Assembly: GCA_025354565.1 (NCBI GenBank)
Contig: JANXMQ010000223.1
Span: 1 to 56,311, forward strand
DNA from: Akkermansiaceae bacterium
GTDB taxonomy: Bacteria > Verrucomicrobiota > Verrucomicrobiia > Verrucomicrobiales > Akkermansiaceae
Reading direction: 5' to 3'
Length of the DNA: 56,311 nt
The position numbers were made by a program, and so were the translations under genes. This document shows positions 1 through 56,311 of the stretch, in pieces. Position 1 is the stretch's first letter. Every line of letters begins with the position of its first letter. The notes below the pieces were generated by a model. That model was not told the origin of the DNA, ran no database searches, and saw only the letters and a list, made by a program, of their open reading frames with translations.

Positions 1-2
1 CC

Positions 3-161
3 GCGTTGCTTTTTCTCCTCAACTTCATCCCGGATTCCTTCTTCCCGAACGAGGCATTAAATGCGTCCGGTGTTCGATTCCCTGGCAGCGCGGAATTAGC
101 CAAACGGTTGTTACTCAAAATGAATGGGCGTCCGTCACAGCCCGCACAGAGCCAAGAGTGA
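3..161 (+). CDS. C-terminal end of an unidentified protein
   Basis: An open frame runs in from the left edge and stops at TGA 159-161, giving the last 52 residues. It opens with a hydrophobic stretch (ALLFLLNFIPDSFF) and ends in a basic, then Gln/Ser-rich tail. The family cannot be told from this piece. It is called coding because the frame is open to the edge and its codon use is ordinary. No gene is seen between here and 341. Confidence 0.4.
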   Translation, partial: ALLFLLNFIPDSFFPNEALNASGVRFPGSAELAKRLLLKMNGRPSQPAQSQE

Positions 162-340
162 AGCGATGGGTAGCGTTTTTCATTAGGAGTTTTCCACACC
201 GATCATTGCTGTCTGTCACTTTGAATTGAAACTTTCCCCCGCCCGCGGCAACGTGGTGCGGATGACTTCACCCAAGCGGATGCCGCAAGACAGCAATAGG
301 GCGACAACGACGGCGGTGATGGGGGTTCATCGGAACGCGA

Positions 341-1615
341 CTACGCCATTTCCAAGCCCCGCATCGTGCCGGTGCTGCTGGCGAATTTCCCCGCGTCGAG
401 GCCGAGGCGCTGGAGCATGGTGACGTAGAGATTGGTCAGCGGGTAGTTGTTCGTTTTGTCGAAGGCCAAGTGCTGGCCGTGCTTGAAGCCGCCGCCAGCG
501 AGGAGCACGGGGAGGTTGTGGTTGTCGTGGTTGTTGCCGTTGCCGAGGTTGCTGCCGTAGAGGATTTGCGTGCGGTCGAGCAGCGTGGCGTCGCCTTCGT
601 GCGAGGATTGCAGGCGGGTGAAGAAGTCGGCGAGTTTCTGGAACTGCGCGAGTTCGAGGTTCATTAGCTCGATGAGCTTGTCCTCGCGCCCGACGTGGTG
701 GGAGAGGTTGTGCGCGTCGGTGTGGACGCCGGGGATGTGCTCGCTGAAGCCGTCGAGCTTCACCAGCAGCGTGATGAGGCGGGTGCTGTCCGTGGTGAAA
801 GCGAGGTACGCGAGGTCATACATGGCGGCGAGTTTTTCCGGCAAATACTCCGGGTCTTGCGGCACGGCGGCGGCCACTTTCGGCTTCGGCTTGCGCTCCC
901 ATTCTTCGGCGATGACGAGACGGCGTTCCACTTCGCGCACGCTGGTGAAGTATTGATCCAACCGCTCGCGGTCGCTGCTGCCGAGCTGCTTTTGCAGGCT
1001 GGCCGCGCGCGTGGCCACGGCGTCGAGGATGCTGCGGTCCGTGCGGAGATTCTCCACTTGTCTCTCCACCGCCGCTGCATCGCCAGCGATGAAGAGCGCC
1101 TTGAAAACCTCCGCCGCACTGCGCTCCGCAGGCAGCATCACGCCGCTGCCGGTGAAGGAGAGCGATTGATTCCCGCCTTTGGAAACCACGAGCGGCAACG
1201 CAGCGACGCGGGTCTGATGCCCGATTTGCTCGGCGGCAAATTGGTCGAGCGAGATGCTGTTGCGAAACGACGCCGTCCCCGGATGCGGCGCGCCGGTGAG
1301 GAACGTCGCCTCCGCGTTATGCCCGCCCGTCACCTCCGGCAGCGAAGTCCCGCTGAAGACCGTGAACTGCTCGCGGAACTCCTTCAGCGTCTCCAGATAC
1401 GGCGTGAGCGCATAATCCCGCCCCGCCGTGGCCGGATAAAAGTGCCGGTCCAGCACGCCGAGATTCGTGCAAATGGAAATCATGCGACGCGGCGCGGCCA
1501 CCGCCGTCTGCCCAAAGACCGGACGCATAGCATCTAGAAACGGCAGAGCTATAGTGGCCCCCGCAGCGCGGAGAAAAGTGCGGCGGGAAAGTGGAGTGCG
1601 GGCGATGTGTGTCAT
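341..1615 (-). CDS. DUF1552 family Tat-exported protein
   Basis: This 424-residue protein has a twin-arginine signal at its N-terminus (SRRTFLRAAG, residues 10-19), so it should be exported folded by the Tat system. The body matches the DUF1552 family of planctomycetes and verrucomicrobia, whose biochemical role is not established. The ATG at 1615 is preferred because it lies 4 bases after the stop of the DUF1592 gene and places the RR motif normally. An in-frame ATG 33 bases upstream lies inside that gene. The tight spacing implies translational coupling, and the DUF1592-DUF1552 pairing is the usual arrangement for this family. The function (an exported partner of a cytochrome-like protein) is inferred from that pairing. 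Confidence 0.88.
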   Translation of the reverse strand: MTHIARTPLSRRTFLRAAGATIALPFLDAMRPVFGQTAVAAPRRMISICTNLGVLDRHFYPATAGRDYALTPYLETLKEFREQFTVFSGTSLPEVTGGHNAEATFLTGAPHPGTASFRNSISLDQFAAEQIGHQTRVAALPLVVSKGGNQSLSFTGSGVMLPAERSAAEVFKALFIAGDAAAVERQVENLRTDRSILDAVATRAASLQKQLGSSDRERLDQYFTSVREVERRLVIAEEWERKPKPKVAAAVPQDPEYLPEKLAAMYDLAYLAFTTDSTRLITLLVKLDGFSEHIPGVHTDAHNLSHHVGREDKLIELMNLELAQFQKLADFFTRLQSSHEGDATLLDRTQILYGSNLGNGNNHDNHNLPVLLAGGGFKHGQHLAFDKTNNYPLTNLYVTMLQRLGLDAGKFASSTGTMRGLEMA

Positions 1616-1619
1616 AGTT

Positions 1620-4286
1620 TTACTTGGTTTGGAAAAGCTCACTCGCAACGACTTCCTGCACGAGGGAGCGGATGCCGTGTTGGGTAGGTTTGGTTTTGGC
1701 GATGATGGCCTCGATGGCGGCGCGGTCGGAGAAGCGGATGCCGGCGCCGGTGGCGTAGATGATGAGCTGGCGGGCGACGTTGCGGGCGAGGGCGTCCGGG
1801 TTTTTTAGCAGCAGTTCGCGATAGCCGTCCAAGTCGGCGAATTTTTGGCCGTCGGCGAGTTCGCCGGTGGAATCAACGGTGGAACCGCAGCGCAGTTTGG
1901 CGCGGTTCAGATAGGCGCCGCTGCCGAAGATTTCCACGCTTGGTTCGTCCTTTTTCGCGCCTCCTGCGAGGCGGTAGCGGTCGCGGAATCCGCCGATGAC
2001 ATCGAAACTTTCGAGTGCCATGCCAGGCGGATCAATCTTCGCGTGGCACGATGCGCACGCGGCGTCGGCGCGATGTTTCTCGATCATCTGGCGGATGGTT
2101 ACTGCTCCCGTCGCGTCGGGCTCGACAGCGGGGATGTTCGGTGGTGGCGGCTGGCGCGGGATGCCGAGGATGCGCTCCATGACCCACACGCCGCGCAGCA
2201 CCGGCGAAGTCGCGGTGCCGTTGGCCGTCACCTTCAGCACCGCCGCCTGCGTGAGAAAACCGCCGCGCGGCGAGCCTTCGGGCACCTTCACTTCGCGCAG
2301 CTCCGCGCCGTTCACGCCGTGAATGCCGTAAAGCTCGGCGAGGCGTTGATTGATGAGGATGGTGTCGGACGCGATCAGTTCGCGGACGCCGCGATTTTGC
2401 GTGAGCAAACGGCGGAAAGTGGCGCGTGATTCCTCGAGCATGGAGTCGTGCAGCCACGGGTCGAACTCGGGATAAAGCGCCGGGTCGGGCGTGGTGAAAT
2501 CGATCTTCTTCAGCTCCAGCCACTCGTCTGTGAAGTGCTCCACAAATCGCTCCGAGCGCGGGTCGCCCAGCATCCGCTCCACCTGCGCCGTGAGCGTCGC
2601 GGGCTGCGCGAGTGTCTTCTTGGCGGCGAGGTCGAGCAGCACGGCATCGGGCATCGAATCCCACAGGAAATAAGACAGCCGCGAGGCCAGCGCGTAGTCG
2701 CCGAGCGCCGCCTGGCCATTCGCCGCGAGCTGCGGCACGCCGGACTCCAGGCCGATGAAGAGGAAATCCGGTGCGCAAAGAATCGCCTTGTATCCCGCGA
2801 GCATCGCCTGCTCGAACTTCACCCCGCGCCCAAGTTCCGCCGCGATGATGGCCGCGTAGGGAGCCAGTTCCTCCGCCTGCACCGGACGCCGAAACGCCCG
2901 CGTCGCAAAGCTCAGCAACAGCGTCGCTTGATCCTCCGCAGTCGGCGCTTTCTCGCCAAAGAGCGACTGCTGGCTGGCGGGCGGCCATTGGTCGATAATC
3001 GGGCCGGTGACCTCAAACCAATCGTAGGCCAGTGCCGGTCCTTCATAGGAAAGAATGCCGTTGGTTGACCCCCAGTTGCAGGCGCCGGACGACGGCAGCG
3101 TCATCGCATGAAACGAAATCCGCTCACCTGGATTGAGCCAGACCATGAATTCGTGCGTGGCCGGTTTCAGCGGCGGCGCGTCGTAAAAGCCGATGACCTT
3201 GCCGTTCAGCGACGCGCGCACGATTTGCGTCGCCTCCGTCTTGCCGTAGAACTCCACGTTTTCCATCCAACCCTGCGTCGGCTTTTCCTTGGGCAGCGGT
3301 GTCATCTGCCACTGGTCTTTTTCGTCTTTGAAAGGCGGCGTGCCGAAGACCTCGAAATTCTGCACCAATCCGCGCACCGGTGGCGCGACTTTGGTTCGTT
3401 CCCAGCGCAGGCTCCACGCGGAAAATTTTACGCGATACCAGCCGCTCACCGGCGGATTGAAGCGGTCAATCTGCAAACCCTCCGGCTGATGCGCGCCGAT
3501 GACGCCGGTCAGCACAGCCACCGAATCGGCCTCCCCCTGAAAATTCGCCGCGCGATAGGAGTTGCCGATATCGTCGCGCGGATTGCCGGCGATGCGTGTG
3601 GTGAGGCCGGGTGCAAGTTCCTGCCCTTTGAGCGGGACCGCGCAGTGAACCGCAATCGAACTTCGCGCCGTGTCTTGCTTGGCCGCTGGCTCGCGCCACG
3701 TCTTCGTCTCGGGCTGCTTACCAGTTTCCACGAGCGCCTTCGTCAATGCCCGCTCCGCCGCCTGCAAATATTTCGTCATCTGGACGTGCGAGATGTCGAG
3801 CGCTCCCGCCACTTTATCGAAGCCGAACTGCTGCCCATCCTCCGGCAGCGAATCCTTCACGCGCAACAGCGGCAACCCCAGCAAATCGCGCAGCGTATTC
3901 TCATACTCCGTGCGATTCATCCGCCGCACCATCGTCCGCCCGCCTCCAGCCTTGAGCGCGGCACTTTCCGCATCCACCAGTTCCCTCCGAATCTCCGTGA
4001 GAAAAGCCGCGCGTTCAGTCTCCGGCGGACGCTTCTTTTTCTTCGGCGGCATCTCGCCGCTCTCAATGCGGTCAAAGACCCGCACCCACTTGGCAAAAGC
4101 ATCCGCGTTCGCCAAATCCGGCTTCAGCGCCGTGATGTCGAAGCCGCCCTTCTTCTCCGTCGAGTCATGGCAATCCGCGCAGTGCTGCTCGATGAAAGCG
4201 ATGGTCTTTTTTTCATCGGCCGTTGCGCCGGGGCTGATGGCAAAAAATGCGATGGCTGAAAGTGTGGAGGTAGCGAGCAAGTTCAT
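1620..4286 (-). CDS. DUF1592/DUF1588 planctomycete-type cytochrome c protein
   Basis: The 888-residue protein begins with a Sec-type signal peptide (residues 1-23), then a PSCyt-type haem-binding segment with CADCH at 36-40. Next come the DUF1587-like segment (RMNRTEYENTLRDLLGL, about 123-140), a DUF1595/DUF1592 core (FATRAFRRPV, later SRLSYFLWDSMPD), and a DUF1588 region with a second CASCH near 742-746 followed by DPPGMALESFD. The DUF1585 segment lies at the C-terminus. This is the complete domain order of the large planctomycete/verrucomicrobial multidomain cytochromes, which are thought to act in the periplasm; their substrates are unproven. It is the first gene of an operon with the DUF1552 gene. 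The two CxxCH motifs suggest covalent haem at both ends. Confidence 0.9.
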   Translation of the reverse strand: MNLLATSTLSAIAFFAISPGATADEKKTIAFIEQHCADCHDSTEKKGGFDITALKPDLANADAFAKWVRVFDRIESGEMPPKKKKRPPETERAAFLTEIRRELVDAESAALKAGGGRTMVRRMNRTEYENTLRDLLGLPLLRVKDSLPEDGQQFGFDKVAGALDISHVQMTKYLQAAERALTKALVETGKQPETKTWREPAAKQDTARSSIAVHCAVPLKGQELAPGLTTRIAGNPRDDIGNSYRAANFQGEADSVAVLTGVIGAHQPEGLQIDRFNPPVSGWYRVKFSAWSLRWERTKVAPPVRGLVQNFEVFGTPPFKDEKDQWQMTPLPKEKPTQGWMENVEFYGKTEATQIVRASLNGKVIGFYDAPPLKPATHEFMVWLNPGERISFHAMTLPSSGACNWGSTNGILSYEGPALAYDWFEVTGPIIDQWPPASQQSLFGEKAPTAEDQATLLLSFATRAFRRPVQAEELAPYAAIIAAELGRGVKFEQAMLAGYKAILCAPDFLFIGLESGVPQLAANGQAALGDYALASRLSYFLWDSMPDAVLLDLAAKKTLAQPATLTAQVERMLGDPRSERFVEHFTDEWLELKKIDFTTPDPALYPEFDPWLHDSMLEESRATFRRLLTQNRGVRELIASDTILINQRLAELYGIHGVNGAELREVKVPEGSPRGGFLTQAAVLKVTANGTATSPVLRGVWVMERILGIPRQPPPPNIPAVEPDATGAVTIRQMIEKHRADAACASCHAKIDPPGMALESFDVIGGFRDRYRLAGGAKKDEPSVEIFGSGAYLNRAKLRCGSTVDSTGELADGQKFADLDGYRELLLKNPDALARNVARQLIIYATGAGIRFSDRAAIEAIIAKTKPTQHGIRSLVQEVVASELFQTK

Positions 4287-4427
4287 GGGCGAAATGATGA
4301 TGTCCGACAGCGGTTGGGAGTAACTGTTTTTGGCGTGTTCATCCTAGTTTCTGACGAGGCGTTGCGGGTTTTCGCTGACTCCCATTCCGTTCGAGTTCAC
4401 GAGCGTCCCCAGTGGGTGTGAGTGTCT

Positions 4428-6041
4428 TCAAGGTGTGAGCGATTTCGGAATGCGTGAGAGGATGTCCGGTGGCGGGGTGAGGATTCTTGCGAACTTCAGG
4501 CACGCGCCGTCGTGCAGCACTGGAGCATCCGGTGGAATCTGCGCGGACATGAATGGGTTGGCCCCCATGCCGGGCATGGGGGGCATGGCCCCGGGCTTAC
4601 CCGCGCCAGGCGGACCGAACTGGGGCATTTGCAAACCCGATTTGACCTCCAGAAAATAGACCTCGCCATAGCGCTGCCAGTCATCGGGCCGCAAGGCTCC
4701 GGGCTGGGAGATACGAGTGCGGAGGAACCATGCGCTCCACCATTCCGGGCCGTGTTGCGCGCAGACGAGCGTGTGTTCGGGCTGCGTAATATGCTGGGAA
4801 AGGCTTTGCAATTCGCTCATCGCAGCATCGCTGAGGATGGCGCGTCCGCCGCGTTGCAAGGCCGGAGCATTGCTCCCGATACCCACACCGAGCACGACGC
4901 CGAGCACCGCCCAGCGACGCCACGCCGTGGTGATGTTCAGAATCGCAAACGCCGCGACGATGACCGCAGGCAGCATGGCGATCAGGTTGAAACGGATCAT
5001 CTTGTCCATACGGAACCACGGGCCGGTGAGCGCGAGAACGGTGAGCGCCAGGCCTGCGACGAGCGCCGCATCGGCGACGGGCAGTCTTCTCCGCTGCCGC
5101 CAGACGATGATGAGTGAAGGGATGACCGTCAGGGCAAATCCGGCGGAGGGCACCAAGCGCATCGCAATCATCACGCCGCGCGGCATTATGGGTATCCAAA
5201 CCGAGTCGGAGGCAAACTTTGCCGGATTCGTGAGCGCCGTGATGAGGCGATGGATGCGCGAAGGGTCAAACTTCCAAAGCACCAACACCGCCGCAAGGCC
5301 CAGAACCCCCGCGCCCGCAGTCATCCACGGCAGCAACTGGTGCCAGTTCACGGAGCCTCCGTGCCGGGCGACGAACACCAGCATCACCGCGATCAACATC
5401 ACCACCGCCGCGCCGAGCACGCCGATGTGGGTGAGACCCAACAGCAGCAGACACCCCAGCACGCCCGCGCCGCGCCGGCGCGTCGGTGCATCCAGCCAGC
5501 CATGCAGCGTCATCGCCAGCGCCGCCAGCCACACCAGGGCCAGCGAGTTCTTTTGCGTGTCACCCACCATCCCAATCAAAGGTGACGCCAGACAAGCCAG
5601 CGCCGCCGCCGCGAGCGGCACCCCGTCGCCCAGACCGCGCCTCGCCGCCCAGCGCCGCACCAGCACAAATACCGGCCACGCCGCCAGCGGAGGCCACGCG
5701 GAATCACCAAGCTTCACGGCCCAAACGATGGCATCTGCCTGCGCCAGACCACCCACCTTGGCCAGCAATGAAGCCAGGGCCGCGTGGAGATAAAACGTCA
5801 GCGGCATATCCGGGATGCCAAGCACCCCGTGCTCCATGAGCGAGCGTGCCTGCACGAGATAGTATCCGCCGTTGATCCCCGGCACATAAGGCGTGGTGAA
5901 ATGCAGCCACGCCCGCGCCGTCACCGCCAATGCCATGATCGCCACGTTGGGTAGCCAACGCGCGAAGGACTTTTCACGACCGCTCGTCGGGCAGCCTGAA
6001 GGCGTTGCGCTCTGATGAGGAAATGATTGGGTTGGATTCAC
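4428..6041 (-). CDS. polytopic membrane protein, GT-C glycosyltransferase-like
   Basis: The 537-residue protein has roughly ten hydrophobic segments and an early loop (PGINGGYYLVQARSLMEHG) after the first membrane helix. That layout resembles the GT-C fold of lipid-linked sugar transferases (PMT/ArnT-like). The usual catalytic acidic pair was not identified with confidence, so enzyme activity is a guess. The C-terminus has a low-complexity Pro/Gly/Met segment (encoded near 4555-4620) before a short soluble tail. The start codon lies only 17 bases from attC1 of the neighbouring cassette array. No attC follows the gene at 4287-4427, so it is probably the first chromosomal gene beyond the array, or the last cassette after loss of its attC. 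Confidence 0.6.
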   Translation of the reverse strand: MNPTQSFPHQSATPSGCPTSGREKSFARWLPNVAIMALAVTARAWLHFTTPYVPGINGGYYLVQARSLMEHGVLGIPDMPLTFYLHAALASLLAKVGGLAQADAIVWAVKLGDSAWPPLAAWPVFVLVRRWAARRGLGDGVPLAAAALACLASPLIGMVGDTQKNSLALVWLAALAMTLHGWLDAPTRRRGAGVLGCLLLLGLTHIGVLGAAVVMLIAVMLVFVARHGGSVNWHQLLPWMTAGAGVLGLAAVLVLWKFDPSRIHRLITALTNPAKFASDSVWIPIMPRGVMIAMRLVPSAGFALTVIPSLIIVWRQRRRLPVADAALVAGLALTVLALTGPWFRMDKMIRFNLIAMLPAVIVAAFAILNITTAWRRWAVLGVVLGVGIGSNAPALQRGGRAILSDAAMSELQSLSQHITQPEHTLVCAQHGPEWWSAWFLRTRISQPGALRPDDWQRYGEVYFLEVKSGLQMPQFGPPGAGKPGAMPPMPGMGANPFMSAQIPPDAPVLHDGACLKFARILTPPPDILSRIPKSLTP

Positions 6042-6057
6042 GGGAGACGGCTAGCGA

Positions 6058-6116
6058 CGCCTAACGACCAAGCTCAGCGACCGCGGAGCAGTTCGCGGCA
6101 GCGCATGGGTTAGGCG
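6058..6116 (-). other. attC site 1 (after the transporter cassette)
   Basis: The 59-base site has outer arms CGCCTAAC (6058-6065) and GTTAGGCG (6109-6116), perfect inverted complements. On the minus strand they form R'' (GCCTAAC) and R' (GTTAGGC, fitting GTTRRRY). The interior contains GCTCCGCGGTCGCTGAGC, also present in attC3. It begins 12 bases after the transporter stop codon. Confidence 0.88.
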
Positions 6117-6127
6117 TTTCGTTGGAG

Positions 6128-6766
6128 TTAGTGGCAGTCATCGCAAAGCTCTCCGCGCAAAGCCTGCGTGCCCTCGCGGATGATGATGGGCACCATGATG
6201 AGCGCCGCCACGGGGTCAGTCCACCACCAACCGAAAGCCGCGTTGAGCGCGAGGCCACCGAGCAGAATAGCTGACAAGTAAGCGCAAAGGTCGGTCTGGC
6301 GGGAATCGGCGGCGAGCGCCGCACTGTCGAGACGTGCGGCCACACGACGCTTGGCGCGGGCGAGCAACGGCATGACGATGAGAGAGACGACTGAAAGGGC
6401 GATACCGACAAAGCTCGTGTGTGGTGGCTCGTGGCGGATGAGCGAATGAGCGGCATCGTAGGCGACGTAAGCCGCGAGGATGAAAAAGCAGACGCCGACG
6501 AGCCGAAGGGCCAGACGCTCGCGCTGCTCGTCCACCTCGTGCGACTGGAGGCGCCAAAGCAGCACGAGACTGGACAGACTCTCGATGACAGAATCCGCGC
6601 CGAAGCAGACGAGTGCGATGCTACCCGCGAAGACGCCCGCCGTGATGGCGACCGCTGCCTCGGTGGCGTTCCAACCGAGCGTGAACCACTCCAAGCGGCG
6701 TGCGCTGTGCGTGTCCGCCTTGCGGGAGGCACACGGACAAGAACAACATTCGGCGGCTTCGTTCAT
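6128..6766 (-). CDS. CDF-like cation transporter (cassette gene)
   Basis: The 212-residue inner-membrane protein has a Cys-rich N-terminus (ECCSCPC) and about six hydrophobic helices. Conserved pieces match the cation-diffusion-facilitator fold in its TMEM163-like branch: FGADSVIESLSS in the second helix, ADSRQTDLCAYLS, then GWWWTDPVAALIM. Aspartates in the second and fifth helices would bind the metal (Zn2+ or similar). The cytoplasmic C-terminal domain of classical CDF proteins is missing, as expected for this branch. The ATG at 6766 is chosen because upstream in-frame sequence runs through attC2. The gene lies between attC2 and attC1, so it is a mobile cassette. The metal specificity cannot be read from the sequence. 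Confidence 0.82.
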   Translation of the reverse strand: MNEAAECCSCPCASRKADTHSARRLEWFTLGWNATEAAVAITAGVFAGSIALVCFGADSVIESLSSLVLLWRLQSHEVDEQRERLALRLVGVCFFILAAYVAYDAAHSLIRHEPPHTSFVGIALSVVSLIVMPLLARAKRRVAARLDSAALAADSRQTDLCAYLSAILLGGLALNAAFGWWWTDPVAALIMVPIIIREGTQALRGELCDDCH

Positions 6767-6782
6767 AGAGTGTGCGTAGCAG

Positions 6783-6908
6783 CGGCTAACGAGAACAAGC
6801 TCACAGCGACTGCGGAGGCTGGCGCGACCGCTGCACGGTGGGCGGCAAGGCGGCGGAAGCAGCCAGCGTGACAGCCGGAGCCTGTTCGTTGCAGCGCATG
6901 GTTGGGCG
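6783..6908 (-). other. attC site 2 (after the toxin-antitoxin cassette)
   Basis: This longer site, about 126 bases, has GGCTAAC at 6784-6790 and GTTGGGC at 6901-6907. On the minus strand they read GCCCAAC (R'') and GTTAGCC (R'). The interior has an extended imperfect palindrome, with AGCTCACAGCGACTGCGGAG related to the sequence inside sites 1 and 3. The weaker arm match makes it the most diverged of the three. It begins 26 bases after the yoeB stop. Confidence 0.78.
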
Positions 6909-6933
6909 TTTCCGGTCGCATTTGTGTTGCCGT

Positions 6934-7194
6934 TCAAGGGCCGTAATGAAACCGCATCTGTGCGAGTGGAATGCCTCCCTCGACGGTTCGATAGACGAGC
7001 CGATGCTCTGAGTCGATGCGGCGCGACCAATAGCCACGAAAAGCGTGCTTGAGCGGTTCGGGCTTGCCGATGCCGGAGTGTGGGCTGCGAATCATGTCCC
7101 TCAGAAGCAGGTTGATGCGAGCGACCATCTTTGGGTCGGTGGCCTGCCAGAAGGTGTAATCCTCCCACGCTTGCGGTGCGAAGGTGAGATTCAC
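6934..7194 (-). CDS. yoeB: YoeB family mRNA interferase toxin
   Basis: The 86-residue protein is full length for YoeB, a ribosome-dependent endoribonuclease that cuts mRNA in the A site. The residues known to be catalytic in the E. coli enzyme fall at identical positions: Glu46 (in GKPEPLKH), Arg65 (in SEHRLVYR) and His83-Tyr84 (in RFHYGP). The toxin is therefore predicted to be active. Its ATG overlaps the end of the antitoxin gene by 4 bases, the usual coupling for yefM-yoeB. As a cassette gene flanked by attC2 and attC3 it probably stabilises the array, a known role of toxin-antitoxin cassettes in integrons; here that is inference. Confidence 0.94.
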   Translation of the reverse strand: MNLTFAPQAWEDYTFWQATDPKMVARINLLLRDMIRSPHSGIGKPEPLKHAFRGYWSRRIDSEHRLVYRTVEGGIPLAQMRFHYGP

Positions 7195-7448
7195 GCGTTG
7201 AGGTCGATGTCGCGCACGACGCCTTTGCCGCTTTCGAGGGCGTGGATGGCTTCGAGCAGTCGTTTAGCGTTGGCGGGGCTGCGCATGAGGTAAGCGGTCT
7301 CCTCCAAAGACTCGAAATCCTCCAGCGAAAGCATGACCACCGACTGGTCGCGGTTGCGGGTGATGATGACCGGCGTGTGGTCGCTGCAAACCCTGTCCAT
7401 CGTGGAAGCGAGGTTCTCACGGGCGGCGGTGTAGCTGATCGCGTTCAT
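7191..7448 (-). CDS. yefM: YefM/Phd family antitoxin
   Basis: The 85-residue antitoxin starts MNAISYTAARENL, the signature of the YefM/Phd_YefM DNA-binding domain, followed by TPVIITRN and VVMLSLEDFESLEETAYLM. The C-terminal part (about 55-85) should wrap and inhibit YoeB. The ATG at 7448 matches the family start; in-frame ATGs at 7457, 7469 and 7484 would add 3-12 residues and cannot be excluded. It precedes and overlaps the toxin gene, so the pair is probably autorepressed through the YefM N-terminal domain. Its start lies 64 bases downstream of attC3, leaving room for a cassette-borne promoter. Confidence 0.93.
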   Translation of the reverse strand: MNAISYTAARENLASTMDRVCSDHTPVIITRNRDQSVVMLSLEDFESLEETAYLMRSPANAKRLLEAIHALESGKGVVRDIDLNA

Positions 7449-7511
7449 GCTGGACATGATGCTGTCCATACTTGGTTTCGTCAAGGTGTGGTTTCACAAG
7501 ACATGAGGAAA

Positions 7512-7631
7512 CGCCTAACGACCCCAAGCTCAGCGACCGCGGAGCACGGCGCGGCACCTGCATGGTGGGCGGAAAGGCGGCGGCGGAAGCAGGTGCCGTG
7601 ACCGCGGAGCAGTTCGCTTTATTGTTAGGCG
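7512..7631 (-). other. attC site 3 (after the bPH2-protein cassette)
   Basis: The 120-base site has outer arms CGCCTAAC (7512-7519) and GTTAGGCG (7624-7631). Inside is a second palindrome (CGGCACCTGC / GCAGGTGCCG) around a GC-rich loop, plus GCTCAGCGACCGCGGAGC as in site 1. It begins 10 bases after the stop of the bPH2 gene. Confidence 0.9.
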
Positions 7632-7640
7632 CTTTTGTGG

Positions 7641-8354
7641 TTAGCGTCCTTCGTTGTGACTCTGAATGCGTTGGATGCAATTTCGGAACTGGATAGGGTG
7701 TGCGATAACTCGAAACGGCTCCGCCGATCCGCCCGTTCCGCGTAGAGTAACCGTTCCGTAGTCGAAAAGACGTCCGAAGATATCTTGGCTTACATCGACG
7801 GATTCGATCTTGGAGATGAACATCTCGATACTGCGGCGACTGATAAAACCAACTTTGATTAGGATGCGTCGGTCGGTAATAACGAATTCGCTGGTGAGGT
7901 ATGTAACCACAGGTTGCAAGACGAGAAGCACGACAAGAACAAGGAAGACGCCAATGCCGATGGGCCTAGGGCTAATCTTGTCATACGAGGCAAGTGCCAT
8001 AGAAATCGGGACTAAAATGACCGAGAAAATGATGGCAGAAATCGCAGCGCGAAGAAATATGATCCAATGAACAGTGGTCTTGTGAAGCGGTGTTTCATTC
8101 TGCTGCAAGGTTGAAGTCACGTAGCCGCCGAGTGAGCTAAGTGGGATCGAGGGCAAGTCGATAACCGCGGGGCTTGTTCCGGCCTGTGTCGCGCGATTGG
8201 GAGGAATAGAGCGTTGAGGAGGCGGACGGTAAGCTGGGGTACCGGGAACAACTATCGGTTGGTTACAAGCTGGGCAATTGCCTCCTGATCCGGCTTGGTC
8301 CGAGTCGGCACTGATATGCTGGCCGCAATGAGGGCATTCAAACTTGAGCGTCAT
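7641..8354 (-). CDS. zinc-ribbon and bPH2 (DUF304) membrane protein, cassette gene
   Basis: The 237-residue protein starts with a zinc ribbon (CPHC at 7-10 and CPAC at 27-30) and a Pro-rich linker. Two membrane helices follow (about 95-125 and 132-155), then a bacterial PH domain of the bPH2/DUF304 type (FVITDRRILIKVGFISRRS, then SKIESVDVSQD). bPH2 domains with paired helices occur in many small bacterial membrane proteins, and no reaction is known for them. It is the first cassette of the array: it follows a GTTAAGC core site at 8377-8383 and ends just before attC3. Cassette genes of unknown role are common, and nothing here assigns one. Confidence 0.8.
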   Translation of the reverse strand: MTLKFECPHCGQHISADSDQAGSGGNCPACNQPIVVPGTPAYRPPPQRSIPPNRATQAGTSPAVIDLPSIPLSSLGGYVTSTLQQNETPLHKTTVHWIIFLRAAISAIIFSVILVPISMALASYDKISPRPIGIGVFLVLVVLLVLQPVVTYLTSEFVITDRRILIKVGFISRRSIEMFISKIESVDVSQDIFGRLFDYGTVTLRGTGGSAEPFRVIAHPIQFRNCIQRIQSHNEGR

Positions 8355-8376
8355 TGGAAAGAAGTGGTCTAGAAGC

Positions 8377-8383
8377 GCTTAAC
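8377..8383 (-). other. candidate attI or attC core site (GTTAAGC)
   Basis: On the minus strand these 7 bases read GTTAAGC, fitting the integron recombination consensus GTTRRRY, 23 bases before the bPH2 gene start. A full attC cannot be traced upstream (higher coordinates), so this may be a half-site left after the integrase side of the integron was lost. Confidence 0.5.
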
Positions 8384-8511
8384 ATGTTATTCGATGACGA
8401 GTCGTGATGTTTTACGACTGGTCGCATCGCAAACTGGTTTTTGCCGACTCATGGGTGGAAACTGCGTGACTCAGCGTTTTCCGGCAAGGATGAATTTGCC
8501 GGGGAGTAACG

Positions 8512-8698
8512 ACGGCGATCAAGCGAGGGGGAGCACACGCGCCCTCGCGTGTAGTTTTCGACGCCCTCGTCGAAAACGTGTGTTCCCAGTCATTGGATCT
8601 ATCTCTTATCTCAATGGAAATGCGTTCCAAACCTCAAAGGAAACTCAGCCGGAATGAGACGAGGGCGTCTCATTCGACACGCGAGGGCGCGTGTGCTC
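8512..8698. repeat. interspersed palindromic repeat, copy 1 (complete)
   Basis: Bases 8512-8652 recur almost exactly at 56172-56311. Within this copy a 22-base sequence at 8531-8552 is repeated in perfect inversion at 8677-8698, and each arm is itself a hairpin (ACACGCG-CCCT-CGCGTGT). Two more hairpins lie inside (GTTTTCGACG-CCCT-CGTCGAAAAC and GAGACG-AGGG-CGTCTC). The element has no coding capacity and looks like a MITE- or REP-type repeat. The remaining gap (8384-8511) holds only a small hairpin, CCGGCAA/TTGCCGG at 8481-8502. Confidence 0.85.
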
Positions 8699-8720
8699 GT
8701 AACCAAGAATCGATCCCGGC

Positions 8721-10190
8721 TTACTGCGGGATTTCGTTGAGGGTGTAGTAGGCTTCGGGGTGCCAGAGGGGTTGGCCGGTGGCGGAGGTGACGCCTTTGG
8801 GGTCGAGGTGGTGGATGTTGCCACGGACGAGGCCGGTGACGGTGAGGCGGACGGATTTCTTGTCCGGGGAGACGGTGGCGGCGGTGATTTGGGGGGTGGA
8901 CATATCGACGACGGGGCTGCCGTAGGTGTGTTGGAGGATGTAGGTGAAGGCGTCCATGGTGTAGCTGGCGGGGTTGCCAGCGGTGGCGGGATCGACGGGT
9001 TCGGTGAAGTTGAGAGTGAAGCCGTCGTGGTTGGCAGTCATGGTGAGGATCTCGAAGGGGGTTTTCCCGGTCCAGAGGCAGCGCTCGAAGGTGAAGGGCT
9101 TGGAGCCGCGTGAGGCCCAGCCGCGATTGGAGCCGCCGGTGAAGATGATGCCTGCTTCCTGATCCATGCGGACGGGGATGAGGCCGGCTTCAAAGCCTTG
9201 GAGGAAGTGGAAGACGGCTCCTTGGTAGAGGCCATTGACTTTCTCCAGACAGACGCGCTGGATCTCGGAGTGGGTTTGCTCGCCGACGTAGAGTTGGTTG
9301 GCCCAGGGGCCGAATTTCCCGTGAGTCATGTCGCAGGCGATGCCGGTAGGGGATTGGCCGACGATGCTGTGGGGGAAGACGACGGCGGGGGGGATGAAGG
9401 TGGGGAACTTGAGGCGCTCGGTGAGGACGCGGGAGGGTTCGCTGGGCTCGGGGGGGGCGGGGAGGTTGGCGAGGGTGTGGTATTTGTTACCGACGGGGTT
9501 GCCTTGGAAGGAGCCGGGCTTGAGCCACTTGAGGGAGGAGGAGCCGTTCCAGAGACCTTGGTTGTCGGTCATGAAGGTGTCGCCTTCTGCATTGAAGCCG
9601 ATGCCGCCGGGGGAGCGAAGGCCGGAGCAGGTGGGGATCATTTTTCCCTCGGGGGTGATGCGCATGGCCCAGCCGCGCCAGTTCGACCCGGCGGAGGCGG
9701 AGCCGGTGAGGCAGAGGGCGAGCCAGACATCGCCGTTTTTGTCGGGCGGGGTGCTGAAGGCGAATTCGTGGTAGTCGCCATTGATGCCCCAGTCGGCGCA
9801 GATGGTTTCAAAGGTGTCGGCGGTGCCTTTGCCGGTGGAGTCTTTGATGCGGGTGAATTCGTCGCGCTGGCTGAGGTAGAGTGAGCCGTCTTTGCAATAC
9901 ATGCCGAGCGGCTCGTGGAGGCCGCTGGTGAATTTTTTCCAAGTGACTTTGGAGAGGTCGCTGCCGTAGGCGCCGGAGCAGATCCAGAGGTCGCCACGGC
10001 GGGTGGCGACGGCGACTTGCTGGTCGGGCATGAGGGCGATGGAGCTGATTTCCATGACCTCGCCGGGTGGGAGGGGGATCTCCTCGCGGCGGTAGTAATC
10101 GGATTGCGGGGCGGTCTGGGTGGTCTTGGGGGCCGGCTTGGCGGCGTGGCCGAGGGTGACGGTGAGGAGGAGGGCGGGAAGGATGCGCAT
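8721..10190 (-). CDS. exported beta-propeller protein, PQQ-dehydrogenase-like
   Basis: The 489-residue protein starts with a signal peptide (MRILPALLLTVTLGHAA). Repeated blade-like segments (ISSIALMPDQQVAVATRRGD, SGLHEPLGMYCKDG, GLRSPGGIGFNAEGDTFMTD) match the six-bladed propeller of soluble sugar-dehydrogenase-like proteins common in verrucomicrobia. The C-terminus (about 390-489) is a beta-sandwich-like tail. The frame stays open upstream of 10190, but that part is only the antisense-frame shadow of the next gene, so the ATG at 10190 before the signal peptide is chosen. It is the second gene after a cytochrome c/PA14 protein, 50 bases downstream. A joint role in periplasmic oxidation of a carbohydrate is inference; PQQ-binding residues were not verified. 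Confidence 0.82.
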   Translation of the reverse strand: MRILPALLLTVTLGHAAKPAPKTTQTAPQSDYYRREEIPLPPGEVMEISSIALMPDQQVAVATRRGDLWICSGAYGSDLSKVTWKKFTSGLHEPLGMYCKDGSLYLSQRDEFTRIKDSTGKGTADTFETICADWGINGDYHEFAFSTPPDKNGDVWLALCLTGSASAGSNWRGWAMRITPEGKMIPTCSGLRSPGGIGFNAEGDTFMTDNQGLWNGSSSLKWLKPGSFQGNPVGNKYHTLANLPAPPEPSEPSRVLTERLKFPTFIPPAVVFPHSIVGQSPTGIACDMTHGKFGPWANQLYVGEQTHSEIQRVCLEKVNGLYQGAVFHFLQGFEAGLIPVRMDQEAGIIFTGGSNRGWASRGSKPFTFERCLWTGKTPFEILTMTANHDGFTLNFTEPVDPATAGNPASYTMDAFTYILQHTYGSPVVDMSTPQITAATVSPDKKSVRLTVTGLVRGNIHHLDPKGVTSATGQPLWHPEAYYTLNEIPQ

Positions 10191-10240
10191 TTGGGGAAGG
10201 GGATGGGGGTTCGGGCGAAATGAATTTCGCGGTCCGTGGG

Positions 10241-11722
10241 TTATTTCCAGTGGTAGGTGAGGGTGGCGGGTTTGCCGGGGGCGAGGGTGAGGGTGGACTT
10301 GCCGCTGCTGGTTTGGATTTGAGCGCCGGTGGCTTGGACGGTAAATTTGTCGCCGAAGCTGAGGGTCTGGCCTTGCTGGGTGGCATTTTCCCCAACGAGT
10401 AGGGTGAGTGTGCCGCCGCTGGCGGTGAGGGTGCGGACGAGGGTGCTGGCGCTGGGTTTCCAGGAGTCGAGGAGGGTTTGCTCGCCGATTTTGACGGAGA
10501 AGGTGGGATTGCCAGCGGCGTCGAGTTTGTAGCCTTTGAAGCGGGCGCTCTCTGGCAGGGCGGGGGAGGTGGAGAGTTTTACGACGTTTTCTCCGGCGGG
10601 GGGCTCGTTGCCGATGCCGCGGTCGGTCCAGTGGTGACCGGCATCCATGAAGGCACCGGTCCAGACGAGTTCCGGGGCGAAGTGGTCTGCGGAGTAGGCG
10701 AGATTGACGCCGCCGGGGAAGCCGAAGCCGATGGAGCGGGCGGAGACGCCGGTGATGAAGTTCCGGTAGAAAATGGCGTGGTCCGGGGCGGGAACGAGAG
10801 GGATGGGTGGGTGATTGGCGTGCGCGGGGCCTGCGGTTTTCCCCTGGCCTTGATCTTCGCTGAGCCATTTCCAATCCTTGGCGTCTGGGCCTTTCCAACC
10901 GAGGGCGAGTCCTTTGTTACTGGCGAGTTGGAAATACTCGATGCGGATGGGGTGTGAGCCTTTGGTGAGTTTGACTTTGCCTTGTTTGGCTCGGCTGCCG
11001 TTCATGGGGCCGATGCTGTTGATTTCGGCAAGGGTCTTGCTGTCGAGGATGAGGCGTGCGCCGTCGTCGGCATCAAGGGTGAAAGTATAATTACCGTCGG
11101 TGGGGGCGTCGAAGCTGGCGGTCCAGACGATGCCGAAGTTGGTGGGTTTGGTGTTTTTGCTGACAGTGATGATGCCGGTTTGCTCTTCCTCAGTGCTGTC
11201 AGGCTTGAGCTTGGAGAAGTCCGGGAGTGTCTGCCAAGCACCGGAATAATAGCTGGAGACGACGTGGCTGAGGGCGGTGGCTTCGAGGGGCAGCGGGTGG
11301 AGTTTGAGGATTTCCTCGGCGCTCCATGGCGTGGCGCGGCTGGCAGTGGCGGCGCGGGCAGCTTTGACTTGGGCGGGGGTGATGGCGCTCCCGGAATTTC
11401 CCCATGAACTGCGGACGTAGGTGAGGATGGCGGCGAGGTTTTCGTCGGTGATGGCGGCACCTTGGGGCGGCATGGCGAGGTTGAAGCTTTTGCCGAGGAC
11501 GTTGACGGGGCCTTCGAGGCCGTGGAGGGCGATTTTGATGGCGCGCTGGCCGTCGCCTAACAGCCATGGGCTGCCAGCGAGTGGGGGGAAGGTGCCGCCG
11601 GTGGCACCTTTGCCATCTAGCCCGTGACAGGCGGAGCAGGAGGCGGTGAAAAGTTGGCCGCCATCTTGGGCGGAGGCGGCGGCTGCGAGGGCGCAGAGGA
11701 GTGGCAGGAGGCGGTGGAGCAT
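10241..11722 (-). CDS. exported cytochrome c with PA14 domain
   Basis: The 493-residue protein has a signal peptide (1-18), then a class I cytochrome c with CSACH at 29-33 and a likely distal Met84 (NLAMPPQG). A PA14 domain follows at roughly 155-290 (DGNYTFTLDADDGARLILD). The rest, about 300-493, is an unassigned beta-rich region that includes GFGFPGGVNLAYSADHFAPE. PA14 usually binds carbohydrate, so the fusion puts an electron carrier on a sugar-binding module in the periplasm. It precedes the propeller protein in an apparent two-gene operon, suggesting electron transfer between them. Neither the electron donor nor the substrate can be read from the sequence. Confidence 0.83.
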   Translation of the reverse strand: MLHRLLPLLCALAAAASAQDGGQLFTASCSACHGLDGKGATGGTFPPLAGSPWLLGDGQRAIKIALHGLEGPVNVLGKSFNLAMPPQGAAITDENLAAILTYVRSSWGNSGSAITPAQVKAARAATASRATPWSAEEILKLHPLPLEATALSHVVSSYYSGAWQTLPDFSKLKPDSTEEEQTGIITVSKNTKPTNFGIVWTASFDAPTDGNYTFTLDADDGARLILDSKTLAEINSIGPMNGSRAKQGKVKLTKGSHPIRIEYFQLASNKGLALGWKGPDAKDWKWLSEDQGQGKTAGPAHANHPPIPLVPAPDHAIFYRNFITGVSARSIGFGFPGGVNLAYSADHFAPELVWTGAFMDAGHHWTDRGIGNEPPAGENVVKLSTSPALPESARFKGYKLDAAGNPTFSVKIGEQTLLDSWKPSASTLVRTLTASGGTLTLLVGENATQQGQTLSFGDKFTVQATGAQIQTSSGKSTLTLAPGKPATLTYHWK

Positions 11723-11785
11723 CGGGTGTAGGAGACGGGGTGTGGGGCGGGAATTTATCGGATTTTTCGCGGATGTTGAATGAAT

Positions 11786-13060
11786 TCAGGGTTTCCGCAG
11801 GGCGGCATAATGGTGTGATAGACCGGTAGCGACGGCATCGGCGTATTCGCGAAAAATGGAAGGTCGCATGGTTCCGGCGATTTCCCGGAGCCCTTCGTAA
11901 TCGCCAGCCTGGATGCGGGCGTAGGCGGTGGTGGAGTTCATGACGTAGGGTTCCATGAAAATGACCGGGCAGTCGTAGAGGCGATTTGCGAGGAGATTGC
12001 GCGCCCAGAGGTAGGGATTTCCTTGGATGGGGCGGACGTTGGTGGATTGCGGCGGGTATTGATAGGGAGGTAGGCCGGTGATCGTGACAAAGCTCTTGGC
12101 AAGGCTGGTGCTGATGGCGATTTCCTCCTCCTGACTGCGTTGAAGGAGCTTATGCAAGAGGGCGAAACGCTGATCGGCGAGGGCGATCTCGTCATCATCG
12201 TAAGCACCATTCACGAGGAAATGTAGGTGGTTGTGGTCGGTTAGGATTGGGTTGTTAGGATTGCCCCAACCCTCGGCATTGAAGTGGAGGCAGAGCACGA
12301 GATCGGGCTTGATGATCTGATTGACGAGATCGGCGCGGGCGCGGATTTCCGCCGTGCGGTAGAACAGGCGCTCGGCGTATTTCTCACGGGCCTCCGGGGT
12401 GGTTGAAGCCTCGGCAAGCGCGAGCAGCGAGGCTGGGCGGAGCGGGGTGACGGGGGCGTTTTTTTCTCTAACGAGTGAGGCGGTGGCACCGAGGGCTTCG
12501 AGGCGGGGCTTGAGCAGATACGCGACTTGGAGCGTCATGTCGCCCTCGCAGACTGGCTTGCCGGAACCTAGCACGAACCAGCGTTCCTCCATCTTCGCCC
12601 ACTCACCGCCGATGTGGCCGGGGTCGATGGCGATGCGGATTCCTGCCAGCGGCTTTGCCAGGGTGCTGGCTGGTAGCTCGGCCGCTGTTTTCCAATGCCG
12701 TGGGGCGGGGGTGGTGGCTGTGGACGGTGAGAAGCGGAGGTGAAAAATCTCATTCGAGGCTTCCGATCCGGTCTTGATGCGGGCCTCGGACGTGGTGATT
12801 TCGATGAAATTTTTCCATTTTTCGCCAGTCGTAAAAACGGTGCTGATGAGGCGCTCGAAGTCCTCTCCGGAGATTGTGTTTTGAAACGGCTCCAAGACCG
12901 ACCAGTCTGGCCGTGAGGCGAGCATGGAGAGGTCTCGTGTCACGCTAGGTGTCGGGCTGGAGGGCGGGGTTTTCGGTCGAAAAAACGCTGACCTGTAAGC
13001 GATCCCGGCGATGCCGAGAATAAGCAGCAAGGTGAGCGTGAGCTTGAAGTTTTTGGACAT
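11786..13060 (-). CDS. N-acetylmuramoyl-L-alanine amidase (Amidase_3)
   Basis: The 424-residue protein has an N-terminal membrane anchor or signal (KLTLTLLLILGIAGIAY) and a linker region to about 140. An Amidase_3 catalytic domain follows: zinc ligands are expected in IAIDPGHIGG (His), CEGDMTLQ (Glu) and LCLHFNAEG (His). This family hydrolyses the amide between muramic acid and the stem peptide. The domain carries an insertion between the Glu and second His motifs and a long C-terminal part (NVRPIQGNPYLWARNL...FMEPYVMNS) that departs from short AmiC-type enzymes. It stands alone, divergent from the ymdB-like gene 77 bases away. Confidence 0.85.
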   Translation of the reverse strand: MSKNFKLTLTLLLILGIAGIAYRSAFFRPKTPPSSPTPSVTRDLSMLASRPDWSVLEPFQNTISGEDFERLISTVFTTGEKWKNFIEITTSEARIKTGSEASNEIFHLRFSPSTATTPAPRHWKTAAELPASTLAKPLAGIRIAIDPGHIGGEWAKMEERWFVLGSGKPVCEGDMTLQVAYLLKPRLEALGATASLVREKNAPVTPLRPASLLALAEASTTPEAREKYAERLFYRTAEIRARADLVNQIIKPDLVLCLHFNAEGWGNPNNPILTDHNHLHFLVNGAYDDDEIALADQRFALLHKLLQRSQEEEIAISTSLAKSFVTITGLPPYQYPPQSTNVRPIQGNPYLWARNLLANRLYDCPVIFMEPYVMNSTTAYARIQAGDYEGLREIAGTMRPSIFREYADAVATGLSHHYAALRKP

Positions 13061-13137
13061 TCGGGAAATAGGATTGTCGGAAGGGCGGGGAAGTTGGAGG
13101 ATTGCGTGGAGGCGGATTCACCGCTTGATTTCACACC

Positions 13138-13959
13138 ATGTCTCTAATTCGTATTTTATTTCTGGGTGATGTTGTCGGCGAGCCTGGACGCAAAGCTGTC
13201 ATCGAACAACTGCCATTGCTGAAACAGTCGGCGGGCCTCGATTTTTGCATCGTGAATGGGGAAAATGCGGCTGGCGGGAAGGGGATCACCCCGCGGATTG
13301 CCATTGACCTCTTGCGGGCGGGTGCGGCGGTGATCACGACCGGCGACCACGTCTGGGATCAACAGGAAATTGTCGATTATTTCCCGACCGAGCCACGGTT
13401 GTTGAGGCCGCTGAATTACCCGGAAGGCACGCCGGGCAACGGCAGCGTGGTCTTGGAAACCGCGAAGGGCCGGATTGGGGTGATCCAAGTGCAGGGTCGG
13501 TCGTTCATCCAGCCGCCGCTGGAAAATCCCTTTCTGGCGATGGAAAAGGAAGTGGCGCGGCTGCGGGAGGAGGGGGTGACTGCTCTGGTGGTGGACATTC
13601 ACGCAGAGACGACCAGTGAGAAAATCGCCATGGGGCGGATGCTCGACGGGAAAGTTTCGCTGGTCGTCGGCACGCACACCCATGTGCAGACGGCCGATGA
13701 GTGCATTTTTCCCGGAGGCACCGGTTATCTAACCGACGCCGGGATGTGCGGGCCGGACGAGTCCGTGCTGGGGCGGAGCATCGAATCCGTGGTGTGGCGG
13801 TTCAAATCTGGGATGCCCACCCGATTTCCCATCGCTAAGGGACCGGTTAGGTTGTGTGGCGTGATCGTCGATGTGGATTCGGATACGGGTCGTTGCAGGG
13901 CAATCAAGAGGCTCTCGCTGTTGCTGCCGGATGAGGCGCTCCAGAGGCACCAGGATTGA
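13138..13959 (+). CDS. ymdB: YmdB family metallophosphoesterase
   Basis: The 273-residue cytoplasmic protein carries all motifs of the TIGR00282/YmdB family: FLGDVVG, IVNGENAAGG, TTGDHVWDQ, VDIHAE and VGTHTHVQTADE. These residues bind a di-metal centre. Family members in Bacillus and Deinococcus are phosphodiesterases acting on 2',3'-cyclic mononucleotides. The length is typical and the start (ATG at 13138) gives the standard N-terminus. In many bacteria the gene follows rny; here rny is not adjacent. The gene is monocistronic, because the next genes are on the other strand and decayed. Confidence 0.93.
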   Translation: MSLIRILFLGDVVGEPGRKAVIEQLPLLKQSAGLDFCIVNGENAAGGKGITPRIAIDLLRAGAAVITTGDHVWDQQEIVDYFPTEPRLLRPLNYPEGTPGNGSVVLETAKGRIGVIQVQGRSFIQPPLENPFLAMEKEVARLREEGVTALVVDIHAETTSEKIAMGRMLDGKVSLVVGTHTHVQTADECIFPGGTGYLTDAGMCGPDESVLGRSIESVVWRFKSGMPTRFPIAKGPVRLCGVIVDVDSDTGRCRAIKRLSLLLPDEALQRHQD

Positions 13960-13983
13960 AATTGGGAAAGCCACTGAATGAAA

Positions 13984-14559
13984 TCAGGCGGCAGTCGTGG
14001 TTGCTCTGCGGCGGCGGAAGAGTAAGAGTGAGCCGAGGCTGGCAAGCAGTGCGGAGGAAGTTTCAGGAACGATGGTGACCATGCCGTTGGTGGCATCGAA
14101 AGTCGCCGACTGACCGGCACCTAGACCAGAGAAGTTCAGATTCGAGAAGTTGCCTGAGTAGCCACTCACGAAGTCGAAAATCGTGACAGTGGAGTTCGTG
14201 TAGGTTTCACTGGGGTCAAATAAGAGGTTCAGGGTTCCACCGAAGCTCACCGTGCCCGAGGTGCTTTGTGCGAGGTCGAAGGTGTTGGCGCTCAACGAGG
14301 CGGTGGTGAACTCGAAATTGGAAACCGAACTTGAGCTGAGGATGAGGGCATCGGCGAAAGTCACCGTGCCGGGCGAGTTACCGATGGCGAGCGTGCCGGA
14401 ATTGACGGTGGTGACACCGAAGTAAGTATTGGCGGCACTCAGGGTGGTGATGCCAGTGCCGGACTGATTCAGCGCACCATTGCCGCTGATGACGCCAGCG
14501 AGGGTATTGGCATTCGCACCATTGGCGGTCAAGGTGCCGCTGTTGGCGATCCAGGACAT
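13984..14559 (-). pseudogene. beheaded autotransporter-repeat protein with PEP-CTERM-like anchor
   Basis: The 191-residue frame contains one autotransporter-associated beta-strand repeat (GTLTANGANANTLAGVISGNG, then TTLSAANTYFGVTTVNSGTL) and a C-terminal sorting signal. The signal is VPETSS, a hydrophobic helix and RRRR, the PEP-CTERM/exosortase type used by verrucomicrobia. There is no signal peptide, and the apparent ATG at 14559 lies inside the terminal repeat of an IS remnant. The 5' part of the gene has therefore been lost and only the tail of a surface protein remains. Sequence beyond the IS remnant does not continue the gene. An exosortase is not encoded in the window. Confidence 0.75.
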
Positions 14560-14962
14560 CTACATTTGACGTAGGCCGATGATGGATTCGAGGTAGGCCG
14601 GATCGAGGGCGGCGAAGACGCGCAGAAAGGTGTTGCCGCAGGGAATGCCGCCGGGCAGCGCGATCCATTTTTCAGCTAGGCTTCACGCACCCTGGCGAAA
14701 CGAACAAAATCCTCGCAGGTGTCCATGCCGCAAAGGATCGCGCAAAGGGCGATGAAGAGGATGGAGCCGAATGGATGGCGGGTCGCGTTGCCAGAGCGCG
14801 GATCTTCGATGACATCGAACATTTCAAGACCCTCGGGGAGTCCGCGGCGGAAATCGATGGTGGATTGGGTGAGGTTCGGGGTGGCCATTCGGCCCCAATA
14901 AATCAAACAACCGTTTGGTGTAAGCATTGATTGCTAGCGACATTTCAAATGTAAATGCCCTG
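14552..14962. mobile_element. internally deleted ISAs1-family insertion sequence
   Basis: Terminal 18-base inverted repeats, CAGGACATCTACATTTGA at 14552-14569 and the complement of CAGGGCATTTACATTTGA at 14945-14962, differ at two positions. They enclose 411 bases holding only the first part of an ISAs1-type transposase; full elements of this family are about 1.2-1.4 kb. No clear target-site duplication flanks it (left TTGGCGATC, right TGATATCTC), which fits adjacent deletion of the neighbouring gene. Confidence 0.8.
14560..14927 (-). pseudogene. ISAs1-type transposase, N-terminal remnant
   Basis: The frame starts at 14927 and encodes the N-terminal DDE_Tnp_1-associated segment of ISAs1 transposases (MFDVIEDPRSGNATRHP, ILFIALCAILCGMDTCEDF). 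After FARVREA an in-frame TAG replaces the expected Trp and one base is missing. The frame then resumes as EKWIALPGGIPCGNTFLRVF and ends AYLESIIGLRQM-stop at 14560. The catalytic DDE region is absent. With a stop, a frameshift and a deletion, it cannot encode a working transposase, although it could be mobilised in trans. Confidence 0.85.
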
Positions 14963-15192
14963 TGATATCTCCCTCATTATATTGCGAGTTTGACGCTTAA
15001 GAAATCAAGCTGGGATTTCTGAAATTTCATATCCTATTTCTCCCGCAATATCCGTAAGCTGTGAATGCTGGAGGTAAGGGATGAATAACGATGGCCGCGA
15101 GACTGGTGAATTGCTAGATGCTTTCTTGCCACAACGCTAAGGTCCACATTTTCAATGGATTTGGATAAATTCTCTTTTCGTCGAGATTTTTT
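14963..15192. other. AT-rich intergenic region, no gene seen
   Basis: No open frame, tRNA or repeat was recognised here. The stretch is more AT-rich than its surroundings and separates the IS remnant from the strong promoter of the tRNA-Thr/tuf operon. It could hold upstream promoter elements. Confidence 0.5.
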
Positions 15193-15220
15193 TTGACAGG
15201 GGGGGCGACTTTGCTACTGT
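15193..15220 (+). promoter_or_regulatory. strong promoter of the tRNA-Thr-tuf operon
   Basis: TTGACA (15193-15198) and TACTGT (15215-15220) are separated by 16 bases, with TGC directly before the -10 as in extended -10 promoters. An 8-T run lies directly upstream. It points at tRNA-Thr and tuf and shares its -10 region with the candidate promoter at 30332-30359. Confidence 0.65.
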
Positions 15221-15329
15221 CCCGCCGCTCTTCCCCACAACCACTCAGGGGTGCCGCGTCCAGTCTCGCTAACAGAGAACGGTCGCGGTGTTTTTGTCGG
15301 GTCGAAGGGGGAGCGAAACATTCAAGATT

Positions 15330-15404
<75 letters not shown>

Positions 15405-15454
15405 GGGCGTCCACGAAAAAATCTCAACAGTCTCAAGCAGAACAACAAACCACC

Positions 15455-16639
<1,185 letters not shown>

Positions 16640-16736
16640 AAAATTAAGGGCTTTGATTTCCGCCCACAAGCGGGAAGCCAAAGCTAGAATCAGGGGCATC
16701 CCGGTCAACCACGGGCTGCCCTCGATTCGCCTCAAA

Positions 16737-16812
16737 ACGGCAGTAGTTCAATTGGTAGAGCATCGGTCTCCAAAACCGAGTGTTGGGGGTTCAAGTCCCT
16801 CCTGCCGTGCCA
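16737..16812 (+). tRNA. tRNA-Trp (CCA)
   Basis: Acceptor ACGGCAG/CTGCCGT, D-stem GTTC/GAGC, anticodon stem TCGGT/ACCGA with loop CTCCAAA (anticodon CCA), and T-arm GGGGG-TTCAAGT-CCCTC with one G-T pair. The discriminator is G, and the CCA end is encoded. It precedes secE, the classical bacterial order. Confidence 0.97.
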
Positions 16813-16845
16813 CTTTCCATTCCAGTTTCATCGTCAAGCGACATC

Positions 16846-17097
16846 ATGTTTTCCAAAATTTCAAATTTCCTGGGCGAGGTAAAAGGCGAGCTCCGTAAAG
16901 CAAGCTGGCCGTGGGAATCAGACCCGAAAATCAAGGGGCTAAAGAAATATAAGGAACTGGTGGACTCGACCGTCGTCGTCCTGATTGCAGTGATCCTGCT
17001 TGCGGGCTTCGTCCAATTCTGGGATTTCTTCCACGTCCAAATCGTTGGCTTCCTCAATGTTTTGGCGGATTACCTATTCACTCGTGGCAACGGCTAA
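16846..17097 (+). CDS. secE: preprotein translocase subunit SecE
   Basis: The 83-residue protein has the short-SecE layout: an amphipathic N-terminal helix (FLGEVKGELRKASWPW), then one membrane helix (TVVVLIAVILLAGFVQFWDFF). SecE clamps SecY in the translocon. The ATG at 16846 fits the family; the longer frame to 16780 overlaps the tRNA-Trp 3' half. It is followed by nusG 43 bases later, as in most bacteria. Confidence 0.95.
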   Translation: MFSKISNFLGEVKGELRKASWPWESDPKIKGLKKYKELVDSTVVVLIAVILLAGFVQFWDFFHVQIVGFLNVLADYLFTRGNG

Positions 17098-17140
17098 ACC
17101 GTTGACCTCTTCGTTTCACTCCATCTCCGACCGACCTGTC

Positions 17141-17710
17141 ATGTCAGAAACCAGCACATTCCGCGACCAGTGGTACGTTGTCCAAGTCCTTTCCGGGCAG
17201 GAGGGTAAGGTCCGTGACCGTATCGCTCGCACGGCCGAGGCGGAAGGCATGACCGAATACATCCGCGAGGTGCTCGTACCGACTGAAATGGTCTCCGAGA
17301 TCCGCCGTGGCAAGAAGACGGAAACGAAGAAGAAATTTTTCCCCGGCTACATCATCGTCAACATGAACCTCGCCACCGAGGACAATCAACTCGTCGAGAA
17401 GACCTGGTTTTTCATCAAGGAAATGGAAGGCGTGATCGGCTTCGCAGGGACGAAAGACCGCCCCGCGCCAATGCGGCCACGCGAAGTGGAGGCGATGCTC
17501 TCGCAGATCAAGGAACGCCAAGAAAGCGTGCGTCCCGCCATCAGTTTCGAAGTCGGAGACACCGTAAAGGTGGCCGATGGTCCCTTCCAGAGTCAGAACG
17601 GCGTGGTTGAAGAAATCGACCCGGAACGCGGCAAACTCCGCGTCTCGGTCACGATCTTCGGACGCAGCACGCCGGTCGAACTCGAGTATTGGCAGGTCGA
17701 AAGAGCATAA
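17141..17710 (+). CDS. nusG: transcription termination/antitermination factor NusG
   Basis: The 189-residue protein has the NGN domain (QWYVVQVLSGQEGKV...KKKFFPGYIIVNM) and a C-terminal KOW domain (EVGDTVKVADGPFQSQNGVVEEID, VSVTIFGRSTPVELEY). NusG binds the clamp of RNA polymerase and couples transcription to Rho or the ribosome. The length is typical and there are no insertions. The ATG at 17141 gives MSETSTFRDQWYVVQ; the frame continues to 17000, but that part is antiparallel to secE coding and is rejected. Confidence 0.97.
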   Translation: MSETSTFRDQWYVVQVLSGQEGKVRDRIARTAEAEGMTEYIREVLVPTEMVSEIRRGKKTETKKKFFPGYIIVNMNLATEDNQLVEKTWFFIKEMEGVIGFAGTKDRPAPMRPREVEAMLSQIKERQESVRPAISFEVGDTVKVADGPFQSQNGVVEEIDPERGKLRVSVTIFGRSTPVELEYWQVERA

Positions 17711-17793
17711 AGAACATTAAGATCATAATTGTCTCGACGAACCGTCCCGAATATACAACCACCCCTCTCCCGCAAGAATAACCGCACAATTTT

Positions 17794-18222
17794 ATGGCCA
17801 AGGAAGTCGTCAAACTCATCAAGCTCCAGATCAAAGCAGGAGCCGCCAATCCATCACCTCCCGTCGGCCCGGCCCTCGGTCAGGCGGGTGTCAACATCAT
17901 GGCGTTCTGTAAAGAATTCAACGCCAACACACAGTCCCAAGTCGGCGATGTGTTGCCGGTCGTGATTTCGGTTTACAAGGACAAGTCATTCTCCTTCATC
18001 ACCAAGAAGCCCCCCGCCGGGAATTTGCTCAAGAAGATCGCGGGACTCGCTTCAGGTTCGAAGGAGGCGAACAAGATCAAGGTTGGCAAGATCACCAAGG
18101 CGCAACTCATGGAGGTCGTCAAAATCAAGATGCCCGACTTGAACACGAAGGATCCGGAAGCCGCCTGCCGCATCCTCGCGGGCACCGCACGTCAGATGGG
18201 ACTCGAAATCGAAGGCTATTAA
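17794..18222 (+). CDS. rplK: 50S ribosomal protein L11
   Basis: This 142-residue protein is a complete L11: the N-terminal domain has [17 protein letters not shown], and the C-terminal rRNA-binding domain ends [18 protein letters not shown]. It forms the GTPase-associated centre with L10 and L7/L12. The order rplK-rplA-rplJ-rplL is conserved. A 130-base gap separates it from rplA. Confidence 0.98.
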
Positions 18223-18352
18223 TTCAAGGAGCGTTGGCGTCTCGCCAACATCTTCTCTTCAAAATTCTCCGCCTACGGCCTAACCGCTCAAAGCACAAGC
18301 AGGAGGGAAACGCAACCCGCAATTTCCGCCCGAACTGCAACCTACTAACAAA

Positions 18353-19060
18353 ATGGCAAAACACCGCAGCAAACGCTACAAAAAAGCCGTCGCCCTTGTC
18401 CAAGTTGGCAAGAGCTACTCGCTCACCGATGCAATCAGCACCGTGAAGGAATTCCCGGCGCCGAAGTTCACCCCCACCGTCACCCTCTCGTTCCACCTCG
18501 GCGTGGACCCTCGGAAGAGTGACCAAATGGTCCGTGGTTCTGTCTCGTTGCCACACGGCACCGGCAGAAACGTCCGTGTCGTCGTCTTCGCATCCGGCGC
18601 GGCTGCTGAGGCTGCTATTGCCGCTGGCGCTGAACACGTTGGGTACGAAGATCTCATCAAGAGAGTCCAGGAAGGTTTCACGGATTTCGATTCCGCGATT
18701 GCCACGCCTGACGCGATGACCGAAGTGCGTAAAATCGCTCGGATCCTCGGTCCTCGTGGTCTGATGCCAAACCCGAAGACCGGCACCGTCACCGACGACA
18801 CTGCAAAAGCGGTCCGCGAGGTGAAGGCCGGACGCGTGGATTTCAAACTCGATAAAAACGGCAACGTCTCGGGTTCGATCGGCAAGTCCTCCTTCGAACC
18901 AGCCCAATTGGAAGAAAACGCCCGTGCTTTCGTGGACAGCGTGGTTCGCGCCAAACCGGCTTCCGCCAAAGGCAACTACATCCAAGCGGTGACGCTCGCC
19001 GCCTCGATGCTCCCGGGCATTCCTCTGGAAGCCGCCACCTACACCAAAGCCTCCACCTAA
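18353..19060 (+). CDS. rplA: 50S ribosomal protein L1
   Basis: The 235-residue L1 has both family signatures: DLIKRVQEGFTDFDSAIATPD near the domain junction, and GPRGLMPNPKTGTV. It binds 23S rRNA at the L1 stalk and, in other bacteria, represses its own operon. The longer frame at 18234 is a different frame and is not used. Translation starts at ATG 18353 (MAKHRSKRYKK), with rplJ 20 bases downstream. Confidence 0.98.
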   Translation: MAKHRSKRYKKAVALVQVGKSYSLTDAISTVKEFPAPKFTPTVTLSFHLGVDPRKSDQMVRGSVSLPHGTGRNVRVVVFASGAAAEAAIAAGAEHVGYEDLIKRVQEGFTDFDSAIATPDAMTEVRKIARILGPRGLMPNPKTGTVTDDTAKAVREVKAGRVDFKLDKNGNVSGSIGKSSFEPAQLEENARAFVDSVVRAKPASAKGNYIQAVTLAASMLPGIPLEAATYTKAST

Positions 19061-19080
19061 GCCACGGTCCGCCAACGCAT

Positions 19081-19686
19081 ATGAATCCCGATAAGAAAAT
19101 CATCATCAACGGCCTGTTGGATCGCGTCAACGCGTCGCCCTACCTGATCGTCATCGACTACACCGGCCTCACGGTGCAGCAATTCACGGAACTCCGCAAC
19201 CGTCTCGGCGCGGGTGGTGCTAACTGCACCGTCGCTAAGAACAGCTACATGCGCAAAGCCCTCGCCGAGGCCGGAATGCCTGACATCGGTGCCGACCTCA
19301 CCGGTCAAATGGCCTACGTGATGGGTGAAGCCGAAGTATTCTCCGCCGCGAAGGTCATCAAGAATTTTGAAAAGGAATTCAAGAAGCCCGAGATGAAGGT
19401 GGGTATCCTTGGCAATGCGGTGCTCGACGCCGACAAGCTCAAGGCCATCGCCGACATTCCGTCCCGCGAAGCCGTGCTGTCCCAACTTTTGGCCACAATC
19501 CTCGAGCCTGCTTCCCGCATCGCCCGCATCGTGCAAACCAAATTCAACCCGGATGGCGGCAGTTCATCCGAAGAATCCCCAGTCGCAGAAGCTGTTGCCG
19601 AAGAGGCACCAGCCGCTGAAGTCGTGGCAGAAGCGGCTCCCGTCGCCGAAGCACCTGCTGAAACCGAAGCCCCCGCTGCTGAATAA
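19081..19686 (+). CDS. rplJ: 50S ribosomal protein L10 with acidic C-terminal tail
   Basis: The 201-residue protein has a normal L10 core (residues 1-160: YLIVIDYTGLTVQQFTELR, NSYMRKALAEAG, SQLLATILEPASRIARIV). It then carries about 40 extra residues rich in Ala, Glu, Pro and Val, arranged as imperfect repeats (VAEAVAEEAPAAE, VVAEAAPVAE). Most bacterial L10 proteins end near residue 165-175. L10 anchors L7/L12 dimers on the stalk, and the helix that does this precedes the tail. The tail's role is unknown. It could be a flexible acidic extension like those of other PVC ribosomal proteins. Confidence 0.96.
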   Translation: MNPDKKIIINGLLDRVNASPYLIVIDYTGLTVQQFTELRNRLGAGGANCTVAKNSYMRKALAEAGMPDIGADLTGQMAYVMGEAEVFSAAKVIKNFEKEFKKPEMKVGILGNAVLDADKLKAIADIPSREAVLSQLLATILEPASRIARIVQTKFNPDGGSSSEESPVAEAVAEEAPAAEVVAEAAPVAEAPAETEAPAAE

Positions 19687-19702
19687 ACAACAATCTGAAG
19701 TG

Positions 19703-19794
19703 ATGGTGGTCGCGACTCTTGTTGCCACCTGAACCCACAATGGTTCCTCGTCGGAGCGGCGGCTGCCGTTCTGAAATCCCCGGAGGCTCCGGGG
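19703..19794 (+). other. hairpins in the rplJ-rplL spacer
   Basis: The 138-base gap holds an imperfect palindrome (GGTGGTCGCGAC...GTTGCCACC, about 19705-19729) and a hairpin CCCCGGA-GGC-TCCGGGG (19778-19794) just upstream of rplL. There is no T-run, so this is not an intrinsic terminator. An mRNA-processing or stabilising role that raises L7/L12 output is possible. Confidence 0.35.
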
Positions 19795-19824
19795 GCGACG
19801 ATACCGAACAAGGAGAACAAAAAA

Positions 19825-20196
19825 ATGGCTAATATTGATACACTCGTAGAAGAACTCGGCAAGCTCACCGTTTTGGAAGCTGTCGATCTCGTGAAAAAAC
19901 TTGAAGAACATTGGGGCGTTTCCGCCGCTGCTCCAGTCGCCGCGGCTGGTCCTGCTGCCGTCGCCGAAGCTGTCGAGGAGAAGACCGAATTCGACGTGGT
20001 CCTAACGGATTGCGGCCCGAACAAGATTGCCGTCATCAAGGCAGTCCGCGAAGTCGCTCCTGGTCTGGGCCTTGCAGACGCGAAGAAGCTCGTCGAGAGC
20101 GCGCCTGCCAAGATCCTCGAAGGCGTTGCCAAAGACGCCGGCGAAACTGCCAAGAAGAAGCTCGAAGAGGCTGGTGCCAAAATCGAGCTCAAGTAA
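19825..20196 (+). CDS. rplL: 50S ribosomal protein L7/L12
   Basis: The 123-residue protein has the N-terminal dimerisation helix ([21 protein letters not shown]), an Ala-rich hinge and the globular C-terminal domain ([30 protein letters not shown]). The globular domain contacts translational GTPases. A strong ribosome-binding site (AAGGAG, 19811-19816) lies upstream, in keeping with the multiple copies of L7/L12 per ribosome. A terminator-like hairpin follows, probably separating it from rpoBC. Confidence 0.98.
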
Positions 20197-20211
20197 CACT
20201 ATCAGATTTTT

Positions 20212-20243
20212 CCCGGGGCGGAGGAATCCGCTCCGGGATTTTC
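20212..20243 (+). terminator. hairpin terminator/attenuator between rplL and rpoB
   Basis: The arms CCCGGGGCGGA (20212-20222) and TCCGCTCCGGG (20227-20237) close a GGAA tetraloop and are followed by ATTTTCT. The U-run is short, so partial termination (attenuation) ahead of rpoBC, as in the E. coli rplL-rpoB gap, is likely. Confidence 0.75.
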
Positions 20244-20383
20244 TGTCGTGACCGGCGGGAGATTCTAAATGCTAACCGAGACTTTCCCGCCGATTCCGAC
20301 AAAACTTTTCAACGCTTGATCCACCCTGCCTGAGACCGCTAGCGGCTCGGGCTCAATTTGTAAGAAGAATACCACTAAACGCC

Positions 20384-24331
<3,948 letters not shown>

Positions 24332-24377
24332 TTTAAATACGCGAACCCCTAACCTGACCTAAAACGTTACTAACAAC

Positions 24378-28589
<4,212 letters not shown>

Positions 28590-28609
28590 ATCCTAACAAC
28601 CCACCCTCG

Positions 28610-28643
28610 GCCCCGGCCCGCATCAGCGCGCCGGGGCTTTTTT
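28610..28643 (+). terminator. intrinsic terminator of the rpoBC operon
   Basis: Arms GCCCCGGC (28610-28617) and GCCGGGGC (28630-28637) form a GC stem with a 12-base loop, directly followed by six T residues. It is a textbook Rho-independent terminator. Confidence 0.92.
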
Positions 28644-28681
28644 GCTTCGATTCCATTTCGAACTCTGATTGATTTCGGCAA

Positions 28682-29689
28682 ATGAAACATCCAATCCCCG
28701 TAGGGCTACTCATGTTGTGTATTGGCATCGCCATCGGCTGGAATGCCAAGCCCATGCCAACACCGAGCGTCTCTCCGGTGGCCAGCGGCTTAACCCCGCC
28801 GCCCTCAAAGCCTGTCGTCGCCGTAGCAAGTAGCGAGGATCCTCCTCCGGGCAAGCACGCCCTGCGTGATTCCGTCGTCAAGAAGCCGTCGAACATGATG
28901 CCCACTGAGGCAGAGATGGATCAGGCAAAAAAGATGCAGGCGGAAATGTCAAAGGCCATGGTCAAACACCAGCGGGCGAAATTTGAACAACAGATCGACC
29001 GTCTCACAGAAAGCCTGAGCCTTACCGCAGATCAGAAAGCCAAGCTCACCAACTGGCTTGATGACGGGATGAAAAAACTCGAAGGTCTGGATTTCACCGA
29101 TCCCAAGGCCATGACCGAGCTTCCCGAGTTGTCAAAACTCCTGACGCCCAAGGCGCTCGAAGACCAACTCGCCTCCTCTCTATCAGCCGAGCAGCAAACC
29201 GCCTTCACAGACTATAAAGAGCGTGAGCATCACGATCAGGTCGATGCCGCCGCGCTCAAGAGTCTCTCAAAATTGCAGGGCGTCATCCAGTTTGAGGACG
29301 GCCAGCGCGATGAGGTCTATCAGGTTCTAACGAAATCAGCGGAGGCCAGCTTGCTTGCGAAAAACGAGAATCCAGACATTGCCGCGATGTTCACCGAAGG
29401 CATGGGTATCGAAATGGACCCCTACGACCTCGGCCTCCAACAAGCGATGACCGAGTCCATGGGCGACCCTGCCAAGTTGCAGGAAAACGCCGGTGACCAA
29501 AAACAAATTTTGGGGAAACTGCGCGAGGTCATCGACAAGCGTATCGACGCGAAAGTGGAACTACTCCGCCCCGTGCTCAACGACAAGCAGCTTGAACAAT
29601 ACAGAACCGAGCTCAAGACCAAGGGCATGGGGGTTTATGGCACCGTCCTCTCTGGCTTAGATGCCCAGGACGCGACCCCCAGCAAGTGA
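28682..29689 (+). CDS. exported helical protein of unknown function, LTxxQ-like
   Basis: The 335-residue protein has one N-terminal hydrophobic helix (VGLLMLCIGIAIGWNA), which may be an anchor or signal, then a Pro/Ser-rich linker (24-55). A long Lys/Glu/Gln-rich helical body follows. The body has repeated helix motifs LSLTADQKAKL, LSAEQQTAF and LRPVLNDKQLEQY, resembling the LTxxQ motif of Spy/CpxP periplasmic chaperones. The family was not recognised beyond this likeness. It starts 39 bases after the rpoC terminator, so it probably has its own promoter. Confidence 0.6.
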   Translation: MKHPIPVGLLMLCIGIAIGWNAKPMPTPSVSPVASGLTPPPSKPVVAVASSEDPPPGKHALRDSVVKKPSNMMPTEAEMDQAKKMQAEMSKAMVKHQRAKFEQQIDRLTESLSLTADQKAKLTNWLDDGMKKLEGLDFTDPKAMTELPELSKLLTPKALEDQLASSLSAEQQTAFTDYKEREHHDQVDAAALKSLSKLQGVIQFEDGQRDEVYQVLTKSAEASLLAKNENPDIAAMFTEGMGIEMDPYDLGLQQAMTESMGDPAKLQENAGDQKQILGKLREVIDKRIDAKVELLRPVLNDKQLEQYRTELKTKGMGVYGTVLSGLDAQDATPSK

Positions 29690-29790
29690 TTTTCAAACCA
29701 AAAGAATCCATAGTCATGGACCAAAATGTAACCATACTTCGCCTCACTCATTATCTGTGTTTATCCCAATAGAGTTTCTTGGCCTCCTTG

Positions 29791-30276
29791 TCATAAGGAT
29801 GATTTCCATGTCTGATCGATGTAGGTGATAATCGCGGGGATCGCGAGGTCGAACATTTCCGCGACTTCTTCATAGGCCCGACGGCCCATGCCGATGGGGT
29901 CGGGAATGTCAGCACCGATGCCCTCACCAGGGATTTCCACAAATTCACAGACGAGGTAAAATTTATCCGCATGGTCGGGAAAACGGGCTTCGAGCGACTG
30001 CAAGTGGCCGGAGGTCATAGCGAAAACATGAGTGGCCTCCGAGAGACGGGTGTTCGAGACTGATCGGCTGGCAAACCCGTCCAGCGCCAGGTCACGCTTT
30101 TTCAACAGCGCGGCGGTTTCCGGATTTGCCGGAGTCCCTTTAGAAGCGGCCAGCCCGGCGGAACTCACCGTGTAATCCTCGCGCCCAGCCACCGCCTTGC
30201 GGAACAGCCCCTCGGCCATCGGACTGCGGCAGGTATTGCCAGTGCAAACGAATAGCACATGCTTCTTGTCGGACAT
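29791..30276 (-). CDS. low-molecular-weight protein-tyrosine phosphatase family
   Basis: The 161-residue protein starts MSDKKHVLFVCTGNTCRSP, with the P-loop CxxxxxR as Cys11 to Arg17. The DIPDPIGM segment near the C-terminus supplies the general-acid Asp. That combination defines LMW phosphatases; arsenate reductases of the family would need further cysteines not seen here. Such enzymes often sit with capsule kinases or with ribose-5-phosphate isomerase rpiB, neither of which is adjacent. The gene is divergent from the rodZ-like gene, with a 96-base shared spacer. Confidence 0.88.
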   Translation of the reverse strand: MSDKKHVLFVCTGNTCRSPMAEGLFRKAVAGREDYTVSSAGLAASKGTPANPETAALLKKRDLALDGFASRSVSNTRLSEATHVFAMTSGHLQSLEARFPDHADKFYLVCEFVEIPGEGIGADIPDPIGMGRRAYEEVAEMFDLAIPAIITYIDQTWKSSL

Positions 30277-30331
30277 CGCGCGGGACGATGACGGGTGCCG
30301 CCCGCTTCGTCAAATCGGAATGACCAAGGGC

Positions 30332-30359
30332 TTGCACTGGCGGGCTGATTTGCTACGGT
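30332..30359 (+). promoter_or_regulatory. candidate promoter of the rodZ-like gene
   Basis: TTGCAC (30332-30337) and TACGGT (30354-30359) are spaced 16 bases apart with TGC before the -10. The segment TTTGCTACGGTCCC differs by one base from TTTGCTACTGTCCC in the tuf promoter, which has the same spacing. The GTG start at 30373 is only 13 bases past the -10, so the transcript would be nearly leaderless. Confidence 0.5.
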
Positions 30360-30372
30360 CCCAAGAAGTAAC

Positions 30373-30960
30373 GTGAAAGAATTGCAGGACGAAATTGGCG
30401 AGCGCTTGCTAGCGGCACGCAACATGGCGGGACTGACCTTGGAGGATGTCATCTTCCGAGTTCGCATCCCGCGTTCGGTGATCGAGGCCTTGGAAGCGGG
30501 GGATTTCTCGGTGTTTGCAGGGCCGACTTATGCCAAGAGTTTCCTCTCCCAATACAGTGATTTTCTCAATGTGGATGCCACTGCTTGGCTGGACGCGCTG
30601 CAGCCGGCTCCCTTCGTCGTGGGGGAAATCGCCCGGCCAATCGTGGTGGATGCCGGAGCGAAAAGCGAGAGCAGCATTTCTGAACAGGGGGTCGCTAACG
30701 GTTGGTTGGCCGGCGTCGGAGTGTTGATCCTTTCGTGTGGACTGGTTTACTTGGCGATCCGGGGTTACGATTATTTTGAAGCTCGCTTGGGCGGAGCCAC
30801 GAATGTCGTGAACGCCATCAATCCCGGCGTTAAGCCGCTGGGGTCGGTGAAATCCGCCTCAACTCAAGCCGCGCCCAATTCCGTGGCGGCGCAGGCTGTG
30901 CCCAAAAAACCGGATGACGATTTTTCCGCCCCACCGCCCCGTGCCATAATTGTTAGATAA
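30373..30960 (+). CDS. RodZ-like helix-turn-helix membrane protein
   Basis: The 195-residue protein has a cytoplasmic Cro/C1-type HTH of the HTH_25 class (IGERLLAARNMAGLTLEDVIF, then FSVFAGPTYAKSFLSQY). A membrane helix follows at about 115-133 (LAGVGVLILSCGLVYLAIRGY), then a short Ala/Pro-rich outer part. That order matches RodZ, which links MreB to the membrane and cell-wall machinery. The periplasmic domain is much shorter than in E. coli. The start is GTG, chosen because it gives the full HTH. MreB and MreC are not adjacent, so the cell-shape role is inference. Confidence 0.75.
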   Translation: MKELQDEIGERLLAARNMAGLTLEDVIFRVRIPRSVIEALEAGDFSVFAGPTYAKSFLSQYSDFLNVDATAWLDALQPAPFVVGEIARPIVVDAGAKSESSISEQGVANGWLAGVGVLILSCGLVYLAIRGYDYFEARLGGATNVVNAINPGVKPLGSVKSASTQAAPNSVAAQAVPKKPDDDFSAPPPRAIIVR

Positions 30961-31070
30961 CTGCCGCAGCCGGTCGCTTTCTGATCTTGATTAACGGGAA
31001 AACGTCGTTTGAATCAATGTCACCAGCGGTGCGAAAGATGCCCGCTGCAAATCGAGTAGAAATTCACCCC

Positions 31071-32075
31071 ATGAAAAAATCCATCGCCGCCTTAGGCCTC
31101 ACGCTTGTCGCCACTGTCTTACCCGCCTTTTCGGAATCTGGAATCGGCTGGGTTTCCTATCCGGGCGGAACAGGTCCGGGCATGGGGAAACACCTTGTGC
31201 TGTTAGCTGGCGACGAGGAATACCGCTCGGAGGAAGCCCTGCCCATGCTGGCGAAAATTCTCAGCACCCGCTTTGGCTTCGAGTGCACGGTGTTGTTTTC
31301 GGTGGACCCCGATGGCACGATCAATCCGAACAAGGGCGAAAGTCTTGGCAAGCCCGAGGCTTTGGACTCCGCCGACGCCATCGTCACCTCACTGCGTTTC
31401 CGCAAATGGCCGGACGAGGCGATGAAACACTTCGATGCGGCGATCCAGCGTGGGGTTCCCATTGTGGGTCTCAGGACCAGCACTCATTCCTTCCAGTTGC
31501 CCGACTCCAGCGGCTTCAAACAATATAACAAATATGGCAAGACCGTCCTTGGCGAGGGCTGGGTCAATCACTGGGGCAAGCACAAGTCGGAGGCCACCCG
31601 CGCCGTGATGGAGGCCACCGCAAGCCAAGATCCGATCCTGCGCGGGGTGGAGGATGTTTTTGTCGATACCGATGTTTATGAAGCCTATCCGCCAGCCGAC
31701 GCGGCGATCTTGTTCAGGGGGCAAGTCCTCAAGGGCATGGATGCCAAGGACCCTGCGGCAGCCTATGAAAAAACCCGTGCCGACAAGCAGAAGCAGGACA
31801 TCAACACCCCGATGATGCCCATCGCTTGGCACCGCGAGGTCAAGAACGCCGCCGGCAACACCAACAGAGTCCTTTGCACCACCATGGGCGCGGCCACGGA
31901 TCTAACGAACGAAGGCCTCCGCCGCATGGTCGTGAATGGCGTGCTTTGGGGACTGGGTATCGAAATCCCTGCGAAGTCCAATGTCACCTTGGTGGGCGAC
32001 TATCAGCCTAACAAATACGAGTTCAACGGCTACAAGAAAAACCTGAAAGCTGCAGATTTCGAGCTCGCTAAATAA
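31071..32075 (+). CDS. exported ThuA-like domain protein
   Basis: The 334-residue protein has a signal peptide (MKKSIAALGLTLVATVLPAFS), then a single ThuA-like flavodoxin/glutamine-amidotransferase-type fold: HLVLLAGDEEYRSEEALPML at the start, RGVPIVGLRTSTHSF in the middle, and NTNRVLCTTMGAATDL with VNGVLWGLG at the end. ThuA-like proteins are abundant in PVC bacteria and are associated with sugar uptake or cleavage, but the reaction is not established. The ATG at 31071 before the signal peptide is chosen over the frame start at 30987. Confidence 0.8.
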   Translation: MKKSIAALGLTLVATVLPAFSESGIGWVSYPGGTGPGMGKHLVLLAGDEEYRSEEALPMLAKILSTRFGFECTVLFSVDPDGTINPNKGESLGKPEALDSADAIVTSLRFRKWPDEAMKHFDAAIQRGVPIVGLRTSTHSFQLPDSSGFKQYNKYGKTVLGEGWVNHWGKHKSEATRAVMEATASQDPILRGVEDVFVDTDVYEAYPPADAAILFRGQVLKGMDAKDPAAAYEKTRADKQKQDINTPMMPIAWHREVKNAAGNTNRVLCTTMGAATDLTNEGLRRMVVNGVLWGLGIEIPAKSNVTLVGDYQPNKYEFNGYKKNLKAADFELAK

Positions 32076-32188
32076 GGCGATCACGAGCACCGCATAGCCT
32101 GACTTAGGTTCGACTTGCTTGGCCCTCGCGGTCACGGGTCGATGCGTTCGTTCTGGCAGTCCGTCTCCGTGGTGCTTAGCTTCCGGTC

Positions 32189-33235
32189 ATGGACGCCTTG
32201 ATTCACCATTTGGAAGCCAAGCAAGAGCTGTCGCCGCGCGAAGTGGAGGTGGCGGCGGCGTTGTTGTTAGATCCGGCCATGGCGGATGAAAAAAAGGCCA
32301 GGCTGTTGGCGGCCTTGGCTCTCAAGGGTGAAACTCCGGGCGAGATCGCAGGCTTCGTGGAGGCATTTCTCGAACACGCGATCAATCCGCATCTCGGCCT
32401 GCTGGATCTCGACGGCCCCACCCTCGATGTCTGCGGCACGGGCGGCGATCAGCTAGATTTGTTCAACATTTCCACCACCGCCATGTTCATCGCCGCCGCT
32501 GCCGGGGCCGTGGTCGTGAAGCATGGCAACCGCGGCATCACTTCGAAAAGTGGTGGCGCGGACGTGCTGGAGGCGCTCGGCATCCGCATTGATCTGCCTG
32601 CAGATGAGTTCCGCAACTGTGTCGAAAAAGCGGGCATCGGCTTCATGTTTGCACCGCTCTATCACCCGGCCTTCAAGGCGGTCGTTGCGGTTAGAAAATC
32701 GCTGGCGGCTCAAGGTGTGAAGACCATTTTCAACCTGATCGGCCCGCTGCTCAATCCGGCCCGCCCGCAGTGCCAGCTCATCGGAGTTTTCAATCGCGAC
32801 CTCTGCCCGGCCTTCGCAGAAATTCTGCAACGCCTCGGCCGCGACAGCGCTTGGGTCGTTCACGGCACCACGGGTGATGGCCGCGCCGTCGATGAAGTCA
32901 GCCTTATGGGGTCCACGCGGATTATTAAATCCGGTCTCTATCAGGACTTGGCGGACGAGGAGGTCCATCCGCGCGATTTCGGGATGAAACCCGTGGAGGT
33001 GGCGGAACTCCAAGGCGGCGATGCCAGGGCGAATGCGGTAATCCTCGAAGCGATTCTAGCCGGTCGTGAAACCGGCCCGAAGCGCGACATGGTCCTGATG
33101 AACGCCGGAGCCGCCCTCGCCTGCGCCGGTCTAGCAGATGACATGGGCGATGGCATCGAAATTTCGCGTGAGATGATCACGAGTGGAGCCGCGCTTGAAA
33201 AACTACGATTGCTGCAAAAAGCCTCGCTGGGCTAA
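32189..33235 (+). CDS. trpD: anthranilate phosphoribosyltransferase
   Basis: The 348-residue enzyme joins anthranilate to PRPP in tryptophan synthesis. Key motifs are intact: VCGTGGDQLDLFNIST (PRPP/Mg site), VKHGNRGITSKSGGADVLEALG, FNLIGPLLNPA and DEVSLMG. The N-terminal four-helix part (residues 1-70) is normal. It is not next to trpE, trpC or trpG, so the pathway genes are scattered or partly elsewhere. Confidence 0.96.
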   Translation: MDALIHHLEAKQELSPREVEVAAALLLDPAMADEKKARLLAALALKGETPGEIAGFVEAFLEHAINPHLGLLDLDGPTLDVCGTGGDQLDLFNISTTAMFIAAAAGAVVVKHGNRGITSKSGGADVLEALGIRIDLPADEFRNCVEKAGIGFMFAPLYHPAFKAVVAVRKSLAAQGVKTIFNLIGPLLNPARPQCQLIGVFNRDLCPAFAEILQRLGRDSAWVVHGTTGDGRAVDEVSLMGSTRIIKSGLYQDLADEEVHPRDFGMKPVEVAELQGGDARANAVILEAILAGRETGPKRDMVLMNAGAALACAGLADDMGDGIEISREMITSGAALEKLRLLQKASLG

Positions 33236-33236
33236 A

Positions 33237-33332
33237 TCACCGGTCAGCGAACCAGTTCGTGATCAGGCGGGCGAGTGCCAGACCGCCGACAATCCCGCAG
33301 ATCACGATCGTAAGGGTTAGTAAATGGAGCAT
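33237..33332 (-). CDS. possible 31-residue single-helix membrane protein
   Basis: A short frame convergent with trpD starts at ATG 33332 and encodes 31 residues: MLHLLTLTIVICGIVGGLAL, then ARLITNWFADR. It is a single membrane helix with a positive C-terminal flank, like many bacterial small membrane proteins. No strong ribosome-binding site is visible. It could be chance, but the composition is far from that of neighbouring shadow frames. Confidence 0.35.
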   Translation of the reverse strand: MLHLLTLTIVICGIVGGLALARLITNWFADR

Positions 33333-33423
33333 ATGTCGGTTTCGTCGCGGATGGGCATCGGGTCAAGGGATGTAGTCGGATTCTGAGGACTTTTTCGCAT
33401 CGCCAAGCGGACGGGGCCGGGGC

Positions 33424-36132
33424 ATGATTTCCACCGAGCAACCCATGAAAATCGTTTTTCGTCTGAATTATCACACCGTCCCCGGCCAGTCGCTGTGGCT
33501 GAAATACTCGACCGTGCTGGATGCGAACGGCGTTCGATTCGATCAGGTCGTACCGTTGCATTGGCTCAATAACGAACAGTGGGAAGCCAGTGTGTTTGTC
33601 CGGGGCGCGGGGTGTTTCCGCATCGAATACAACTATCAACTCCGTCAGACCAATGGCGTTGAACTGGACGAGTGGCACGGACCACGAATCGCGGAGGTCG
33701 ATCTCACGGCGCATGAGGCACTGTTGCTGCTAGATGGCTGGTGCTCGGCGGGGACTGCGGACTATGCGTTTGAAACCAATGCTTTTCGTGCGGTGCTGCC
33801 GGTGCGCGGAAAATTTGTTAGTTTGGCGGAACCCGAGAACGCGAACCACTCCTTCCAACTCCGCATGGCTGCCGTCCCTGCCGGCCAAGTGCCGTGCTTG
33901 CTAGGAAGTGTGAGCGAGCTTGGCGATTGGGGCTGGCATTCCGCCGTGCCGTTGCACGAAACGGCACCGAATGTTTGGCAGGTAAATCTCTATCTCCCGG
34001 CGGATTGGAACATCGACTATAAATATGGTTTGTTTGATCTCAAGTTGAACTGCGTCGTGAGTCTGGAACTTGGCGAGAACCGCAGGCTACCCGTCCGCCA
34101 GATGGCTGCACGTCAGCGGACGAAGATTAGTGATGAATGTTTCCGCCGGGACACCAGCGGGCTATTCCGTGGGGCCGGGGTGGCCTTGCCGGTGTTCTCA
34201 CTGCGTGGGGAGCAAAGCCTCGGGGTGGGGGAGTTCGCCGATCTCAAACCGCTGGCGGAATGGGCCAGCGGCATCGGCTTGAAACTGATCCAAATCTTGC
34301 CGATCAATGACACCACCTCCTCTCATGATTGGACAGACTCGTATCCGTATTCCGCGATTAGCGTGTTTGCATTGCATCCGCTCTATCTGCGGATCGATGA
34401 TTTGAGTTATACCATGCCGCCGGGTTTCATTGCAGATAGAGACACCGCACGGGCCACCCTTAACGCGCTGGAACAAGTGGACTATGAGGCAGTGATGCAG
34501 GTGAAAATGAAACTCACCCGGCGGATCTATGACCAACATCGTCGTGAAATAACTAGCCATGCCGCATTCCGGGAATTTCTAAAAAACAATGCCGATTGGG
34601 TGATTCCCTATGCGGTATTTTGTGTGAAACGCGATCACTATGGCACGGCGGATTTTTCTCAATGGGAAGAGTGGGCCACCTATGATCGGGAAAAAGCATT
34701 GGATCTAACATCACCTGGCCATACCGAGTGGCCTGAGCTTGCCTATCACATTTGGCTGCAATGCGAACTCGATCGCCAACTCGCGGATGCGGTCCACCAT
34801 TTGCATGATCGTGGCCTCGCGCTCAAGGGCGACCTGCCGATTGGTATCGACCGCCAATCGGTGGATGCTTGGTCGTTGCCGCACTTATTCAAGATGGACG
34901 CGCAGGCCGGTGCGCCGCCGGACGCCTTCGCGGTGAAGGGCCAGAATTGGGGGTTTCCGACGTATTGTTGGGACGTCATGCAACACGATGACTACGCTTG
35001 GTGGCGGTCGCGATTTGCTCAACTGAGCCGCTATTTTGATGCCTACCGGATCGACCATATCCTCGGGTTTTTCCGAATCTGGCAGGTGCCTTACGCCCAT
35101 ATCGAGGGCATCATGGGCTACTTCGATCCGGCCATGCCGATCCATATTGATGAAATCCGCAGGCGCGGCATCGACTTTGATTACAATCGGTATTGCCGTC
35201 CATACATCCGCTGGAATGCGCTAATGGAACGCTTCGGTGATGCGGCGGAATATGTGAAAAACCATTTTCTCCACGATTGTGAAAACGGCTATTTCCAACT
35301 CCGCGAGCAAGTCCTCACCCAGCGGCGGATCGAAGATTATTTGTCAGAAAATCCACACGCTGAATTCATCCGTCAGGGTTTGCTTGATTGTGCGAGCGAT
35401 GTGTTGTTCCTTGAGGTGCCGAAATCGAATGGCACGTTGTTCCATCCGCGTATGTCGATGCAGGCGACCTATTCCTACCGCGATCTTTCTCACGACAGCC
35501 GGTGGCGAATCGAGGAGCTATACAACGACTATTTCTATCAGCGGCAGGAGAGTTTCTGGCAGGCGAGCGGTTATGGGAAACTGCCAGCAATGCGGCAGGC
35601 CAGCCCGATGCTGCTGTGTGGCGAGGATCTTGGCATGGTGCCAGCCTGCGTGCCGGGCGTGCTCAAGGAGCTGGGTATTCTTTCGTTAGAAATCCAGCGG
35701 ATGCCAAAGACCTCGGACCGGGAGTTTTACAATCCTTTGGACGCGCCTTACATGAGTGTGGTGAGTCCCTCCACCCACGATATGCCGACCTTACGGGCTT
35801 GGTGGCAAGAGGATGCCCAAGCGACCATTCGGTTTGCTCGGCAGATGTTTGGCCTGGAAAATCCCGATGCGGAACTATCGGGCGAGGTCGCTGCTTGCAT
35901 CATTAGGCAACACCTGCAAGCCCCCGCAATGTGGGCGATTTTTCCGCTACAAGACCTGCTAGCTATTGATGAAACACTCCGCCATCCGAACCCGGACGCC
36001 GAGCGAATTAACGTCCCAGCGATCATGCCCTATTACTGGCGCTACCGAATGCACCTCGGGCTTGGTGAACTCGCCGCAGCCAGAGGATTTAACCGCAAGC
36101 TGGCTAGACTGATTCAAGCTGCCGGGCGCTGA
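33424..36132 (+). CDS. malQ: 4-alpha-glucanotransferase with starch-binding modules (DPE2-type)
   Basis: The 902-residue protein begins with two beta-sandwich modules (about 8-105 and 130-225; the second has LLGSVSELGDWGWHSAVPL), resembling the tandem CBM20 domains of plant DPE2. A GH77 catalytic barrel follows. Predicted catalytic residues are the nucleophile Asp544 in AYRIDH, acid/base Glu734 in LLCGEDLGMVP, and Asp786 in STHDMP. The enzyme transfers glucan segments in glycogen or maltose metabolism. DPE2-type enzymes also occur in Bacteroidetes and other bacteria with these modules. There is no linked glycogen operon here. The ATG at 33448 (MKIVFRL) is a possible shorter start. Confidence 0.93.
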   Translation: MISTEQPMKIVFRLNYHTVPGQSLWLKYSTVLDANGVRFDQVVPLHWLNNEQWEASVFVRGAGCFRIEYNYQLRQTNGVELDEWHGPRIAEVDLTAHEALLLLDGWCSAGTADYAFETNAFRAVLPVRGKFVSLAEPENANHSFQLRMAAVPAGQVPCLLGSVSELGDWGWHSAVPLHETAPNVWQVNLYLPADWNIDYKYGLFDLKLNCVVSLELGENRRLPVRQMAARQRTKISDECFRRDTSGLFRGAGVALPVFSLRGEQSLGVGEFADLKPLAEWASGIGLKLIQILPINDTTSSHDWTDSYPYSAISVFALHPLYLRIDDLSYTMPPGFIADRDTARATLNALEQVDYEAVMQVKMKLTRRIYDQHRREITSHAAFREFLKNNADWVIPYAVFCVKRDHYGTADFSQWEEWATYDREKALDLTSPGHTEWPELAYHIWLQCELDRQLADAVHHLHDRGLALKGDLPIGIDRQSVDAWSLPHLFKMDAQAGAPPDAFAVKGQNWGFPTYCWDVMQHDDYAWWRSRFAQLSRYFDAYRIDHILGFFRIWQVPYAHIEGIMGYFDPAMPIHIDEIRRRGIDFDYNRYCRPYIRWNALMERFGDAAEYVKNHFLHDCENGYFQLREQVLTQRRIEDYLSENPHAEFIRQGLLDCASDVLFLEVPKSNGTLFHPRMSMQATYSYRDLSHDSRWRIEELYNDYFYQRQESFWQASGYGKLPAMRQASPMLLCGEDLGMVPACVPGVLKELGILSLEIQRMPKTSDREFYNPLDAPYMSVVSPSTHDMPTLRAWWQEDAQATIRFARQMFGLENPDAELSGEVAACIIRQHLQAPAMWAIFPLQDLLAIDETLRHPNPDAERINVPAIMPYYWRYRMHLGLGELAAARGFNRKLARLIQAAGR

Positions 36133-36182
36133 TAGCTCGGAGCTGCTTCAGACTGTCGGAGGCAAAAAATGGCCAGTTAAGG

Positions 36183-36206
36183 AGTGGCGACCTTATTGTC
36201 GCCTCT
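36183..36206. repeat. hairpin between convergent malQ and tamA genes
   Basis: GGCGAC (36186-36191) and GTCGCC (36198-36203) form a hairpin around CTTATT, extended by two more pairs outside one mismatch. It lies in the gap between convergent genes and could act as a weak bidirectional terminator, though no strong T-run is present. It resembles the palindrome in the rplJ-rplL spacer. Confidence 0.35.
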
Positions 36207-36246
36207 GTCAGCCAGGTTGTGGCGTCACATTGAATTTTACACAAGG

Positions 36247-38241
36247 CTAAAACGCCGCGCCGATGGCGAAGTGGAGGGTGCCGATGGGTTCGCCGGGGCC
36301 GCGGGTAAGGTTGTAACCGTATTCCAATCTAACCGGACCGATGGGGAGATCGAGCCTGAGACCAAGGCCGGGGGCGATCTCAATATCACTGGAACCGAGT
36401 TGATCGTAATGGCGAGCGATCGAGCCAGCATCGACGAAGGCGACTGCCTTCAGCGTGCCGCCGAGCTTGCGAATGAGTTCGGCATTGGCATTCCACATGG
36501 CCTCGCCACCGGTCGGGTAGCCATTCACGGAAGGGCCGAGATCGCGCTCTTGAAAACTACGGACACTGCGGGCACCGCCGTTGAAAAGGCGGAGGTCGAT
36601 GGGGAGATCCTGACCGCCGCCGGAGGGAATGAGGACGCCCCATTCCCCGCCGAGGCCGAGCTGATAGAGAGAATTGAGCTGATGATACCAGCCGCCCGTT
36701 AGTCCGGCCTTGGCGTAGGTAGTGGATAAATTGCCGACTGCGGCCCCGATTTCAAAGGGCGTTTCCAGATGCCAGCCGCTGGTGGGCAGGATCGGGCTGT
36801 CGCGGAAATCGAGCGTCTGGGTGAGGCGGAGGTGGGGCTGGGTGTAAACGGTTTCCCCGAGTTCGGATGACGGCAGACCATCTTCAGTTAGGTTCACCAA
36901 GGCATACCCTGCAAGCAGTTCCAGCGAGTAGTGATCACCGAATTTGCAGATAGCCTTGCCCTCCAGCCCGGTTTCAAACGAGGTGTATCCTTCGCGGCCA
37001 TAGATCAGCGCATAGACGCGGGCGGTGGCGGAAACATCCGAGCCGAAGACCCAGGGATCAGTGAGTTTGGTTTCGCCTAACACCCCGCGCCCGCTGAACT
37101 CGAAGCCGGTACTGAAGCCGAGCAACTGGCCTAGCAGATTACGGTCGGCGTAGGCGGCGCGTAAAATGGGACCCTGATAGGAATCTCCGCCTGCGGCAAG
37201 TGTGACCTCGCGTGCGCGGGCTTCATCGAGGTGGAGTGTGGCATCGATGTGGTCGGGCGCAACATCCTCTGTCTCGACCCGGACGGAGGAAAACGCACCG
37301 GTGGCAAGCAGGCCGCGCAGACGTTTGTTCATGGCAGCCTCGTCATACCAATCGCCTTCGAGGGATTTCATGCGAGCGGCGATGCGGGCGGGCTTGGTGC
37401 GTTCGAGACCCTCAATGTGGATGTGGTCGAGGCGGACGCGCTTGCCGATGTCGATGTGGAACTCCGGGATGAAAAAGCGCTCATCCACCGTGCGAGTCAT
37501 GGAAATTTCCGCATCGGGATAGCCCTCGCTGCGGAAGACATCTTCCACCGCCAGGCGCATGGCGTTTAGATTGCCAGTGGTAGCGAAGCGACCAGCAAAT
37601 GGATCTGTGGCGAGCTTGGTTTCTGACATGCCTCGGCCATCCTGGCTGGTAATTTTGGCGCTGGCAATAGGGTGACGGACTCCTGGATGGACCTCAATGG
37701 TGAGCGCGACAATGCCAGTGACGGGATCCGTGGTGCGCGACGTGAGGGTGGCTTGTGCGAGCCAATAACCCTCGGCATTGAGTTCCTGCCGCAGATAGGC
37801 TAGGCCGGTTTCCACATCCTCCTCGCGGAACGGCGGTGAGCTGGAACCGAAATTTTGATCTTTCGCGGCGGGACGGGAAAAGAGCTTCGCGAGTTTTTTC
37901 GCCTCATCGGTCGGCACTCCGGTGATGGTAACGGTACCGAGTGCGAGTCGCTGGCCGGCACGGACGCTCAGCATGATTTCCGTGCTGCTGATGATTTTCC
38001 AATCTACCTGAACCTCGCCGTAGCCGTCCTTGCGCAATACCTGGCGGACGAGAAAAGCGGCGTCATCGGCGCGGGAAGGAGAGGCCGCGGAGGTGCTGAC
38101 TTGCGCCAGTCGTCCGCCCATTTCCTCAAGAATCTGCGCCTCGCTCCTACCGCTCAGGCCGGTGATCCGGACGCGGGTTTCCGCACCAGCGACCAGCGCC
38201 GTTAGAAAAATTACCAGAGCCGTGCGGAGTGTGTCCATCAA
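36247..38241 (-). CDS. tamA: TamA/BamA-like outer-membrane assembly factor
   Basis: The 664-residue protein has a signal peptide (MMDTLRTALVIFLTALVAGA), an N-terminal periplasmic part with POTRA-like repeats (to about 330, for example VRLDHIHIEGLERTKPARI) and a C-terminal 16-strand barrel of the Omp85 family (about 340-664). The barrel includes LRLFNGGARSVRSFQERDLGP (with the conserved RG/YF-type loop) and ends in Phe (LHFAIGAAF), the outer-membrane signature. It follows tamB with a 4-base overlap at 38238-38241. TamA and TamB insert autotransporter-like proteins, fitting the autotransporter remnant at 14 kb. Confidence 0.9.
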   Translation of the reverse strand: MMDTLRTALVIFLTALVAGAETRVRITGLSGRSEAQILEEMGGRLAQVSTSAASPSRADDAAFLVRQVLRKDGYGEVQVDWKIISSTEIMLSVRAGQRLALGTVTITGVPTDEAKKLAKLFSRPAAKDQNFGSSSPPFREEDVETGLAYLRQELNAEGYWLAQATLTSRTTDPVTGIVALTIEVHPGVRHPIASAKITSQDGRGMSETKLATDPFAGRFATTGNLNAMRLAVEDVFRSEGYPDAEISMTRTVDERFFIPEFHIDIGKRVRLDHIHIEGLERTKPARIAARMKSLEGDWYDEAAMNKRLRGLLATGAFSSVRVETEDVAPDHIDATLHLDEARAREVTLAAGGDSYQGPILRAAYADRNLLGQLLGFSTGFEFSGRGVLGETKLTDPWVFGSDVSATARVYALIYGREGYTSFETGLEGKAICKFGDHYSLELLAGYALVNLTEDGLPSSELGETVYTQPHLRLTQTLDFRDSPILPTSGWHLETPFEIGAAVGNLSTTYAKAGLTGGWYHQLNSLYQLGLGGEWGVLIPSGGGQDLPIDLRLFNGGARSVRSFQERDLGPSVNGYPTGGEAMWNANAELIRKLGGTLKAVAFVDAGSIARHYDQLGSSDIEIAPGLGLRLDLPIGPVRLEYGYNLTRGPGEPIGTLHFAIGAAF

Positions 38242-41200
38242 TGGAAGGAAATGCGCCAGATCGCCAGCGCTCGGGAATCGCCCGTCGCGCTAACACCTGC
38301 GGAAAGGAACCAGCGGTCGCTGATTTTGAGCGTGGCGGTGGAGTAGGAATCGCTGGAGTAGGGATCGGCCTCGGCCAGGCTGAAATCGACCCGGTCGAGC
38401 AGACCTAACAGCGGTCTGAGTTGCTTACCGAAACGGAAGCGACCGCGCCGCAATTCCTCGGCGAGCAATTGCAGGGCGCGGGAGGAGGCGGCTTGCGGAT
38501 CTTCCAGCCCGGAGGTGGTGGTGCCGGTGGCGAGCAGGGTCATGATTTCATTTTCCGGCAGCGGTGGATTGGAGGTGAGCACGAGTTGCGGGTTCGAGGC
38601 GCGGCCATAAACATAGACGCCGATCTGGTAGGGACGCGGCTCGGCGGTGCCATGGATTTCCAAAATCGGATCGAAGCCGGTGGCAGGGGTGAACGACACA
38701 GTGCCGGCTCTAACGGAGAGCGTGCTGAATGGCAGGGCGGCGGCAAAGTCCCGGATCTGCACGACGCCATCCGGGGCCGGATTGCCAAGCGTGCCGCCAA
38801 TTTTGATGTTGCCGGAAACCTCCCCGGTGGCGAGATTCCCCCGGATCAGGAAGGGTTCGGCGGTGCGGACGGTTAGATCAAGCGCCCAATTCCGGAATGG
38901 CTCGGGCAGCGCACTGGTCTGGTTTTTCGGCGCGTCGATTTTCGGCAAGGCCGCTGCGGCAGGACCAGTGAAAGGCGTGCCGATGGGCAGGAGCTCGATG
39001 TCCCGATAGAAAATGCTATCGACACTGGCGACGGTGCCGGAAAGCGCCGCCCGCTCGCACGGGCCTAGCAGGCGGAGGTCGGCATTCGCACGGAGGATCA
39101 GGAAATCATTGCGGACCAGCGGCAGGTGATCGCCCCGAAGGCGTAGGTCGATGACGCCCAACTTGCCATCGGTGATCGCGAGTGAGCCATCGCCTGTTAG
39201 CGTGCCGCCCGCGACGGTGCTCTTCAGATTTTTCAGGATGACGCGGTCAAGCGTTAGATCGACTGCGGCGGAGACGCCTTGGATGGCGGGATAGCGATCG
39301 TTCTTGAAGCGGAGGCCGACGGAATTCAGCTCTATGCCGCCCTTGAACTCGGGCTTGTCGATTTTTCCAGAGACGACGACATTTCCAGTTAGAACTCCGG
39401 AAACCTGCTCGGCCATCGGCACCAGTGAGCTGAACCGTGAGAGATCGAGCCGCGGTAGATCGACGCGGGCGGTGATCGCCTCAGCCTGCACGGCCGCAGG
39501 TGTTTCCGCCCAAACAGCGGGGCGGAAAGGCATGGTGGCTTTCAAGATTGCGGGCGGGAAATCGGGTGCGGTTGCGCTGCCATCCAGCGTGAGGCGGCCA
39601 TCGCGACCGCTAAGTTCGATTTTTAAATCGGCGGGCGGCAGCTTCGGCTGAGTGGGTGAGCGGAGATCGCGGGCCTCCAATTTCGCCTGCACGGTTGGCT
39701 CGGCATAGGTGCCGGAAATTTGAATGGCGAGTTGGCCAGTCGAGCGCGGATCGAGTTTTTCAAGCGCCGGAACCCACTGTTTGAGCAGGCCTAACGAGAG
39801 CACGCGGGAGTCGATGGCAAGCGCCAGCGAGCGGGTGTCCTTGGCGAGCGTGTCGCGCCACTTTGCAAAGTCCGCCGGGACAGGCAGGCTGGCGGTGCCG
39901 GTGGCGAGTTCCACCGCGCCATCGGTCCAGAGGAAACGCCGCAGCTCTAACATTCCGTTAGCGAGAGCTGCTTCGAGGGCGACGGATTGGTCGTTCATGC
40001 GCACGCGCAGATCTTGGGTTTCGAAGCTGCCCGGCCAGTCGTAATGGATGCCACCGGTGGCACTGACGGGAACCATCGCCTCACGCGACCAAGTGGCTTT
40101 GGTGAGTTCAAACGTGCCATGATGCCTGCCGGTTTTCAGCTCGCCGCCGCCAGACCATTTCCCGGATAGATCGGCAATCCCGCTGGGCTTCACCCTCACA
40201 ATCGCCAGCCATGAATCGAGGCGGCGGCTGGTGAATTCGCTCAACGCCAGCTTCGCCTGATAGGTTGCGGGTTGCGGCTGATAGGTGGCGGCGGCGGTCA
40301 AACCATCGAGTGTGAGATCGGCGGAAACCGGTTCGTCGGGCGCCCAACGGGCGTTGAGCTTGATGGGCGTAGCGAGCTTCATGTCGTGCGGATTCAGCAC
40401 CACGCTGGCAGTGGCTGATAGAGGCTGATTCTCGCGGAAAGGGATGCTGAAATTTCCATCCACCGCAACAGGCGGAACAGGCGCTGCGGGATCAATCTCA
40501 GGGAAGCGGGCGGCAAGTTCGTGCAGCAGTTTCGGCAAGTCCGCGAAGTTGAATTTTCCCTCAGCGGTGCCGAGCTTGAAATGATTTCCGGCGCGGGTGA
40601 TAGGCGCGGCGGCATCCAGTGAAAAGGCGGATCCCAGCAGGGTGCCGTGGGCGGCGATGGTCGCACCGTCGCCTGTCAGAGCGGCATCCACATCCAGTGC
40701 GGGCGCTTTCCAATCCTGCCACGCGAGTTCTGTCAGCGCTATTCTAACGGTGCCGACGGCTGCCGTGGGATCAGGCATGATATTTTCTAACGTGATCGCC
40801 AGTGCGTTCACAGTTGCGGTTGCAGGGATAACCACGCCAAAACGTTTTGCAACCTCCGCAACCGGGATTTTCCCCGAGCGGAGAGCGACCTTGGCGCTGG
40901 CGAATCCAGAATTGCTGGTGATGGCGAAAACCGCGTCGTCCACGAGAACCTGCGTCTCCAGCGAGGGCCCGCCGCTGGCTGGGAGATGCATAACAAAGTC
41001 GCGCAGGCCGATGCCCGGATAGGGATCGAGTCGCTTGATGGTGAGATCGTCAGGCTGCCAGAGAAGCGTGGTCCTCTGGGCAGGCCATTGTTTCCCAGTG
41101 GGATCGGTGAAGGCTCCGATTTCCACGGCGATTTCCCCGCTGCCGGATGGGTGTGAAAGACTGGTGGAAGCAAGATTTAGGGCGGGCTTTCCGTCGCGCG

Positions 41201-41696
41201 TGGCGCTTAGGCTGAGGTTTTTCAAATCGAGGGCTAACGGAACCACCTGCGACCTAACCGAGCGGATGGTTTCAACCAATTCCCCCAAATCTAACGGTGG
41301 ACTCGCGGGAGCAATTTCGTTTTTCAGACCGAGTCGCAGATCCACATGCAGGCCGTCGATGGTGAGGCCATCGATTTTCCCTTTGAGCAATCTGCCGAGT
41401 TGGTAAGCCGGTACCAGCTTGTCCACGGTGAGGCCCGCGAGACCCCTGTCGCCACTGAGATGGAGCGCGGAAACTGACAAGCCGCCGGTCAGGCTGCCTG
41501 ACAATTTGAAGCTGCCACGGAGGCCTGATTTCTCCAGGTAATGTGCGGCAATTTGAGGCGCGATCCACCGCAGGCCGGGACCATTCAGCCAGACTCCCCC
41601 CATCAGCAACAGGGCGAGCAACATCCATCGTCGGTATTTCCTGCGCCGAGGGGGATGCGCGGTGGCGGGTGCGGGGGCTGCTTCCGAGTCTGTCAA
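38238..41696 (-). CDS. tamB: TamB-like translocation and assembly module protein
   Basis: The 1152-residue protein has one N-terminal anchor (RRWMLLALLLMGGVWLNGPG), a long beta-helical body and a C-terminal DUF490/TamB domain (about 850-1152). The domain has VSGNIKIGGTLGNPAPDGVVQI, YVYGRASNPQLVLTSNPPLP and NEIMTLLATG. TamB spans the periplasm and pairs with TamA, whose gene overlaps its end. The protein is slightly shorter than the E. coli TamB. It is the first gene of the pair and is divergent from manA. Confidence 0.9.
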   Translation of the reverse strand: MTDSEAAPAPATAHPPRRRKYRRWMLLALLLMGGVWLNGPGLRWIAPQIAAHYLEKSGLRGSFKLSGSLTGGLSVSALHLSGDRGLAGLTVDKLVPAYQLGRLLKGKIDGLTIDGLHVDLRLGLKNEIAPASPPLDLGELVETIRSVRSQVVPLALDLKNLSLSATRDGKPALNLASTSLSHPSGSGEIAVEIGAFTDPTGKQWPAQRTTLLWQPDDLTIKRLDPYPGIGLRDFVMHLPASGGPSLETQVLVDDAVFAITSNSGFASAKVALRSGKIPVAEVAKRFGVVIPATATVNALAITLENIMPDPTAAVGTVRIALTELAWQDWKAPALDVDAALTGDGATIAAHGTLLGSAFSLDAAAPITRAGNHFKLGTAEGKFNFADLPKLLHELAARFPEIDPAAPVPPVAVDGNFSIPFRENQPLSATASVVLNPHDMKLATPIKLNARWAPDEPVSADLTLDGLTAAATYQPQPATYQAKLALSEFTSRRLDSWLAIVRVKPSGIADLSGKWSGGGELKTGRHHGTFELTKATWSREAMVPVSATGGIHYDWPGSFETQDLRVRMNDQSVALEAALANGMLELRRFLWTDGAVELATGTASLPVPADFAKWRDTLAKDTRSLALAIDSRVLSLGLLKQWVPALEKLDPRSTGQLAIQISGTYAEPTVQAKLEARDLRSPTQPKLPPADLKIELSGRDGRLTLDGSATAPDFPPAILKATMPFRPAVWAETPAAVQAEAITARVDLPRLDLSRFSSLVPMAEQVSGVLTGNVVVSGKIDKPEFKGGIELNSVGLRFKNDRYPAIQGVSAAVDLTLDRVILKNLKSTVAGGTLTGDGSLAITDGKLGVIDLRLRGDHLPLVRNDFLILRANADLRLLGPCERAALSGTVASVDSIFYRDIELLPIGTPFTGPAAAALPKIDAPKNQTSALPEPFRNWALDLTVRTAEPFLIRGNLATGEVSGNIKIGGTLGNPAPDGVVQIRDFAAALPFSTLSVRAGTVSFTPATGFDPILEIHGTAEPRPYQIGVYVYGRASNPQLVLTSNPPLPENEIMTLLATGTTTSGLEDPQAASSRALQLLAEELRRGRFRFGKQLRPLLGLLDRVDFSLAEADPYSSDSYSTATLKISDRWFLSAGVSATGDSRALAIWRISFH

Positions 41697-41790
41697 ATCG
41701 TGGCAAACTTAGCCGCAACTGCCAGCCGGGTCAACAGTTGGCTTTTTCTGCAATTGCCGAATGACCTCTGGACGCGTATCTGACGCCCGC

Positions 41791-42732
41791 ATGGAACCAA
41801 TCACCTTCCACCCGATCTACATGGAACGCGTCTGGGGTGGACGCGAACTCGAGCACGTTTACGGCCGGACCCTGCCCGACCCGGACCGCCCCTACGGCGA
41901 GTCGTGGGAAATTGTGGACCGGGAACATGAACAGTCGGTGGTGAGTGAAGGCCGCTATGCCGGCTGCACGTTGCACGAGCTGTGGATGGAGCACCGCGAG
42001 GAAATTTTCGGTTGCGAATTTCACGCTCACCCTCGATTTCCGATCCTCATCAAAATCCTCGACGCCCGTGACGACCTCTCGATCCAAGTCCATCCACCGG
42101 CCCATCTCGCTGATGTTCTGGGCGGTGAACCGAAGACTGAAATGTGGTATATCGCGGACTGCGATGCCGACGCCAAGCTTTACGTCGGCCTGAAAAAAGA
42201 TGTCACGCGCGACGAGTTCGAGCACGCCATCACTGCGGGCACGGTGGCGGATTGCGTTCACGCCATCGTCCCTCTGCCCGGCACGTCGATCTTCATTCCC
42301 TCGGGCCGCCTCCATGCCATCGGCGCGGGATTTTTGATCCATGAAATCCAACAAAACTCGGATACCACCTACCGCGTGTTCGACTGGAACCGACTCGGAC
42401 TGGATGGTAAGCCGCGCGAACTCCACGTCGGCGAATCCTTGGCGAGCATCGACTTCCAAGACTATGAACCGACGATGGCCACACCGCTGGGCGATAATTT
42501 GGCTAGCTGTGAGTATTTCAAAACGGACCTGAAAATTTTAGCAACTGGCGAATCTATCAGCAATCCGCACGCCGGACAATTTTCGATTTTGTCGGTGGTG
42601 GAGGGATTGTTAGAAAGCAAGGACGAGCGGAATTTTGAAAAAGGCCGCTTCATTCTGCTCCCCCGGGAGGCCGCGCCGCTAACCGCCCTGGCGAATTCCA
42701 CGGTGTTGCAAATCACTCTGCCGATGCGGTGA
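41791..42732 (+). CDS. manA: class I mannose-6-phosphate isomerase
   Basis: The 313-residue enzyme interconverts mannose 6-phosphate and fructose 6-phosphate. The metal-binding cupin is recognisable in LSIQVHPP and FIPSGRLHAIGAGFLIHEIQQNSDTTYRV. The start at 41791 (MEPITFHPIYMERVWGG) matches family N-termini; an in-frame ATG at 41761 would add ten residues. The C-terminal cupin follows. It leads a run of four same-strand genes with very short gaps or overlaps, ending in an SDR oxidoreductase, which points to linked sugar metabolism. Confidence 0.94.
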   Translation: MEPITFHPIYMERVWGGRELEHVYGRTLPDPDRPYGESWEIVDREHEQSVVSEGRYAGCTLHELWMEHREEIFGCEFHAHPRFPILIKILDARDDLSIQVHPPAHLADVLGGEPKTEMWYIADCDADAKLYVGLKKDVTRDEFEHAITAGTVADCVHAIVPLPGTSIFIPSGRLHAIGAGFLIHEIQQNSDTTYRVFDWNRLGLDGKPRELHVGESLASIDFQDYEPTMATPLGDNLASCEYFKTDLKILATGESISNPHAGQFSILSVVEGLLESKDERNFEKGRFILLPREAAPLTALANSTVLQITLPMR

Positions 42733-42738
42733 GTCGCC

Positions 42739-43737
42739 ATGCTTGTCTATCTGCCGCCGCGTGCCGGTAACAACCCGATGCCACCTCTTACTCATCCCTA
42801 TCCGTTTGATCCGGCCTACGGCTACACGCTGGAGGAACTGCTACGGGTGGGTGCGCCGGAAGCGCCTGCGGACTTCGCGTCATTCTGGATGAAGCGATAC
42901 GCGCAGGCGTTGGAGGTGACTCCAAAGCCCGCGCTCCATGCGAATGGCCCGGTGGAGTCCGGCTGGCAGGTGCATGATCTAACTTATCAATCGACCGGCG
43001 GGGTGAAAATCGGTGGCTGGTGTCTAAGTCCGGAATCGGGAAAAGTGGAACGGGTGTTAGTGATTCTGCATGGCTACGGCGGGCGCGATGGGCCGGATTT
43101 TCATTGGCGCATGGAAAATACGGCCTTGTTGTTTCCGTGTGCGCGGGGACTCGGTCGCAGTCCGTTGCCGCCTATTTCCGCGAACCCGCTGCGGCATGTG
43201 CTGCATGACATTCAGGACCGCGATGGTTATGTGTTAGGCGGCTGCGTGGAGGATGTGTGGCTGGCGGTGAGCACCGCGTTGGCACTGTTTCCGCAGGCGG
43301 TGGGACGCGTCGGTTTGATTGGCGCGAGCTTCGGCGGCGGGATCGGGGCGATGGCGCTGGCGTGGGACCGGCGGATCGCCCGGGCGCATTTCAGTGTGCC
43401 AAGTTTTGGCAATCAACTGCTGCGGCTGACCTTGCCGACGACTGGCAGCGGCGCGGCGGTGCAGGCGCTGCATCGACGGAAACCGGAGGCGGTAGAGTGG
43501 ACGCTGGCCTACTATGATGCGGCGGTGGCCGCGCGGTGGATCACGGTGCCGACGCATTTCGGCTGTGCCTTGTTCGATCCGGTAGTCGCGCCGCCGGGGC
43601 AGTTTGCGGTTTACCATGCGGTGTCGGGGGAAAAGTCGCTGTATGCGCTGCGGGCCGGGCATTTCGCCTATGCGGAACAGGCGGCGGAGGAGCAGGCGAT
43701 GTTACAAGAAGTTCACCAATTTTTTGCACCACTTTAG
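42739..43737 (+). CDS. CE7-type acetyl esterase
   Basis: The 332-residue alpha/beta hydrolase matches acetylxylan esterase/cephalosporin-C deacetylase (CE7). The nucleophile is Ser197 in GASFGGG, with ARGLG in the place of the family RGQG motif and GHFAYAEQ supplying the catalytic His. The start at 42739 is chosen because GGTGAG lies 6 bases upstream and manA ends 6 bases before; an ATG at 42778 is an alternative. The protein would remove acetyl groups from sugars. It has no signal peptide, so it acts in the cytoplasm. Confidence 0.8.
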   Translation: MLVYLPPRAGNNPMPPLTHPYPFDPAYGYTLEELLRVGAPEAPADFASFWMKRYAQALEVTPKPALHANGPVESGWQVHDLTYQSTGGVKIGGWCLSPESGKVERVLVILHGYGGRDGPDFHWRMENTALLFPCARGLGRSPLPPISANPLRHVLHDIQDRDGYVLGGCVEDVWLAVSTALALFPQAVGRVGLIGASFGGGIGAMALAWDRRIARAHFSVPSFGNQLLRLTLPTTGSGAAVQALHRRKPEAVEWTLAYYDAAVAARWITVPTHFGCALFDPVVAPPGQFAVYHAVSGEKSLYALRAGHFAYAEQAAEEQAMLQEVHQFFAPL

Positions 43738-43738
43738 C

Positions 43739-44503
43739 ATGAATTCCGCTTCATCAGTGCTGCCTGCATATCTGATGAACCGCGAGTATCACAAATGGTG
43801 GAGTCCCCGGCTGAAGCGGGACATGGAGTTGTTAGTGTTCGGTCACGCGGGCGCGAAGGTGCTGGTTTTTCCCACCCGCGATGGACGGTTCTTCGAGTAC
43901 GAGGACATGCGAATGACCGAGGTGCTGAGGGAGAAGGTAGAGGCCGGCCACCTTCAACTCTATTGTCTCGATGGAATTAACAGCGAGAGTTTCTATTGCT
44001 GGTGGGCGCACCCGCATGGCCGGATGCAGCGGCATGGGGAATTCGAGTCGTATATTCTCGAAGAGGTATTTCCCTTCATGCAGGGGAAAAATCCGCATCC
44101 CTGTGTGATCTCGCACGGGTGCAGCATGGGAGCCTATCACGCGGCGAACATCGCCTTCCGCCACCCGGATCGCTTCGCCAAGCTGGTAGCATTTTCCGGG
44201 CGCTATGATCTGACGAAACCGGTGGATAGCTTCGGCGATCTGTTGGATTCGCACTATGACGAGACGGTATATTTCAACATGCCAACGCATTTTCTAGGCA
44301 ATCTGGAATGCGCGGAAACTCTGGAGAATCTGCGACGGATGGACATCGTTTTGGTGATCGGCGAGGAGGATCCGTTTCGTGCAAACAACGAGTGCCTGAG
44401 CCGCATCTTGCACGACAAGAACATCCCACACCGCCTGCATTACTGGAGCGAACGCGCACACTGCGGCCACTACTGGCGGCAGATGGCTCCGCATTTTGTT
44501 TGA
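43739..44503 (+). CDS. esterase-D-like alpha/beta hydrolase
   Basis: The 254-residue protein starts one base after the stop of the CE7 esterase gene, so the two are coupled. The nucleophile is Ser129 in SHGCSMGAY, with an acidic residue in GEEDPF and His in AHCGHYW completing the triad. The family resembles putative esterases of the Esterase/EstD (PF00756) group. The frame extends upstream to 43604 but overlaps the esterase; [17 protein letters not shown] is the start. Its substrate is unknown. Confidence 0.82.
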
Positions 44504-44585
44504 AGCGGGATATCGAGGTAAAGCGAACTTCAACCCTCGCGAATCCGTACTTGGCACCCGCCGCGAATCCTACGAAACTCCATGC

Positions 44586-45374
44586 ATGACCACTGCCTCA
44601 TTTCTCAAAGACCTCTTCGATCTCTCCGGCAAAACCGCTGTCATCATCGGCGGCACCGGCGAACTCTGCGGCACCATGGCCGTCGGCCTCGCCCGCGCTG
44701 GGGCGGAAGTGGTGCTCGGCGGCCGCATCCCGGAAAAGGCGGAAAAACGCCTGCACGAGATCGAGTCCTACGGCGGCAAGGGTTACTTCGTCCCGGTCGA
44801 TGTCACGTCGCGCGAATCGCTGCACCATCTGCTAGAAGTCGTCCTCGACCGCTCCGGCCAGGTCGATATCCTCATCAACGGCGCAGGCACCAACTCCCCC
44901 ACTCCATTTCTCGAAATCACCGAGGAGGAGTATCAGAAAATCATCGACACCAACCTCTCCGCGATCTTCCGCGCCTGCCAAGTTTTTGGCCAGTATTTCG
45001 TCGATGAATCCCGGACGGCCTCGATCATCAATCTCGGCTCGATTTCCGGGCTCAATCCACTTTCCCGCGTCTTCACCTACTCCGCCTCCAAGGCCGCCGT
45101 CCACAATCTCACCCGCAACCTCGCCCGCGAGTGGGCGGACAAGGACATCCGCGTGAACACGCTGGTCCCCGGCTTTTTCCCCGCCGAGCAAAACCGCAAG
45201 GTGCTTGATGAATCCCGCGTCCTCGACATCCTCCGCCAGACCCCGGCCTCGCGCTTTGGCAATGCGGAAGAACTCATCGGCGCAACCCTGCTCCTCGCCT
45301 CCACCAAGGCAGGCTCATTCATCACCGGCATGGAAATGATCGTCGATGGCGGCTTCCATGCGATGACGATCTGA
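44586..45374 (+). CDS. SDR-family oxidoreductase (sugar-acid dehydrogenase-like)
   Basis: The 262-residue protein has the short-chain dehydrogenase fold: nucleotide site [21 protein letters not shown], the catalytic Ser in LGSISGLNP and YSASK (Tyr-xxx-Lys). The C-terminal [14 protein letters not shown] is typical. The sequence most resembles fungal-type mannonate/gluconate dehydrogenases (KduD/UxuB-like); the exact sugar acid is not readable. The start at 44586 gives [16 protein letters not shown]; another ATG at 44582 is in a different frame. It is the last gene of the manA run and fits oxidation of a sugar released by the two hydrolases. Confidence 0.85.
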
Positions 45375-45446
45375 GCGCTCATTTTTCGTCGTTTAAGACA
45401 CGGCTATCAAGCCAGGGAAAAATGGGAGCTTACGCGCCCGCTCTTT

Positions 45447-45880
45447 TCACCCGCCCCGGCCTCTCGCCGCTGCGGCAACGGGCCATGCGGCGGCGGTTGG
45501 ATTCTGATAGTCCGGGCGCAGCCAGCGGATGAGGCCGCGCTTTTCCTCGGCGGCGCGCTCGTGGTTGAGGGCGACGAGGCGGGTGAGGAGTGCTTCACAA
45601 GGAGTGTGGGCGTCTCGCCCACATGGATTCTCTTCACTTGTGGGCGAGACACCCACACTCCTTGATCGATCCCCCCAACCATACGCTTCTAACACGGCAT
45701 CATCCAGCTCGTCGTGGATCTGGCGCAGCACGGTGACGAGGCCTTGGTCGTGGATTTGCTTTTCCTTGGCGGTGAGCGGCTCGCCGCTGCGGAGTTTTTC
45801 TAACACGTTGTAAATCCCGGTGAGCGTGAGGCCGGGATGCTGCTCCTGCTGACGCTTGCGGACCGTGACCGCCAAATGAA
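45447..45880 (-). pseudogene. C-terminal remnant of an MmeI-like type IIG restriction-methylation enzyme
   Basis: The fragment encodes a known MmeI-like C-terminus: [50 protein letters not shown]-like sequence, and [20 protein letters not shown] before [10 protein letters not shown]. The N-terminal half of the same gene lies at 47677-48715, both on the minus strand. Between them is a foreign cassette on the other strand, so about 400 residues with the methyltransferase domain are missing. A palindrome of the repeat type at 45598-45664 lies in frame inside this fragment. Alone it has no catalytic motif. The exact left junction (near 45880) is estimated from where the family likeness stops. Confidence 0.8.
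45598..45664. repeat. 67-base palindrome inside the type IIG remnant
   Basis: Arms of 26 bases (45598-45623 and 45639-45664) are inverted complements with one mismatch, around a 15-base loop. The arm begins CAAGGAGTGTGGG. It resembles REP-like palindromes of verrucomicrobia and keeps the reading frame open. Confidence 0.8.
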
Positions 45881-45947
45881 GTGACGGAGTTTTTGATGCG
45901 GAGTCTCGCCCTGTCAAGCCCGGCGCTTGACGCCCGTTGTTGTTTCT

Positions 45948-45977
45948 TTGACAATCTTAGATGAAGGGGCTTTATAA
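45948..45977 (+). promoter_or_regulatory. promoter of the restriction-modification cassette
   Basis: TTGACA (45948-45953) and TTATAA (45972-45977) are separated by 18 bases, about 30 bases before the methyltransferase ATG. It lies inside the foreign cassette and would let the methylase be expressed on arrival. Confidence 0.6.
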
Positions 45978-46006
45978 GATCGTTCCTTAAACCAATTCCA
46001 CGCCAA

Positions 46007-46909
46007 ATGATCGTCCCACAACCCTTCCAATATCAGGGTAGTAAACGTGCGCTTGCGCCGTTGATTTTGAACTATTTGCCGATGAAGTATCGCAGACTGG
46101 TTGACCCGTTTGCGGGATCGGCGGCGATGACCTTGGCCTGTGCCGCACGGATGCGGGCTGAGCGCTATTGGCTTAACGACCTGAACAAGCCGTTGGCGGA
46201 ATTGCTAAACCTCATGATCAACCGTCCGGAAGAGTTGGCAGACGCATATGCTGAACTTTGGAAGGGCGAAGCTGAGGATGCTTTGGAACATTTTTACGTA
46301 GTGCGGGAAAAGTTCAACAGGACTCAGGAGCCGAGACTCTTTTTGTATCTGCTAGTGCGGTGCATCAAAGGAGCGGTCCGCTACAATAGCGATGGCATGT
46401 TCAACCAAAGCCCCGACAAACGACGATTGGGCACACGACCTGAGACCATGCGGCGGAATATCATGGCGGTCTCCATGTTGTTGCGGGGTAGAACGCTTGT
46501 GACTTCGCATGATTTCCGCGATGTACTAGCGGCCGCGGAGACCGAGGATGTGATTTACATGGACCCTCCGTATCAAGGGACGTCGGGCGAGAGGGATACC
46601 CGTTATCTTGCGGGATTGTCGGTCGATGATTTTGTGGTGACTCTGGATGGACTGAATGCAAGGGGACTACGCTATGCGATCAGCTACGACGGAAGGACGG
46701 GAGACAAATCATACGGTGAGCCACTTCCTTCCTATTTAAGATTAACACATGTCGAATTAGAAGCCGGACGGTCAACCCAATCGACTCTCCTTGGCCGCGA
46801 AGAACACACCGTCGAGTCCCTTTATATTTCGCCAGCACTCGCTTCGGAAATCGGGGTAGTGCCACAAAAGGCGAGTCGCAGACTGGTGAAACATCCCGAA
46901 CTTTTTTGA
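46007..46909 (+). CDS. D12-class N6-adenine DNA methyltransferase
   Basis: The 300-residue protein has the SAM-binding motif of the D12 (Dam-like) class, DPFAGSAA (33-40) with the YQGSK start (9-13), a middle segment CIKGAVRYNSDGMFNQ (119-134), and the catalytic DPPY at 186-189. This class methylates the N6 position of adenine in double-stranded DNA. It is followed 13 bases later by an HNH endonuclease gene and is transcribed from a promoter within the cassette. The recognition sequence is not readable. The lower GC content of this region and its position inside a broken resident gene indicate horizontal arrival. Confidence 0.92.
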   Translation: MIVPQPFQYQGSKRALAPLILNYLPMKYRRLVDPFAGSAAMTLACAARMRAERYWLNDLNKPLAELLNLMINRPEELADAYAELWKGEAEDALEHFYVVREKFNRTQEPRLFLYLLVRCIKGAVRYNSDGMFNQSPDKRRLGTRPETMRRNIMAVSMLLRGRTLVTSHDFRDVLAAAETEDVIYMDPPYQGTSGERDTRYLAGLSVDDFVVTLDGLNARGLRYAISYDGRTGDKSYGEPLPSYLRLTHVELEAGRSTQSTLLGREEHTVESLYISPALASEIGVVPQKASRRLVKHPELF

Positions 46910-46922
46910 AGCCAACACCGGA

Positions 46923-47651
46923 ATGTCGAAAAAACAATACTCAAAGGAGTTTCTGGCCCTTTGCCATTCGGTGACCGCCAAGCGTCCCAAAACCGTAATC
47001 ACCCACATTCTAGAATACGGGCAAATTACGACGGAGGAACTGAAAAGCCTCTACGGCTACAACCATCCGCCAAGAGCCGCTTGTGATGTCAAAGAGCATG
47101 GAATCCCAATCGAACGCGTAACTGTGACTGGTAGCGACGGAAGAAAGATTGCGGCCTATCGTTTTGGAATCCCCACAAATCTGAAGGTGCGTCGGTTCCA
47201 TGGACGCACCGGCTTGTCCAAGCAGATCAAGGAATCGCTCATCGTAAAGTATGGCTGCCGATGTTTCATCTATTTGGAAGAGATGCCCGAAGCAAAATTG
47301 CAAATCGACCACCGCGTACCGTTTGAAGTTGCAGGTGAATCGGAGACGATGTCACCGGACGAGTTCATGTTACTGTGTGGCTCAGCCAACCGGGCGAAAA
47401 GTTGGTCGTGTGAACATTGCGAAAACTGGACCAAGCTCAAGAAGCGGGAAGTCTGCTTGAGTTGCTATTGGGCGTATCCAGAAAATCACTCACACGTCGC
47501 CATGCAGCAGTTGAGACGGGTTGACCTACTCTGGCAGGGTGAAGAAACGAAGGAATATGAACGACTGAAAGCGGACGCTGCTGAAGCCGGGCTGGCGATT
47601 CCTGATTTCGTAAAAGACGTGCTGCGTAAGGCGCTTGAAGGTGGGAGTTGA
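46923..47651 (+). CDS. HNH restriction endonuclease
   Basis: The 242-residue protein has an N-terminal winged-helix-like segment (ITTEELKSLYGYNHPPRAA, about 35-55) that may read DNA. The HNH nuclease core (about 105-185) has the catalytic IDHRVPF at 128-134, NRAKSW at 156-161 and paired cysteines (CRC, CEHC, CLSCYW) for a structural zinc. HNH enzymes of this form act as type II restriction endonucleases or nickases. The adjacent methylase gene makes restriction the best reading. The two genes are in tandem with a 13-base gap, so they are cotranscribed with the methylase first. The specificity is unknown. Confidence 0.87.
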   Translation: MSKKQYSKEFLALCHSVTAKRPKTVITHILEYGQITTEELKSLYGYNHPPRAACDVKEHGIPIERVTVTGSDGRKIAAYRFGIPTNLKVRRFHGRTGLSKQIKESLIVKYGCRCFIYLEEMPEAKLQIDHRVPFEVAGESETMSPDEFMLLCGSANRAKSWSCEHCENWTKLKKREVCLSCYWAYPENHSHVAMQQLRRVDLLWQGEETKEYERLKADAAEAGLAIPDFVKDVLRKALEGGS

Positions 47652-47676
47652 ATTGTAGTTTTCCTAAACTCCGCTC

Positions 47677-48715
47677 TAACGAGTGCGCGGGTGAGGAGGG
47701 TGCCGAAGATGGATGGCTCGACGGTGGACCAATCGGTGCCGGCGGCATCCGTTAGCATGGCGAGCTGGGCGGCGGAGAGCGGGAGGGCGGTGGTGTTTTC
47801 AAACAGCCCGCCATTGAAACAGGCGATTTCCTTGAAAAGCAGGGCGCTGTAGGCGGTGCCGGTGGCCATTTCCTTCCACAGGCCGGAAACGAGCACGGGG
47901 AAGCCGTGGGGAGAGGCTTGGACTTTTTCCAACAGGTTCCTGAATCCGTCCTCGGGCAGCAGGCTGATGTCTTCGGCGAACATGGTGAAGAGGCAGCGCT
48001 GGAGGAATCCGGCGATGACTTGCGCGTCGTGGCCATCGGCTTGGAGGGAGGTGGCGAGCTTGGCTAGGCGGTCGGCGATGTCGCGGGTGACTTCGGCGGC
48101 TTTCTTGGAAGGGTCTAACGAGTAGGGATCGGTCCAGATGGCGCGGAGGGTGGCGCGGTGTTTTTCCTGGCGGAGATCGGTGAGGAGGATGCGGTGGTTT
48201 TTCGGGTCCGGGAAGCGCTCGTAATGGCCGCCGGTGCCAGAGAACTCGGCGTAGAGGTCGATGCTGTGGCCCACGTCGCAAACGAGGAGAAACGGCGGGC
48301 GACCCTCGGCGACGGGGAGCGAGGTGATGTAGCCGCGGCCTTGGTGGAAGGCGCGTTCGAGGGCTTTGTCGAAGGCGGCGGTGCCGCGCTTGCCGTGGCC
48401 GGATTTGGTGGGAAGAGAGGGCGGCGACGGGTTGTCACCGCCACTTTCGCTGACGCCTTGCTTGGTTTCGCAGACGAAGTGGCGGGCCTTGTAGAGGTCG
48501 ATGTAGTTGGTGACGGAGGTGCCGTCGGGGTTCACGCGGGTGATGGCGCGGTCGAAGACGTAGAGGTTTTTCGCGGGATCGGGCGAGGTGGGATCGGGGC
48601 GGGGAACTTCGAGGATGTCGCAGAGTTCGGAGAGGAACATCTGGTAGTTGGCACGCTCGGCGGCACCGGAGTTTTCCCAACGGGTGATGAAGGATTCGAT
48701 GGCATCCGGCGGCAT
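47677..48715 (-). pseudogene. N-terminal remnant of an MmeI-like type IIG enzyme (nuclease domain)
   Basis: From ATG 48715 (MPPDAIESFITRW) about 346 residues match the MmeI-like N-terminus: the PD-(D/E)XK nuclease with Asp73, Glu83 and Lys85 (YIDLYK...ETKQ, the D-X9-E-X-K spacing known for MmeI), then a helical linker region (LQRCLFTMFAEDISLLP, NGGLFE, LAMLTDAAGTDWSTVEP). The family likeness ends at SIFGTLLTRAL, where native enzymes continue into RHKLGAHYTPR. The frame then reads about 63 foreign codons to a stop at 47486. The methyltransferase core is missing, so DNA recognition is lost and the nuclease is probably inactive. Confidence 0.82.
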
Positions 48716-48810
48716 GGGCCGGAGTCTATCAGTGAGAGGTGGGGTGTGAAGCTGGATTTTCCGAGAATGATCCACACGTTGACGGGGCTTGGTGACGAGG
48801 ACGTCGAAAG

Positions 48811-48832
48811 CCACACGCATGGGCGCGTGTGG
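48811..48832. repeat. 22-base palindrome upstream of the type IIG remnant
   Basis: CCACACGC (48811-48818) and GCGTGTGG (48825-48832) form a hairpin around ATGGGC. The theme (CACGC...GCGTG) resembles the arms of the repeat at 8.5 kb. It lies just upstream of the probable start codon at 48715. Confidence 0.5.
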
Positions 48833-48940
48833 TCCACTTGGCGCGATCGTCGTGTCGATTTTGACTGAAATCACGAAACACGAGACCGGGCTTTCCTTTC
48901 CGAAAAGTGGGCCTATGTTCCCCGCCCGGAAACGACCCTC

Positions 48941-50269
48941 TTGAACCCACCACCCACCAGGCGCATCTCGGGACTCACCGCGACTTCAATCGTGGTTGCT
49001 AACATTGTCGGCACCGGTATCTTCACCAGTCTTGGATTCCAAGTCGGCGTTCTGCCCAGCGGTTTTGCAATCCTGATGCTGTGGCTGGTCGGTGGGATTT
49101 GCGCGATGTGCGGGGCGTTCTGTTATGCGGAACTGGCCGCCGCGATGCCACGCTCCGGTGGCGAGTATCATTTTCTCGGCAGGATCTATCATCCGGCGCT
49201 GGGTTTCATGGCGGGATGGATTTCCGCGACTGCGGGATTCGCGGCTCCGGTGGCTCTAGCAGCAATGGCCTTCGGCGAATACCTTAAAGGAGTCTTCCCG
49301 CAGGTGAGTCCGGTGGTCGCCTCGCTAGCGGTGGTATGCATCGTGACGCCACTGCTGTTAGGTGATGCGAAGTTCGGCAGTCGTTTTCAAGATGCCTCCA
49401 CACTGCTGAAGGTGGCGCTGATCCTTGGCGTGATCGTGGCGGGTTGCCTCGGCGGCAATTCCCAATCGGTGTCCTTCATGCCGCATCTTGGCGACGGTAA
49501 ACTCATTGCCAGCGCGCCCTTCGCGGTGAGTCTCATTTATGTCATGTTCGCCTACTCGGGTTGGAACGCCTCGACTTACATCGCGGGCGAGGTCCGCAAT
49601 CCATCGCGTATGATTCCGCTGTCAGTAGGCGTCGGAACGCTGGTGGTGGTGGTGCTGTATCTCGCGGTCAATGCGGTTTTCCTTCGGAGTACTCCGATGG
49701 CGGAAATGGACGGCAAGGTTCAAGTCGCGCTCACGGCAGGGCCTCACCTTTTCGGCGAAGCAGGGACGCGGATCATGTCCGGCTTGATCTGCCTTGGGCT
49801 CGTCTCGACGATCAGCGCGATGATGTGGATCGGGCCGCGGGTCACGGTGGCCATGGGCGAGGATCTGCATGGCTTGCGCTGGTTCGCAGGGAAAAACCCC
49901 GGCGGCACTCCGGTGAGGGCGACGCTGGTGCAGTTCGGACTCGTTTGTGTTTTCCTGCTAAGTGCCCGTTTTGACCAAGTGCTGACTTGTGCGCAGTTCG
50001 TGCTCCAGCTTTGTTCTTTTCTAACTGTCATGGGGGTGTTCGTGCTGCGCATGAAACAACCGGAATTGGAGCGGCCTTATCGGACATGGGGCTACCCCAT
50101 CACACCGCTGATCTTCCTTGCGGTGACCGTGTGGATGCTCTGGCACCTTGTCAGCTCGAAGCCCATGGAGTCCCTCATCGGCCTGGGGACCGCCGCATCC
50201 GGGCTTCTGCTTTACTTGATTTCATCAAACAAACCGACATCCTCCGCCACCCATCATGAAACCCGTTGA
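48941..50269 (+). CDS. APC-superfamily amino acid permease
   Basis: The 442-residue protein has about twelve membrane helices and the APC signature near the first helix (ATSIVVANIVGTGIFTSLG), with the conserved GxG substrate-binding unwinding. AELAAAMPRSGGEYHFLG follows in the third helix. This is a cytoplasmic-membrane transporter for amino acids or amines; the substrate is not readable. The start is TTG at 48941 (MNPPPTRRISG); no upstream ATG fits. Its end overlaps the start of the next gene by 14 bases, implying a coupled secreted partner. Confidence 0.85.
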   Translation: MNPPPTRRISGLTATSIVVANIVGTGIFTSLGFQVGVLPSGFAILMLWLVGGICAMCGAFCYAELAAAMPRSGGEYHFLGRIYHPALGFMAGWISATAGFAAPVALAAMAFGEYLKGVFPQVSPVVASLAVVCIVTPLLLGDAKFGSRFQDASTLLKVALILGVIVAGCLGGNSQSVSFMPHLGDGKLIASAPFAVSLIYVMFAYSGWNASTYIAGEVRNPSRMIPLSVGVGTLVVVVLYLAVNAVFLRSTPMAEMDGKVQVALTAGPHLFGEAGTRIMSGLICLGLVSTISAMMWIGPRVTVAMGEDLHGLRWFAGKNPGGTPVRATLVQFGLVCVFLLSARFDQVLTCAQFVLQLCSFLTVMGVFVLRMKQPELERPYRTWGYPITPLIFLAVTVWMLWHLVSSKPMESLIGLGTAASGLLLYLISSNKPTSSATHHETR

Positions 50270-51470
50270 AATTTCCGCCGCCGCCATCGTCTGCTCATGC
50301 CTGATGATGGCGGAGAACGCGCCCGCGCAGACCCCGGAAGCAACACCTGCTTCTAACACACTAAACGATACCGCAAGATTCCTCGCAGGTATGGCTCCGC
50401 TCTCCGATCCGGCCTTGAAGGGTCTCGCCCAGAATGAGGCATGGAAGCATCATGCGAAGTTCTTCGACACCGCATGGGCGGATCTCGACAAGCGGCAGCT
50501 AGCCAAAGTCCGTGACTGGGCCGCGACCAACACTCCCGAAGCTTACTCCAGCAAGAGCACGCTGTTCTATATGTTCAGCGGGCCGGATTTCCTCTACGCC
50601 GATACTTTCTTTCCGCAGGCCACCACTTATGTCCTCTGCGGCATCGAACCGATCGGCCCAATACCGGACTTGTCGAAACTCTCGCAGGGCGCGCTGGACG
50701 GCGAACTGCGCTCCCTTCAATCCTCGCTCAATTCGGTCCTGAGCTTCAGTTTCTTCCGCACCAAGGACATGAAGGACGATTTCAAAAACCACGCCCTGAG
50801 TGGCACGCTGCCGGTGCTATATATTTTCCTTGAGCGTTCCGGCATGACCATCAGCGATGTCAGCCATGTGAGCGTGGATGATAACGGAACACTCGGCCCG
50901 CAGCCCGATCCAACCCACCCCAAGTCCAATGCTCCGGGAGTGCGCATCACATTTACCGCGAATGGATCCGATGCGCCACGGACGCTGTACTATTTCAGCA
51001 CGGACATTTCTAACGACGGATTAAAACACAGTGGTTTTCTACAGTATTGCAAAGCACAGAATGGAGGCAATGGCTTCGTGAAATCCGCCTCCTACCTGAT
51101 GCACGAGAACTATTTCTCCTCAGTGCGCAGCTTCCTGCTAGAAAATGCCAACACTTTGATTCAGGATGATTCGGGCATTCCCGTTTCATTTTTCAAACCC
51201 GAGGAATGGACCATGAAATTCTACGGCAGCTATCCCGGACCCATCGAGCTTTTCAAAAACTGCGGCCAACCGAAACTCACCGAATACTATAAGACCACCA
51301 AGCCCGCAGCATTGAATTTCGGTATCGGCTACCGCCACCACGCGAGTGAGTCCACACTGATGGTAATGAGCCGCAAGTCTAACACTCCGGATGCACCGCA
51401 GCAGCCCCCCGTCCCCCCAGCGGCTCCTCTGCGCGCGCTTCCGCTGCAAGCCCTGCCTGTTCCCGAATAA
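50256..51470 (+). CDS. exported protein of unknown function
   Basis: The 404-residue protein has a signal peptide (IVCSCLMMAENAPAQ) and a globular body with regular aromatic-rich stretches (FYMFSGPDFLYADTFFPQAT, YVLCGIEPIGPIPDLSKL). The C-terminus is Pro-rich (QQPPVPPAAPLRALPLQALP). No domain was recognised with certainty. It overlaps the permease gene by 14 bases, so they are translationally coupled and may act in one uptake route. It is followed by a convergent serine hydrolase gene 29 bases away. Confidence 0.6.
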   Translation: MKPVEISAAAIVCSCLMMAENAPAQTPEATPASNTLNDTARFLAGMAPLSDPALKGLAQNEAWKHHAKFFDTAWADLDKRQLAKVRDWAATNTPEAYSSKSTLFYMFSGPDFLYADTFFPQATTYVLCGIEPIGPIPDLSKLSQGALDGELRSLQSSLNSVLSFSFFRTKDMKDDFKNHALSGTLPVLYIFLERSGMTISDVSHVSVDDNGTLGPQPDPTHPKSNAPGVRITFTANGSDAPRTLYYFSTDISNDGLKHSGFLQYCKAQNGGNGFVKSASYLMHENYFSSVRSFLLENANTLIQDDSGIPVSFFKPEEWTMKFYGSYPGPIELFKNCGQPKLTEYYKTTKPAALNFGIGYRHHASESTLMVMSRKSNTPDAPQQPPVPPAAPLRALPLQALPVPE

Positions 51471-51499
51471 ATCCGTTACCATGATCTTCGTGGCGGGAC

Positions 51500-52567
51500 T
51501 CACCTCAGCATGAGGCGCAGGAACTCCGCGTCCGAAAACGGCGCGTCTGCACCCTGCCGCACGATCACGAGATCCATCGAGGGGACCACGAACAATCGCT
51601 GATACCCGGAACCCACCGCAGCCACCAAGTCACGCGGCGCACTCTGGCAAATGCACCGCTTGTGCCAGTCCTGCTGCTGCCACTTTTTCTCCAGCATTTT
51701 TTCGATGTCGCACTCGCTGGCTCCGCTGCCGGCCGTGTGGTTCGTCCAGAAACCCAGTCCGAACATCGGGTTCACGCTGGTGCCTTGGAAACACTGAGGC
51801 ATCCAATCCTGTTTCACGATCGTCCGTTGATCGAACTTCCCGTTGCCGAGGATCAGCAGTCCGAACCTCGACCATTGCCGGGCGGTGAGTTTAAAGCCAC
51901 TCGCCACGAGCGGATTACCCAATGCATCAGCGCGATAGGGCACGGCCCCCAGTCCCAGCGGATCGAGAACCTTGCGTTTCAGATAGCCATACGGTGTCTC
52001 GCCGTGCGTGGCCAGTTTCCGGTGCAATACTTCGCAAAGCACCTGGCCATGGCTCGGCCCGTAAGTGAAGGAGCTACCCTTGCGCGCTACAACCGGCGTG
52101 CGCACTGCCAGCGAATTGCGATCCGTGACCTGATCGGAGTGAAGATGAAATGCGGGATCCAGCCCGTCGCTGAAATTCATGAGATCCCTGACCGTGATTT
52201 TCTCCTTGCTGTCATCGCCGCGCCATTCCCCGATTGTTTTCCAAACAGGATCATCCAAGCGCAGCAAGCCCTCCTGTGCCGCCACTAGCGCGGCCATCGT
52301 GAAAAAAGTCTTCGTGCCACTATAAATTTTCTGCGGCGTGCCTGCATTTCCTCCATTCGGATATTCCTCGATCAGCGGCTTGCCATGCTGAATGACCAAC
52401 AGCGAGCAACCACGGCGTTTCGCGGAATAATCCGCCGCTTCCCGCAGGGCCTGCTTGGAAAGCTCCGCTCGTGCCGGTGAAACCACCCATGCCAGTGCCA
52501 GCAAAATGACGATCCGGAAAGGCACACCGAAACCGTTCGCGTGCTGACCGGAAAAGTTGGATTTCAT
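51500..52567 (-). CDS. serine hydrolase, class C beta-lactamase-like
   Basis: The 355-residue protein has an N-terminal signal (VPFRIVILLALAWVVSPARA) and the SxxK motif Ser83-Gly-Thr-Lys86 (YSGTKTFFTM), which holds the nucleophile. A Tyr169-containing motif (FTYGPSHG) and a HTAGSG segment stand in for YxN and KTG. The family (PF00144) includes beta-lactamases, D-aminopeptidases and esterases, and the missing YxN makes beta-lactamase activity uncertain. It is convergent with the unknown exported protein. The 151-base gap to secA holds no other gene. Confidence 0.85.
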   Translation of the reverse strand: MKSNFSGQHANGFGVPFRIVILLALAWVVSPARAELSKQALREAADYSAKRRGCSLLVIQHGKPLIEEYPNGGNAGTPQKIYSGTKTFFTMAALVAAQEGLLRLDDPVWKTIGEWRGDDSKEKITVRDLMNFSDGLDPAFHLHSDQVTDRNSLAVRTPVVARKGSSFTYGPSHGQVLCEVLHRKLATHGETPYGYLKRKVLDPLGLGAVPYRADALGNPLVASGFKLTARQWSRFGLLILGNGKFDQRTIVKQDWMPQCFQGTSVNPMFGLGFWTNHTAGSGASECDIEKMLEKKWQQQDWHKRCICQSAPRDLVAAVGSGYQRLFVVPSMDLVIVRQGADAPFSDAEFLRLMLR

Positions 52568-52648
52568 GGACGGAGTGGGGGTTCAATGACTGCTGCCGGA
52601 TGCCATCCTAATCCATAAAGATTTGGCAACAAGTGCGAAGTCTAGCGC

Positions 52649-52677
52649 TTGCACCCGCACAAATGCCAGTGTATCGC
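52649..52677 (+). promoter_or_regulatory. possible secA promoter
   Basis: TTGCAC (52649-52654) and TATCGC (52672-52677) are spaced by 17 bases, 41 bases before the secA ATG at 52719. The -10 is a weak match, so this is only suggestive. Confidence 0.3.
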
Positions 52678-52718
52678 GTCCGGCGCGGCGGGTGAACCCG
52701 CCCTCTACCCCATCTCAT

Positions 52719-55700
52719 ATGATCAAGTGGATTCTCCAAAAAATCGTCGGCAGCAAGAACCAGCGCGAGGTGCGTCGCATCCGCCCGACGGTGGCTCGTA
52801 TCAATGAAATCGAAGAAGCACTCCAGCGCGAACCCGTCGAGAAACTCTTGGAATTCACCGCGAAATGGAAGTCCCACCTTGCCCGCTATCACGCCCTCGA
52901 AGCCCCGGCGAAACCGCTGGTCGAGCGCATGACCGAGGCCGAACTCCGCACCACCGCCACCGATCTCGACGCCCGGTTGGCCGAGCTCCGGGAGGAATTC
53001 CCCTCGCTCCCCTCCACCGTCCTCGCCACCCCCGAGTCAATCGAAGCGGCGAAATCCGCGTTCCATGAAATCGAAAGCGAATTCGGAAAATCCCGCGCCA
53101 AGTATCTGGAGAAAATCCTGCCCGAGGCCTACGCCGTGGTGAAAAACGGTGCCCGCCGCCTCTATGGTCAGGAAATCGTCGTCAACGATCATCCGCTCGT
53201 CTGGGAGATGATCCATTTCGACGTCCAACTCGTCGGCGGCATCGCCCTCCATCGCGGGATGATCGCGGAAATGCAGACCGGTGAGGGAAAAACCCTGGTC
53301 GCCACTTTGCCCGTCTATCTGAACGCCCTAACCGGCCTTGGCGTTCACGTCGTCACGGTCAATGACTACCTCGCCAAGCGCGACTCGGAGTGGATGGGGT
53401 CGCTCTTCCGTTTCCTCGGCCTAACTGTTGGCACGATTCAGAACCAGATGCCGCCATGGGAACGCCGCGCCGAGTATGCCTGCGACATCACCTACGGCAC
53501 TAACGCCGAGTTCGGCTTCGATTACCTCCGCGACAACGGCATGGCCTCCACCAAGGACGAGCAGGTCCAGCGCGGTCACTACCTCGCGATCATCGACGAG
53601 GTGGACTCGATCCTCATCGACGAGGCCCGCACACCACTCATCATTTCCGGCCCGTCCAGCCAGTCTTCTCATCAATTTGATAAATACAAGCCGCTCGTCG
53701 ATCAGCTCGTGCGGCGACAGACCGAACTCTGCAACAATCTAGCAGCCGAGGCGAAGCAGTTGCTGGAAGTCGGTGATTCCGTCAATGCCGGTCGCGCCTT
53801 GTTCAAGGTAAAACTCGGGATGCCCCGCAACCGCCAGCTCATGCGTTTCATGGAAGACCCGGAAATGCGCAAGCTGTTGGAAAAATCCGAACTGTCCTTC
53901 CACCAAGACGCACAGAAAAAAGAACTCTTCGAACTCAAGGAAGAACTCTATTTCATCATCGACGAAAAAGGCCACGACTCGGACCTGATGGAGATGGGCC
54001 GCGAATATCTATCACCCGGCGATCCTGACTCCTTCACCCTGCCCGACCTCGGCACGCTCTATGCCGACATCGACACCAACCGCACTCTCACCGACGAAGA
54101 AAAATCCGCCGCCAAGGACGCACTTCAGGTTCGCATGGATTTACAGGCCGAGAAGATCCATAACATCTCCCAACTGCTCAAGGCATACTGCGTCTTTGAA
54201 AAGGATGTTCAATACGTCGTTAAGGACGACAAGGTCATCATCGTTGACGAAAACACCGGTCGCGAGATGGCAGGCCGCCGTTGGTCCGATGGTCTGCACC
54301 AAGCGGTCGAGGCCAAGGAGGGTGTCTCCATCGAGAAAGAGACCCAGACCTTCGCGACCATCACCATTCAGAACTATTTCCGCCTTTACGAAAAACTCGC
54401 AGGCATGACCGGCACCGCCGAAACGGAGGCCGCCGAGTTTCATGACATCTATCGGCTCGACGTGCTGCCCATTCCCACCAACACGTCAAACATCCGCATC
54501 GACGAGAACGATCAAGTTTTCAAAACCCGCCGCGAAAAGTTCAATGCCGTCATCGCGAAAATCGAGGAAGCCCACGCCAAGGGCCAGCCGGTTCTCGTCG
54601 GCACCGCCTCTGTCGAGTCCTCGGAAACCCTCGCCCGGATGCTCAAGCGGGCGAAGATCCCTCACTCGGTCCTCAACGCCAAGTTCCACGCCCAAGAGGC
54701 CGACATCATTTCCCGTGCCGGCCATCTCGGCGCTGTCACCGTCTCTACGAACATGGCCGGTCGTGGCACCGACATCAAGCTCGCCACCGGCGTCCCCGAG
54801 GCGGGCGGATTGTTCGTCATTGGCACCGAGCGCCACCAGTCGCGCCGGATCGACCGCCAGCTCCGTGGCCGTTGCTCGCGCCAGGGCGATCCGGGCCGCT
54901 CGCAATTTTTCATCTCCTTCGAGGACGACCTGATGCGGAATTTCGCCGCCGCCGACCGCATGACCGCCATGATGGAACGCTTCGGCATGAAGGAAGGCGA
55001 AGCGCTCGAACACTCGTGGCTGAACAAGTCCGTGGAGACGGCCCAAAAGCGCGTCGAGCAGCGCGACTACACCGGCCGCAAGCGCGTCCTCGACTTCGAC
55101 GACGTGATGAACATGCAGCGCGAGGTCGTTTACGGCTACCGCAACGAGGTCCTCACCACCGAAGTCCCCCGCGATCTCGTCAATGAAATCATCGACGAAA
55201 CCATCCCCGCCAAGGTTCACGAATTCCTCGCCGACCGCGATGAAAAGCAGCCGGACTACAACGAGCTGCTGCATTGGGTGAACGCCACCCTGCCGGTGAG
55301 CGTAACGGCGGAAGATTTCCACGAAAACCAGAACGAGGAAGCCATTTCCGCAATGCTCGTGGATAAGGTGAAAGCCGCCTATGAAGCCCGCACCGGTGAT
55401 CTGCCGATGGAAGTGCTCGACCAAGAAGAGCGCCGCATGGTCCTCGTCGCCATCGACAAGCAATGGCAGGCCCACCTCTACAACATGGATGCCCTGCGCG
55501 AAGGCGTCGGCCTCCGCGCCCAAGGCCAGAAGGACCCGCTCATCGAGTATAAGAACGAGGCTTACAACCTCTTCGTCACCCTGATGGATTCGATCAAACA
55601 GGAAGCCCTGCAAAACCTCTTCCGCTCCGCCGCGAATCTCGAAGCCTTCCTCCAACAGCTCCACAGCGCCCCGCAACAACTCCACGGTGGCGAGTCCGCC

Positions 55701-55901
55701 CTGACCGAAGACAACATGGCCATGTCCGGCAGTTCCTCGAATCTCAATGTGGAGGCCCTGCCCTCCCCGGAAGGCACCACGCTCAAGCTCAATCTGCCCA
55801 AACGCAAACCCAGCTTCGCCATCGAAACCACCGGCCGCAACGCCCCCTGCCCCTGTGGCTCGGGGAAGAAATTCAAGCAATGCTGCGGACGGGAAGCGTG
55901 A
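52719..55901 (+). CDS. secA: preprotein translocase ATPase SecA
   Basis: The 1060-residue SecA has all domains: NBD1 with Walker A (MQTGEGKTLVATLP, Lys191), the DEVD box (Asp293), the PPXD cross-linking domain, NBD2 (GRGTDIKLATGVPEAGGLFV), the helical scaffold and wing (ERRMVLVAIDKQWQAHLYNMD) and the C-terminal zinc-binding tail (CPCGSGKKFKQCC, about 1044-1056). The PPXD is about 50-60 residues longer than in E. coli (around residues 310-470), an insertion also seen in related phyla. The ATG at 52719 (MIKWILQKIVGS) is chosen; the frame continues upstream to 52623 but lacks a good start. Confidence 0.97.
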   Translation: MIKWILQKIVGSKNQREVRRIRPTVARINEIEEALQREPVEKLLEFTAKWKSHLARYHALEAPAKPLVERMTEAELRTTATDLDARLAELREEFPSLPSTVLATPESIEAAKSAFHEIESEFGKSRAKYLEKILPEAYAVVKNGARRLYGQEIVVNDHPLVWEMIHFDVQLVGGIALHRGMIAEMQTGEGKTLVATLPVYLNALTGLGVHVVTVNDYLAKRDSEWMGSLFRFLGLTVGTIQNQMPPWERRAEYACDITYGTNAEFGFDYLRDNGMASTKDEQVQRGHYLAIIDEVDSILIDEARTPLIISGPSSQSSHQFDKYKPLVDQLVRRQTELCNNLAAEAKQLLEVGDSVNAGRALFKVKLGMPRNRQLMRFMEDPEMRKLLEKSELSFHQDAQKKELFELKEELYFIIDEKGHDSDLMEMGREYLSPGDPDSFTLPDLGTLYADIDTNRTLTDEEKSAAKDALQVRMDLQAEKIHNISQLLKAYCVFEKDVQYVVKDDKVIIVDENTGREMAGRRWSDGLHQAVEAKEGVSIEKETQTFATITIQNYFRLYEKLAGMTGTAETEAAEFHDIYRLDVLPIPTNTSNIRIDENDQVFKTRREKFNAVIAKIEEAHAKGQPVLVGTASVESSETLARMLKRAKIPHSVLNAKFHAQEADIISRAGHLGAVTVSTNMAGRGTDIKLATGVPEAGGLFVIGTERHQSRRIDRQLRGRCSRQGDPGRSQFFISFEDDLMRNFAAADRMTAMMERFGMKEGEALEHSWLNKSVETAQKRVEQRDYTGRKRVLDFDDVMNMQREVVYGYRNEVLTTEVPRDLVNEIIDETIPAKVHEFLADRDEKQPDYNELLHWVNATLPVSVTAEDFHENQNEEAISAMLVDKVKAAYEARTGDLPMEVLDQEERRMVLVAIDKQWQAHLYNMDALREGVGLRAQGQKDPLIEYKNEAYNLFVTLMDSIKQEALQNLFRSAANLEAFLQQLHSAPQQLHGGESALTEDNMAMSGSSSNLNVEALPSPEGTTLKLNLPKRKPSFAIETTGRNAPCPCGSGKKFKQCCGREA

Positions 55902-55935
55902 GCTTTTAATCGCGGGCTTTTTCTGATGAGAGAAG

Positions 55936-56128
55936 GCAGGCCGATGTCGTCGAGAAACACCCGTTGCAGATAGCGCTCGCTGCATTCCAGCAAGCCGCAG
56001 ATCTCACCCATCCGGTAGCCACTGCGGAGCGCCATCCGTTCGAGACAGGCCGTTCTCCCAGCGCTCACAAACAGGATTTTCCAAATCCCCTCCGACCTCA
56101 CGATTCTCATTTGAAAGTCCGCTAACAA
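55936..56128 (-). pseudogene. AraC-like HTH regulator remnant
   Basis: A frame from 56128 encodes a truncated helix-turn-helix (LRSGYRMGEICGLLECSERY, then LQRVFLDDIGL) like the C-terminal DNA-binding domain of AraC proteins, but deviates after GLP and lacks the second helix pair. It starts upstream as MLADFQMRIVRSEGIW without a recognisable sensor domain. It is a fragment between secA and the second repeat copy. Confidence 0.5.
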
Positions 56129-56171
56129 AATTCTCTATCACCCGCAAGAATAAGCTAGGACGGCAATCCCC

Positions 56172-56311
56172 ACGGCGATCAAGCGAGGGGGAGCACACGC
56201 GCCCTCGCGTGTAGTTTTCGACGCCCTCGTCGAAAACCTAGTTCCCAGTCATTGGATCCATCTCTTATCTCAATCGAAATGCGTTCCAAACCTCAAAGGA
56301 AACTCAGCCAG
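56172..56311. repeat. interspersed palindromic repeat, copy 2 (cut by window edge)
   Basis: These 140 bases match 8512-8652 with only a few differences (one 1-base gap with local changes after CGAAAAC, single substitutions such as CAATGG to CAATCG and GCCGG to GCCAG). Both internal hairpins are conserved, with their CCCT loops. The window stops before the right terminal arm. Confidence 0.92.

What the first reader, a model, noticed from the sequence alone, without database searches (positions are those of the whole stretch)
45447..48715. Restriction-modification cassette has replaced the methyltransferase core of an MmeI-like enzyme
Seen: the N-terminal (47677-48715) and C-terminal (45447-about 45880) parts of one minus-strand MmeI-like gene are separated by a plus-strand cassette of about 1.8 kb. 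The cassette carries a promoter, a D12 adenine methylase and an HNH nuclease. The N fragment ends at FGTLLTRAL, just where family members continue into the methyltransferase domain, and about 400 residues are missing. Known: type IIG enzymes need the methyltransferase/target-recognition part to bind DNA. Inferred: a new defence pair has taken over a resident defence locus by replacement rather than simple insertion. Short CGGAGTTT-like sequences occur in inverted orientation near both junctions (about 45887 and 47670), perhaps by chance.
Basis: partly seen in the sequence, partly recalled or inferred. Interest (0 to 1): 0.82.

Follow-up and report, generated by a model that had tools for sequence, protein, structure and literature searches.

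The report
Restriction cassette nested in dead restriction gene
A compact two-gene DNA-defence system sits where the working core of an older, now dead, defence gene used to be, and its closest relatives in other bacteria also tend to lie in or against other defence genes, which suggests that one such system can displace another.

Summary
One MmeI-like type IIG gene (minus strand) survives as an N-terminal piece (47680-48715) and a C-terminal piece (about 45489-45861). Between them lies 1,818 bp on the plus strand with an intact D12 methyltransferase gene and a winged-helix/HNH-type restriction nuclease gene. In 8 relatives the missing interval is 1,940-1,970 bp, about 650 codons, not about 400; in the one annotated with Pfam it holds the methyltransferase and target-recognition domains. 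The pair is conserved (dN/dS about 0.05) and is the lowest-GC 1.8 kb of the window. The site is a young island: SDR and secA are adjacent or near in 9 of 20 relatives, and none of the 20 stretches holds MmeI or the pair. New: the six closest copies of the pair form one clade; five of the six touch another restriction gene or its remains, against 1 of 26 more distant copies. Replacement of one R-M gene by another is known (PMC4615327, passages); repeated nesting of one type II lineage in type IIG/type I genes is a new variant. One-step replacement is not shown.

The parts
47680..48715 (-). N-terminal relic of an MmeI-like type IIG enzyme (nuclease and helical spacer domains)
   Evidence: PDLC03627 4-346; PF20464 and PF20465; homology to relatives begins at 47680
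47486..47679 (-). non-homologous tail of the N-piece reading frame, antisense to the end of the nuclease gene
   Evidence: ORF 47486-48874; no homology to MmeI-like genes below 47680
45489..45861 (-). C-terminal relic of the same MmeI-like gene, itself cut at its 3' end
   Evidence: PDLC03627 942-1046 of 1136; matches L063 up to about residue 1157 of 1245; junction at 45861
45598..45664 (.). palindromic repeat element (26-bp arms, 96% complementary) lying in frame in the C relic
   Evidence: the arm motif occurs 25 times in the own genome at up to 1 mismatch, control 0
45862..46006 (+). 145-bp leader of the inserted segment; single-copy in the own genome
   Evidence: one match only in G000; GC 0.497; promoter scan at chance level
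46007..46909 (+). D12 (Dam-like) adenine-N6 DNA methyltransferase, 300 aa, motifs DPFAGSA and DPPY present
   Evidence: PF02086 1.2e-33; PDLC03341 4e-74; dam TIGR00571; motifs
46923..47651 (+). type II restriction nuclease, 242 aa: winged helix plus HNH-like D-H...N..K and two CxxC
   Evidence: PDLC03566 3.9e-55; D129 H130 N156 K159 and C163 C166 C178 C181 invariant in 21 of 21 aligned rows; model pLDDT 78, pTM 0.42
47652..47679 (+). 28-bp spacer between the nuclease stop codon and the MmeI N junction
45375..52712 (.). variable island between the SDR gene and secA that holds the relic, the pair, a permease and two further genes
   Evidence: SDR and secA lie 105-151 bp apart in 7 of 20 relatives, 693 and 1,847 bp in two more

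Best explanation
The locus is the remains of an MmeI-like type IIG enzyme gene whose methyltransferase and target-recognition core has been lost and whose place is taken by a horizontally acquired, probably working type II R-M pair (D12 methyltransferase plus winged-helix/HNH nuclease). SHOWN: the two relic pieces of one gene, the clean junctions, the missing interval, the conservation and foreign composition of the pair, and that the closest lineage of this pair recurs in or against other R-M genes. INFERRED: the pair moves without a transposase, by illegitimate or homology-aided recombination, and is tolerated inside type IIG and type I methyltransferase genes because breaking those genes removes restriction and modification together, so the cell is not killed by leftover nuclease. 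The pair methylates one adenine motif and its nuclease cuts unmethylated copies; the N relic, which keeps the nuclease domain but not target recognition, is probably inert.
For: Both relic pieces hit one type IIG profile at the right ends and one continuous frame in relatives; junctions at 47680 and 45861; 1,940-1,970 bp missing in 8 relatives, 1,818 bp in its place, covering MmeI_Mtase and MmeI_TRD in L063. Pair: dN/dS 0.034-0.076 in the pairs of copies where it could be computed, catalytic residues kept, GC 0.515 and lowest of 1,090 windows, 2 of 73 genomes of the genus. Recurrence: L035 has the pair between residues 127 and 909 of another MmeI-like gene, same direction, while in the window it is antisense; L034 has an HsdM fragment (PDLC03022 249-411 of 857) starting at the nuclease stop codon; L134 keeps a 41-bp scar of the L035 gene, 32 of 41 columns identical, 1 of 3,000 resamples as good; L158 has a BbrUII/HgiDII-like nuclease gene ending 5 bp before the D12 start codon. 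The six closest copies are one clade, support 96/87; 5 of 6 against 1 of 26, Fisher p 1.7e-4, or 4 of 5 against 1 of 26, p 7.7e-4, if L035 and L134 count once.
Against: 25 of 26 more distant copies show no foreign R-M gene within 600 bp by profile (the one R-M hit was a controller protein at L054, probably its own), so nesting is not a property of the whole family; over all 32 copies 6 is not significant against a 10% baseline (p 0.094). The clade was picked after seeing the pattern. L034 and L158 show one flank only, L046 one flank and no R-M gene there. Core-deleted MmeI alleles without the pair exist (L056, L072), so the deletion may have come first. N relic dN/dS against L062 is 0.30, not raised, so decay is recent or too short to see. 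No activity or motif is known; the HNH assignment rests on a profile, conserved residues and a weak model (no Foldseek hit at E up to 0.001). The genome is a 257-contig draft.
Confidence: 0.65

Rival explanations
1. Two steps: the MmeI-like gene first lost its core by an ordinary internal deletion, and the pair later landed in the scar; nothing about the MmeI gene attracted it.
For: Two relatives have MmeI genes with the core deleted and both ends kept, without the pair: L056 (residues 41-116 joined to 1126-1245 of L063) and L072 (28-154 joined to 1189-1245). The C relic also lost its 3' end and gained a palindromic element, signs of continuing decay.
Against: The breakpoints of those deletions differ from the window's. 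Nesting of the same pair lineage in another MmeI-like gene, an HsdM gene and beside a BbrUII-like gene is not expected if the pair has no tie to R-M genes.
Confidence: 0.2
2. Defence-island clustering only: R-M genes gather in variable islands, damage there is tolerated, and some random insertions end up inside neighbours.
For: The window's locus is an island between SDR and secA; in G191 the same SDR gene is followed by genes that look like a C5 methyltransferase and a GHKL ATPase (by eye); L038 lies beside an EcoRV-like system.
Against: Published baseline: 10.0% of R-M systems lie within 10 genes of another (PMC4176335, passages); here 4 of 5 independent placements of the closest clade directly touch one (p 4.6e-4), with two cases cut into the gene on both sides.
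Confidence: 0.12
3. Assembly artefact: a draft contig joins pieces of a paralogous MmeI gene to an unrelated R-M contig.
For: The genome is a draft of 257 contigs; MmeI-like genes break contigs in relatives (G053, G131, G144, G076).
Against: Both relic ends point to one gene with the right order and strand; no other copy of either relic at high identity is in the genome (the next N match is 46% identical); an independent genome shows the same arrangement with another MmeI-like gene.
Confidence: 0.03

Closest known systems
PabI-family R-M replacement events (PMC4615327, passages seen)
   Same: An R-M system replaced a resident type II restriction gene in Campylobacter cuniculorum; an hrgC segment replaced the PabI system in H. 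pylori and left a 78-bp and an 88-bp end of the old genes; pairs inserted alone, without a transposase.
   Different: Here the pair is D12 plus HNH-type, the displaced genes are single-chain type IIG and type I hsdM, and one lineage is found at several unrelated R-M genes.
MmeI-like type IIG enzymes (Pfam MmeI_N/hel/Mtase/TRD/C; PADLOC PDLC03627 and PDLC03598)
   Same: The relics belong to these families by profile.
   Different: Methyltransferase and TRD domains are gone in the window and in L035.
Type II R-M pairs with a D12 methyltransferase and an HNH nuclease (NlaIII is such a pair; recalled, not from a call)
   Same: Gene content; PADLOC MTase_II PDLC03341 and REase_II PDLC03566.
   Different: No sequence link to a characterised pair was found; no solved structure matched the nuclease; recognition motif unknown.
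BbrUII/HgiDII-like restriction enzymes (NF050001)
   Same: Gene next to a copy of the pair in G171 (L158).
   Different: 144 bits against a cut-off of 550, so only a relative; no part of the window's locus.

Membership tests
MmeI-like type IIG enzyme | N-terminal nuclease domain and helical spacer | tested here: met
   PF20464 3.4e-21 and PF20465 3.2e-13 in the N piece
MmeI-like type IIG enzyme | methyltransferase domain (MmeI_Mtase) and target recognition domain | tested here: not met
   Absent from both pieces; in L063 they lie at 457-746 and 922-996, inside the missing interval. So it is a relic, not a member.
MmeI-like type IIG enzyme | C-terminal part of the same gene | tested here: met
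   PDLC03627 942-1046 of 1136, though cut at its 3' end
D12-type type II R-M pair | D12 adenine methyltransferase with motif I and DPPY | tested here: met
   PF02086, TIGR00571, motifs at 33 and 186
D12-type type II R-M pair | adjacent nuclease of a restriction family with conserved catalytic residues | tested here: met
   PDLC03566 3.9e-55; D129 H130 N156 K159 invariant in 21 of 21 rows
D12-type type II R-M pair | nuclease has the HNH (beta-beta-alpha-metal) fold | tested here: inconclusive
   No Pfam HNH hit; model pLDDT 78, pTM 0.42; best Cas9-HNH match 61 columns, rmsd 2.9, E 0.21
D12-type type II R-M pair | methylation and cleavage of one shared motif | not testable with these tools
   needs methylome and enzyme assays
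Transposon or other element with its own integration gene | terminal inverted repeats, target duplication, transposase | tested here: not met
   No inverted repeat of 11 or more joins the two edges; the 8-mer is chance; no transposase frame in the 1,818 bp; in L034 the foreign gene starts at the nuclease stop codon

The most novel reading that the evidence does not exclude
A sub-lineage of D12-HNH pairs spreads by displacing other R-M genes: it settles in type IIG and hsdM genes because their loss disarms restriction and modification together, and the leftover gene ends then serve as homology arms that let the pair jump by recombination into intact alleles of the same widespread R-M families, a takeover of one immune gene by another without a transposase.
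Probability: 0.25. Interest if true: 0.75.

Novelty: new variant of a known kind. Interest (0 to 1): 0.5.

Why it matters
Turnover of bacterial immune genes is usually seen as gain and loss of whole systems. Here the act of displacement is readable: the ends of the old gene are still on both sides of the new system, in two unrelated MmeI-like genes, with further cases at hsdM and a BbrUII-like gene. That makes a question testable by sequence alone: do R-M systems invade other R-M genes more often than chance, and only those whose loss is not lethal?

Tried and rejected
Inverted CGGAGTTT at the edges as terminal repeats: rejected, chance level and the 8-mer or its complement also occurs at 17633, 32331, 32782, 45790 and 48667. 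Mobile element with its own integrase: no evidence. Phage or plasmid carriage: 0 of 50,697 phage records, no viral contig, 2 of 72,556 plasmid records at under 60% identity, flanks not examined. An empty MmeI allele at the same site: not found; the site in relatives is SDR next to secA. Finding the left flank of the L034 copy through contig G171:C18: that contig carries a different copy (overlap clearly not identical) and became L158; the HsdM N-terminus stays unseen. The right flank of L046: not in the genome by search. Recent pseudogene signature in the N relic: none by counts. Repeat copies of the 145-bp leader: none in the own genome; weak matches in four other genomes (E 0.03-0.49, 17-27 bp) were not followed.

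Some counted copies are themselves decayed: the nuclease of L134 lacks residues 1-132, G328 and G471 have stop codons in theirs, L140 and L141 are in two pieces. The profile scan of flanks covered 27 copies, up to four frames per flank, 600 bp, E up to 1e-4; it cannot see scars as short as that of L134.

Papers: passages only of PMC4615327 and PMC4176335; all others as search listings. Six searches of an open-licence library listed no paper that by title or abstract start describes a type II pair nested in a type IIG gene; subscription journals are not in it.
Full report
What is there. The minus-strand frame 47486-48715 carries MmeI_N and MmeI_hel and matches PADLOC type IIG profile PDLC03627 at positions 4-346; the minus-strand piece below 45917 matches the same profile at 942-1046 of 1136. 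Against relatives fetched from the same family, homology on the N side begins at 47680-47685 in the 12 displayed and on the C side ends at 45861 in the 8 displayed. Between these points eight relatives have 1,940-1,970 bp; the window has 1,818 bp of unrelated sequence. In L063 the missing interval (about residues 362-1016, coordinates) contains MmeI_Mtase (457-746) and MmeI_TRD (922-996). So about 650 codons are gone, not about 400. The C piece is also cut at its own 3' end (about 88 residues lost).

The pair. The D12 protein is a Dam-family methyltransferase with DPFAGSA and DPPY. The second protein hits a PADLOC restriction nuclease family (PDLC03566) but no Pfam or NCBIfam model. In 21 aligned relatives D129, H130, N156, K159 and four cysteines never vary. 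The predicted model (pLDDT 78, pTM 0.42) looks like a winged helix followed by an HNH-like part; Foldseek gave winged-helix proteins and, weakly, Cas9 HNH regions, none at E up to 0.001. dN/dS between copies is 0.034-0.076 where it could be computed, with synonymous sites near saturation in most pairs. The segment is the lowest in GC of 1,090 windows of its size (0.515 against 0.586). Both genes are therefore most likely functional and acquired.

The site. In 9 of 20 relatives fetched around the SDR orthologue, secA follows at 105-151 bp (7), 693 bp (1) or 1,847 bp (1); in 11 secA was not in the stretch fetched, several of which are short; none of the 20 holds either MmeI piece or the pair. 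The window's MmeI relic, the pair, a permease and two more genes are thus an island between SDR and secA. In one relative (G191) the same SDR gene is followed by genes that by eye resemble a C5 methyltransferase and a GHKL ATPase, so the spot may collect defence genes.

How rare and where else. The nuclease is found in 1 of 145 family genomes, 2 of 73 genus genomes, 7 of 386 order genomes (one of them a weak hit), 9 of 387 phylum genomes and 22 loci of the 84,980-species collection by short peptides. After removal of repeats I compared 32 copies. In a tree of their D12 proteins the window, L158, L034, L046, L035 and L134 form one supported clade (96/87).

Context of that clade. Window: inside an MmeI-like gene, antisense to it. 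L035: the pair lies between residues 127 and 909 of a different MmeI-like gene (75% and 73% identical to L073; PDLC03598 3-89 and 854-909 of 912; Pfam MmeI_N and MmeI_C), in the same direction. L134: upstream homology with L035 runs 41 columns into that MmeI gene (32 identical; 1 of 3,000 first-order resamples scores as well), although the neighbours are others, so this copy carries a scar of an earlier MmeI home. L034: an HsdM fragment (PDLC03022 249-411 of 857, PF02384) starts at the stop codon of the nuclease gene; its left side is beyond the contig. L158, a second copy in the genome of L034 (overlap not identical): a BbrUII/HgiDII-like nuclease gene (144 bits, cut-off 550) ends 5 bp before the D12 start codon, read from the sequence. 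L046: nothing on the left by profile; right side beyond the contig.

Context of the rest. Of the other 26 copies, L038 lies 362 bp behind an EcoRV-like R-M system. The other 25, with L046 and L134, were scanned with PADLOC over 600 bp on each side where present: 212 frames in two sets; the second set listed only 25 of 67 families, so it was scanned again without a kinase and the L054 controller frame (24 families, all listed). No R-M methyltransferase or nuclease family appeared; the only R-M hit was a control protein, which vanished when the L054 frame was left out. Five of 6 against 1 of 26 gives Fisher p 1.7e-4; with L035 and L134 counted once, 4 of 5 against 1 of 26, p 7.7e-4; over all 32 copies 6 is p 0.094 against a 10% baseline, which comes from a published figure for R-M systems within 10 genes of another (PMC4176335, passages). 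The label clusters on the tree (1 of 500 shuffles as low). The clade was chosen after the pattern was seen.

How it most likely came about. Nothing in the segment looks like a transposon: no shared edge repeats, no transposase frame, and in L034 the foreign gene begins at the stop codon of the nuclease. I infer recombination without a dedicated enzyme, as described for other R-M pairs (PMC4615327, passages). My proposal for why such landings survive is that type IIG enzymes and hsdM lose restriction and modification together when broken, so no unprotected nuclease is left. Whether the core was lost in the same event is open: L056 and L072 show that MmeI genes lose their core without any pair, with other breakpoints. 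The N relic shows no raised dN/dS (0.30 against L062, other pairs 0.14-0.56 without the frameshifted L059), so it is young or still intact for another reason.

Verdict. A confirmed, well-delimited case of one R-M system sitting in the gutted remains of another, with parallel cases in its nearest kin. Displacement of R-M genes by others is known; the recurrence for one type II lineage in type IIG and type I genes is, as far as six searches of an open-access library show, not described there.

Noticed in passing
45598-45664: Palindromic repeat element lies in frame in the C relic; its arm motif occurs 25 times (both arms counted) in the own genome, 10 in G171, 3 in G076, 2 in G053, control 0. 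It recalls palindromic elements inserted inside genes of Rickettsia (recalled).
   Followed up: partly
L056:1-651 and L072:260-848: MmeI-like genes in two relatives have lost their whole core but keep both ends, without any inserted pair; in G076 a near full-length allele is on another contig (L062).
   Followed up: partly
L158:541-2346 (minus strand): BbrUII/HgiDII-like nuclease gene directly before a D12 gene; no own methyltransferase was recognised by eye among the upstream frames, so the two may have become partners.
   Followed up: partly
L114, 7.5 kb after the SDR gene: In G191 the same SDR neighbour is followed by genes that resemble a C5 methyltransferase and a GHKL ATPase, a possible defence hot spot (by eye).
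   Followed up: no
L070 (G000:C123): The own genome keeps a separate full-length MmeI-like gene (1,199 codons, 46% identical in the N part).
   Followed up: no
48941-52567: The permease and two further genes beside the relic belong to the same SDR-secA island; close permease relatives (75% or more) are in 8 of 60 other genomes of the genus searched.
   Followed up: no
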